Shown: positions 1 through 36,871 of the stretch, piece after piece
Numbering within the stretch: the stretch's first letter is position 1
Layout: each line of letters begins with the position of its first letter
DNA from: a virus
Reading direction: 5' to 3' (one strand)
DNA: 36,871 nucleotides
IMG/VR virus record: IMGVR_UViG_3300044811_000118
Span: 1 to 36,871 of that record
Position numbers and translations under genes: made by a program
The notes under the pieces: model-generated
Seen by the model: only the letters and a program-made list of their open reading frames with translations
What the model was told of the DNA's origin: nothing
Databases searched by the model: none

Positions 1-342
1 ATGGTCACTCGGACGCTCGTCCCCGCGGTCGTAGCCACGCTCCTTTTGGCGGGCTGTGCAGCAGAGCCCGCGGCACAGGGGTCCAACGAGGAGAAGGCGT
101 ACTTCCAGTACGTCCATATCAACATCCCGTACTACGCGAACTACAGTAACCCCAACATTCGGAAGGTTGGGAAACTCATCTGCGAGACCCTGATCGATCC
201 AAATTCTGTGGTCCCATGGGATGACGACGTGGCCACCCTGTCAAAGGGAATGCCGTCGACAGAAGCGGGGGAGTTCATGGCTGCGAGCGTCAAGGCATAC
301 TGCCCCGATCAACTGTCAAAAGTTCCTGTCCAGTTTCGCTGA
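1..342 (+). CDS. DUF732-like lipoprotein
   Basis: A 113-aa exported lipoprotein. Residues 1-19 form a classic lipoprotein signal: Arg4, a hydrophobic stretch, then a lipobox ending LAGC with Cys19 as the lipidation site, so the ATG at position 1 is a sensible start although upstream sequence is not visible. The rest has spaced aromatic residues and two cysteines (in KLICETL and AYCPDQL), the pattern of the DUF732 family of small secreted actinobacterial proteins. It lies at the outer end of the prophage on the strand opposite the late operon, so a role in altering the lysogen's surface is likely but inferred. Function of the family is not established. Confidence 0.75.
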   Translation: MVTRTLVPAVVATLLLAGCAAEPAAQGSNEEKAYFQYVHINIPYYANYSNPNIRKVGKLICETLIDPNSVVPWDDDVATLSKGMPSTEAGEFMAASVKAYCPDQLSKVPVQFR

Positions 343-432
343 CCGATCGCGGTGGGGGCGCGCGGATGAATGCTCTAGAGTTTCCCTCGAAAACGGCGTA
401 CACTGCGGCGCAGATGAATTAGGGAGCACCTG

Positions 433-1044
433 ATGGCCGGCTCAAAACCGCAAGAGTGGATCCGCGCACACATTGTTGCGAGCGCCGTGATCGGCGCAGT
501 CCTCCTTGCCGGAGGTGGCGGTGCGGCCGCGGCAGCAGTCGCAGCATCGAACGCTTTCGAACCGGTGTCTTCAGCGGTGACCGTGACGCCATCCAGCGAT
601 CCCACCGCTTCACCATCCGCACAGCCGCTAGACGTGCCAGGCGTGACAGCAACAACCGAGCCCAGCACCCCTGGGACGGGCGGTGCCCCAGCTCAACCCA
701 ATCCCGGGCCCCAGCCTGCCGCGCCAGTCGCGCCGCCCGCCGCCCCAGAAGCTCCCCCCGCGCCACCGGCAGCGCCATTCGCGCCCACCGGAATCACCAT
801 CTCGTCTGATGGTTCAGGCGGGGTCTTTGTGTCATGGAACGCAGCGGATATGAATGGCACAATATTCGACCACTACTGGGTTGATGTCACGGACAGCGGT
901 TACACTCACGGCGATCGGCAAACTCCGATCCTTGCCACCTCAATACAGGTGAGCAATGTCCCCTCGGACACCAACTGCGTTTTCATCGCCGCGGTCACGA
1001 CGACTGGTGTGCAGGGTGACGTTGCAGGACCGGTGTGCTATTAG
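433..1044 (+). CDS. Membrane-anchored Pro/Ala-rich protein with fibronectin III-like domain
   Basis: A 203-aa protein with an AGGGAG ribosome site before the ATG. Residues about 14-38 are one hydrophobic Ala/Gly-rich transmembrane segment with a short cytoplasmic N-terminus. Residues about 45-115 are a Ser/Thr/Pro-rich then Pro/Ala-rich stalk, and residues about 118-203 look like a fibronectin type III fold (PTGITISSDGSGGVFVSW start, later strands with a Cys pair). The topology suggests a surface-displayed domain on a flexible stalk. It follows the lipoprotein gene on the same strand after 90 bp. Probably expressed from the lysogen and involved in surface properties; no enzymatic function is seen. 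Confidence 0.7.
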   Translation: MAGSKPQEWIRAHIVASAVIGAVLLAGGGGAAAAAVAASNAFEPVSSAVTVTPSSDPTASPSAQPLDVPGVTATTEPSTPGTGGAPAQPNPGPQPAAPVAPPAAPEAPPAPPAAPFAPTGITISSDGSGGVFVSWNAADMNGTIFDHYWVDVTDSGYTHGDRQTPILATSIQVSNVPSDTNCVFIAAVTTTGVQGDVAGPVCY

Positions 1045-1369
1045 CGAGGTACTCGCCGCCACCGAACCACGCTCATGGCTGGTCGATGTCACTGACTACA
1101 CGGGACTGCGCGGCGAGCAGGTGCCGGTCGATGCTGTCACTCAAGCGGAAGCGGTCGCCGCGGCGATCGACATCACACCACCCAATCTGACTGTGGCAGC
1201 CCGAATGGCTGACATCACCGACGCAACCCCTACACAGCTCGCTCGGGTACAAGACGAGATTGTCGCCGCCGCAGTCGCCCTCGCAGAGACGGGTGGGCTG
1301 GGCATCGAAACGGCAACAGAGGCAGCCGCCCATCCGGTGGACATATTTGGACTCACCCCCGACACGTAG
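1016..1369 (+). CDS. Possible small Ala/Thr-rich protein of unknown function
   Basis: An open frame of 117 codons if the GTG at 1016 is used; it overlaps the end of the previous gene in another frame. From about 1046 on, the composition looks coding (repeated ITDATP, AAAVALAE, Asp/Ala/Thr-rich, GC-rich third positions), but there is no ATG and no good ribosome site. It could be a translationally coupled gene, a remnant of a longer protein, or a C-terminal extension reached by frameshifting from the fibronectin-like gene. No family recognised. Confidence 0.4.
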   Translation: MTLQDRCAISEVLAATEPRSWLVDVTDYTGLRGEQVPVDAVTQAEAVAAAIDITPPNLTVAARMADITDATPTQLARVQDEIVAAAVALAETGGLGIETATEAAAHPVDIFGLTPDT

Positions 1370-1384
1370 TATCGAATTGCGCAG

Positions 1385-1426
1385 AATAGCCCGGCCCCGA
1401 GTCCGAAGACAGGGGGCCGGGCTATT
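1385..1426. terminator. Bidirectional terminator between convergent operons
   Basis: A perfect 14-bp inverted repeat: arm 1385-1398 (AATAGCCCGGCCCC), 14-nt loop, arm 1413-1426 (GGGGCCGGGCTATT). It sits in the short gap between the plus-strand genes ending at 1369 and the minus-strand lysis genes ending at 1441, exactly where a shared terminator for convergent transcription is expected. T-tracts are short, as is common in high-GC actinobacteria. Confidence 0.85.
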
Positions 1427-1440
1427 GGGGCTGGTGGGGG

Positions 1441-1623
1441 TCAGCTGGTGGGGGTGATGTTGCTGAGGGCTGTCACGCCGGCAACGCCTGTGAGCAGGGT
1501 CGAGGTGGCCAGGAACGCCGCCGACAGGTCCGGGAATGTTGCGGTGAGGAAGAACGATGCCACGTTGGAGGCGATCGCGAGTCCGTAGATGATCTTGCGG
1601 ACGGTGGGTGAGTCGCTGAACAT
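1441..1623 (-). CDS. Holin-like small membrane protein
   Basis: A 60-aa protein with two predicted transmembrane helices (about residues 10-28 and 33-54) separated by a short turn and a short polar N-terminus, typical of small actinophage holins. Ribosome site GGAG is 7 nt before the ATG. It is the last gene of the late operon, downstream of the endolysin and a second membrane protein, which together form the lysis cassette. Role: timed permeabilisation of the membrane so that the endolysin can reach the wall. The identification rests on size, topology and position. Confidence 0.75.
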   Translation of the reverse strand: MFSDSPTVRKIIYGLAIASNVASFFLTATFPDLSAAFLATSTLLTGVAGVTALSNITPTS

Positions 1624-1638
1624 GATGGTGCTCCGTTT

Positions 1639-1935
1639 CTATGGGGTGATGTGGGTGACGATGTACACGAGGATTCCGGCGATCGTGGAACACAGGACGG
1701 CCATGACGATTGCGGGCACCCACTTGGATGACCATGACGACCGCTCAAGATCAACTACGCGAACCTCGAGCTTGGCGTAGTCCGCTTTCAGGTCGCCTAA
1801 AGCTGGGTTGACCATGTTCTTGAGCTCGTTGATGGTTCCCTCAGTGCGGTGCGAGCTGTCGCGGATTTCTCCGATTGCTTGCCACATGTCCTGTGGGGTG
1901 ACGATCACCGAACCGGGTGGGATCTCTGCTGCCAT
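1639..1935 (-). CDS. Coiled-coil protein with C-terminal membrane anchor, lysis cassette
   Basis: A 98-aa protein. Residues about 15-70 are polar and helical with heptad-like spacing (coiled coil likely); residues about 73-95 form one transmembrane helix. Strong GGAGAGG ribosome site. It sits between endolysin and holin, a position where actinophages carry a second holin, antiholin or lysis regulator. A tail-anchored coiled coil fits such a helper, but the exact role is inferred. Confidence 0.6.
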   Translation of the reverse strand: MAAEIPPGSVIVTPQDMWQAIGEIRDSSHRTEGTINELKNMVNPALGDLKADYAKLEVRVVDLERSSWSSKWVPAIVMAVLCSTIAGILVYIVTHITP

Positions 1936-1968
1936 GCTTGGCCCCTCTCCGGGGTGTTAGGAGAAGGA

Positions 1969-2721
1969 CTACTTGCCGGTGACGGTCTTGATGAGGGCTG
2001 TGATGTGTGCGTCGTCGGCCGCGAGGAGGGCACGATGGCGGTCGATCTCCCATCCGAACCGATCCTTGGGCAGATCGATCCAGTAGTGGCCTTCAGCGTT
2101 CTTCGGCTGACCGGCCATCATGGCTTGCCCATCAGCGGAACCGATATCCCGGATGAGGGGGTCTCCGATGACCGCAACACCGGACGGGTACAGCATCACA
2201 ATGTTGCCGTCACCGCCAGCCTTCGGATCGCTGCGGATCACGCGGGTGTTGAGGGGCTGGATCATTTCTTCTTCTTCCGTGTTGTCGAAGGTGGTGGTGT
2301 CGAGGCTCGCCCGCTGCGGGACGGCATCATGGTTGGCGAAGTGCCACGGCTCGGTCGGGAACGGTGCACCGTCGATGGTGATGTTGTGCCAGCCGTGCTT
2401 GGCAAGGACACCCTCGAACACGGCATCACCCAGCGCATTGCGGAAGGCGCGCTGGTTGTTGATGTCGACGGCTGCGTGATGTTCCGCGTTACTCTCGAAG
2501 TGGTCACTGGCAGCCCCAGTACCGGCCGCGTTGGACTGCGCCAGGTCGCGTGACCCACCCGAGATGTACCCGAACCCGGCAGCCTCAGACTCCGCCGCAT
2601 TGAGCACCTGCGGCTTGATACCGCAGAGGTCGTACAGCTCCTTGAACGCCGCATTGATCGACGGCGCGTGAGGGGCGCTGACCGTAGCGTTGCTGTAAAG
2701 AATGGGGGCGAGGTTGGCCAT
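1969..2721 (-). CDS. Endolysin, M15-type D-Ala-D-Ala/L-Ala-D-Glu peptidase family
   Basis: A 250-aa lysin that should cut peptide stems of peptidoglycan. The zinc-site signature of the M15/VanY family is visible: His74 in SDHF, Asp86 in AAVDI and the EPWHF motif with His127. The His74-Asp86 spacing is longer than the usual seven residues, either a local insertion or use of His81/82 instead. The C-terminal ~100 residues (from about 150) are a separate unrecognised domain with GDP, WIDL and FGWEIDRHR segments, perhaps wall binding. Strong AGGAG ribosome site; next to the two membrane proteins of the lysis cassette. Confidence 0.75.
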   Translation of the reverse strand: MANLAPILYSNATVSAPHAPSINAAFKELYDLCGIKPQVLNAAESEAAGFGYISGGSRDLAQSNAAGTGAASDHFESNAEHHAAVDINNQRAFRNALGDAVFEGVLAKHGWHNITIDGAPFPTEPWHFANHDAVPQRASLDTTTFDNTEEEEMIQPLNTRVIRSDPKAGGDGNIVMLYPSGVAVIGDPLIRDIGSADGQAMMAGQPKNAEGHYWIDLPKDRFGWEIDRHRALLAADDAHITALIKTVTGK

Positions 2722-2734
2722 TTAGCGCTCCTGT

Positions 2735-3352
2735 TTAGTTGCTCAGACCGCGGACAGTGACGCTGCCGGCCATTGCGAAGCCGCCATCGTTGATGATCGA
2801 CAAACCGTCATGCAGAGATGTGCTCGCCTGAGTGCCGCCCACCGTGTCGCCCGTGACGTAGGTGGCGTTAGCAGTCGCCATCGTTGAGATGATCCGCTTC
2901 GCAGCAGCCAACATGGGCGAGAAGACGATGACCTTACCGGCACCACTCACGGCACCGACCGGGTTACGGGTCAGATAGAACCCTGCGGTCGTGCCGTTCG
3001 ATCCGGTAGATGCACCAGCCCCATTGTTCGATGTGCCCCCGTAGAGGTATGTGGAGGTCGAAAGGTCCGTGCCAGCTACTCTGAGACGCAATTCCAAGTT
3101 CGCGGCGGTCGCGATACTGGTGACGTTGAGCGCAATTTCGTAGTTGTCAAACTCGGTGGTGAAGCACCCGTTGATGCTGACGCTAGTCGCCGCGGTGAAT
3201 GACACCACACCGGTAGCTGAGACTGTTACTGTGGTGCCCGCAACCGAGGTGGGGATGATCGCGGTGACACCTTGCCGGTTCACACGGGCGATGATCAGGT
3301 TGACGAAAGTGGCGGTGATCTTCGCGCCAACCGTAGCCAGAGACAAAGCCAT
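2735..3352 (-). CDS. Minor tail protein, probable receptor-binding/appendage protein
   Basis: A 205-aa Ser/Thr/Gly/Ala-rich, beta-strand-dominated protein. Residues about 1-30 are helical and could be an attachment region; residues 60-205 look like a single beta-sandwich with many small residues and almost no lysine, typical of siphovirus tail appendages. It lies last among the tail genes, immediately before the lysin, the usual site for host-recognition proteins. GGAG ribosome site 7 nt before the ATG. No specific family recognised. Confidence 0.55.
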   Translation of the reverse strand: MALSLATVGAKITATFVNLIIARVNRQGVTAIIPTSVAGTTVTVSATGVVSFTAATSVSINGCFTTEFDNYEIALNVTSIATAANLELRLRVAGTDLSTSTYLYGGTSNNGAGASTGSNGTTAGFYLTRNPVGAVSGAGKVIVFSPMLAAAKRIISTMATANATYVTGDTVGGTQASTSLHDGLSIINDGGFAMAGSVTVRGLSN

Positions 3353-3406
3353 GAGGGCGCTCCAATGGCCCGCGACAGGCGGGTAACTGCCGAAACTGAG
3401 CTCGGG

Positions 3407-4879
3407 CTAGAAGGCGTACAAGGAGGGCACGGCCGCTTCGACGGCAGCGCCCGACGAGTGAGCGGCTGCGGCAGTCCCGTTGACTGCGCGGGTGATCGTC
3501 GCAACCTGAGGTGCTGCCGTCGTACACGCCGTGACTGTGACTTGTTCCGTGTCGATAATCAGCGTGTACGGGAATGTGACCGTCTCGAGGAGAGTCGTAG
3601 CTACCGATGTAGTGACAGACATCGTGGTGGCCACGTTCGTGAGGCTGGCAGAGAGGGTCAACGCACCATCGGCCATGAAATAGTTGGTGTCGAAAATGGC
3701 GGTGGCCGGAAGAACGGGGGCCAGGAACATCTCGAACTTGTGGGTGGGACTGTTGCCGACCCGGTGCGTTTCCCTACCACCGATCAGCCACCCATCCCAG
3801 GTCGTGAACCCCAGAGTGGTGGAGGGCAGTCCGGCGACCTGGATACGATCACCGGGAACCATCGCCAGCAGATCTGCGAGTCGATTTGTTGGGGTGGTGA
3901 GCGCATCAATGCTGATCGACACCACGCGAAGGTTCGTGTTCTTCCCGCGGATGGAACGGTCCTGCGCGTAGGCCAGCAGATCAACGGAGGCGGTGTTCAA
4001 CACTGACTCGGAAATGTTTGCGGACCCGGCACGGCTGGTCAGAGTCGGGTCGGTGTAGGTCGCGGACAGGGACGGGCCTGCCGCGGTGACCGTTGATGCA
4101 ACGTTGGTGATGTCCCGAATGAATGCGGGCACATCGGAGATTTCGGTGGACGAGTCGAATGTGTAGGAAACGGTGGCAGGTCGGGTCCGCGCCCGAACGT
4201 TCACGGTCTGCACCGGTGCCAGCAGCGTCCCGCTGGTTGCCGTGTAAATGTAGCCCTGTTCCGTGCGAACGATCTGGTTGAAAGCATCCAGCGCGGAGAT
4301 GCCATTCACCGGAAGCGACACCGCTGCGGACGACAGATCGGAGGGCAGCGCTGCCAGGGTGATCTCAGCAGCAGTAGCCTGGATGGCCGCGAACGCCGCA
4401 GCTTCCGTGGTAGCCAAAGCCAAATATTCCAACGGCTGATTCAGGGTGTGCGACAACCGCGACACCAACGCCCCGGTTGGCACGGCCACCGGAGGGATAA
4501 TCGTCTGCGCAAACGAGCCGGAGGCTGTTGCGGGGCCACCCGTCGACGTGCCGGTCGACCCGATCGACCCGGAAACACTAATCGTCTTCGTGCCGTCACC
4601 GTTGTGTGTGACGGTCTTCGACCCGGACGTAATAAGTTGCGACGTAGACGCGCCGGCCCGGAAGTCAAACGAGAACGTGCCCGAACTCGCTGTGCCGTCA
4701 ATGTTCGCGGCCCAAGTGATCGTGTTCGTCAGATCGAAAGAGTTGTACGCACCCTTGATGAGCGTGAGGGAGTACGAGTCAGTGGACTGGTTAGCCCCGG
4801 TGTTCTGCGATGTCTGGTTGACGGTGAGCCGCAGGACCGCCCCGCCACCCAGACCGGATGAGGTATCGAAATCAGTCAT
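3407..4879 (-). CDS. Minor tail protein: N-terminal DUF859-like module plus tail-tip domain
   Basis: A 490-aa tail protein. Residues 1-130 look like the DUF859-type beta module of siphovirus tail proteins (SLTLIKG, SGSKTVTHNGDGTK). Residues about 140-410 resemble the C-terminal half of the tail-tip protein whose N-terminal half is encoded just upstream (NGISALDAFNQIVRTEQGYIY, then a domain ending GRETHRVGNSPTHKFEM). Residues 411-490 are a compact beta module ending in TRAVNGTAAAAHSSGAAV. The ATG follows the upstream stop TAG after one codon in the same frame, with no recognisable ribosome site, so coupling or stop readthrough is possible (see findings). Confidence 0.7.
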   Translation of the reverse strand: MTDFDTSSGLGGGAVLRLTVNQTSQNTGANQSTDSYSLTLIKGAYNSFDLTNTITWAANIDGTASSGTFSFDFRAGASTSQLITSGSKTVTHNGDGTKTISVSGSIGSTGTSTGGPATASGSFAQTIIPPVAVPTGALVSRLSHTLNQPLEYLALATTEAAAFAAIQATAAEITLAALPSDLSSAAVSLPVNGISALDAFNQIVRTEQGYIYTATSGTLLAPVQTVNVRARTRPATVSYTFDSSTEISDVPAFIRDITNVASTVTAAGPSLSATYTDPTLTSRAGSANISESVLNTASVDLLAYAQDRSIRGKNTNLRVVSISIDALTTPTNRLADLLAMVPGDRIQVAGLPSTTLGFTTWDGWLIGGRETHRVGNSPTHKFEMFLAPVLPATAIFDTNYFMADGALTLSASLTNVATTMSVTTSVATTLLETVTFPYTLIIDTEQVTVTACTTAAPQVATITRAVNGTAAAAHSSGAAVEAAVPSLYAF

Positions 4880-4882
4880 GGC

Positions 4883-5860
4883 CTAAACCGACGCAACCAG
4901 CGACATTGAGACGGGGGCACGGTAGGTGAGTGTCGCCGGGGTTGACCCGTAAACGATGGAGCCACGGGATGTCCCATCGACGTACAAGGTTGCGGTGATG
5001 GTCCACACGCCGGCCGCGAAGGTGCTGCCCAATCCCATCGAAACAAAGTGGGGGCCCGTGTCAACGGAGGCGTAAGTGGCAGGGGTACCGGAGTCACCGT
5101 CACGCACGAAGTAAGCCCCACCGGTGTACCCGAATTGGAAGGTGCGCGCTAAGCCAGAGATCCCCACGGAAGCGGTGATCTTCGCACCCGAGACGGGGGT
5201 GATCCAGAAGCTGTAAAACCCCAACGAGCTCGTCGGGTAAGTGAACGCGAAGGTGGGCCAAATCGTCCCGCTCGGGGACGCCAGCGAATCTTTCAACGTC
5301 AACTGGGTAGCCGCAGACAGCCCCGGGATAGCGGCCCCGCCGAACGCGGACCCGGAACTTCCTGTGAGGGTCAACAGCCCACTACCGGCGTTCGCGGTTT
5401 CCCGAGGGGTGGTGGTGCCCGCCACATCGTCAAGGGGAAAGAGAATGTACGGGGTGGCACCAGCGTTGATCGAGTCCACGAGCGTGCCGAGGGCACGGCG
5501 GGAAGCATTGCCGAGCATGTCATCACAGGTGAGGGTGATCTGCCCCCAAGTCTGCTCATCAGCAGGCAAAGCGATCGCCAACACCGTGCCCGATGTGAAC
5601 CGTCCGCCCACGTTCAGATTGACAGCCATCCCCTCAGTGACAGTCGTCGCATAGGGTGACACGGTGTTGTTCGGGGTAAACCGCCCATCCCGGTTGTTCA
5701 GGGTGATCGTGAAAGTCCCGGGTTCGGTGTCGCGGAACTGATCCTGTTTGCCGTACGACCGGCCGATTCCCTCACCGGCCTCCACATAGGTGGACACGTC
5801 GGTGAGCGCCCCTGACGCCCCGACCCCGAGTGCGAACTGGATCGGCGTGACGGCAGGCAT
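4883..5860 (-). CDS. Minor tail/tail-tip protein, N-terminal part with LamG-like domain
   Basis: A 325-aa protein. Residues 1-110 carry the start of the actinophage tail-tip protein (GEGIGRSYGKQDQF, EPGTFTITLNNRDGRFTP). Residues about 150-325 form a concanavalin/LamG-like beta sandwich (FYSFWITPV, WTITATLYVDGTSRGS), a likely carbohydrate-binding fold that stops abruptly at LVASV. It begins directly after the tape measure stop (TAA then ATG) and ends at a TAG one codon before the next in-frame ATG. Homologues, as I remember them, continue into the segment found in the next ORF, so this may be half of a split gene. Confidence 0.7.
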   Translation of the reverse strand: MPAVTPIQFALGVGASGALTDVSTYVEAGEGIGRSYGKQDQFRDTEPGTFTITLNNRDGRFTPNNTVSPYATTVTEGMAVNLNVGGRFTSGTVLAIALPADEQTWGQITLTCDDMLGNASRRALGTLVDSINAGATPYILFPLDDVAGTTTPRETANAGSGLLTLTGSSGSAFGGAAIPGLSAATQLTLKDSLASPSGTIWPTFAFTYPTSSLGFYSFWITPVSGAKITASVGISGLARTFQFGYTGGAYFVRDGDSGTPATYASVDTGPHFVSMGLGSTFAAGVWTITATLYVDGTSRGSIVYGSTPATLTYRAPVSMSLVASV

Positions 5861-7909
5861 TTAGACGCTGAGTCCGGCGAACTCGACACCGGAGATGGCA
5901 CCCGTTCGCCTGGCATTGACGAGTAGAGCCATGAGCTTGCGGGCCAACTCCGTCTCCGAGCCAACGAAGCCTCCCGGCACACTGATGGAGATTTGCGTGG
6001 CACCCCCCCCGCCGCCCAGGCCGATATGCCCGGCGTTCAACGGGATTATCGCCTCCGGGCCGGACTCGCCAACAAGGTTGATCTGAGGTTTGGTGACGAT
6101 TCCGCCCGCAGCTCGTGCTTCGTACGGTGCACCACCGTAGGAACCGCTCTGGCCAAACGTCGTATGGACCTCGGACGGGATGCTGTTGAGGGTATCGCGG
6201 TAACTTCCAGCCCGTCTCTCAGCAACATCCAGCTTGGCGGCCGCATTATCAAGCGACCCGTTCAACAGATCCTGGTTGGTCTTGGCGTCTTTAAGCGCAC
6301 CAGTCTGAGAACCAACGGCGCTACTCACCGCAGCGATCTTCTCGAGAACCTTCGCGTTGGCAGCAGCCTGGTTCGCTTTCGCAGAGGTGTCGTAGTCGCT
6401 CGCTGCCGTTACGTCGAGCAGCTTCGTGCGCTGATCGGTCAGCTTCCCGTTCAGCTCATCGGTTGCGCCCGTGACGCCCAATACTGAGTCGATCAGAAGT
6501 CCCCCGGAGATGCCCAGCTCCGACGCAGCCTGCAACGCCCCTGAGTCGAGCAATTGCTTCGCGGCGACAGCACGCAGGTTGTCTTTGATCGCGGCTGTTT
6601 CACCCTGTAGTGCCCCCGTGTAGTCAGCCACGGCTGCTGCGTTGTCCTGGGTGCTGCTGAGGAGCAGACCACCCGTGATCACGCCAGCCAACACACCAAG
6701 TGCACCCGCGACAAGACCGATCGGATTGGCATCCATCGCCACGTTTAGACCTGTTTGGGCAACCGTTTCAACGTCAGTTGCTACCGCTGCCTCTTTCGTG
6801 GCAGTCGTGGCAAGAAGAGTCGCGATCGTCGCGTTCGTCTGGCGAGTCTTATAGATGTCCACCGCCACCCCAGCGATTGACAGCAGCGGGCCGATCCCGG
6901 TGAGCGCCGTGCCGAGTGGACCCGCGATCCCCTTCGCCCAGTCAACAATTTTCGTTTTCACGATGTCTACCTGGGAGCCGAAGTTGTCCACTGAGGCCTT
7001 CGCCTGACCGTTGAGCTTCGCTGCGAGCTGGTCGAGTGCCTTCTGCGCGACCTCTGTCTGGGTGCTCCCCGAGGTTTGTGCCGTCGTCAGCGTGTCTTGA
7101 GCCGTGGACAACCCATCCTGCGCTTTGGCAACCTTGTCGGTGGCGTTCTGCAAAGCGATGGTGTCCGAGATGGAAAGCTGCTTCTTGCCTGCGTCGATCT
7201 CCTGCAATTGCTGCAACCGCAACTGCGCGGCAGCGAGGGTGTCTTGCGCTTTGGTGAGACCGACCTGAGCTGACGCGACCTTCTGTGTTTGGTCGACAGC
7301 CTTCTCCATGTGCACGCCGTACTGTGCAAGCACCTTCGCGCCGCTGCCACCGAGGATCTTCGCGACCAGGCCTGCGGCCTCCTCCAAGCTGACGTGTTTG
7401 GCCGCCGCAAGGTCTGTGACCACGCCCATCTGGGATAAGGCAGCCTCGGTTGAACCGGTCGCCTCGGTCAGTTTTGTCAGAGCCTTTTTGGTGTCCTCGG
7501 ATTCGTGGTCGAAGTTCTGGCCCGCCTGGACGGCCTTCTCGATCTCGTCCTTGTAGTCGGAAACCACCCCACCTGATGCCTTGATTGCCGCGTCCAGCTG
7601 GTCGGAGGCTTGCTTCTCCCCGGACCCGAAAGTAAGCAGAGCGATACCAGCGCCGGTGATCACGCCACCAGCTACTTCCATCGACTTCGCCAGGTTCGCC
7701 CCGTGCTTGCCGAACTCCTCAACACCATCACCTGTGCGGTTCAGGATCTCCCCGAACTCGCCACCGATGATGCCACCCAGCTTTGAGAACCCGGCCCCAA
7801 TCGAACCGGTGACTCTTTGTGCTGTGGACTCCGCCGCTTCCATCGACTTCGACGCGGAACGGTCCTCGCCCAAGAGAATGAATGACAGGTTTTGGAGGAG
7901 TGGCATCAT
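5861..7909 (-). CDS. Tape measure protein
   Basis: A 682-aa tail-length determinant. Features: Ala/Gly-rich N-terminus, hydrophobic segment about residues 78-96, a long coiled coil about 212-310 with repeated KAQDTL/TAQDTL units, hydrophobic Gly-rich helices about 330-355 and 393-420, and a C-terminus with PQINLVGESGPEAIIPL typical of actinophage tape measures. It is the longest tail gene and follows the frameshifting assembly chaperone, as expected. Its ATG overlaps the chaperone stop (ATGA); an AAGGGGG ribosome site lies just before. At 682 aa it is short for the family, implying a short tail. Confidence 0.9.
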   Translation of the reverse strand: MMPLLQNLSFILLGEDRSASKSMEAAESTAQRVTGSIGAGFSKLGGIIGGEFGEILNRTGDGVEEFGKHGANLAKSMEVAGGVITGAGIALLTFGSGEKQASDQLDAAIKASGGVVSDYKDEIEKAVQAGQNFDHESEDTKKALTKLTEATGSTEAALSQMGVVTDLAAAKHVSLEEAAGLVAKILGGSGAKVLAQYGVHMEKAVDQTQKVASAQVGLTKAQDTLAAAQLRLQQLQEIDAGKKQLSISDTIALQNATDKVAKAQDGLSTAQDTLTTAQTSGSTQTEVAQKALDQLAAKLNGQAKASVDNFGSQVDIVKTKIVDWAKGIAGPLGTALTGIGPLLSIAGVAVDIYKTRQTNATIATLLATTATKEAAVATDVETVAQTGLNVAMDANPIGLVAGALGVLAGVITGGLLLSSTQDNAAAVADYTGALQGETAAIKDNLRAVAAKQLLDSGALQAASELGISGGLLIDSVLGVTGATDELNGKLTDQRTKLLDVTAASDYDTSAKANQAAANAKVLEKIAAVSSAVGSQTGALKDAKTNQDLLNGSLDNAAAKLDVAERRAGSYRDTLNSIPSEVHTTFGQSGSYGGAPYEARAAGGIVTKPQINLVGESGPEAIIPLNAGHIGLGGGGGATQISISVPGGFVGSETELARKLMALLVNARRTGAISGVEFAGLSV

Positions 7910-8330
7910 TCCCCCTTAGGGCTGTTATTGGTGTCGCAGAAATCACAGAGCCGGTTGAAATCATCAAGGGACAACGCGTCAACCTCGGAGGGGGTCAGGT
8001 GGCAGAAGTAGGCGAGGAGTCCGAGGTAGGCGTTTCGCTTCCCTCGGAGGGCCCCGCCACGGTAGGGTCCGGGATCGCCTCGATGGTGAACTCCGTCAAC
8101 TTGAAGGCGATGGTGGTGATGTGATCCTGATCACCCCGTTTGAACTTCATGAACCACACCAGTGCTCGCAGGGACTTTGCACGCATCGGTGCGATCCCAG
8201 CGAGCATCTCGTTGATCGTGATGCCTGCGGTGGCCTCGATCGTGAACGCATCATCGAGCGTCAGGGCGGACTCATGAAACTCACCCAGATCTTCACCCGC
8301 CACTAAGACGCGGAAGTTGTTGATCGCCAC
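7906..8330 (-). CDS. Tail assembly chaperone GT fusion made by -1 frameshift
   Basis: The 0-frame product (7995-8330) stops at the end of a Ser/Thr-rich tail, but the -1 frame is open from about 8130 and encodes a protein-like stretch with the segments NAYLGLLAYFCHL, TPSEVDALSL and DFNRLCDFCD that ends at a TGA overlapping the tape measure ATG. This is the classic G/GT arrangement of siphoviruses: a small share of ribosomes slips by -1 to make a longer chaperone that helps the tape measure nucleate the tail tube. No perfect X-XXY-YYZ heptamer is present. The best candidates are G-GGA-AGC (about 8038-8044) and G-GGG-CCC (about 8050-8056). The fusion is secure in kind; the slip site is not. Confidence 0.8.
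7995..8330 (-). CDS. Tail assembly chaperone G
   Basis: A 111-aa chaperone made without frameshifting. It starts with GTG overlapping the TAG of the upstream gene (TAGTG). Residues 1-80 form the folded domain (SLRALVWFMKF and DHITTIAFKL strands/helices); the last 30 residues are Pro/Ser/Thr-rich and disordered, which is the region replaced in the frameshift product. Sits between the major tail/tail completion genes and the tape measure, as in lambda and most actinophages. Confidence 0.85.
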   Translation of the reverse strand: MAINNFRVLVAGEDLGEFHESALTLDDAFTIEATAGITINEMLAGIAPMRAKSLRALVWFMKFKRGDQDHITTIAFKLTEFTIEAIPDPTVAGPSEGSETPTSDSSPTSAT

Positions 8331-8881
8331 TATTTGAACCCTGCTTCCTTCGCCGTGCGGATCACTACGTCTTCCATCCGCTGATCAATACCTGCCTTCG
8401 ACGCCGCAATGGCGGGGAAGAAGAACGGGCGGGTCGCCTGCTCCCCGACACGGGTCGGAGGGTGCCCGGAGTCGAATACCGGATGCCGTAGCCCGCGGGA
8501 GAGCCCGATGCCTGTCTTCTTGATCGCCGCATATGCGGACCTGTTCACAGCCACCTTGCGGCCGTTGACTGTCTTGTACCCGCCCAGGGCGTTGATGGCC
8601 GAGAGTGCGAACACGTTCTTGTTGCCCACCTCGAGCGGGCGGGCGTGTGGAGCCGCCCGGTGGTCCACGATGATGCGAATTGAGGCCCCGCGTGTGGAGA
8701 AACGAGTTGTCAGCTTCACCGCGCCCGGGATGCGTGACGACCACCCAGCGGCGGAACGAACCCGCGCCACCGTCGCTGCGCCGGCCTCCTCCACCCCTGC
8801 GCGAACCTGTTTGCGCACCGAGGCAGCGAACTGCTTGTTGACGGTCGACAGTTTTGACGACAGGTCTGTGAGGGCTGTCAT
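8330..8881 (-). CDS. HK97 gp10-like tail/neck component
   Basis: A 183-aa basic protein starting at the ATG at 8881 (MTALTDLSSKL). An upstream extension in the same frame overlaps the major tail gene and is Arg/Ser-rich, so it was rejected. The helical N-terminus (residues 1-45), central beta region and a C-terminal ATRPFFFPAIAASKAGIDQRM helix match the HK97 gp10 type of tail completion protein: these end with a region where R-PFF-P is common. These proteins normally lie between the connector and the major tail gene; here it follows the major tail protein. Confidence 0.6.
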   Translation of the reverse strand: MTALTDLSSKLSTVNKQFAASVRKQVRAGVEEAGAATVARVRSAAGWSSRIPGAVKLTTRFSTRGASIRIIVDHRAAPHARPLEVGNKNVFALSAINALGGYKTVNGRKVAVNRSAYAAIKKTGIGLSRGLRHPVFDSGHPPTRVGEQATRPFFFPAIAASKAGIDQRMEDVVIRTAKEAGFK

Positions 8882-8891
8882 CCCCAGACCG

Positions 8892-10151
8892 TTAGACACT
8901 CGCGTCCGTGGATGTGTAGACGAACTGGATGGCCCCATTCGTGCCGTCGTCCTCGTGGGTGAAGGGAAGCGACTGGATGATCGTGTCCGGCCCACCAACC
9001 TGCGGTGAAGCGCCATCCTCAATGAACGAGGCCGGGCAGTACACCTGCAAGATCGCGCCGGATGGGTGGGTGAACTTCAGGTAAAGGCCCAGCGAAACGT
9101 CAGCAGCGTACGCGTCGTAGAACAGACGCGAGTTGTAGTCCACCGCAATGGTGGACGTGTAGTCGCGGAAGTTGTTTTCGAGCTGCTCCGACCGGATCGC
9201 TGACCCGAGACCGAACCTGTCCACCTTCAACGGGTTCGAGCCCTTCAGCGACACGCTGCGGACGTTGGCGACTGTCGTGCCTCCAGTCATGGTCCACACG
9301 CCCGACACGACGGAGGTTGAGCCTCCCTGGACGAGAGCACCCTGCGAGAAGTCCCACATGTTCGTGCCGGTCACGTACGACGCGGCCTGCAACGCCGCAG
9401 CCGACCCGTACGCCGCACCTGTAGCCGATCCGACGACCGAACCGCTAGCGTGCCCGTACGCAAGCGCTGGGACGGTCACCGTGTACGGGCCTGCGCCTGA
9501 CACGGCAGTGGTGAGACGAACTTCCTTCGTCACCCCCGTGCCGATGGTGATGTACGTCCCTGCCGGGATGGACGCAACAGTCGAAATGGTGGTCGCCGCA
9601 GCCGCCGACAGGGCGGCCAAGGCGGTGGCGGTGATCGAGTTGCCCGAGGTGGCCTCATCGAGCGCATCGATGGTCAACTTGATACCGACCTGCTGGTTCT
9701 GCTGCGCCGTCAGTTCCCACCCGGTGATCTTGCACCCCGGGTAGGTGAACGCTTCCGGAGCCAGAACACCGGAAGTGTCGGGCTTCACAAGCTGTGTGGT
9801 GAACGCCTTGCCCTGCAACGATCCGGTGTTGTGAATCTGCTGGTACAAGCCACCACCCAACGAGGTGGGCGTGGTCGAGAATGACCCGAGCATGTGCTGA
9901 AGGAACAGCCCAAACCCTGAGGTGGGGATGTCGAAGGCGAGGTCCCCGGCAGCCTGCCGGGCGACATAGTTGCGCCGCGACTGCAACCGCACCAACGCGC
10001 CACCACGCAAACCCTGCCCCTGCACGGCAGTCTTCTTCATCTTCATCGTCTCGGAGTTGAACTCCGTGAAACGAGTCACCGCAACCGGCGTGCCCGGGGT
10101 CGTCTCAGTCGCGATGCCGAGGGTGGCGCTGATGCCAGAACCAACAGCCAT
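8892..10151 (-). CDS. Major tail (tube) protein
   Basis: A 419-aa tube subunit. The N-terminus (VGSGISATLGIATETTPGTP, FTEFNSETM) and the strongly beta sequence are typical of actinophage major tail proteins; the late motif FTHPSGAILQVYCPASF and the end IQSLPFTHEDD support this. Residues about 170-245 look like an inserted beta module (IPAGTYITIGTG, VPALAYGHASGSVV) resembling the end of the fibre-like protein at 3407-4879. Strong AAGGAG ribosome site; its ATG overlaps the stop of the preceding gene by one base. Polymerises into the tail tube around the tape measure. Confidence 0.85.
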   Translation of the reverse strand: MAVGSGISATLGIATETTPGTPVAVTRFTEFNSETMKMKKTAVQGQGLRGGALVRLQSRRNYVARQAAGDLAFDIPTSGFGLFLQHMLGSFSTTPTSLGGGLYQQIHNTGSLQGKAFTTQLVKPDTSGVLAPEAFTYPGCKITGWELTAQQNQQVGIKLTIDALDEATSGNSITATALAALSAAAATTISTVASIPAGTYITIGTGVTKEVRLTTAVSGAGPYTVTVPALAYGHASGSVVGSATGAAYGSAAALQAASYVTGTNMWDFSQGALVQGGSTSVVSGVWTMTGGTTVANVRSVSLKGSNPLKVDRFGLGSAIRSEQLENNFRDYTSTIAVDYNSRLFYDAYAADVSLGLYLKFTHPSGAILQVYCPASFIEDGASPQVGGPDTIIQSLPFTHEDDGTNGAIQFVYTSTDASV

Positions 10152-10483
10152 TAGATTTCTCCTTCAGTGGTGGCCTCAGCCGTGGTGGATGCTGCGATCG
10201 TTGCGGCTGAGAACTCCCCGACTGTCTCGGTGCCCTCGTGATCCACGATGTGGGCCGCGTTCTCCGCGGTGACTTCTTCGTCGGTGGGCTCACCCACCAC
10301 GACAGCGCCCCTGCGTCCTCGGGGAGGCTTGGCCTCCGAGACGAGCTCGAAGTGTGGCTGCTCCGCCAGCGAGTCGTCATACACATCAGGTACGGTGAAC
10401 GACTCACCCACCGCGACGTGATGCCACTGCCCATCGACAGTGACGCTGCGGTCATCCGCAGACACATTCTTGAAAGTCGACAT
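10151..10483 (-). CDS. Small acidic structural/connector-region protein, unknown
   Basis: A 110-aa protein with AAGGAAC ribosome site before the ATG at 10483. The first ~45 residues form a small beta domain (SVTVDGQWHHVAVGESFTVP) and the rest is acidic and disordered (EEVTAENAAHIVDHEGTET). Small proteins of this type are common between the tail terminator and the major tail gene. A head-tail joining or tail role is inferred from position only. Confidence 0.6.
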   Translation of the reverse strand: MSTFKNVSADDRSVTVDGQWHHVAVGESFTVPDVYDDSLAEQPHFELVSEAKPPRGRRGAVVVGEPTDEEVTAENAAHIVDHEGTETVGEFSAATIAASTTAEATTEGEI

Positions 10484-10491
10484 GTTGTTCC

Positions 10492-10989
10492 TTACGGGAT
10501 GTAGTGGTTTCGGCAATGGATGGGGAAGGAAAGCCACGCCATGTGGGTGGCCCCGGTTTCGTCGTCAATGTCCTGGTTGAGGATGACGCTCGAGATCTCG
10601 GCAACACGGCCCTGCAATAGCAGCCCGCCGAGGGTCCGATCAGTGGCAATGAAATGAGCGACCACATCGAAAAGGGCCAACGCGGCATCCCGGGCCGGCT
10701 TCATCGTGGGCCCGGGACGGTACGCGTACACGAAACAAGGGATTTCGTAGTCCTCGGTGGCACGGCCAGCGCCGAGGACGAGAAGCTGTTGGGAGCCCGT
10801 TTGAGCGGTCACAGAGTCCGGCTCGGCCTTGCCAATGACAACCATCGACTGCGAGGCCTTGGTTGCGATGCCGTCAATGACAACGGCTGACGGATCCGCG
10901 GCTTGCAGTGCGGCAAGCAGTGTGGTCGCCTGGATCGGGTTGGTGCCGGCAACGAAGTAGTCGATCGCCCCGCCAATGGAGGTGCCCAT
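10492..10989 (-). CDS. Tail terminator-like protein
   Basis: A 165-aa protein whose ATG (10989) overlaps the stop of the connector gene (TGATG). The segments GTSIGGAIDYFVAG and YEIPCFVYAYRPG, a central helix (PARDAALALFDVVAHFI) and late beta strands match the tail terminator fold (lambda gpU type), which caps the tube and joins tail to head. Position right before the tail tube genes supports this. Longer in-frame starts upstream overlap the connector and are unlikely. Confidence 0.65.
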   Translation of the reverse strand: MGTSIGGAIDYFVAGTNPIQATTLLAALQAADPSAVVIDGIATKASQSMVVIGKAEPDSVTAQTGSQQLLVLGAGRATEDYEIPCFVYAYRPGPTMKPARDAALALFDVVAHFIATDRTLGGLLLQGRVAEISSVILNQDIDDETGATHMAWLSFPIHCRNHYIP

Positions 10990-11837
10990 CAGAAGATCAC
11001 AGGGCCAAGGGCGTAGGGGGCCAACAGTTCGTTCACCCGGTTCGGAACCCAATACCCGATCGAGCCCACCGCGCCTGCGTCGTCATTCTGGCCGGGGTTG
11101 GTGAACGAGACCGAGCGGGGCTGTTGCCCGTTCTGCCACCAATGCCTGATCAGTTCACCAGTCGCATCGGTGATGTCCTGCGGGAGCGGGTTGATGCCCT
11201 GCTTGTAGGTGACGGCCACGTTTCCGTCACCGTCAGGGAAACAGCTTGTGAGCCCATTCGCCCTGCGGGTGATTTTGTGCGTGTTCCGGTCCCATGTGTA
11301 CCCGAACTGGGTTGCGCCGCCCGCACCGAGCGGCTGTTCAGTGAGGGTGAAGGTGGTCGTTCCGAGGGTTTCCGTGATCGTTGTGATCGACTGCACCCAC
11401 CGGACCATCAGCACGACGGTCTCGCGGTTGCCGTCGAAGTAGTCGGTGCGTGACTGGCCCATCAGCGGGCCTGTGATGTTTTGGATCACATCCGTTGCCG
11501 ACTGCATGAACCGCAGCAGCTTCGCCGTGGCCGTGGTGTCTGTGGCCGAAATGTTGAGCTGGTCACGCAGATCACCCAACGAGATCAGGCTTCGCGTAGG
11601 CGCAGCAACAGAGAACTGGTCCACGTAAACATCAACGACCGCACCGGACGCCACCCACGTCAGCAGGTACACGCCCACCTGCACTGCCGGCACCGTCGAC
11701 GTGTACACGGGCGCTGCGGTGGTGACCACTGTGGGGGTCGACGTGGTCCCGTCCGGCGCTGTGACGGTCAACACGACCGTCGCGGCCAGGGGTGCCGTGT
11801 AGGACGCGGAGTAGATGTCGCCCTGCAAAATCGACAT
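10989..11837 (-). CDS. Head-tail connector/adaptor protein
   Basis: A 282-aa protein. Residues 1-85 are a beta-rich Ig-like module; residues about 86-282 hold the gp6/gp15-like adaptor: SLGDLRDQLNISATDTTA is the hallmark helix start, followed by an LRFMQSATDVIQNITG helix and beta strands. It lies downstream of capsid and a 49-aa gene, as the first neck gene. Forms a ring beneath the portal. The N-terminal Ig-like extension is an addition to the minimal adaptor. Confidence 0.75.
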   Translation of the reverse strand: MSILQGDIYSASYTAPLAATVVLTVTAPDGTTSTPTVVTTAAPVYTSTVPAVQVGVYLLTWVASGAVVDVYVDQFSVAAPTRSLISLGDLRDQLNISATDTTATAKLLRFMQSATDVIQNITGPLMGQSRTDYFDGNRETVVLMVRWVQSITTITETLGTTTFTLTEQPLGAGGATQFGYTWDRNTHKITRRANGLTSCFPDGDGNVAVTYKQGINPLPQDITDATGELIRHWWQNGQQPRSVSFTNPGQNDDAGAVGSIGYWVPNRVNELLAPYALGPVIF

Positions 11838-11846
11838 CAGGCGTCC

Positions 11847-11996
11847 CTACTTCTTGTCGAGGTCGGGGATGGTGGTGAACAGTGCGTCGCGGCCCTTCAC
11901 AACAGGGTCCTTGTCTGCGACAACATCACCCTTCGCGACGAAATGGTCGACACCATCACCTGTTGTGTAGTGAAAGGACTGGTTGGCCTGCTGCAT
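11847..11996 (-). CDS. Small 49-aa head-region protein
   Basis: A 49-aa ORF with an excellent AAGGAG ribosome site before the ATG (11996). It starts MQQANQSFHYTTGDG and ends with a Lys/Asp-rich PVVKGRDALFTTIPDLDKK tail. It fills the gap between major capsid and connector, where small actinophage head proteins (for example short capsid-associated proteins) are found. GC-rich third positions and the ribosome site make it a real gene; function unknown. Confidence 0.75.
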   Translation of the reverse strand: MQQANQSFHYTTGDGVDHFVAKGDVVADKDPVVKGRDALFTTIPDLDKK

Positions 11997-12063
11997 GATC
12001 TGCTCCTTGTTTGGGGATGCTGAAGGGCGGACACCCGAATGGATGCCCGCCCTTCAAACGGAA

Positions 12064-13497
12064 CTACTGGGTGACGAGCGTGCGGAACGCGCCAGGAACA
12101 ACAGCGTCAGCACCAACACGCCAGTACGCGAACCAGCCAGCCTGACCGGTCGGCCGTGCGGTCGAGGAGTCCTTGACCATCGGCTCGTACATGACCGTCA
12201 TGCCGACCCGGTCGACAATCGCGTACTGCGAGAAGTCACCAGCGACGGCGATCTTCGAACCGGTCGTCAGGGCGCTGGCCATCGTGGTCGACTCGTACAG
12301 CGGCAGACCAAGTACACGTTCCGGCTGGCCCGCACCGAGGTTCGTCCAGTACGACGAACCACCTGCGGTGTCGAACTGGCGGGTCTTGTTGATGATCGCC
12401 ACGTTGGCGATGATTGCAAGAGACGCGGCGTTCAGACGGAACCTCGGCGGGATCGCGGCCTGGAGCGAGTAGATGTCCGCGATTGCGTACGTGGCCACCG
12501 CAGCAGTCGTGACGGTCGTGGTCGCAGCGGTGATGATGCCCTTGGGCACACCACCGGAGCCTGCGCCTGTCGTGAACGCAGCCTCCTCGAGCCGGTCCTT
12601 CGCGTCCGTGAGAAGCACAGGGAACTGGCTCGCGAAGTCCGAGTCGCCCAGGACTTCATACGAACCGAACACCCACGCCGCCGCCTTCTGCGGTGTGATG
12701 ACAGGCTGCGCCACGGTCGGAGTGTTGTCGGTGACAACGCCAGCCTCAGCAAGCCATGCAGCGTTCACACCCGCCGACGTGACACCTTCCCAGAAGTTCG
12801 TCGTGATCGTCTTGATCTGCGAAATCTTCCGGTAGGGGTTCGCGGAACCAGCGTTCGTGAGCACGATCGTCGGGTCCAGCGTCACCGGGATCAGGAACCC
12901 ACCGTTCGCGCCTGTCAGGGACAGGGCAGCACGGACGGATGCCTGCTCCTCAGGTTCGAGGGCGTTGATCTCGCCCTTGTTCTTGATGACCTTCTTGAAC
13001 GCCCGGTGATAGTCGTCCGAGCCCGCGAGCAGAACGTGACGGGAAATCCCGCCATCCTCGCCCTGGTTCTCGTCATTCTCGATCAGACGCGTGACCTTCT
13101 CCGCGGCCTCATCCGACATCCGGTAGCGGGCACCCGATTTGGTTGCCGCCTCGACAGCATCGAACGCACGGCCGCGCATGTCATCGAACTCGATAGCCCG
13201 AGCCATGACGGCGCGAGTGGAGTCGAACGGGTCACGCTGCGTGCGCGTGAACACGGTCGGGCCGACAGCGGCACCTTCGTGCACGTTGGTGGGTTCGAGA
13301 GCTGCGGAGCGAATCGAATCGATCTTCTCCGCACGAGCCGCGAGCGGAACACGCTCGGTCTCGAGAGTGTCAAACTCCGTCTCGAGCTCAACGAACCGTG
13401 CTGATTCCTCAGCAGTGGCTTCATCGATCTCGGACAGGGCGAGCAGTTCGGTGCGAATTGCGCTCATGCGCTCCAGCACCTCATTGAGTTTTGCCAT
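12064..13497 (-). CDS. HK97-family major capsid protein
   Basis: A 477-aa capsid subunit. Residues 1-100 are a charged coiled coil (the delta/scaffold domain, normally removed by the protease) and residues about 190-477 carry the HK97 fold: GGFLIPVTLDPTIV, NPYRKISQIKTI, FGSYEVLGDSD, RLEEAAFTTGAGSG and a C-terminus with YWRVGADAVVPGAF. Strong AGGAGG ribosome site, and the ATG overlaps the protease stop (TAATG). Assembles into the icosahedral shell with the portal encoded upstream. Confidence 0.95.
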   Translation of the reverse strand: MAKLNEVLERMSAIRTELLALSEIDEATAEESARFVELETEFDTLETERVPLAARAEKIDSIRSAALEPTNVHEGAAVGPTVFTRTQRDPFDSTRAVMARAIEFDDMRGRAFDAVEAATKSGARYRMSDEAAEKVTRLIENDENQGEDGGISRHVLLAGSDDYHRAFKKVIKNKGEINALEPEEQASVRAALSLTGANGGFLIPVTLDPTIVLTNAGSANPYRKISQIKTITTNFWEGVTSAGVNAAWLAEAGVVTDNTPTVAQPVITPQKAAAWVFGSYEVLGDSDFASQFPVLLTDAKDRLEEAAFTTGAGSGGVPKGIITAATTTVTTAAVATYAIADIYSLQAAIPPRFRLNAASLAIIANVAIINKTRQFDTAGGSSYWTNLGAGQPERVLGLPLYESTTMASALTTGSKIAVAGDFSQYAIVDRVGMTVMYEPMVKDSSTARPTGQAGWFAYWRVGADAVVPGAFRTLVTQ

Positions 13498-14384
13498 TAG
13501 CTTTTGCCTCCTAGGCTGTTTGCGGCGAGAATTTCTCTCGTCCGCCGTGACATGGACATCCGACCCGAGTGCATTTGCGGCTCGTCGGTGCCGGCACCTG
13601 GAGGTGTGGCGGACCCTGCCGGCGCGGCTTCGAGGCGCGTGGCAAGGGAAGAAAGGCGGGACAGGAACTCGTCGTCCTCGTCGGGGTTCGATCCGAGAAT
13701 TTCGGATAGGACTGTGCGGGCCTGCGCGAGAGTGGCATCGCTGCGCGACAGGGCGGCAACGATCGGCTCGAGCGCAACATCGTCGGTGAGGGTGCCGAGG
13801 ATCAGGGGCAGCAGCGCCCTGTCGGCGTCGGTGAGGGACCGGACGCCCATGATCGCCGCATCCGGGTAGGCGGGGAATGGGGTCGGGCCGTACTCGCGAA
13901 GGTTGATCTCCAGACGCGTAACCAACGTGCGCGCGCCCGTGGCGTCGGCGCGGAACCCACCCCGAGGTTTCACCTTGTCGGAGCGCACGAACGCGCCCAT
14001 GAAGGACTGCGCCCGGAGGGAATCGGACTTGATCGCCTCAAGCGTGGCCTCGCCCAGCGGAGTGCTGTTGTACCTGGTCACGGTCAGCAGGCCACGGCTA
14101 TCCGCGCGCACCTCGAGCGGCGTGCCGATCGGCATCGACCCGGAGTCGGAGGGTGTTCCAAAGATCGTCATGCCGTGGTTGTAGAGCACAGAGAACCGTG
14201 TGCCCTTGTCCGCAATGGTCTTGTTGAACGCGGACGGATCGATCCGCTCGGAGTAGCGACCGTCCACGTCAGAGATCGGGACTTCCTGCCCGAACACCGC
14301 GGCGTAGGCCTCGACCGTGCGACCATCGCCACCGGCACGAATCTTGATGTCCTCCAGGGGGAACGATCGTGTGAATTCGTTCAC
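13497..14384 (-). CDS. HK97-family prohead protease
   Basis: A 295-aa serine protease that matures the capsid. The catalytic set of the HK97 gp4/herpes-type fold is in place: His70 in LYNHG, Ser127 in RAQSF and Glu164 in NLREYGPTPFPAY. The N-terminal SFPLEDIKIRAGGDGRTVEAYAAVF is typical. Residues about 190-295 form a Ser/Ala-rich extension, likely disordered or a self-cleaved tail. GTG start overlaps the portal stop (GTGA) with GGAGG upstream. Standard portal-protease-capsid order. Confidence 0.95.
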   Translation of the reverse strand: MNEFTRSFPLEDIKIRAGGDGRTVEAYAAVFGQEVPISDVDGRYSERIDPSAFNKTIADKGTRFSVLYNHGMTIFGTPSDSGSMPIGTPLEVRADSRGLLTVTRYNSTPLGEATLEAIKSDSLRAQSFMGAFVRSDKVKPRGGFRADATGARTLVTRLEINLREYGPTPFPAYPDAAIMGVRSLTDADRALLPLILGTLTDDVALEPIVAALSRSDATLAQARTVLSEILGSNPDEDDEFLSRLSSLATRLEAAPAGSATPPGAGTDEPQMHSGRMSMSRRTREILAANSLGGKS

Positions 14385-15667
14385 TTGGTGCCTCCGGTTT
14401 CGGGGATCAGACCTGCTGGTGAGAGTTGTACGGACACCAGACCGGTGTGCTTGAGTAGGGTCATGTCGCCACTGGTGACCGCGGCGACAACTGTGTCGGG
14501 GTCGTAGCCGGCGTTCACTAGGTTCACCACGGCGATGGAGAGTTGGGCGTTGCCCTTCTGGCGCAGCTCCTCCGCGTCACGCAGGGCAGGAATGTCGCGA
14601 GTGTCGAACCACAGCTCGGCACCGTCGCGGATGGTCAGGAACTTCCCCAACGAAGCGCATGCGCTGCGCCACAGGGGGTGCATGGTGGAGTCAGCGAAGT
14701 TCCGGTAAGCGGCGGCGTAGTTCGCCATCGTGGACGCGTCGAGACCACCTTGCAGACCGGCCACGATCGGCGGCGTGCCACCAGCCGATGCGATTCGTAC
14801 CTCGCCAGCCTCACGCAGGGAGGAGAACTCCATGTTCTTGAACTGAGAACCGATGACGGTAACGTCCGCGCCCTCGTCAAGGAACAGGGTCTTGTTTGCG
14901 TTCTCCACACCGCCGTGGCTCGACTGGATCTGATCGCGGAGTTTCGCCATCCAGGCGGGGTCGACCTTCCCCTGATACCGAATGAGCATGTTCGGGGTGG
15001 CAGCGTTCTCGAAGAACTTCTGCTCATGCACCGACATGGCCAGGTCAGCGTTGATCTCCCGCACCACCGGAGTCAGCCACGACATCCCACGCCACGGTGC
15101 GATCGGATCAGGCACCGGCGACCAGTGGGCCACCTCATCGACCGGGTAGAACACCGGGTCACCCTGCCCACCCTCGGCGTACGCGTACCCCACAACCTCG
15201 CGGTACTCATTGCCCGTGTCTGGGTCGATGAGCTCAACGGAGATGATCTTTACCCAGTCGGGCCGCAACCGTTCCAGGCGTGCGTCGTTGATACGGTGGA
15301 TGAACGCGTTCCCGGCAAGGTCAGCGTCTTGAATCATCCGACCCAGCAGCTCCGTCGTGGAACCGCCCGGCCACGGGGACTCAAGCAGCACAAGCGTGGT
15401 GTCGCCCCACAGCTTCTTGTCCGACTTGTTCCGATACTGGAACGTCGCCTCACTGAACAGGCGCAGCCGCGCATTCAGGACAGAGAACACCGGGCCGTTG
15501 CCCTGATATCCGACAGTCGCATACGACATGAAGTCGTTACCGATCGACTCGCCCCCGACATTGCCGCCCGACGAATACGACTGCAGAAACCCCTTGCCTG
15601 TACCCGTAAAGTTCGGGTCGGTCGGGTAGGGGATGATCACCCCACGAAGACGGTCTATGAGCCTCAC
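14381..15667 (-). CDS. Portal protein
   Basis: A 428-aa HK97-type portal, the dodecameric ring through which DNA enters and leaves the head. Diagnostic segments: GNDFMSYATVGYQGNGPVFS near the N-terminus, DADLAGNAFIHR, PVDEVAHWSPVPDPIAPWRGMSWL, KFFENAATPNMLIRY, and FSSLREAGEVRIASAGGTPP towards the clip/stem. Starts with GTG that overlaps the stop of the small membrane protein (GTGA). Confidence 0.95.
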   Translation of the reverse strand: MRLIDRLRGVIIPYPTDPNFTGTGKGFLQSYSSGGNVGGESIGNDFMSYATVGYQGNGPVFSVLNARLRLFSEATFQYRNKSDKKLWGDTTLVLLESPWPGGSTTELLGRMIQDADLAGNAFIHRINDARLERLRPDWVKIISVELIDPDTGNEYREVVGYAYAEGGQGDPVFYPVDEVAHWSPVPDPIAPWRGMSWLTPVVREINADLAMSVHEQKFFENAATPNMLIRYQGKVDPAWMAKLRDQIQSSHGGVENANKTLFLDEGADVTVIGSQFKNMEFSSLREAGEVRIASAGGTPPIVAGLQGGLDASTMANYAAAYRNFADSTMHPLWRSACASLGKFLTIRDGAELWFDTRDIPALRDAEELRQKGNAQLSIAVVNLVNAGYDPDTVVAAVTSGDMTLLKHTGLVSVQLSPAGLIPETGGTK

Positions 15668-15816
15668 GGGCGTCCCTTCCCGTCGTCATGGAACAGGGCG
15701 ATCAAACCCAGAAGAATCGATCCGGCAGCGATACCAGCGCCCGGGTGAACCCACCAACCGAGACCAACCCCGACGCCAGCCGCGGCGAGAATCAAGAGGA
15801 TCAGGGGCAAGCGCAC
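15664..15816 (-). CDS. 50-aa membrane protein between terminase and portal
   Basis: A 50-aa protein: residues 3-20 and about 24-42 are two hydrophobic helices around a GWWVHPGAG turn, followed by a short HDDGKGRP tail. GTG start at 15816 with GAGGGG 6 nt upstream. The ATG further upstream in frame would add an Arg-rich stretch overlapping terminase and was rejected. Fits neatly between terminase stop and portal start. Function unknown; a holin-like or superinfection role is speculative. Confidence 0.7.
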   Translation of the reverse strand: MRLPLILLILAAAGVGVGLGWWVHPGAGIAAGSILLGLIALFHDDGKGRP

Positions 15817-15826
15817 GGGTGACCCC

Positions 15827-17365
15827 TCACAAGAAATAGATGGACGGTTCGATCGGCCGATATTGGGTGAGCGCCCACAGCGCGACTGTGGCCGCATACA
15901 GCGGCGTGATGTCCGACGCCGACTTACGACGGCCCCACCGCCAAGCGGCTTCACCGTCCTCGACGTTCTTCCGCGCCGCCTTCAACGCATCCGTGAGATC
16001 CGACTGCCCGATGTGGCGCAACCCGCCCGACTCGACAAGGTCAAAAAACAGCCCGCACGCGGCCGGCAAGTCAGCTGCCTTCACGAACTCGAGATCAACC
16101 CCGGCAGCCGTCAGCGCAGGAATCAGCGGCTCAGCCGACGAACCGGACACCAGCGTCAACGTGAACCCGGGCCGCGCTTCTTTCAGTTCGACCGCACGGG
16201 CTACGACCCACTCAACCCCGGGCCGATGATCGATCACACCGGCGCGTGAGGCCACCTCCAGGTGGGGCAGACCATCGGTGCGGTTCCCCGCTATGGCGAT
16301 CGACGCCCACGCTCGGCTCGGTGAGACATCAAGAACGAATACCGCATTGCCAACCACCTTCGACGCCGGGTCGAGGCAGACGCCATTCCACTTCGCAGCA
16401 TCAATCACCACGCCCGCATCACCTACAGCAGTCGGCCAGATCGACAGGCGCTCCCGCAGGAACCCCTCAATGTCAGACTGTGCGGCTTCCCACTCAGCGT
16501 CGATCGTCTCGTGCAGGAGACGGTCCGTGCCAAGAGCCGGGTTCGCCTGCGCTCGAGCTGCCCAAGATGTCGCATCGATTGTGTGCTTCGGATCATCCGA
16601 ACCGGTCGGGGTCCACTCAGCCCACGCAGCGCGCTTCGATTCGCCCTTGCGACCAACGTCGCGAATGCCCGTCCAAATCTCAGACGTGTTCTCCTCGGAA
16701 GGCACGGTGCCGGTGTAGATCAGTTGCCGGTTCGTGCCCTGCGCGGATGTCGCGTACAACATGGCTCGGTGCGCGAGTGCAGAGAACTCCTGCGACTCAT
16801 CGAATATCACACGACGTGGGGAGAAGCCGCGCCCGGAAGACTTCGACCGCGCCAGGAACGCCAACCGTGAACCATCACGCAGCTCGATAACGTGCTGCCC
16901 AGTTAGGCCACCATCCCATCGCACAACCTCGGCGGCGAGGTCATCGTTGGACTGGATGAGGTTCTTAACCCGCAGGTACGCCTCATCGGATGTCTTCAAC
17001 TCATGGGCAGTCCAGAGCGTGAAGTTCTTAAGACCGGGGCGTTTCGCATCGGAGCCGAACTGCCGCCCGCCAAGATGCGCCTCGAACAGCGACCAGACCG
17101 CGATCGCCTCGAGCCAACCACCCTTGCCATTCTGACGAGCGACCAGCGCACCAACGGACGACGCGGAAAGCAGCCCCTGCAAGGTAGCCAACGTAATGCA
17201 CACCAGCAGGCATTGCCACGGGTCAAGAATCTGACCACACATCGCCATCACATCGATGGCATCGCGCGCATCATCCTCATTGTCAAACTCAGGACGATGC
17301 AGAACCCTCGGCTTCTGCCTGCCGCTCGGCAGCACGCGAGGCGCGGCGAGCACGGAGTTCGTCAA
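15827..17365 (-). CDS. terL: Terminase large subunit
   Basis: A 512-aa DNA-packaging motor when started at the TTG at 17365, which has a perfect GGAGG 7 nt upstream; the longer frame to 17467 overlaps terS and is Arg/Ser-rich. ATPase domain: Walker A-like RQNGKGG (about residues 77-83) and Walker B RRVIFDESQEF (about 184-194), followed by the coupling segment YTGTVPSEENTSE. A nuclease-like C-terminal domain starts near VFVLDVSPSRAW. The gene overlaps terS by 77 bp. Cuts concatemers and drives DNA into proheads. Confidence 0.93.
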   Translation of the reverse strand: MTNSVLAAPRVLPSGRQKPRVLHRPEFDNEDDARDAIDVMAMCGQILDPWQCLLVCITLATLQGLLSASSVGALVARQNGKGGWLEAIAVWSLFEAHLGGRQFGSDAKRPGLKNFTLWTAHELKTSDEAYLRVKNLIQSNDDLAAEVVRWDGGLTGQHVIELRDGSRLAFLARSKSSGRGFSPRRVIFDESQEFSALAHRAMLYATSAQGTNRQLIYTGTVPSEENTSEIWTGIRDVGRKGESKRAAWAEWTPTGSDDPKHTIDATSWAARAQANPALGTDRLLHETIDAEWEAAQSDIEGFLRERLSIWPTAVGDAGVVIDAAKWNGVCLDPASKVVGNAVFVLDVSPSRAWASIAIAGNRTDGLPHLEVASRAGVIDHRPGVEWVVARAVELKEARPGFTLTLVSGSSAEPLIPALTAAGVDLEFVKAADLPAACGLFFDLVESGGLRHIGQSDLTDALKAARKNVEDGEAAWRWGRRKSASDITPLYAATVALWALTQYRPIEPSIYFL

Positions 17366-17672
17366 TGCTAGACCTCCGCTCAACGATCGCCTCAACCTTC
17401 GGAACGCCGAGCTGCGCCAGGATCGCCTTGAACGCCGACGCCTGCTGCCTCGCCTCCGCAAGCACACCGTCGAACTTCACCTCAGCCACACGGCCCGCGT
17501 CATCAACGAGCCGGAACCTCAACAGCTCGAGAACACCTTTGCCGGCGATAATCCGGTCCAAATCATCAAGCCGATCAGCAATCCGACCGGACTCGATCAA
17601 CAGCCCCCGCGTGCGCGCATCAGTCGCAGCGGTGATGAGCCCCCGCAGTCCATCACCCGTCGAAAGCTCCAC
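17289..17672 (-). CDS. terS: Terminase small subunit
   Basis: A 127-aa helical, charged protein immediately upstream of the large subunit. GTG start at 17672 with GGGAGG 5 nt upstream. Helices around residues 8-50 (GLRGLITAATDARTRGLLI) and 70-120 (LAEARQQASAFKAILAQLG). Expected to bind the packaging site and recruit the motor. Family not recognised by motif; assignment rests on size, helical content and position between HNH nuclease and terL. Confidence 0.75.
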   Translation of the reverse strand: MELSTGDGLRGLITAATDARTRGLLIESGRIADRLDDLDRIIAGKGVLELLRFRLVDDAGRVAEVKFDGVLAEARQQASAFKAILAQLGVPKVEAIVERRSSIDELRARRASRAAERQAEAEGSASS

Positions 17673-17702
17673 GGCTGCCTCCCTAAAAAAAAGAGTTGAC
17701 TA

Positions 17703-17756
17703 GCGGGTCTGCACGTGGGTGCGTGGTTGGGAAGGTGACCCCCCGCCCCCCTATGT
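17703..17756. other. Candidate cos/packaging-site region
   Basis: A 54-bp gap between HNH and terS holding an extreme C-run on the plus strand (about 17737-17752, CCCCCCGCCCCCC). HNH-terS-terL phages usually carry the cohesive-end cut site in or near this gap, and G/C runs are common at such sites. No cut position can be read from sequence alone. Confidence 0.3.
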
Positions 17757-18062
17757 TCACCAGTCTTGGGAGGCGTGTGGGTGTTCGGTCTTGGGGTGGT
17801 GTTTGCGTGCGGCTATGGTGCGTCCGCCTCTGACTGCTCCGTCGAGTTGGTTGCAGTCTGCGTGTACTGGGCCGATCCATGCGGTGCGGGTTTCGTTGTG
17901 TCCGAGGGCCCATGGTGTGCCGGGATGTATGGCTCTGTCGGTGTGGATGCATCGTGGTTGGGCGCAGTAGGCACGGCCGGTGTTGACGATGGGGGTGAGG
18001 CGGCGGCGTTCCTTCTGGTGGTCGTATCCGTAACCGCGTTCGGTAGTGGTCTTCTTCGACAC
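17757..18062 (-). CDS. HNH endonuclease (packaging-associated)
   Basis: A 101-aa HNH nuclease. Zinc-finger cysteines Cys33 and Cys38, the GH pair 54-55, and HADCN at 67-71 form the HNH core. Basic N-terminus (SKKTTTERGYGYDHQKERR) for DNA binding. Encoded directly before terS; in HK97-like phages this nuclease works with the terminase to nick the packaging site. Conserved spacing makes the call secure. Confidence 0.9.
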   Translation of the reverse strand: MSKKTTTERGYGYDHQKERRRLTPIVNTGRAYCAQPRCIHTDRAIHPGTPWALGHNETRTAWIGPVHADCNQLDGAVRGGRTIAARKHHPKTEHPHASQDW

Positions 18063-18071
18063 GGGCTGCGC

Positions 18072-18233
18072 CTATTCGGTGTCGTCGTCTAGTCGTGCGC
18101 GTACAACAGCGCCAGGGTCGGGGTCGCCTATGGAGGACCTACCAGCCCATTCCATCAACTGTGTGTGGGTGGCCGCGTCCAGTCGGGCGGCGATGGTGTC
18201 GGCTGCGGCAACGACTTGTTCGGTGTCGTCCAT
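18072..18233 (-). CDS. Small acidic protein, unknown (53 aa)
   Basis: A 53-aa acidic helical protein starting MDDTEQVVAAAD, with a GGGAGG ribosome site 6 nt before the ATG (18233). The middle has LMEWAGRSS and the C-terminus ends DDDTE. It lies ten bases upstream of the HNH gene in the late operon. Codon use fits the neighbours. No family recognised. Confidence 0.65.
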   Translation of the reverse strand: MDDTEQVVAAADTIAARLDAATHTQLMEWAGRSSIGDPDPGAVVRARLDDDTE

Positions 18234-18256
18234 GATGTCCTCCCGTGGGAGCGGTC

Positions 18257-18436
18257 TTACAGGGGGATGCCTTCTCCGATGACCGCGCCGGACGGTTCAC
18301 GTTCCGGGTAGTACAGGGCGGGTTTGCCGTCCGTGTCGGTGTAGATGATCCAGGACTTGTCGGCGGGTTCGAACCAACCGGCCCAGTCTTTGGTGATCGA
18401 TTCGTGGTCGTAACGGCCGATGGTGATATTGGACAT
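18257..18436 (-). CDS. Small protein of unknown function (59 aa)
   Basis: A 59-aa protein starting at ATG 18436 (MSNITIGRYDHESITKDW) with AAGGAG upstream; a longer frame to 18466 lacks a ribosome site. Contains aromatic-rich beta-like segments (WFEPADKSWIIYTDTDGKPALYY). Probably the first gene of the late operon, since 144 bp without genes precede it. Confidence 0.65.
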   Translation of the reverse strand: MSNITIGRYDHESITKDWAGWFEPADKSWIIYTDTDGKPALYYPEREPSGAVIGEGIPL

Positions 18437-18580
18437 GACTGTGCTCCTTGGGTTGAGTAGCCACATCCAGGCTTGAAACGACGAAGCGACTCACGGCAAG
18501 AGCCAATGAATCGCTACGGTCAGTATAGCCACCGAAACGGGCGAATCCGGGAGCTTGTCAAGTACCTGCTGTCGGCGTGT
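18437..18580 (-). promoter_or_regulatory. Gene-free gap, candidate late promoter
   Basis: A 144-bp non-coding gap between the accessory operon and the late operon. On the minus strand it has a TATACT box (18522-18527) about 85 nt before the next start, and a TTGACA hexamer (18556-18561), but 28 bp apart, too far for one simple sigma promoter. It could be a promoter needing an activator. No clear terminator hairpin seen. Confidence 0.35.
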
Positions 18581-19396
18581 TCAACTTGCGTACTTCTTCG
18601 CGAGTCGCTTCGTCGTCTTGAGTGCTTTGATCTGCTCCATGTTTTGTGCTTTGCGTTCGTCACGGAAGATGGATGCTTGCCTGTCGTAGTCGTCTTCCTC
18701 GAACGTGTGTCCGGCATCGCAGACGATGGTTCGTTCATCACCACCGAACTTCGGCGGGTATAGGGCAATCTTCGCCCCGCACGTTTCCCCATCGGTGTCC
18801 ACCCAGCACTTCACCGGGACGTACTGTGCACGGTCTTCGGTGGGCCATTTGAACATCAGCCTGCCCACGTCTTCCATCTCGGTCCGGAAGTAGTCGATGT
18901 CGTCAGTGAGGTGGGTGGTGAGGATGTCGTCCAGGTGGGCTGATAGCCAGATGGACATGACGGACACGACGTACCGGACTGCTTGGGGGGTGATGTCGTT
19001 GGGGAGGCCGACGATCTGGTTGTTGTCGTTTCGCCATGCTCGAGCTGCCGGCGAGGGGATGGGGCGTTGCAAGCGGGTTGACCAGAATGATGCCCAGTAC
19101 ACGAGGCGTTGGTAGATCTCGTTGGCGTCGTTGAATGCTTCGACGTTGAACGGCAACGGTGGGTCCTTCTTCGTCCGCTGGGATCCGTCCGCGTTCTTCG
19201 ACTGGATGCCACCAACGAGCGTCACGATGTGCTCAGCCAGCGTGCCAGCCCTACGGAGCGCCCCGTCCGTGCGGTAGTAGCAGCGGGCACAGTAGTGCCC
19301 GTGCGTGGCCGCGAGCAAGGTGTCCTCGGTGCCCTTACGAACGTCCCGGTTGACGCATGGCATCCTTGGTGCGATCGGGGTCGGCTGCTCGGTCAT
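18581..19396 (-). CDS. Conserved-looking protein with Cys-rich ends, unknown
   Basis: A 271-aa protein beginning at ATG 19396 (MTEQPTPIAPRMPCVNRD) with AGAGG upstream. The N-terminus has a zinc-ribbon-like HYCARCYYRTD after an earlier Cys; the middle is helical (YWASFWSTRLQRPIP, VVSVMSIWLSAHLDDIL); the C-terminal region has C-W-D-GETCGAKI and IVCDAGH, a second Cys-rich finger; the end is Lys/Arg-rich. Looks like a DNA- or RNA-binding phage protein, perhaps a regulator of late genes given it lies last in the early operon. Not recognised further. Confidence 0.6.
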   Translation of the reverse strand: MTEQPTPIAPRMPCVNRDVRKGTEDTLLAATHGHYCARCYYRTDGALRRAGTLAEHIVTLVGGIQSKNADGSQRTKKDPPLPFNVEAFNDANEIYQRLVYWASFWSTRLQRPIPSPAARAWRNDNNQIVGLPNDITPQAVRYVVSVMSIWLSAHLDDILTTHLTDDIDYFRTEMEDVGRLMFKWPTEDRAQYVPVKCWVDTDGETCGAKIALYPPKFGGDERTIVCDAGHTFEEDDYDRQASIFRDERKAQNMEQIKALKTTKRLAKKYAS

Positions 19397-19463
19397 TGGG
19401 TGGGGCCTCTCGTTCAGGAACTCGGTCTTCATGTGGTGGTAGGGCAATCCGTCAGTTGGCTGG

Positions 19464-19811
19464 TCAGCGGGCCGTTATTGGCAGCGAGTCGAACTGGAAT
19501 TGCCGGTGTGCTGAGCGGTCGACAAGGCTTCCATAGTCGCCTTCGAGCAGATCGCCCACGCAGTGTGGGCACATGGTGTGCCGGGCGCGTGGTCTGCCTC
19601 CGCCCGGCGTATAGACGGACAGGTTCAGGCGTTGTGTGGCGTCGCCGCCACAATTCGGGCACGCGTGCCCGTCGATGATCGTGACAGGCCGTGGGCGCTC
19701 CTGCACGGTGTACCCCAGCGCCTCGAAATAGGTGGTCAGTTGAGTGGCTTCAAGAGCAGGCGTCTGGATGTGGCCATCCACCCGGATCATCAGCCAGATT
19801 GGTTCGGTCAT
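19464..19811 (-). CDS. Small zinc-ribbon protein
   Basis: A 115-aa protein starting at ATG 19811 (MTEPIWLMIRVDGHIQ). CPNCGG near residue 52 and CPHC near residue 83 form a likely four-Cys zinc ribbon. Upstream in-frame sequence overlaps the neighbouring gene. The rest is unremarkable; function unknown. One of several small Cys-motif proteins in this operon. Confidence 0.6.
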   Translation of the reverse strand: MTEPIWLMIRVDGHIQTPALEATQLTTYFEALGYTVQERPRPVTIIDGHACPNCGGDATQRLNLSVYTPGGGRPRARHTMCPHCVGDLLEGDYGSLVDRSAHRQFQFDSLPITAR

Positions 19812-19825
19812 GGTGTTCTCTTTCG

Positions 19826-20056
19826 TCAAAGGGATGCGACCTGGGTTGCCGAAACGATGCGGAGTAGCGACGCCTGGTAGCTGTACTGCTGCCCGTTGGG
19901 CCAGAGGACTTCGGCCATGTTGTGCCGGTTCCACTCGATCAGGGTGCCGCCCTGGCGGTCAGCAATCTCGATCGGTGCGCCGCTGCCGTTGACGGTGAAC
20001 TCGGTTCCGATCACGAGGTCAACGGTGTCGCCTATGAGCGGGATGGTGTGGGTCAT
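19826..20056 (-). CDS. Small beta-rich protein, unknown
   Basis: A 76-aa protein with AGGAG ribosome site before the ATG. Beta-strand pattern (IPLIGDTVDLVIGTEFTV, GGTLIEWNRHNMAEVLW) resembling a small barrel such as an SH3-like fold. No family recognised. Stands alone with short gaps on both sides. Confidence 0.55.
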   Translation of the reverse strand: MTHTIPLIGDTVDLVIGTEFTVNGSGAPIEIADRQGGTLIEWNRHNMAEVLWPNGQQYSYQASLLRIVSATQVASL

Positions 20057-20073
20057 GTTCTTTCTCCTGACTA

Positions 20074-20377
20074 TCAGTACTGAGGGGCCGGATCAGGCAT
20101 GATGCTGCCAATCGTGGACTGTTCGTAGCCGCTGTCATCGACCTTCTGGGCGTTTAGGGTCTCCCATTCAGGGGTGCCTTCGTGGTGGTAGAGCGCCCAG
20201 CTGACCGACTTGATTGCTTCGGCGGCGGATGGTGCTTGCGATCGTGGCGAACGAGCACACCAGCTCGTCAGGCGCGTAACGGTGGCCTTTGCGCCAACGC
20301 CGCAGGGCGTGATACCCCGTCGTGATCATCTTGCCTGCCTCCGGTGCGGTCCCTAAGCGCGGCTCGTACTCGCTCAT
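20074..20377 (-). pseudogene. Small gene with an apparent +1 frame change
   Basis: The frame starting at ATG 20377 (AGGAAGGAAC ribosome site; MSEYEPRLGTAPEAGK) codes plausibly through YAPDELVCSFATIASTIRR. From about 20225 the protein-like signal moves to another frame (EAIKSVSWALYHHEG, TPEWETLNAQKV) that ends at TGA 20074. Third-position GC is high in each frame only on its own side. The switch lies in a GCC/CGC simple repeat (about 20219-20230) and needs skipping one base. Together the parts give a ~100-aa protein. Could be a mutation, a sequencing error or programmed frameshifting. Confidence 0.6.
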
Positions 20378-20976
20378 TCGGTGTTCCTTCCTGTCTCACC
20401 GGCATGCCACAGCAGAAACTCACACCACTTCTCGTGGCTCATTGCATGCGAGTCATTGGCGATCTTGTGATTGCCGCACTCCGGGCAAACATCAGGATCG
20501 GCGGTCGGCTCCGCTCCTGTCTCACCGGTACCCACCACAGGGGCGGCGTCGGTGCTATACGGGCCATTGCCGGGAACCCAGACCACCCAGAAAGGGAAGA
20601 TGCCGCGCACCCCTTCGAGCATTCGCCAAGGGGCGTTCGTCCACCTGCCGAACTCGCGTCCATCGAACCGTGTGCCGTGGCCGGGCTCGATGACTCGCCA
20701 GAGATCCCAGCGGTTGTCCACGAGCACGGTGAACTTCGGTAGGGCGTCGAGTTCGGCAACAGACGACACCACACGAGGGGCCAACCGTTCCAGCTCGCCC
20801 GCCATGCTCGCATGCTGATAGAGCGTCTCATCCACCTCTTTGGTTGCCGCCTCTAGAGCGTCAGCCAACCGCCACGTCAGCCCGACCAGACGCGTCCAGT
20901 TCTCACCCTCCCCGCCGACCATGGCATCGCCATACTCGCGCGCTTCGGCTATCAATTCGGCATCAGATGAGGTCAC
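20374..20976 (-). CDS. 200-aa protein with C-terminal zinc finger, unknown
   Basis: GTG start overlapping the upstream stop (GTGA). Residues 1-75 are helical and acidic (LIAEAREYGDAMVGG, DETLYQHASMAGELERL), the middle has a Trp-rich beta segment (VDNRWDLWRVIEPG, FPFWVVWVPGNG), and residues about 165-200 have CPECGN and a later Cys/His pair. This architecture resembles accessory phage proteins of the Ea22 or similar mosaic type, but no firm family is recognised. Confidence 0.6.
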   Translation of the reverse strand: MTSSDAELIAEAREYGDAMVGGEGENWTRLVGLTWRLADALEAATKEVDETLYQHASMAGELERLAPRVVSSVAELDALPKFTVLVDNRWDLWRVIEPGHGTRFDGREFGRWTNAPWRMLEGVRGIFPFWVVWVPGNGPYSTDAAPVVGTGETGAEPTADPDVCPECGNHKIANDSHAMSHEKWCEFLLWHAGETGRNTE

Positions 20977-21209
20977 GCGGTCCTCGTTACGTTGGCGCGG
21001 AACGAGCGGCGGGCGTCATCCAGACCGTCCTCCCAATACCGGTTGAACACCTCGCCTGAGAGTGCATCCCAGATCGGCGTGCTGACCTCAGTCGACGGGG
21101 TGAGGTTGCCGACGTGGGTAGCGATCAGGATTGCCTCGTCGCGGGTCATTTCGACCGTCAGCCTGTCGGGCAAGCCGTCGTCATCGAGCGTGAGTGCTTT
21201 AACCTTCAT
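20973..21209 (-). CDS. Small protein, unknown (78 aa)
   Basis: A 78-aa protein, MKVKALTLDDDGLPDRLTVE, with AAAGG upstream of the ATG. Beta-alpha pattern with TRDEAILIATHVGNLT; acidic overall with a basic tail (RRSFRANVTR). Translation is coupled to the next gene by a GTGA overlap. Function unknown. Confidence 0.55.
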   Translation of the reverse strand: MKVKALTLDDDGLPDRLTVEMTRDEAILIATHVGNLTPSTEVSTPIWDALSGEVFNRYWEDGLDDARRSFRANVTRTA

Positions 21210-21256
21210 GTCGTGCCTTTCGTTTTGGGGTGGGTAGCGGGCTTATTCGCTAGTAA

Positions 21257-21589
21257 TCAGCCGTTCCAGCGGAGCGTGCCAGTCGGGTGCGCCCACGCAA
21301 GCTGCGTGAACCGGGTCAGTATCTCGATGAAGCCGTTGTAGTCACCCCAGCCGTTGTCCGGGGTGAGGGCTTCGTAATCCGGCTTGCGCCGCAGGGCGTC
21401 TAGCAGGCCGGCGCTCAGCACAGGTGCCATCTGACCGGCGTTGCGGCCGTCCAGGTCGCGCGTACCCTCGCCGACGATGCCTGCAAGCCTCCACATGGGC
21501 GTGAGGTTGTACGTGTGACCATCGACCACCTCAACGGTGGTCTTGTATCCGTCCTCATGGTCGATCTCGATGTCTACTCCCCAACTCAT
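21257..21589 (-). CDS. 110-aa actinophage-type protein, unknown
   Basis: A 110-aa protein starting MSWGVDIEIDHEDGYKTTVE with AGGATG upstream. The sequence pattern HTYNLTPMWRLAGI, GRNAGQMAPVLSAGLLDALR and NGWGDYNGFIEILTRF is one I associate with widely shared hypothetical phage proteins. The regular alternation suggests a compact alpha/beta domain. It lies just downstream of the C5 methyltransferase in the same operon. Role unknown. Confidence 0.65.
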   Translation of the reverse strand: MSWGVDIEIDHEDGYKTTVEVVDGHTYNLTPMWRLAGIVGEGTRDLDGRNAGQMAPVLSAGLLDALRRKPDYEALTPDNGWGDYNGFIEILTRFTQLAWAHPTGTLRWNG

Positions 21590-21630
21590 TTGAGGTCATC
21601 CTGTCTGATAAATGTGCGGTTGTGGGTGGC

Positions 21631-23130
21631 TCATGCTGCATGCTCGATCTCGTAGCCCAGGGACTCGATGCACGCGGCAACGAGATCGCGAGCTGACGGC
21701 GGTGTGACAGCGTTCCCTGCGGCCTTCACTAAATCCCGGTTCGAGATCGGCTTGTTACGGTCGGGCGGCTGCCACTTGTAGTCGGCAGGGAACGCCATGC
21801 CCGCAGCCACCTCGTGCGGCTGGAACATGCGGAACAGCACATCGGGCACCATCTCGACGGCGGCTTTCAGATCGGCGGGCGAGACGTGTGGGCGACCGCT
21901 GCGGGTGCCCGCTTGAATCACAGACTGATGTCCTGCCGTGGTGAGCGTCCGCAGTTCCTCTGTGACAGGTGTGGTCATCTCTGCCCCGCCAGTGTTGTTG
22001 CGGTGGATGAGCGCGTACCTGTCCACGGTCGTCAGCGTGCCCAAGGGGTCGGTCACAGGCCGCGCCTCGGTGGTGTTGCCGTAGTAGGACTGCACCAGGG
22101 CGTAGCTGTCCCTCGTCGTGATCGTTCGCAACGGGTCAGAGCTCGGTCGGGCGTCCTCGTTCCAAGTGCCCCCAGCCGGGTCGCTCGTCGGCCAGACACG
22201 CATGTATGCATCTGGGTCGCCGTGCTGCACATGATTTGGGTCCGCCGAGTCGTAGGTGTTGCCCGCGGCCTCAAGGTGCATCGGTCCCCAGTAGCGGGCG
22301 ATGCCAGCAGCTAGCCGCGCGCGCGTCTTCGGCTTGAGTCGGTTTCCGACACGTTCGCCCAGGATCGACCAGTCAATCGCGGACGCGGCGGGCATCCATC
22401 CTGGCTCCACCGCGCCACCGCAATGAGGGCAGCAATAGATGTACGTCTGCCTGTACCGACCAACGTCACGCTTGGCCTTGAACGACTGCACCGTGTCCAC
22501 CATCGCGTCACACGCAAAGCAGAACGCGCGAGGGCTCACAACCTGGTCAAGGTCCGGTGCCTTCTCACCCTCGGGCCACGCCACGATGTAGATGCGGTCA
22601 CGCGACTGTGGGGCCGGCGCACCCAACATCTGTGCATGCATGGAGTTCAGCGACACGACGCGGAAGGCGTAGCCGAGAGCACGCAGCTCCTGCCGCCAGA
22701 TCGTCCACGCCGTGCGGTACTGCGCTTGCGTGGCGATGTCGACCACGTTCTCCACGATCACCAAGCGGTAGCGGTGGTACTCGATAAACCGCAGCACGTC
22801 GAACATGAGCAGGCGCGAGCGGGTCTTTGCGTCATCGGAGAGTGGGTCTTCGAACAACCCTTCGTCAATGGCGGGCATCTTCGCGCCGTTCGCCTGTGAC
22901 CACTTCGTGCATTCCGGGGACGCCCACAGCATGTCGGTCTTGGGGAAGAAGCTGGGGCGCTCGAGATGCAGATCGACCACGGCATGATCGGTGTCGGGGT
23001 GATTGAGCGCGTGGATGTCGGTCACGATCTGGAAGTGGTTGGCGGCGATTCTTACCATGACGCCTGGTACTTGAATTGCCCCGGTGGTGGAGCCGCCCGC
23101 GCCAGAGAACAGGTCGGTTACTGTGATCAT
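21631..23130 (-). CDS. DNA (cytosine-5-)-methyltransferase
   Basis: A 499-aa C5-cytosine methyltransferase, starting at ATG 23130 with GGGAGGGG upstream. Motif I DLFSGAGGST (6-15), catalytic Cys74 in ASPECTKWS (motif IV), ENV 127-129 (motif VI), QSRDRIYIV from 175 (motif VIII) and GNAVTPPSARDL near the C-terminus (motif X). A four-Cys zinc knuckle (CFAC 204-207 and CCPHC 233-237) and three related units (PLRTITTRDSYALV and two more) lie in the target-recognition region. Probably modifies phage DNA against host restriction. The frame stays open upstream into a disrupted small gene. Confidence 0.9.
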   Translation of the reverse strand: MITVTDLFSGAGGSTTGAIQVPGVMVRIAANHFQIVTDIHALNHPDTDHAVVDLHLERPSFFPKTDMLWASPECTKWSQANGAKMPAIDEGLFEDPLSDDAKTRSRLLMFDVLRFIEYHRYRLVIVENVVDIATQAQYRTAWTIWRQELRALGYAFRVVSLNSMHAQMLGAPAPQSRDRIYIVAWPEGEKAPDLDQVVSPRAFCFACDAMVDTVQSFKAKRDVGRYRQTYIYCCPHCGGAVEPGWMPAASAIDWSILGERVGNRLKPKTRARLAAGIARYWGPMHLEAAGNTYDSADPNHVQHGDPDAYMRVWPTSDPAGGTWNEDARPSSDPLRTITTRDSYALVQSYYGNTTEARPVTDPLGTLTTVDRYALIHRNNTGGAEMTTPVTEELRTLTTAGHQSVIQAGTRSGRPHVSPADLKAAVEMVPDVLFRMFQPHEVAAGMAFPADYKWQPPDRNKPISNRDLVKAAGNAVTPPSARDLVAACIESLGYEIEHAA

Positions 23131-23422
23131 TCGACCCCTCCCGGAGCAACCCTCGGTTGTCCGGCTGCCGCCCGTGTATTGCCTTCCAGCGCGGAGCCGA
23201 TCGTCGTCCTCCCAGTGCTCTACCAACTCTGCGAGCACGTCGCGGCGGCGAGCGTCCTTCCACTCGATCTCGGGGCAGTTGTCGCAGGTCGCCCGCCAGT
23301 GGTTCCCAGCGCCCCGCACCGTGCCGAGCAAGACAGTGCTGCCCCAACTCCTCGTAGATGCGCCAGACTCGCCCGTCACGCTGGACGAGCACGCGGTACT
23401 CGGCGGTTCGATACATAGCCAC
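23127..23422 (-). pseudogene. Small Cys-containing gene with a frame change, upstream of the methyltransferase
   Basis: From GTG 23422 the frame reads YRVLVQRDGRVWRIYEELG with high third-position GC, then loses coding character at a GGGG run (plus 23342-23345). Skipping one G restores a good frame: STVLLGTVRGAG, WRATCDNCPEIEWKD, RRRDVLAELVEHWEDDD. That frame has no stop and runs into the methyltransferase; a third frame would stop at TGA 23127 overlapping its ATG. So this is a broken gene, an N-terminal extension of the methyltransferase, or a frameshift-controlled fusion. The CDNC pair may bind zinc. Confidence 0.6.
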
Positions 23423-23425
23423 CGT

Positions 23426-23617
23426 CTACGCCCCTGAATCCTGAGATTTGGGCTCTACGGTCACAATTTCCCAGCCCGCCTTCACGAGCGAATCGAGCGC
23501 CCTCTGCGCGTCTAGCGGCGGGATGAATCCCTGCAGGTCGCGCGTCATCGGCTTCATCGCCTTGCGGATTGTCACCACGTCACCCACCGCTATCTCGCGG
23601 CCTTCGAACTCAGCCAT
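23426..23617 (-). CDS. Small protein, unknown (63 aa)
   Basis: A 63-aa protein with AAGGAG before the ATG. Starts MAEFEGREIAVGDVVTIRK, a small beta barrel-like start, then a helix (LDAQRALDSLVKAGWEIVTV). No family recognised. Overlaps the end of the ribbon-helix-helix gene by 8 bp. Confidence 0.6.
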   Translation of the reverse strand: MAEFEGREIAVGDVVTIRKAMKPMTRDLQGFIPPLDAQRALDSLVKAGWEIVTVEPKSQDSGA

Positions 23618-23954
23618 TTGTTACTCCTTCGGTGGTGCCTAGATCGGGTGATGCAGAAGGGCGAGGGTCGTGCGGGTCCGCCATGGTCGAGCGCCAGCGG
23701 TCGTGCTCCCAGACGGACGCGCCGGCGAGCACCCCCATGTCCGCTCCCGCGTACTCGAGGTGGATGCCCTCCCTGCACTCGGCACACACCTCGGGCTCGT
23801 CTTCCGCAAACATGAAGAACTGGTCCTGCTCGGATCCAGTGAACACTTCCAGAGCCTTGCGGATCACCTCGGAGGAGGACACATTCCACCGCTCGGCGGT
23901 GAGGCGGATGCCGGCCGCCAACTCGTCTGAGACCACCGCGCCAATCTTCTTCAC
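23610..23954 (-). CDS. Ribbon-helix-helix-type DNA-binding protein
   Basis: A 114-aa protein starting at GTG 23954 (GAGGAG ribosome site). The N-terminal VKKIGAVVSDELAAGI, ERWNVSSSEVIRKALEVF pattern is the ribbon-helix-helix (CopG/MetJ/Arc) signature: a short strand followed by two helices with the turn before SSSEVIRKAL. A VCAEC pair follows, and an acidic/Pro tail. Likely represses an operon in this region. The longer upstream frame is an Arg/Pro-rich shadow and was rejected. Confidence 0.7.
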   Translation of the reverse strand: MKKIGAVVSDELAAGIRLTAERWNVSSSEVIRKALEVFTGSEQDQFFMFAEDEPEVCAECREGIHLEYAGADMGVLAGASVWEHDRWRSTMADPHDPRPSASPDLGTTEGVTNG

Positions 23955-24046
23955 GCTGCCATCTCCTCGTAGAGCGCGATCGCGCGCTTGGTCGCGGCCC
24001 AGCCGCCGAGCTTGTTCCCGCCCACGAGTGCGGCCGCCACGTTCAT
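23951..24046 (-). CDS. 31-aa small protein
   Basis: A tiny ORF, MNVAAALVGGNKLGGWAATK start, with an AGGGAG ribosome site and an ATG at 24046. It overlaps the upstream gene's stop and ends in a GTGA overlap with the ribbon-helix-helix gene. High third-position GC and both couplings suggest it is translated. It may serve mainly to pass ribosomes to the next gene. Confidence 0.5.
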   Translation of the reverse strand: MNVAAALVGGNKLGGWAATKRAIALYEEMAA

Positions 24047-24282
24047 TCGGTGCTCCCTGTAGTCGAAGCGGGGCCGAGGGATGCCGCCTCGGCGTAGGAG
24101 TCGGCCCACGACTTGACCCATGCTCGAACGCTCTGCTCGCTGTAGACCTTGACCGCTTCGCCGTCAACCGTGATGATGCCAGCGCCGGGGATCGTGTCAT
24201 CGTTTTCGAGGATGTCGTAGAGCGCTTCTGCGGGGGTCGCGTCGGCCATGACATCGGTGATGTACGTGGTGAACTCAGCCAT
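24043..24282 (-). CDS. Small acidic protein, unknown (79 aa)
   Basis: Starts at ATG 24282 (MAEFTTYITDVMADATPAEA) with AAAGGAG upstream. Contains IITVDGEAVKVYSEQSVRAW and a Ser/Thr tail. An upstream in-frame ATG at 24309 overlaps the preceding gene and lacks a ribosome site. Function unknown. Confidence 0.6.
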   Translation of the reverse strand: MAEFTTYITDVMADATPAEALYDILENDDTIPGAGIITVDGEAVKVYSEQSVRAWVKSWADSYAEAASLGPASTTGSTE

Positions 24283-24670
24283 TGTTTTCTCCTTTGGTGC
24301 TGCTGGCATCTGATGATTTGCGGGAGGCGAGGATTGCCTCGGCGCGGTGCCGGGCCATGACCTCGAGCCCGGACGGTTGGCCTGTCTGGTGTGCGTCTAC
24401 GGTGTGCCGGAACTCGCCGCACCGGCAGACGCCCTCCTGGCGGTACGCGCCGAGGTTGTCCCAGCGGACCCACTCGTGCAGGCATTCGGCGTCAATCAGG
24501 GCGGCCGTGAGCGCATCAACGTCGGTCAGGTGCTCTACTTCTGCGACGAGAGCCGGAACGTCGGCTGCCGATGCAATGCAGTCGGCAATCCAGTCGACCC
24601 CGCCACGCGCGTCACCACTGAGAACACGGTTAGCGTGCAGCTTGACGGCTGCCATATCGAGGGTGCTCAC
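24275..24670 (-). CDS. 131-aa protein with Cys/His finger, unknown
   Basis: GTG start at 24670 (overlap with the previous gene). Helical N-terminus (VDWIADCIASAADVPALVAEVEHL spread over residues 25-48) and a metal-binding-like CLHEW, CRCGEFRH segment at residues about 63-87. Similar short Cys-His modules occur in several neighbours. Function unknown. Confidence 0.6.
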   Translation of the reverse strand: MSTLDMAAVKLHANRVLSGDARGGVDWIADCIASAADVPALVAEVEHLTDVDALTAALIDAECLHEWVRWDNLGAYRQEGVCRCGEFRHTVDAHQTGQPSGLEVMARHRAEAILASRKSSDASSTKGENNG

Positions 24671-25017
24671 TGGGTGACCTCCGGGTCAACCACAGAATCT
24701 TTGAACCGCTTCCAGTTCTCGGCACCGACGATCTGCGCGAGTTCGGCCACGGCGGCACGCGCATGGTGTAGCTGGTCTGCCGCACGCGGGTCGTTCTTGA
24801 ACACAGACAGGTTGATGGAGCGGAGAAGGGCACTCGCCTCGTACGCAACCTCCTGAGCGGTCAGGCGAGGAATCCCAACGCGGTTGCGCCACCGACCTCC
24901 GGTGGTCCTCCTCCACAGACGCTCGGACTCGACCTCACCAGAGATAGGAGTTGGGCCGTAGCTCTCAGAAACACGGGCGCGGATCGCCTCGAAGATGTCT
25001 GATCGGAAACTGGTCAT
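24667..25017 (-). CDS. 116-aa helical protein, unknown
   Basis: ATG directly after the TAA of the upstream gene. Starts MTSFRSDIFEAIRARVSES; later helices (LTAQEVAYEASALLRSINL, AADQLHHARAAVAELAQIV). Mixed charge, no Cys. No family recognised. Confidence 0.6.
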   Translation of the reverse strand: MTSFRSDIFEAIRARVSESYGPTPISGEVESERLWRRTTGGRWRNRVGIPRLTAQEVAYEASALLRSINLSVFKNDPRAADQLHHARAAVAELAQIVGAENWKRFKDSVVDPEVTQ

Positions 25018-25323
25018 TTACTTGCCTTCCGGGTTACTGACAAGACGGATGCCGACCTGCGCCGTGGACTCGGCAGGGACAATGAACCCGGTCCCGCCCT
25101 CACCACGCATGTAGGCGTCAGCAGGGACCGCGTTCTCAAATCGGAGCCAGACAAAAGGCTTGCCGGTCGGAGAGGCCAGCCCTCGGCCTCGGGTATCGAT
25201 CATGTAGCGGATGTCCACAAGCTCGTCCTCGATGACGACACCCGTCTCGGTTGTCACCCGGACGCGCCGACCGAGCGCGTCAATGGTCAGGTCTCCCGCG
25301 AATGCGATTCGTTCGTCAGCCAT
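25018..25323 (-). CDS. 101-aa beta-rich protein, unknown
   Basis: Starts at ATG 25323 (MADERIAFAGDLTIDALGRR) with GAAGGAAGG upstream; the longer frame overlaps a real 56-aa gene. Beta strands throughout (RVRVTTETGVVIEDELVDI) and a GEGGTGFIV loop. No family recognised. Confidence 0.6.
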   Translation of the reverse strand: MADERIAFAGDLTIDALGRRVRVTTETGVVIEDELVDIRYMIDTRGRGLASPTGKPFVWLRFENAVPADAYMRGEGGTGFIVPAESTAQVGIRLVSNPEGK

Positions 25324-25486
25324 TGGTGGTGCCTTCCTTCGGTACTTCGAGAGTGGAAATGGAACTGATGGATATGCGTTCGTAGGAGCCACAACCACAC
25401 CGGTCGGCCTTGCACGGGTGGGGCACGAGGTGCGAGTGCTGGCCGACTGTGTGCGTGCAGTCCTGACAGCGGCGCGGGGCGCTCAT
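25316..25486 (-). CDS. 56-aa Cys/His-rich zinc-binding protein
   Basis: A 56-aa ORF from ATG 25486: MSAPRRCQDCTHTVGQ start, then His and CGCG clusters. Six Cys and several His residues suggest one or two zinc sites. The ATG overlaps the methyltransferase stop (ATGA) and the end overlaps the next start by 8 bp, so it fills its slot exactly. Function unknown. Confidence 0.65.
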   Translation of the reverse strand: MSAPRRCQDCTHTVGQHSHLVPHPCKADRCGCGSYERISISSISTLEVPKEGTTNG

Positions 25487-26148
25487 GCGAGTACCCCGAA
25501 GTCGAAGGCTTGCTGGCTGAACCGGGTTGCCATGAGTTCGCAGTAGCGTTCCTCGAGCTCAACTCCGATTGACGGTCTGCCGAGGTTCCTGGCGGCGAGC
25601 AATGTCGCACCCGACCCGGCGAACGGGTCAGCGACAACACCTGTCGTCTTTCCGACCAGTACCTCCATGAGCCCGACTGGCTTGGGGGTCGGATGGTCGG
25701 GTCGCGCCTTGTCGCCGGACATGAGCATCTGGGCGCGGATGACGTTGCCTTCACGCTTGCCGACGAATCCTGAGCCGAGCAGGTAGATCTCTTCCTCCGA
25801 GTGACCCCACGGCACCGACAGGTCACCCATGCCGACGCTGTTGCCCTTGTCCCAGATCAGCCGGTGGCGGGTCCCTAACGGCCTAGGAACATCCCAGCGT
25901 CCGAATACCAGCGCCGGTCGATCTACGCCCCACGCTGCTAGCGCCTCGTCGCGCAGCGCGGGGTTCTCGTCCCCAGCCACCGGACGCCCAACCTTCTGGG
26001 TTCCCTTGATCCGGTTGAAGTTCGATTCGTATGCCATCCCGTAGGGCGGGTCAGTCACAAGCACGTCGGCCTGCAGCCACTCGGTCAGCTCGAGGCAATT
26101 CCCGAGGTACAGCGTGACCAATTCATCGGCGTAATAGGGCTCGTTCAC
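25483..26148 (-). CDS. DNA N4-cytosine/N6-adenine methyltransferase, beta-type order
   Basis: A 221-aa amino-methyltransferase. Catalytic TDPPYG (residues 32-37) lies before the SAM-binding FAGSG (176-180), the beta-class order, with HPTPKP at 152-157 as typical. Substrate (A or C) cannot be told from motif alone. Small size implies no separate target-recognition domain. GTG start overlaps the upstream stop. Together with two other methyltransferases it suggests broad self-modification of phage DNA. Confidence 0.9.
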   Translation of the reverse strand: MNEPYYADELVTLYLGNCLELTEWLQADVLVTDPPYGMAYESNFNRIKGTQKVGRPVAGDENPALRDEALAAWGVDRPALVFGRWDVPRPLGTRHRLIWDKGNSVGMGDLSVPWGHSEEEIYLLGSGFVGKREGNVIRAQMLMSGDKARPDHPTPKPVGLMEVLVGKTTGVVADPFAGSGATLLAARNLGRPSIGVELEERYCELMATRFSQQAFDFGVLA

Positions 26149-26453
26149 AGTTCACGCACCCCCTCAGGGCTAGTGGAAGGTTCTGCGGCTGTCGCCTCAG
26201 AATTCAGTCGGCGGTACGCGGCCTCAACGTCGTGGTCGATGATCTTGAAAAGCGGGTGACATGTCCGGTGGGCGTAGCCACCGGAGGTCGTGACAGCCTG
26301 GGAGCCAAGGGGCTCCGGGCAGTATTGGCAGAACCAGTCAGCCTTGTCGATGCGGACCTCGAGCGTCCGCTTGTTCATCGTGATCGGCGTTGGCTCAGGC
26401 TTGTCGAATCCGAATCGTGCGATCGCAGCAACCTTCTCGTCCTCGGTCAGCAT
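26145..26453 (-). CDS. 102-aa Cys/His protein, unknown
   Basis: Starts at ATG 26453 with GGAG 5 nt upstream (MLTEDEKVAAIARFGFDKPE). WFCQYCPEPLG and YAHRTCHPLF give Cys-Cys...His-Cys-His, a likely zinc site. The earlier in-frame ATG at 26468 is possible. Overlaps both neighbours by a few bases. Function unknown; perhaps nucleic acid binding. Confidence 0.6.
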   Translation of the reverse strand: MLTEDEKVAAIARFGFDKPEPTPITMNKRTLEVRIDKADWFCQYCPEPLGSQAVTTSGGYAHRTCHPLFKIIDHDVEAAYRRLNSEATAAEPSTSPEGVREL

Positions 26454-26782
26454 GGGGTCTCCGTCCATTCGTCGGTCATGTTGCGGAACGACGCGCGGTT
26501 CACACGGCGACGTTGGGTGGTCTTCCACGCCAGGTCTTCGGCGGCTTGAGCTCGGATGCGTTCCACCGTCCGCTCAGTCACCCCGAGGAGTACTGCGACC
26601 TGTGCGGGGGTGTCTGTCGATGCGACGATGAAGGCGTTATCCGCGGCGGTCAGGCGTCGACCTTGTGGCAGCTTCTCCCTGCCCGGGCGTCGGGCGAACG
26701 GGTTACGGCGGTCACACTCGACCGCTATCTCGAGAGCACGAGCCAGAGACATGCCTGCCGGCCGGATCGTCGTCACACTCAC
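26447..26782 (-). CDS. Helix-turn-helix protein
   Basis: A 111-aa basic protein. Residues about 45-80 (LTAADNAFIVASTDTPAQVA, VLLGVTERTVERIRAQAAED) match a sigma-70-region-4/Trp-repressor-like HTH: turn at LGVTERTVERI. GTG start overlaps the stop of the replication gene. May act as regulator or replication accessory factor; small HTH proteins often follow the initiator gene in actinophages. Confidence 0.65.
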   Translation of the reverse strand: MSVTTIRPAGMSLARALEIAVECDRRNPFARRPGREKLPQGRRLTAADNAFIVASTDTPAQVAVLLGVTERTVERIRAQAAEDLAWKTTQRRRVNRASFRNMTDEWTETPC

Positions 26783-27483
26783 GAAGCCACCCCCAACCGG
26801 TCCGCTGTCGCAGTCTCCGATGAAGGACTCTCGACCCCATGTGGATAACTCTTGGATTTCGGGGGCGCATCTTCTTTAGTAGATGTAGCTGTAGTTGTAG
26901 CTGTAGATGTAGATGTAGTAGCCCCGGTCATAGGGGCGACCGCGCCTATGGGTAAACGTTCCCCTGAGCCTTGCCCGTACGCCGTGCTGAACGACCATTC
27001 AAGGTCGGTCACAGTGTCGGTCACAGCCGTCGACGGTTGCTTCAGCAACGTCTTCATCTGAGGTTTGTCCCACGCGGGCAAGTCAGGGTTCTCACGCTTG
27101 AACCTGGCGATCTCGAACACCACCACAGCTCGAATCTTGTTCGACGCGATCGACGCGTACGCGAGCGCAGCAGACACGGCAAGGCGGGGCTGTTTCAGCA
27201 CCCCGTCATGCCTGAGATACCCGCGCACCATGAACTCGTCGGTGCTCTGATCGAACACGACCCAGAATTTCTCTGACAACTCCTGAGCTGCGATCATCAC
27301 CTGATCGGGTGTCTGCTCACGGGTCATCGCGGCCAGCCGGCCGGGGTGGAAGTTGCCGACACCGCAGTAGTCGATCTTGTATTCCATGAGCTTGTGCCAG
27401 AGCGACTGTGCAGGGTCGGTGAGGTCACGCCAGTCGGCGTCACCCCAGATTTCGAGATTGATGGATGCTTTCTCGCGGCCCAT
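26779..27483 (-). CDS. Replication initiator-like protein
   Basis: A 234-aa protein. The N-terminus (GREKASINLEIWGDADWRDL, LWHKLMEYKIDYCGVG) and the middle (FWVVFDQSTDEFMVRGYLRH) look like the winged-helix domain of phage replication initiators/replisome organisers. Residues about 185-205 are a Thr/Ser/Ala linker coded by CTACAN hexanucleotide repeats; the tail is Lys/Pro/Ser-rich. No helicase or primase is seen nearby, so it probably recruits host machinery. Likely origin inside or next to the gene. Confidence 0.6.
   Translation of the reverse strand: MGREKASINLEIWGDADWRDLTDPAQSLWHKLMEYKIDYCGVGNFHPGRLAAMTREQTPDQVMIAAQELSEKFWVVFDQSTDEFMVRGYLRHDGVLKQPRLAVSAALAYASIASNKIRAVVVFEIARFKRENPDLPAWDKPQMKTLLKQPSTAVTDTVTDLEWSFSTAYGQGSGERLPIGAVAPMTGATTSTSTATTTATSTKEDAPPKSKSYPHGVESPSSETATADRLGVAS
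26878..26922. repeat. Hexanucleotide (CTACAN) tandem repeat inside replication gene
   Basis: Minus-strand reading shows seven or eight CTACAT/CTACAG/CTACAA units in a row, coding alternating Thr with Ser, Thr or Ala. It is AT-richer than its surroundings and sits in the linker of the initiator-like protein, where phage origins with iterons often lie. Could be iterons, or only a codon-level linker repeat. Confidence 0.7.
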
Positions 27484-28013
27484 TAGATTTCGTCTCCCAT
27501 GAGCCCCATGGGGTCATCCCAGATGAGCAGGACGACACCGAATGGTGGGCGCTCGTTCGGGCCGACCGCATCGCGATCGCGGCGGATGAACCTCATACGA
27601 CCCGGCAGGAACTCAGTCGTCAGTGGCGAACCGCTGCGATCGCGGAACGGCTCGACATGCTTCTGCCAGAACTTCTGCTCAGTGCGATTCCCCGGGAGGA
27701 GCATGACGATGCCACGCGTGGTCGGGTACTCCGTCCACGCCTTCATGAGCCAGGGCTCGAGGTGCGAATACGGCGGGTTACACCAGGCACGCTCACCGGC
27801 CCATGACTGGCTCAGTCCGTCGTCGGCCTTGGTGAAGTACCGCTCGCACTTCGTGTTGTGAGCTGCGGCAGCAACGTCGAGGGTGAAGCCGCCGAAACGC
27901 TCGTTCCAGGCGTCGAAGTAGATCGGCTGCGTGGCGCGGTCATCAACCTCATCCGACGCGCCTCGATCGACTACCTGCTGCACATGATTCTGAGCCTTGA
28001 ATCCCACCAACAT
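27483..28013 (-). CDS. Phage DNA N6-adenine methyltransferase (Dam-like)
   Basis: A 176-aa adenine methyltransferase of the phage Dam type (PF05869-like). FTLDVAAAAHNTKCERYFTK (about 43-62), catalytic WCNPPYSHLEPW with NPPY at 79-82, and a C-terminal FGVVLLIWDDP fit the family. ATG overlaps the stop of the HNH gene (TGATG). Acts on phage DNA, probably against restriction or for regulation. Confidence 0.88.
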   Translation of the reverse strand: MLVGFKAQNHVQQVVDRGASDEVDDRATQPIYFDAWNERFGGFTLDVAAAAHNTKCERYFTKADDGLSQSWAGERAWCNPPYSHLEPWLMKAWTEYPTTRGIVMLLPGNRTEQKFWQKHVEPFRDRSGSPLTTEFLPGRMRFIRRDRDAVGPNERPPFGVVLLIWDDPMGLMGDEI

Positions 28014-28438
28014 CAGACGGACACCCCCGCTGCTTTGAGTCGGAAGTGGGCCTCAATGTCTGCGATCTCGAACCACATGCGGCCATGGTCGGGTTCGTCA
28101 AGATAGAGGACCCATGCGAGGCGCAGGATGCCGAAGCGACCCTCAACCCAACGGCGGGCGGGCCATTCGTCGGGATTCAGCGTTGTGTGGCGTAGGACAG
28201 CCCAGCCCTCGGTGAGAGCAGCTTCGGAATGTTCGGTTTTCCATCGGTGGCAGTCGGCGCACAGGGCTTGGAGGTTGCTGGGGACCGTGTTGCCGGGCAC
28301 GCGGTTCTGTCGGTGGTCGAGTTGCACATCACCTTGCCGTTTGCATTTCTGGCAGCGTCCGTCATCGCGTTTGCTTACGAGGTCGTAGGCGCGCTTGTCG
28401 TCAGCGTGGGTCGGGGTTTCCGCCTTCGGGGTGATCAT
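28013..28438 (-). CDS. HNH endonuclease
   Basis: A 141-aa nuclease started at ATG 28438, which overlaps the upstream stop (ATGA). CQKC (29-32), LDHRQNRVPGN (40-50) and LCADCHRWKTEH (59-70) form the HNH core with a zinc knuckle. Second HNH gene in the prophage; this one lies in the early operon by recombination and methylation genes, so may act in recombination or as an intron-less homing-like nuclease. C-terminal ~65 residues unrecognised. Confidence 0.88.
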   Translation of the reverse strand: MITPKAETPTHADDKRAYDLVSKRDDGRCQKCKRQGDVQLDHRQNRVPGNTVPSNLQALCADCHRWKTEHSEAALTEGWAVLRHTTLNPDEWPARRWVEGRFGILRLAWVLYLDEPDHGRMWFEIADIEAHFRLKAAGVSV

Positions 28439-28953
28439 GCGGCAGCCCACCCGTTGGCCATTGTGGGCTTCACCAAACGCAGGTGACCCCCTCTCGGCAT
28501 GTCGAGGATGACGGCGGCGAGTCTCGCTTTTGTAGGGCGTCGCGGGGCGTCCATGACTTCGCTGAAAAAGTAGGCGAGGCGTGCCCGTTCAGCCCTCAGG
28601 AGGCGCAGGTACCGGCCCCTCAGGCGGTCTTTCTGTTGGGCGATGGCACGCCATCTGTCCCTGTCTGTGGTCATTGCCAGGAGGGGCACATCCCCTAACG
28701 GGATGGGGGCCGGCTCGAGGATTGCGAGTTGGGGTGTCGGTTCGAGGATTGGGGGGAGGTAGGCCACCAGTTCGATCGCTGCGGTGGTTGCTGCGACCTC
28801 CGTCATGTTGGGCATTTGGATGGCTTCGTACGGGTCCGCCACAGGCACGGTCGGTTTCCCGGCCCGCCAGTTCTGGAAGATGCACCCACCCACGAACCCG
28901 AAGGCCACGAGTAGCACGGCCATGACGATGAAGAACAGGGCAGTCCAGATCAT
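28435..28953 (-). CDS. Membrane-anchored protein, unknown
   Basis: A 172-aa protein with one N-terminal transmembrane helix (residues 3-25), a Pro-rich middle, then a basic helical region (RLRGRYLRLLRAERARLAYF) and a C-terminal GHLRLVKP. The cytoplasmic basic part may touch nucleic acid or membrane. Coupled by ATGA overlaps to the RecT-like gene and the HNH gene. Function unknown. Confidence 0.6.
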   Translation of the reverse strand: MIWTALFFIVMAVLLVAFGFVGGCIFQNWRAGKPTVPVADPYEAIQMPNMTEVAATTAAIELVAYLPPILEPTPQLAILEPAPIPLGDVPLLAMTTDRDRWRAIAQQKDRLRGRYLRLLRAERARLAYFFSEVMDAPRRPTKARLAAVILDMPRGGHLRLVKPTMANGWAAA

Positions 28954-29432
28954 GAGACGCTCGCCTTCTCTGCGTTCGGCACCTGGTCGAACTCGGCTGG
29001 TTCGTACCGGTTGCCGATGACATCGCGGAACCCACCCCGGTACCCGGAGACTTTCGCGACCTTGCCCAGCAGGGTGGTGGGCATTTTGTCCCAGTTGTCG
29101 CGGCGTGCGTCTCCGAGGCCGGGGACGTACTCGTCCCAGCGGACGACGACGCGTGTCTGTACAAGATCGCCGTCAGCGAGTTTGCGGGTGACGACTGCGC
29201 GGGCATAGTTCGGGTGGGTGACAGGTTCGCTTTGGTCGTCAAGTCCAGGGACCCACGCCTCAACCCATGAAGTGCCGTCGTCGGAGAACTCGACCGTTGT
29301 GCCACGGTGCTGGCCTGTGGCTTGCGCCAACGTTTCGGCGTCCGCGAGGGTGATGAAACCGTCGCCGTACTCGTCCTGCGCCGGCTGTGTGCTGCGGCGG
29401 GTAGCGTCGGGAGGCAGGATGATGTCAACCAA
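28950..29432 (-). CDS. Short RecT/Bet-like single-strand annealing protein
   Basis: A 160-aa protein started at TTG 29432 (GGAGG 6 nt upstream, 8-bp overlap with the exonuclease gene). The C-terminal half resembles the Bet/RecT annealase end: WDEYVPG, then NWDKMPTTLLGKVAKVSGYR and FRDVIGNRYEPAEF, matching the mP...L.KvA...R..F pattern. It lies directly downstream of a RecE-like exonuclease, the normal partner. It is much shorter than typical annealases (about 260-300 aa); residues 1-70 cover only part of the usual N-terminal half. Confidence 0.65.
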   Translation of the reverse strand: MVDIILPPDATRRSTQPAQDEYGDGFITLADAETLAQATGQHRGTTVEFSDDGTSWVEAWVPGLDDQSEPVTHPNYARAVVTRKLADGDLVQTRVVVRWDEYVPGLGDARRDNWDKMPTTLLGKVAKVSGYRGGFRDVIGNRYEPAEFDQVPNAEKASVS

Positions 29433-30267
29433 TCTGCGCCTCCGCGTCCTCTGCGATGGTCCAGAACGGTGGCATGAGCGAAACGATGTCGTCGGAGTAC
29501 CCGCCCCAGTTGTCGGTCTCGAGGCATTCCTTATATATGTGGCGTGCCTCACGGGCTTTGCGATGCCCGATCTCCTCGAACACACTGTTGAGGCGGTACA
29601 CACCGACGAGGAACGGGGCAACACTCTCCACAACGACAAACACGAAACCGTCGAGCTCGATGCCACCAGCGAACCTGTTGTAGTCGATATAGTGCCCACG
29701 CTGAACGTGATACCCATGCTCCGCCGATGCTTTCGCAAACCCACGGGGGGACGCATCACGAGCGGTCTTGAGGTCGACGGCAACAGGGGTGTTGCCTGCC
29801 GATGGGAGGTAGTCGAACCGGGCACGCCCCTCAACATCCGTCTCCGGGTCGGTGCCGAACACAGACACCTCAGGGTTACCAACCTGCTCGAGCAGCACGC
29901 GCGCCATCGGGTGCGCCAGGAGCGATTCGGACATGGCCTTGACTTCCTCGAACACGGCACGCTTGACGGGGGTTCGGCCGGCAGTCCGTTCGTCAGCGGC
30001 CCACTGCTTGCCCTCTTTCGTGGATAGTGCGCCATTCGCCGCTAGGTGCTTTTCAGGGATGACAACCGTGGGACTGCCGACGCCAAGCACCTTCGAGTGC
30101 GCTGCGGTGCCCACATCGAATGCAGCCTTAGTGGCCTGCGGGTGCGTTTGGGCGTACTTGTACTTCGCAGGGGAGTCGAGCAGCAGTCGTGCGTTCGTAG
30201 ACGACAGCGCCGTGTCTGCGTGGTATTCGGCCTCGGGCAGTCCGTGGACGATGCCGTGCAACGTCAT
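29425..30267 (-). CDS. RecE-like (exonuclease VIII type) PD-(D/E)XK exonuclease
   Basis: A 280-aa exonuclease. Core motifs: GTAAHSKVLG (53-62), GRARFDYLP (147-155, catalytic Asp152), VAVDLKTARDA (162-172, DxK at 165-167) and QRGHYIDYNR (189-198). These match the RecE/DUF3799 family that resects dsDNA 5' ends to give 3' overhangs for the annealase encoded next. Starts MTLHGIVHGLPEAEYHAD, the usual family start. Role: phage homologous recombination and repair or circularisation of DNA. Confidence 0.88.
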   Translation of the reverse strand: MTLHGIVHGLPEAEYHADTALSSTNARLLLDSPAKYKYAQTHPQATKAAFDVGTAAHSKVLGVGSPTVVIPEKHLAANGALSTKEGKQWAADERTAGRTPVKRAVFEEVKAMSESLLAHPMARVLLEQVGNPEVSVFGTDPETDVEGRARFDYLPSAGNTPVAVDLKTARDASPRGFAKASAEHGYHVQRGHYIDYNRFAGGIELDGFVFVVVESVAPFLVGVYRLNSVFEEIGHRKAREARHIYKECLETDNWGGYSDDIVSLMPPFWTIAEDAEAQIG

Positions 30268-30377
30268 GCTGCCTTCCCCTTCCGCTGTGCGGAGAGGTCA
30301 ACAAAGCGCACCTTCCGGGACGGCTTCGCAGGCCACTTACCTCTCCGCTTCAGCGGTCGAGAAATTTTGCTACCCAT
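30264..30377 (-). CDS. 37-aa very basic protein
   Basis: ATG 30377 overlaps the repeat protein's stop (TGATG) and its own stop overlaps the exonuclease ATG (ATGA). Starts MGSKISRPLKRRGKWPAKPS; 13 Lys/Arg in 37 residues. Probably nucleic acid binding or a regulator of the exonuclease; function unknown. Confidence 0.6.
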   Translation of the reverse strand: MGSKISRPLKRRGKWPAKPSRKVRFVDLSAQRKGKAA

Positions 30378-31138
30378 CAGACGGTGGCGAGCATCTTCTC
30401 GATCGCGCACGCGACCGCCTGAGCTTGCGGCTCCGGCGAAACCGTTCCCGTGAGCTGCTTGAACAGGTTGATAATCTCCCACGCAAGGTCGATCTTGAAC
30501 TTGGTCGCGGAGGCCGCGTAGGTCGCGTAGGCCGCGGAGGTCGCGTAGGCCGCGGAGGCCGCGTAGGTCGCGTAGGTCGCGGAGGCCGCGTAGGCCGCGG
30601 AGGCCGCGTAGGTCGCGTAGGTCGCGGAGGCCGCGGAGGTCGCGTAGGTCGCGTAGGTCGCGTAGGCCGCGTAGGCCGCGTAGGTCGCGTAGGTCGCGTA
30701 GGCCGCGTAGGCCGCGGAGGCCGCGTAGGCATTCGCCTCGCTTGGATCTTCGATCCAACGCTCCGCGAGTTCGATGTAACCCAACGCCTTGCCTGTTTTG
30801 TCCAGGTGCAGGACTTTCCGGGCTGCGTACACGGCACACTTCACGTAGACGATGCGCAGTTCCAGAGCAGTCAGCTTGTGGTCAGTGGTGCCGACTGTTG
30901 CGTGTCCGAGGTCGAGGGCGATGATGGAGTTTTCGGGGGAGAGGATGCCGTCAGGGCCAGCGAGGCCGTCGTTGACACCCTGCACAATTTTGGCGAGCAT
31001 CTCGTCGGAGCAGGCGGGGTAGTCGGTGATCTTCTTGTCGCCGTTCTCCCACGAGATCACGTTCATTGCGCAGCCTTTCCCTGATCCGGCTTTGTGGGAG
31101 CCGGCCGCGAGGGTGAGGGGTTCGAAGATGTTGTTCAT
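30377..31138 (-). CDS. Repeat protein with 25 tandem [AT][YS]A tripeptides
   Basis: A 253-aa protein from ATG 31138 (AAAGG upstream). Residues 1-125 are folded (MNNIFEPLTLAAGSHKAGSG; VISWENGDKKITDYPACSDE; ALDLGHATVGTTDHKL). Residues about 137-211 are 25 tripeptides AYA, TYA, ASA or TSA, then a C-terminal helix (LAWEIINLFKQLTGTVSPEP). Ala-rich Tyr/Ser repeats like these form helical or helical-stack structures in other phage and actinobacterial proteins (some are in Imm5-like immunity families). Binding role inferred; function unknown. The repeat is likely length-variable between strains. Confidence 0.75.
   Translation of the reverse strand: MNNIFEPLTLAAGSHKAGSGKGCAMNVISWENGDKKITDYPACSDEMLAKIVQGVNDGLAGPDGILSPENSIIALDLGHATVGTTDHKLTALELRIVYVKCAVYAARKVLHLDKTGKALGYIELAERWIEDPSEANAYAASAAYAAYATYATYAAYAAYATYATYATSAASATYATYAASAAYAASATYATYAASAAYATSAAYATYAASATKFKIDLAWEIINLFKQLTGTVSPEPQAQAVACAIEKMLATV
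30506..30730. repeat. 9-bp tandem repeat array, 25 units
   Basis: 225 bp made of 9-bp units GCG(T/G)AGG(T/C)C with only two or three variable positions: Tyr (TAC) versus Ser (TCC) and Ala versus Thr. Variation is confined to those bases and never breaks the frame, so expansion and contraction occur in units of three codons. Confidence 0.95.
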
Positions 31139-31158
31139 GTTGTGTTGCCTTTCGAGGG

Positions 31159-31275
31159 TTAGGAGCCGAGGCCCGTGGTGGGTTGGTAGCCGATGATGAA
31201 TAAGCACGCGGCAGTCGCCACGAGAATGAGGCCGATGATGATGAGGGCGAGCAGTGCCCGCTCCGTGGGGTTCAT
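31159..31275 (-). CDS. 38-aa single-pass membrane protein
   Basis: Starts at ATG 31275, overlapping the upstream stop (ATGA). MNPTERALLALIIIGLILVA: one strong transmembrane helix, residues about 7-29, then a short GYQPTTGLGS tail. GC-rich third positions and coupling support it. Function unknown. Confidence 0.6.
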   Translation of the reverse strand: MNPTERALLALIIIGLILVATAACLFIIGYQPTTGLGS

Positions 31276-31550
31276 GAGAAGTCCGCCCATGGTTCGGAGT
31301 TTTCATGCCCGGAGGGGCAGTACCACAGGACCTCTTTGAAGTCCCCGAAGATCGCGACGACAGCCTTCCCCGACCATCCGCAGGGGATTTCGTAGGTGCT
31401 GTTCTCGTCGGGTTCTTCGTGGCGGCAGGACACCTCGGCCAGGACTTCACGATCGGGGGTGGTGGATGTTGCGACGAGTCGGTTGAGGCGGGCGTCGAGG
31501 TCGAGGGCGGTGGCAAGGATCTCGGCAACCGCCACGTCGAGGTCAGACAT
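31272..31550 (-). CDS. 92-aa protein with Cys-rich C-terminus
   Basis: Starts at ATG 31550 (MSDLDVAVAEILATALDLDA), inside the end of the previous gene. Helical N-terminal 40 residues, then a finger-like SCRHEEPD, PCGWSG and WYCPSGHEN with three or four Cys. May bind zinc. Function unknown. Confidence 0.6.
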   Translation of the reverse strand: MSDLDVAVAEILATALDLDARLNRLVATSTTPDREVLAEVSCRHEEPDENSTYEIPCGWSGKAVVAIFGDFKEVLWYCPSGHENSEPWADFS

Positions 31551-31830
31551 GCCAGACCGCCCAACCGACTGCGTACCCGAGACCGAACAGTGCTGCCGCG
31601 TAGATGACCAGCCCGGCGCAGATAGCGAAGATCCGGGCACTGCGGATATAGCCGTGTACATCGGGTGCCCACTCCATTGACGGGGTTGGCACGGCGAGGG
31701 TACGACGGTGGTCGCTCGCGCGTTTCCTGCTGGCTTCGCGGTCGTACGCGGAACGAAGGTTCTCGTGCTCTACACAGAGCCCGGGCAGCGAGCAGGGGTA
31801 GGCAGCCATTGCCGCGTCTGAGTAAGTCAT
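31543..31830 (-). CDS. 95-aa protein with C-terminal transmembrane helices
   Basis: Starts at ATG 31830, set by TGATG overlap with the preceding small gene (MTYSDAAMAAYPCSLPGLCV). A polar charged middle (YDREASRKRASDHRR) is followed by hydrophobic segments about residues 60-92 (IFAICAGLVIYAAALFGLGY). Function unknown. Confidence 0.6.
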   Translation of the reverse strand: MTYSDAAMAAYPCSLPGLCVEHENLRSAYDREASRKRASDHRRTLAVPTPSMEWAPDVHGYIRSARIFAICAGLVIYAAALFGLGYAVGWAVWHV

Positions 31831-31955
31831 CAGTATCCCCATGGGATGCACCCACCCGCCAACAACACAGCCACGGTGAACGCGAGCGCCCACCCACCAG
31901 CACGAGTCGACACCGCCACCCGCAAACGCGCCTCAGCACGCTCCAAGCGGGTCAC
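31830..31955 (-). CDS. 41-aa small membrane protein
   Basis: Starts at GTG 31955, overlapping the previous stop (GTGA), ends at TGA overlapping the next ATG. VTRLERAEARLRVAVSTRAG start, then one hydrophobic helix and a short GGCIPWGY tail; the LLAGGC motif resembles a lipobox but lies at the C-terminus. Both junctions support it. Function unknown. Confidence 0.55.
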   Translation of the reverse strand: MTRLERAEARLRVAVSTRAGGWALAFTVAVLLAGGCIPWGY

Positions 31956-32314
31956 CAGGACACCACCGAACGGTGCCTGGCACGACGGTGCGACGCCAAC
32001 GCCACAGCGGGGTTGACAAGCTTCGTGGGCACCCAGTCACAGTCCTGACAGGTGAAGTCCACGATCGGCGGTGCGGGGAGCAGGGCACGCACTGTGGGGA
32101 TCAGCCCGAGGGCTTCGAGAACATCCGTGTTGTTGCCCGGCCTTAAACCGATGAGGATGGTGACGATGGCACGAGCTTTCGCATGCGCGGCCGCCTCGAC
32201 GCGCATTGCGGCGTCGGGGGACCGTTCCAACAGGTCGCCCACGATGAACTGATCCCGGTTACGTGTGACACCTTGGCGGGATGGGCGACCCGCCGTCACC
32301 AGACGGCCGCTCAC
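31952..32314 (-). CDS. 120-aa protein with Cys pair, unknown
   Basis: GTG start at 32314 overlapping the upstream stop (GTGA). Basic N-terminus, a helical middle (AAMRVEAAAHAKARAIVTIL), then FTCQDCDWVPTKL with a zinc-type Cys pair and His residues (SHRRARHRS) that could complete a finger. Function unknown. Confidence 0.6.
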   Translation of the reverse strand: MSGRLVTAGRPSRQGVTRNRDQFIVGDLLERSPDAAMRVEAAAHAKARAIVTILIGLRPGNNTDVLEALGLIPTVRALLPAPPIVDFTCQDCDWVPTKLVNPAVALASHRRARHRSVVSW

Positions 32315-32685
32315 AGCGCTTCCCTGTACTCTCGCTCGGTCCCGCGCGGTGCCCCATCGTTGACGATGAGCAGCAGCCCGTCACGGTGCAGGTCACCCAT
32401 TCTTTTCCTGGGGCTGTCCCATGCGATCTGCGGCCAACCATTCCGCTCCCACCTGAGGCGGTACAACTCGTTCGCCTCCGAACCGGTCAACATTCCCTCC
32501 TGACGCACCAAAGCCAGAACAGCCGCCCGCGACTCGTGGATCGTGGCCTGCGACTTATCGCCGGCCATGTGACTTGTCGCCGGGTCGGTGCGGCGTGTGC
32601 GGGGCTCGTCACCATCCGCGAACAGCGACAGCATCGACGGGAAGTCCTGACGGGCGACCGCAGCGACCCGCTCCACGACGTTCAT
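32311..32685 (-). CDS. Winged-helix-like protein, actinophage type
   Basis: A 124-aa protein. TRRTDPATSHMAGDKSQATI followed by RAAVLALVRQEGMLTGSEAN, ELYRLRWER, and SPRKRMGDLHRDGLLLIVND is the pattern of a small winged-helix (MarR-like) domain found widely in phage early regions. The RTDP.TSH motif is a common lead-in. Likely a DNA-binding regulator. ATG overlaps the upstream stop. Confidence 0.65.
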   Translation of the reverse strand: MNVVERVAAVARQDFPSMLSLFADGDEPRTRRTDPATSHMAGDKSQATIHESRAAVLALVRQEGMLTGSEANELYRLRWERNGWPQIAWDSPRKRMGDLHRDGLLLIVNDGAPRGTEREYREAL

Positions 32686-33413
32686 GACTGCACATCCTTG
32701 AGGTCAACATCGTCGGCGTGCAGCTTGCCGATGACTTTGCGCCACGGGCCAGTGAGCTTGTCGTAGTGCTCCTGCGTGAAACCGTGTTGCCCGATCAGGT
32801 CGCGTGCGTTGAGCGCGACCGACGCAGCCCACGACGCATCCCACGACGCAGCCCCCGACGCAGCCCACGACGCATCCCACGACGCAGCCCGCGACGCAGC
32901 CCACGACGCAGCCCGCGACGCAGCCCACGACGCATCCCGCGACGCATCCCGCGACGCAGCCCGCGACGCAGCCCGCGACGCAGCCCACGACGCAGCCCAC
33001 GACGCAGCCCACGACGCAGCCAGTTCCTTCGCCTCCGGTGCGGTTATGGCGACGGAACGGCGCACAGACGCGACGATCTCAGCCCACTGTGGGCCGAACG
33101 TTTCTTCGAGGTCTTTGTCGGTGATGTCGGTGGTGGTGAGATACTTCGTCACTTCCGACGCCATGCGGCCGTCGTCGTCGTTCCAGTTTTCGGCGCGGCC
33201 CCGTTTGCGGAGGACTTCGCGGATGAGGTACACATCCCCGTCGACGGGGGCGCAATACCGGATGGCCCCAGTGAGGCACACCTGCCCTTGACCGTTCTTC
33301 TCAGCCCCTTGTGTCCAGCCGTGAATGTTGATGTAGTCTGCGGCGGCACGCAGGCGGGTGATCATCGGTTTGGTGAACGCTGATCCGGTAGTCTTACTGT
33401 CAGTGGTTGGCAC
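32682..33413 (-). CDS. Repeat protein with 17 tandem [WR][AD]AS tetrapeptides
   Basis: A 243-aa protein with GTG start at 33413 (AAAGG upstream). Residues 1-130 are a folded domain (ITRLRAAADYINIHGWTQGA, GQVCLTGAIRYCAPVDG, RMASEVTKYLTTTDITD) that resembles the small DUF6197-type domain (W.QGA...CLTGAI). Residues about 131-198 are 17 tetrapeptides WAAS/RAAS/RDAS/WDAS, then a C-terminal GQHGFTQEHYDKLTGPW helix. First gene after the excisionase-like gene. Shares its plan (folded head, Ala-rich short repeat, short tail) with the 30377-31138 protein. Function unknown. Confidence 0.75.
   Translation of the reverse strand: MPTTDSKTTGSAFTKPMITRLRAAADYINIHGWTQGAEKNGQGQVCLTGAIRYCAPVDGDVYLIREVLRKRGRAENWNDDDGRMASEVTKYLTTTDITDKDLEETFGPQWAEIVASVRRSVAITAPEAKELAASWAASWAASWAASRAASRAASRDASRDASWAASRAASWAASRAASWDASWAASGAASWDASWAASVALNARDLIGQHGFTQEHYDKLTGPWRKVIGKLHADDVDLKDVQS
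32821..33024. repeat. 12-bp tandem repeat array, 17 units
   Basis: 204 bp of 12-bp units GACGCAGCCCAC and near copies (plus strand), varying at the codons for Trp/Arg/Gly and Ala/Asp only. In-frame throughout. Long shadow ORFs on both strands arise from it. Confidence 0.95.
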
Positions 33414-33434
33414 TTAGGTTTGCCTTTCGCTACG

Positions 33435-33464
33435 GCCCCTGTTTCCGCAGGGGCTCTTTTTATT
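33435..33464 (+). terminator. Rho-independent terminator pointing against the operon
   Basis: Stem GCCCCTG (33435-33441), loop TTTCCG, stem CAGGGGC (33448-33454), then TCTTTTTATT: a textbook terminator on the plus strand. All genes on both sides for 15 kb are on the minus strand, so it would stop antisense transcription before the immunity region. Read on the minus strand it is a hairpin in the leader of the 33413 gene. Confidence 0.8.
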
Positions 33465-33491
33465 GGTGGGATTGCTGTGGAGGGACGGGGG

Positions 33492-33695
33492 TCAACCGGT
33501 CATGCGCTCGCTAAGGGAGGCGATGTAGGCGCGCACATCGGTGAGGCGGTACTTTGCCCACTTGCCGCCGTCCTGGACTTCGGTGAGCTTGTTGAGGCGC
33601 ACCAGCTCTCGGACGCCCCACTCGGAGGTGGAGAGCATGTACGCGACTGTCTTGCGGGTCAGCAGCTCGGGCGGGAACGCCAGGATCTCGCTCAC
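33492..33695 (-). CDS. Excisionase-like / MerR-type HTH protein
   Basis: A 67-aa protein with GTG start overlapping the previous stop (GTGA). ELLTRKTVAYMLSTSEWGVR, ELVRLNKLTEVQDGGKW, AKYRLTDVRAYIASL: the MerR/excisionase winged-helix layout (HTH then a beta-wing). First genes after the immunity region often include Xis-type proteins that direct the integrase to excise. Could instead be an early activator. Confidence 0.7.
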   Translation of the reverse strand: MSEILAFPPELLTRKTVAYMLSTSEWGVRELVRLNKLTEVQDGGKWAKYRLTDVRAYIASLSERMTG

Positions 33696-33907
33696 CGTGT
33701 TAGCTCGAGAGCGTCGCTGGGGATGTTCAAGATGCTCGCGATGATGGCGAATTCATCGAGCGAGAACTTTCCGGGCCGGGCAAGCTTGACCCGCAAGGCG
33801 GTGCGTCCGATGCCCGACAGGAGAGACAGTTTGAGCAGACTCATACCGGCTGCAATTCGGTAGCTCTCTACGTCTACCCTGAATCTGGCCTCATCGCTCG
33901 GTGTCAT
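33692..33907 (-). CDS. HTH (XRE/Cro-like) regulator of the early operon
   Basis: A 71-aa protein started at ATG 33907 (an upstream ATG at 33952 lies inside the operator region). SYRIAAGMSLLKLSLLSGIG, RTALRVKLARPGKFSLDEF: XRE helix-turn-helix. It is the first gene of the minus-strand operon and diverges from another HTH gene, like cro versus cI. No ribosome site, so may be translated weakly or without a leader. Likely lytic-side regulator. Confidence 0.7.
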   Translation of the reverse strand: MTPSDEARFRVDVESYRIAAGMSLLKLSLLSGIGRTALRVKLARPGKFSLDEFAIIASILNIPSDALELTR

Positions 33908-34032
33908 ATAAGACACTCTAGTGTCTAGCAGGACACTAACGTATGCCCCCATTCGGGGGGTCGCGCTTATCCCATACCACCGCTGAAGTCACAAGGGGAC
34001 ACTTTCGTGTCCCAAATATGCATTAAAGTGTC
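33901..34032. promoter_or_regulatory. Operator array of the genetic switch
   Basis: Seven GACAC/GTGTC pentamers in 132 bp, making palindromes: AGACACTCTAGTGTCT (33911-33926) and GGGACAC-TTTC-GTGTCCC (33996-34013), both fitting RGACAC-N4-GTGTCY, plus half-sites at 33901-33905, 33932-33936 and 34028-34032. They lie between divergent HTH genes and at their start codons, as expected for repressor/Cro operators. Confidence 0.85.
33966..33994 (-). promoter_or_regulatory. Candidate early (lytic) promoter
   Basis: Minus strand: TTGTGA (33989-33994) and GATAAG (33966-33971) with 17-bp spacing, about 60 nt before the HTH start at 33907. The left operator lies downstream of it and the right one adjoins the -35, so repressor binding would block it. 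A GC hairpin (33946-33960) lies in the leader. Confidence 0.45.
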
Positions 34033-34035
34033 GGA

Positions 34036-34293
34036 ATGGCCGGAAAGCAGAAGAAGAGCGAGCGGAACGACGCCGCCGTGCGATACCTCAAGTCACTCCA
34101 GGTGCTTCAAACAGAGAAGGTCACCTACGCTGACTTGTCACAGCGCACAGGAATTCCAGAGAACAGCATCAAGAACCTGCTAAGCAACAGGGCTGACTTC
34201 ACCGTAGATCACTTCCTGTCGATCGCCAACGCCCTGGGAGCTGATGACGCCACCGCGTATCGCTCGCTCGCGGAGATAACGCTCAAAAAGTAG
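34036..34293 (+). CDS. HTH (XRE-type) protein, probable prophage repressor
   Basis: An 85-aa DNA-binding protein. Basic N-terminus (MAGKQKKSERNDAAVRYLKS), HTH at KVTYADLSQRTGIPENSIKN and following LLSNRADFTVDHFLSIANAL. Diverges from the minus-strand HTH gene across the operator array; the last operator half-site touches its start. No ribosome site, consistent with a leaderless message as in many repressors. Short for a repressor (no dimerisation or protease domain), so it may act with the third HTH gene. Confidence 0.65.
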   Translation: MAGKQKKSERNDAAVRYLKSLQVLQTEKVTYADLSQRTGIPENSIKNLLSNRADFTVDHFLSIANALGADDATAYRSLAEITLKK

Positions 34294-34583
34294 CGTCGTG
34301 CCGGGGTCGTCCTCACGGATTGCCCGAAGAACCTTGTGCAGTGGTGTGCCGTCCGTAATTCGCTTCATCGCGTTCCCGCCCAAGGTTGTCGTGCCATTCG
34401 ACAGGACAAGCGGGGTACGGGATCTAGTACGAGGAAGTCAAAGCGAATGCTCAGTGCGAGCGTACTCAACTATGCCGACAATGGCCGGGCTGAGAGCGGC
34501 TCGCGTTGGGGATGACGATATGCCATTTGACCTATTGATGCTAGTGACAATCGAAGCCTGACGGAGCGCTGTACGTTGCCTGC
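34294..34583. other. Gap of 290 bp without a convincing gene
   Basis: Short frames occur on both strands (for example plus 34298-34561 and minus 34180-34383), but third-position GC and ribosome sites are poor. Most likely a non-coding leader for the next gene, or the remains of a broken gene. No promoter or terminator can be called with confidence. Confidence 0.5.
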
Positions 34584-34832
34584 GTGTCGTCACGTCCTCG
34601 TCGCGCACCCGGACCACTCGGGCGCGCCATCGCGTACGTCCTTGACCGGGAAGTGAAAGACCAAGGCCTGACCCAGCAAAACCTGGGCGACATGGTTGGA
34701 CTTTCGCAAACACAAATCAGTGCGTACCTGCGAGGCGACCGGTTCATCACACTGGACGAGCTTGACGATATGTGCCGTGCGCTTGGCTTGAGCCTCAGTG
34801 ACGTTATCGCTGAGGCGGATGAACTTCGCTAG
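34584..34832 (+). CDS. HTH (XRE-type) regulator overlapping the integrase
   Basis: An 82-aa protein starting with GTG. GLTQQNLGDMVGLSQTQISA, YLRGDRFITLDELDDMCRAL form a complete XRE HTH. Ends at 34832, so 29 bp overlap the 3' end of the convergent integrase. Third HTH gene of the immunity region; may be the actual immunity repressor or a regulator of integration. No clear ribosome site. Confidence 0.7.
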   Translation: MSSRPRRAPGPLGRAIAYVLDREVKDQGLTQQNLGDMVGLSQTQISAYLRGDRFITLDELDDMCRALGLSLSDVIAEADELR

Positions 34833-36123
34833 CTGCCTCGAGTGCCTTTGCGAAGTGCCCTCCGACCGCATTCGACGCGGAACGTGCGAGTTGGTCGGAG
34901 ACATGCTGGTAACCGCGGGTCGTCTTCTCATCGGCATGGCCAATGACGCTGCCGATCACCTTCGTATCAATGCCGAGCTCCATCATCACCGTGGCGGTGG
35001 TGTGTCGCGCCCAGTGAGTCGTGGGGATGTCGACGGTGCCCTCCTTACGGTCCTTCGGCTCCTTGCGCTGCTCCGAAGTGATGATGCCAGCGTCGAACAG
35101 AAGGTCACGCCAGGCTTGGTTGTCTTCGCCCGGTAGGTAGGGCTCCCCGTCCGGTTTGCGCCAGATCAGTCCGTAAGGGTTCGGGCGGTCGGCCGTCGCA
35201 GCGAGGTAGCGGCGTAGGGCCTCCACAAGCGGTGGAACCAAGGGCGCCTGTCGGGGCTTGCCGGACTTGGGGCGCTTGAGCGCGAGTCGTCCCCACAGGT
35301 GGATGTGCTCGAACGCGTCCGGCAACTTCAACCGACGATCGGGGCAGGAGCCGCCGCGCTTCTTGCCGCATGGCCAGCCGTTGTCGTACTCACCACACCC
35401 GTGCTCCGAGTTGACCTCCACAAGCGACCAATCGACGTTGAGGATGCCTGCGTCCAGATCCAGCGAGTCCAGACGCGCGCCGAGCCGTTCGGACTGGCGT
35501 AGTCCGTCGAGCAGGGCCACCCACCAGCGTGTGCCGTCTTCGAGGCGTGCTGCCGCTTCGAGGACGGCGAACGCATGTTCCGTGGGCAGCGCACCGCGGG
35601 CCTTCGTAAGAACCACAGGCGGGGTCACGTCTTCCACGACGTTGCGTTCCGCCAGCCCGTCCAGACGTGCCGACTCGAGCATGCCCGCCATGACCGTGTG
35701 AGCCTTGCGGGCGGTGCCCGTGGCTAGGCCGGCGTCTCGGATAGCTTTGAGGACGAGGCGGATGTCGGAGGGTTTGAGGTCTGCGACCTTCTTGTTGCCG
35801 AGCTTGGGTACGATCCACTTCCGTGTGATCGATTCGTAAGCCTTGAGTCCGTTGGGTGTCAGGCTGTGCCGTTGGACGGTCTCGAGCCAGTGGGCGGACC
35901 AGTCACGAAGGGTCGTGGTGCGATCGAGCGGGGAGCCGTACTTGACCATCTCGGCTTTGAGCGCTTCGAGCTTGTCCCTTGCGGTGGCCTGCGATTTCGA
36001 TGTGACGGTCTTCTGGCGACGGCGACCATCGGGCCAGGTGTCGAGGTCGACCACGCCCTTCCAGAGCTTGCGCTTCTTATCGAAGTAGAGCCCGCCGTCG
36101 CCCGTGCTTCGCTTCTTCGGCAT
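34804..36123 (-). CDS. int: Tyrosine integrase
   Basis: A 439-aa phage integrase. N-terminal arm-binding domain (about residues 1-60), core-binding SAM-like domain (about 70-165), and catalytic domain with Arg209 in GLRQSE, Lys near 283-290, HxxR at His370-Arg373, His396 in GHAD and nucleophile Tyr405 in RGYQHVSD. A Cys-rich insertion (CGEY, CGKK, SCPDR at 243-261) lies between the Arg and Lys segments and may bind zinc. It is encoded next to the attachment site and points away from it. Integrates the phage at tRNA-Arg. Confidence 0.93.
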   Translation of the reverse strand: MPKKRSTGDGGLYFDKKRKLWKGVVDLDTWPDGRRRQKTVTSKSQATARDKLEALKAEMVKYGSPLDRTTTLRDWSAHWLETVQRHSLTPNGLKAYESITRKWIVPKLGNKKVADLKPSDIRLVLKAIRDAGLATGTARKAHTVMAGMLESARLDGLAERNVVEDVTPPVVLTKARGALPTEHAFAVLEAAARLEDGTRWWVALLDGLRQSERLGARLDSLDLDAGILNVDWSLVEVNSEHGCGEYDNGWPCGKKRGGSCPDRRLKLPDAFEHIHLWGRLALKRPKSGKPRQAPLVPPLVEALRRYLAATADRPNPYGLIWRKPDGEPYLPGEDNQAWRDLLFDAGIITSEQRKEPKDRKEGTVDIPTTHWARHTTATVMMELGIDTKVIGSVIGHADEKTTRGYQHVSDQLARSASNAVGGHFAKALEAASEVHPPQR

Positions 36124-36280
36124 CCGCTACATCTTCCGCTCATCTAGTGCACACATAAGTGCACACATACGACCATAGATGGTCATCGGGTGGTTGTCGA
36201 AGTCGATAGGTCGTTTTCGGCCTGAATGCTGACTACTTTGGCCTATTTCGGGGGTTCGCGCCACACCTCAATTCTACAAC

Positions 36281-36330
36281 CGTTTCCGTCCTAAGGAAAC
36301 GGTTGGGGGTTCGAGTCCCTCCAGGGGCAC
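36281..36330 (+). other. Attachment site: 3' half of tRNA-Arg(CCT)
   Basis: Positions from about 36281 hold the anticodon arm (stem TTTCC/GGAAA, loop GTCCTAA, anticodon CCT), five-base variable loop, T-arm (GGGGGTTCGAGTCCCTC) and acceptor strand (CAGGGGC plus A). The 5' half of a tRNA is missing: integrase-side phage DNA abuts it. This is what a prophage end looks like when integration used the tRNA 3' half as core; the complete tRNA gene should lie at the other prophage end. Confidence 0.8.
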
Positions 36331-36404
36331 GAAATTGAAGAAGGCCGCTGGAACCGCGGGTCGAGCTTGTCGAGACCTCCGCCAGCGGCCTTCTTCAATT
36401 TCGT
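36329..36404. repeat. 23-bp perfect inverted repeat beside the attachment site
   Basis: Arms 36329-36351 and 36382-36404 (ACGAAATTGAAGAAGGCCGC plus three bases, and its complement) enclose a 30-nt loop with GGTCGAGCTTGTCGAGACC, reminiscent of a repeat common between genes in Micrococcales. May act as a strong bidirectional terminator or be an insertion-sequence-like relic. Marks the host-side flank. Confidence 0.8.
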
Positions 36405-36481
36405 TCTCGTGGGTGGCCCCTCGAATCCCGGGGGTCCCTGGCCCGCAGTCCGACGCAGTGGGCACACGTGGAGGCCCGAGC

Positions 36482-36871
36482 TCAAGTCACCGCCCACTGT
36501 GGCGGCGGCACGGCCGGGGCGTCGAGTCCCTCCAGGGGCACCAAATGTCGCTCTTGCGAACCCTGTGCTTGAGAAATCAAGGCACGGGGTTCTTTGCTAT
36601 CTAGGGCTCGAAGCCCGACTCGATTTTCAAGGATGGTGCTGAACGGTTCCGCGAGCGCTCCCAACGCGTCGCCGTCCTCATCAACATAGATCTTCTCGAA
36701 GAATGCTTGATTGAATCTGCGTCGCAGGTCGTCAGGTGCTCGGCGGTACGCCTCGAAGCAGTTCTCCAGCAGTTCCATCGCCAGTTCGAGATTGCGCTCC
36801 ATTGCGGAGAAATGAACAGTGGTTGCTTCCAACCGCTCGCTAATGGTTGCCAGTTGGCGGGAGATAACCAC
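36482..36871 (-). CDS. Large serine recombinase, C-terminal part (runs off the window)
   Basis: The frame enters from the right edge. ERNLELAMELLENCFEAYRR, APDDLRRRFNQAFFEKIYVD and EPFSTILENR are characteristic of the C-terminal end of large serine recombinases/integrases. The catalytic N-terminus lies beyond the window. The frame crosses the second tRNA-end copy (VPLEGLDAP) and its last ~20 residues are probably not native, so the true stop or an end fused by integration is likely. A second, distinct recombinase adjoining a tyrosine-integrase prophage. Confidence 0.8.
   Translation of the reverse strand: MVISRQLATISERLEATTVHFSAMERNLELAMELLENCFEAYRRAPDDLRRRFNQAFFEKIYVDEDGDALGALAEPFSTILENRVGLRALDSKEPRALISQAQGSQERHLVPLEGLDAPAVPPPQWAVT
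36522..36541 (+). repeat. Second copy of the tRNA-Arg 3' end (20 bp)
   Basis: TCGAGTCCCTCCAGGGGCAC, identical to 36311-36330, but followed here by CA so that an encoded CCA end is complete (A-CCA). Only the T-arm/acceptor part is present. It probably marks an older integration boundary at the same tRNA gene, with the 190 bp between the copies as a scar. Confidence 0.75.
36559..36594 (+). terminator. tRNA-type terminator downstream of the second att copy
   Basis: An imperfect inverted repeat AACCCTGTGCTTGA ... TCAAGGCACGGGGTT followed by CTTT, the kind of hairpin that ends tRNA transcripts. It supports the view that 36522 onward is the original host flank downstream of tRNA-Arg. Confidence 0.6.

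Follow-up and report, generated by a model that had tools for sequence, protein, structure and literature searches.

A split tail hub gene in an actinophage genome, probably encoding two translationally coupled chains

How can a core tail gene carry a stop codon inside one of its domains, with well-conserved coding sequence on both sides? This question is raised by the IMG/VR virus record IMGVR_UViG_3300044811_000118, a stretch of 36,871 nt analysed as a whole (hereafter the window). Two open reading frames of its minus strand, ORF1 (325 aa) and ORF2 (490 aa), lie in one common frame and together resemble a gene family that otherwise consists of one open reading frame, interrupted here by a TAG at 4885–4883. 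As the original prediction had it, they are separated only by TAG GCC before the next ATG (minus strand: ...GCG TCG GTT TAG GCC ATG ACT GAT TTC...), and 817 codons would result if the TAG were read through. The comparisons described below indicate that the locus probably encodes an actinophage tail baseplate hub by two translationally coupled genes, giving two chains instead of one. The features of the locus are collected in Table 1.

Table 1. Positions of the hub locus features in the window, and of a fused/split pair used for comparison.
Feature	Position	Strand	Basis or remark
Upstream gene, probable tape measure protein	5861..7909	-	position, length, same neighbour in relatives
ORF1, 325 aa: hub N-terminal part and lectin domain minus its last strand; ends at TAG	4883..5860	-	
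Hub first domain (ORF1 about 1-130)	5471..5860	-	44-60% identity, nine relatives; hub fold in relative's model
Lectin (LamG/ConA-like) domain, last strand excepted (ORF1 about 131-325)	4886..5470	-	lectin range 131-361, L009 model
TAG, GCC, ATG: proposed termination-reinitiation site, 3-nt gap	4877..4885	-	
ORF2, 490 aa: DUF859-like module, last lectin strand, hub C-terminal part	3407..4879	-	
DUF859-like module (ORF2 about 1-131), the insert	4487..4879	-	missing from all relatives
Last lectin strand GALVSRLSHT (ORF2 136-145)	4445..4474	-	strand 342-350 of L009 model
Hub C-terminal part (ORF2 about 157-490)	3410..4411	-	42-59% identity, nine relatives; hub fold
Barebow gp12 / McShie gp13+gp14 loci	L113 2444-4717; L098 2188-5279		fused/split pair, cultured phages

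A profile search of viral contigs retrieved nine full-length homologues (L006–L011 and L013–L015; L007 and L010 are near-identical and both counted). All nine consist of a single uninterrupted frame devoid of a DUF859 module. Two more distant relatives are single-chain too, namely L096 from a Schumannella MAG, the one relative provided by two genome scans, and L045, which came from the 74 loci of major-capsid relatives; besides this distant hub, these 74 loci added cut fragments. At the DNA level, no neighbour of the window was found among the phages and plasmids searched. Both ORFs of the window align to the nine single-chain proteins, with identities of 44–60% in the N-terminal part, 25–31% in the lectin part and 42–59% in the C-terminal part, the latter corresponding to ORF2 residues 137–490. 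As nine relatives have single genes to which both ORFs jointly align, the split arrangement is not a matter of chance. The usual C-terminal part is thus indeed found in ORF2 behind the DUF859-like module, as originally predicted. These phrog_5313-like hubs of uncultivated actinophages share with the window the order of N-terminal part, lectin and C-terminal part, as well as the position behind the tape measure gene. In contrast to the window, they are open throughout, with neither stop nor DUF859 module. No two-gene relative was seen within the hub family, whose members are all single-chain.

Two observations on these relatives may be mentioned here. The L096 hub gene (4984-7515, 844 aa) has additional sequence close to the C-terminal end, weakly matching a carbohydrate-binding family (PF02018, below cut-off), which can be taken as another sign of module uptake by a hub gene. 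The major capsid protein of the window (12064-13497) is 77–88% identical in several short IMG/VR contigs (L022–L029), the tail genes lying outside those contigs; longer capsid relatives have different tail tips, and the tail is therefore mosaic.

The structural model of the fused 817-aa product was poor, the module being unplaceable, and the fold was read from the model of the single-chain relative L009 (pLDDT 78.5, pTM 0.73). Comparison of this model with known hubs (VIA) gave Z scores of 21.0 for phi812 (9eug_E), 19.6 for Mu gp44 (1wru) and 17.6 for T4 gp27 (1k28_D), the hub matches covering residues 1 to about 600; Foldseek added a match to T5 (pb3). Residues 131-361 form a lectin jelly roll (Z about 16). 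Judged from its model, L009 is a baseplate hub of the gp27/gp44 type into which a lectin (LamG-like) domain is inserted, and by these fold matches the gene of the window would therefore be a tail hub with a lectin insertion. The fold is the one common to the single-chain relative and the hubs of T4, Mu, phi812 and T5 (Z 17.6–21). The latter are made of one chain in the solved structures, whereas the window has two ORFs and the lectin insertion. ORF1 itself has no Pfam match for the lectin domain, and a search of PDB sequences returned nothing for the hub C-terminal part and just chance-level matches for the N-terminal part. In the distant relative L045, Pfam Laminin_G_3 (PF13385) is matched in full, and this match ends in a comparable strand and helix.

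The L009 model also locates the point of insertion. The last two strands of its lectin range are residues 326-333 and 342-350. The segment APVSMSLVASV, immediately 5' of the TAG, aligns with the first of these strands, and GALVSRLSHT of ORF2 with the second. Between the two comes the DUF859-like module; once it is omitted, no large gap remains in the alignment of the flanks to the relatives. The insertion thus lies in a lectin loop, with little or no hub sequence lost, and the break consequently falls inside the lectin domain. The proposal that a module was inserted into a single-chain tail-tip gene gains support from these flanks and from relatives that lack the module. The description of ORF1 as the N-terminal part followed by a LamG-like domain also holds; the abrupt end ascribed to this domain does not, its last strand being present in ORF2 behind the module.

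The N-terminal module of ORF2 matches PF05895 (DUF859) with a Pfam E of 1e-6 and 28.0 bits, just under the curated cut-off of 28.8 bits, hence the name DUF859-like. Its match to phrog_372 has an E of 5.6e-12, residues 7-126 aligning on profile positions 7-126. The closest module opens L018 gene B, with 46% identity in an alignment that starts at Met1; the Met1 of ORF2 likewise aligns with that of L019 and L020. The module opens its gene right after the start codon in all of 18 other loci (about 14 distinct; L098–L100 included), mostly retrieved through internal motifs of the module. Of the 16 tabulated DUF859 starts, 12 have an upstream stop at -8 to +4 nt and the other four at 10-20 nt; the +3 nt of the window fits this pattern. 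Because the module is gene-initial in all 18 loci, the ATG of ORF2 is most likely an inherited start, which bears out the suggestion that the module begins at its natural N-terminus. Most simply, the module would have come with a start codon of its own, and perhaps also with the preceding stop.

Is this ATG likely to be used? It has no Shine-Dalgarno sequence, the best duplex reaching -2.5 kcal/mol, in agreement with the earlier remark that no ribosome site is visible. ORF1 lacks one as well (-3.2 kcal/mol), while most neighbouring genes of the cluster score -5 to -10 kcal/mol. Since the start of ORF1 is undoubted, the lack of such a site is no argument against the start of ORF2. A start at or across the upstream stop is also found for ORF1, where the TAA of the preceding gene abuts the ATG with no gap, and for the hub genes of the relatives. 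The stop-to-start distance between ORF1 and ORF2 is 3 nt, short as in translationally coupled pairs. With a 2-nt gap, reinitiation efficiency in three gene pairs from E. coli remained at 30-95% of that of the native overlap; with longer gaps most of it was gone (PMC10666635). Complex subunits are over-represented among such close gene pairs (PMC10666635).

These elements suggest the following scenario. A DUF859-like module, of a kind that elsewhere opens separate tail or fibre genes, would have recombined into the loop preceding the last strand of the lectin, bringing along its start codon and perhaps also the stop before it. Ribosomes would stop at the TAG of ORF1 and reinitiate three bases further on, at the ATG of ORF2, to yield a 325-aa and a 490-aa chain. 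Both would assemble into the hub, the second chain contributing the last lectin strand. The recombination event, the reinitiation, the two-chain assembly and the strand complementation are all inferred steps. The inserted module apparently brought its own start codon, so that the hub probably consists of two chains. Several points count against this. The split lies inside the lectin domain, and the chains must therefore complement each other, or the lectin would be left damaged. Two genes would not require a shared frame, which has one chance in three of occurring. Finally, there is one known copy, and no homologous two-gene hub was found by sequence.

A precedent exists in another tail-gene family and supports the two-chain reading. 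In McShie-type Microbacterium phages (Orlajensenviridae), the minor tail genes gp13 and gp14 form a coupled pair with a TAATG junction, and gp14 begins with a DUF859-like module. In the Curtobacterium phage Barebow, the single gene gp12 matches gp13 over residues 13-352 (E 9e-19) and gp14 over residues 395-717 (E 2e-49), from which it follows that one tail protein exists both fused and split. The fused/split contrast is the same as that of the window, although Barebow gp12 belongs to a different sequence family from the window hub. L018 genes A/B are likewise two coupled minor tail genes joined by TAATG. Both McShie gp13/gp14 and L018 genes A/B resemble the window in lying behind the tape measure gene and in having a second gene that opens with a DUF859-like module; McShie gp14 differs in containing FN3 domains. 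The match of the window hub to the McShie-type first chain is weak (P 0.003), whereas that of the DUF859-like module is clear. No profile link was found between the hub C-terminal part and McShie gp14 or L018 gene B, which thus serve as analogues rather than homologues.

Should both chains be produced, a core tail gene would have been caught stepping from one chain to two, and a module with its own start would have left the conserved hub sequence intact, with a natural split-lectin hub as the outcome. A further-reaching proposal, less likely than not, is that the two different chains are held by one shared lectin, whose last strand comes from the second chain, and that start-bearing modules recurrently split structural genes. 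More generally, a stop within a conserved gene is not necessarily a sign of readthrough or decay if it is followed by the native start of a mobile module.

It could be argued that the gene is simply broken, or that the TAG is an artefact, so that no working two-chain hub exists: a nonsense mutation may have arisen recently, the recombinant may be an abortive one, or the metagenome contig may have been wrongly sequenced or assembled. The break is indeed within a domain, every relative is an intact single gene, and the locus is known from a single metagenomic copy: a search of viral contigs found no second copy of the junction. Such damage nevertheless seems unlikely, since apart from the TAG both parts are open and well conserved, and the head, packaging, tail and integrase genes examined besides the hub are open and family-like. 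Base composition is even over the insert (63, 61 and 62% G+C), and the module's native start coincides exactly with the codon that follows TAG GCC.

Readthrough of the TAG, whether programmed or leaky, would yield some 817-aa hub with the DUF859 module in a lectin loop; this outcome had been offered next to two cooperating polypeptides. It would make sense of the frame being unchanged across the TAG, and the fused order would leave the lectin on one chain. It is very improbable all the same: no RNA structure was detected at the TAG (z 0.69), the window contains no tRNA gene, other ORFs of the window end in TAG, including the major capsid gene and ORF2, and the module supplies its own start. 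An Rfam search of the window gave no match. RNA structure, tRNA content and TAG usage thus bring no positive evidence for the readthrough half of the original prediction, and two cooperating polypeptides are favoured. A recoded TAG in this phage was rejected, given that TAG terminates the major capsid gene, ORF2 and others. That ORF1 alone is the tail protein and ORF2 a functionally unrelated downstream fibre protein can hardly be maintained: DUF859 modules are usually found at the beginning of fibre or minor tail proteins, but ORF2 beyond its module has the identity to the hub C-terminal part of nine relatives given above, and this part belongs to the hub fold in the model.

Elsewhere in the window, two tandem arrays were noted in minus-strand ORFs. 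The first, at 30506-30730, has 25 copies of a 9/45-bp unit and encodes an alanine/tyrosine-rich stretch. The second, at 32820-33021 within the ORF 32682-33413 (-), has 17 copies of a 12-bp unit and encodes an Ala-Ser-Trp/Arg-rich stretch.
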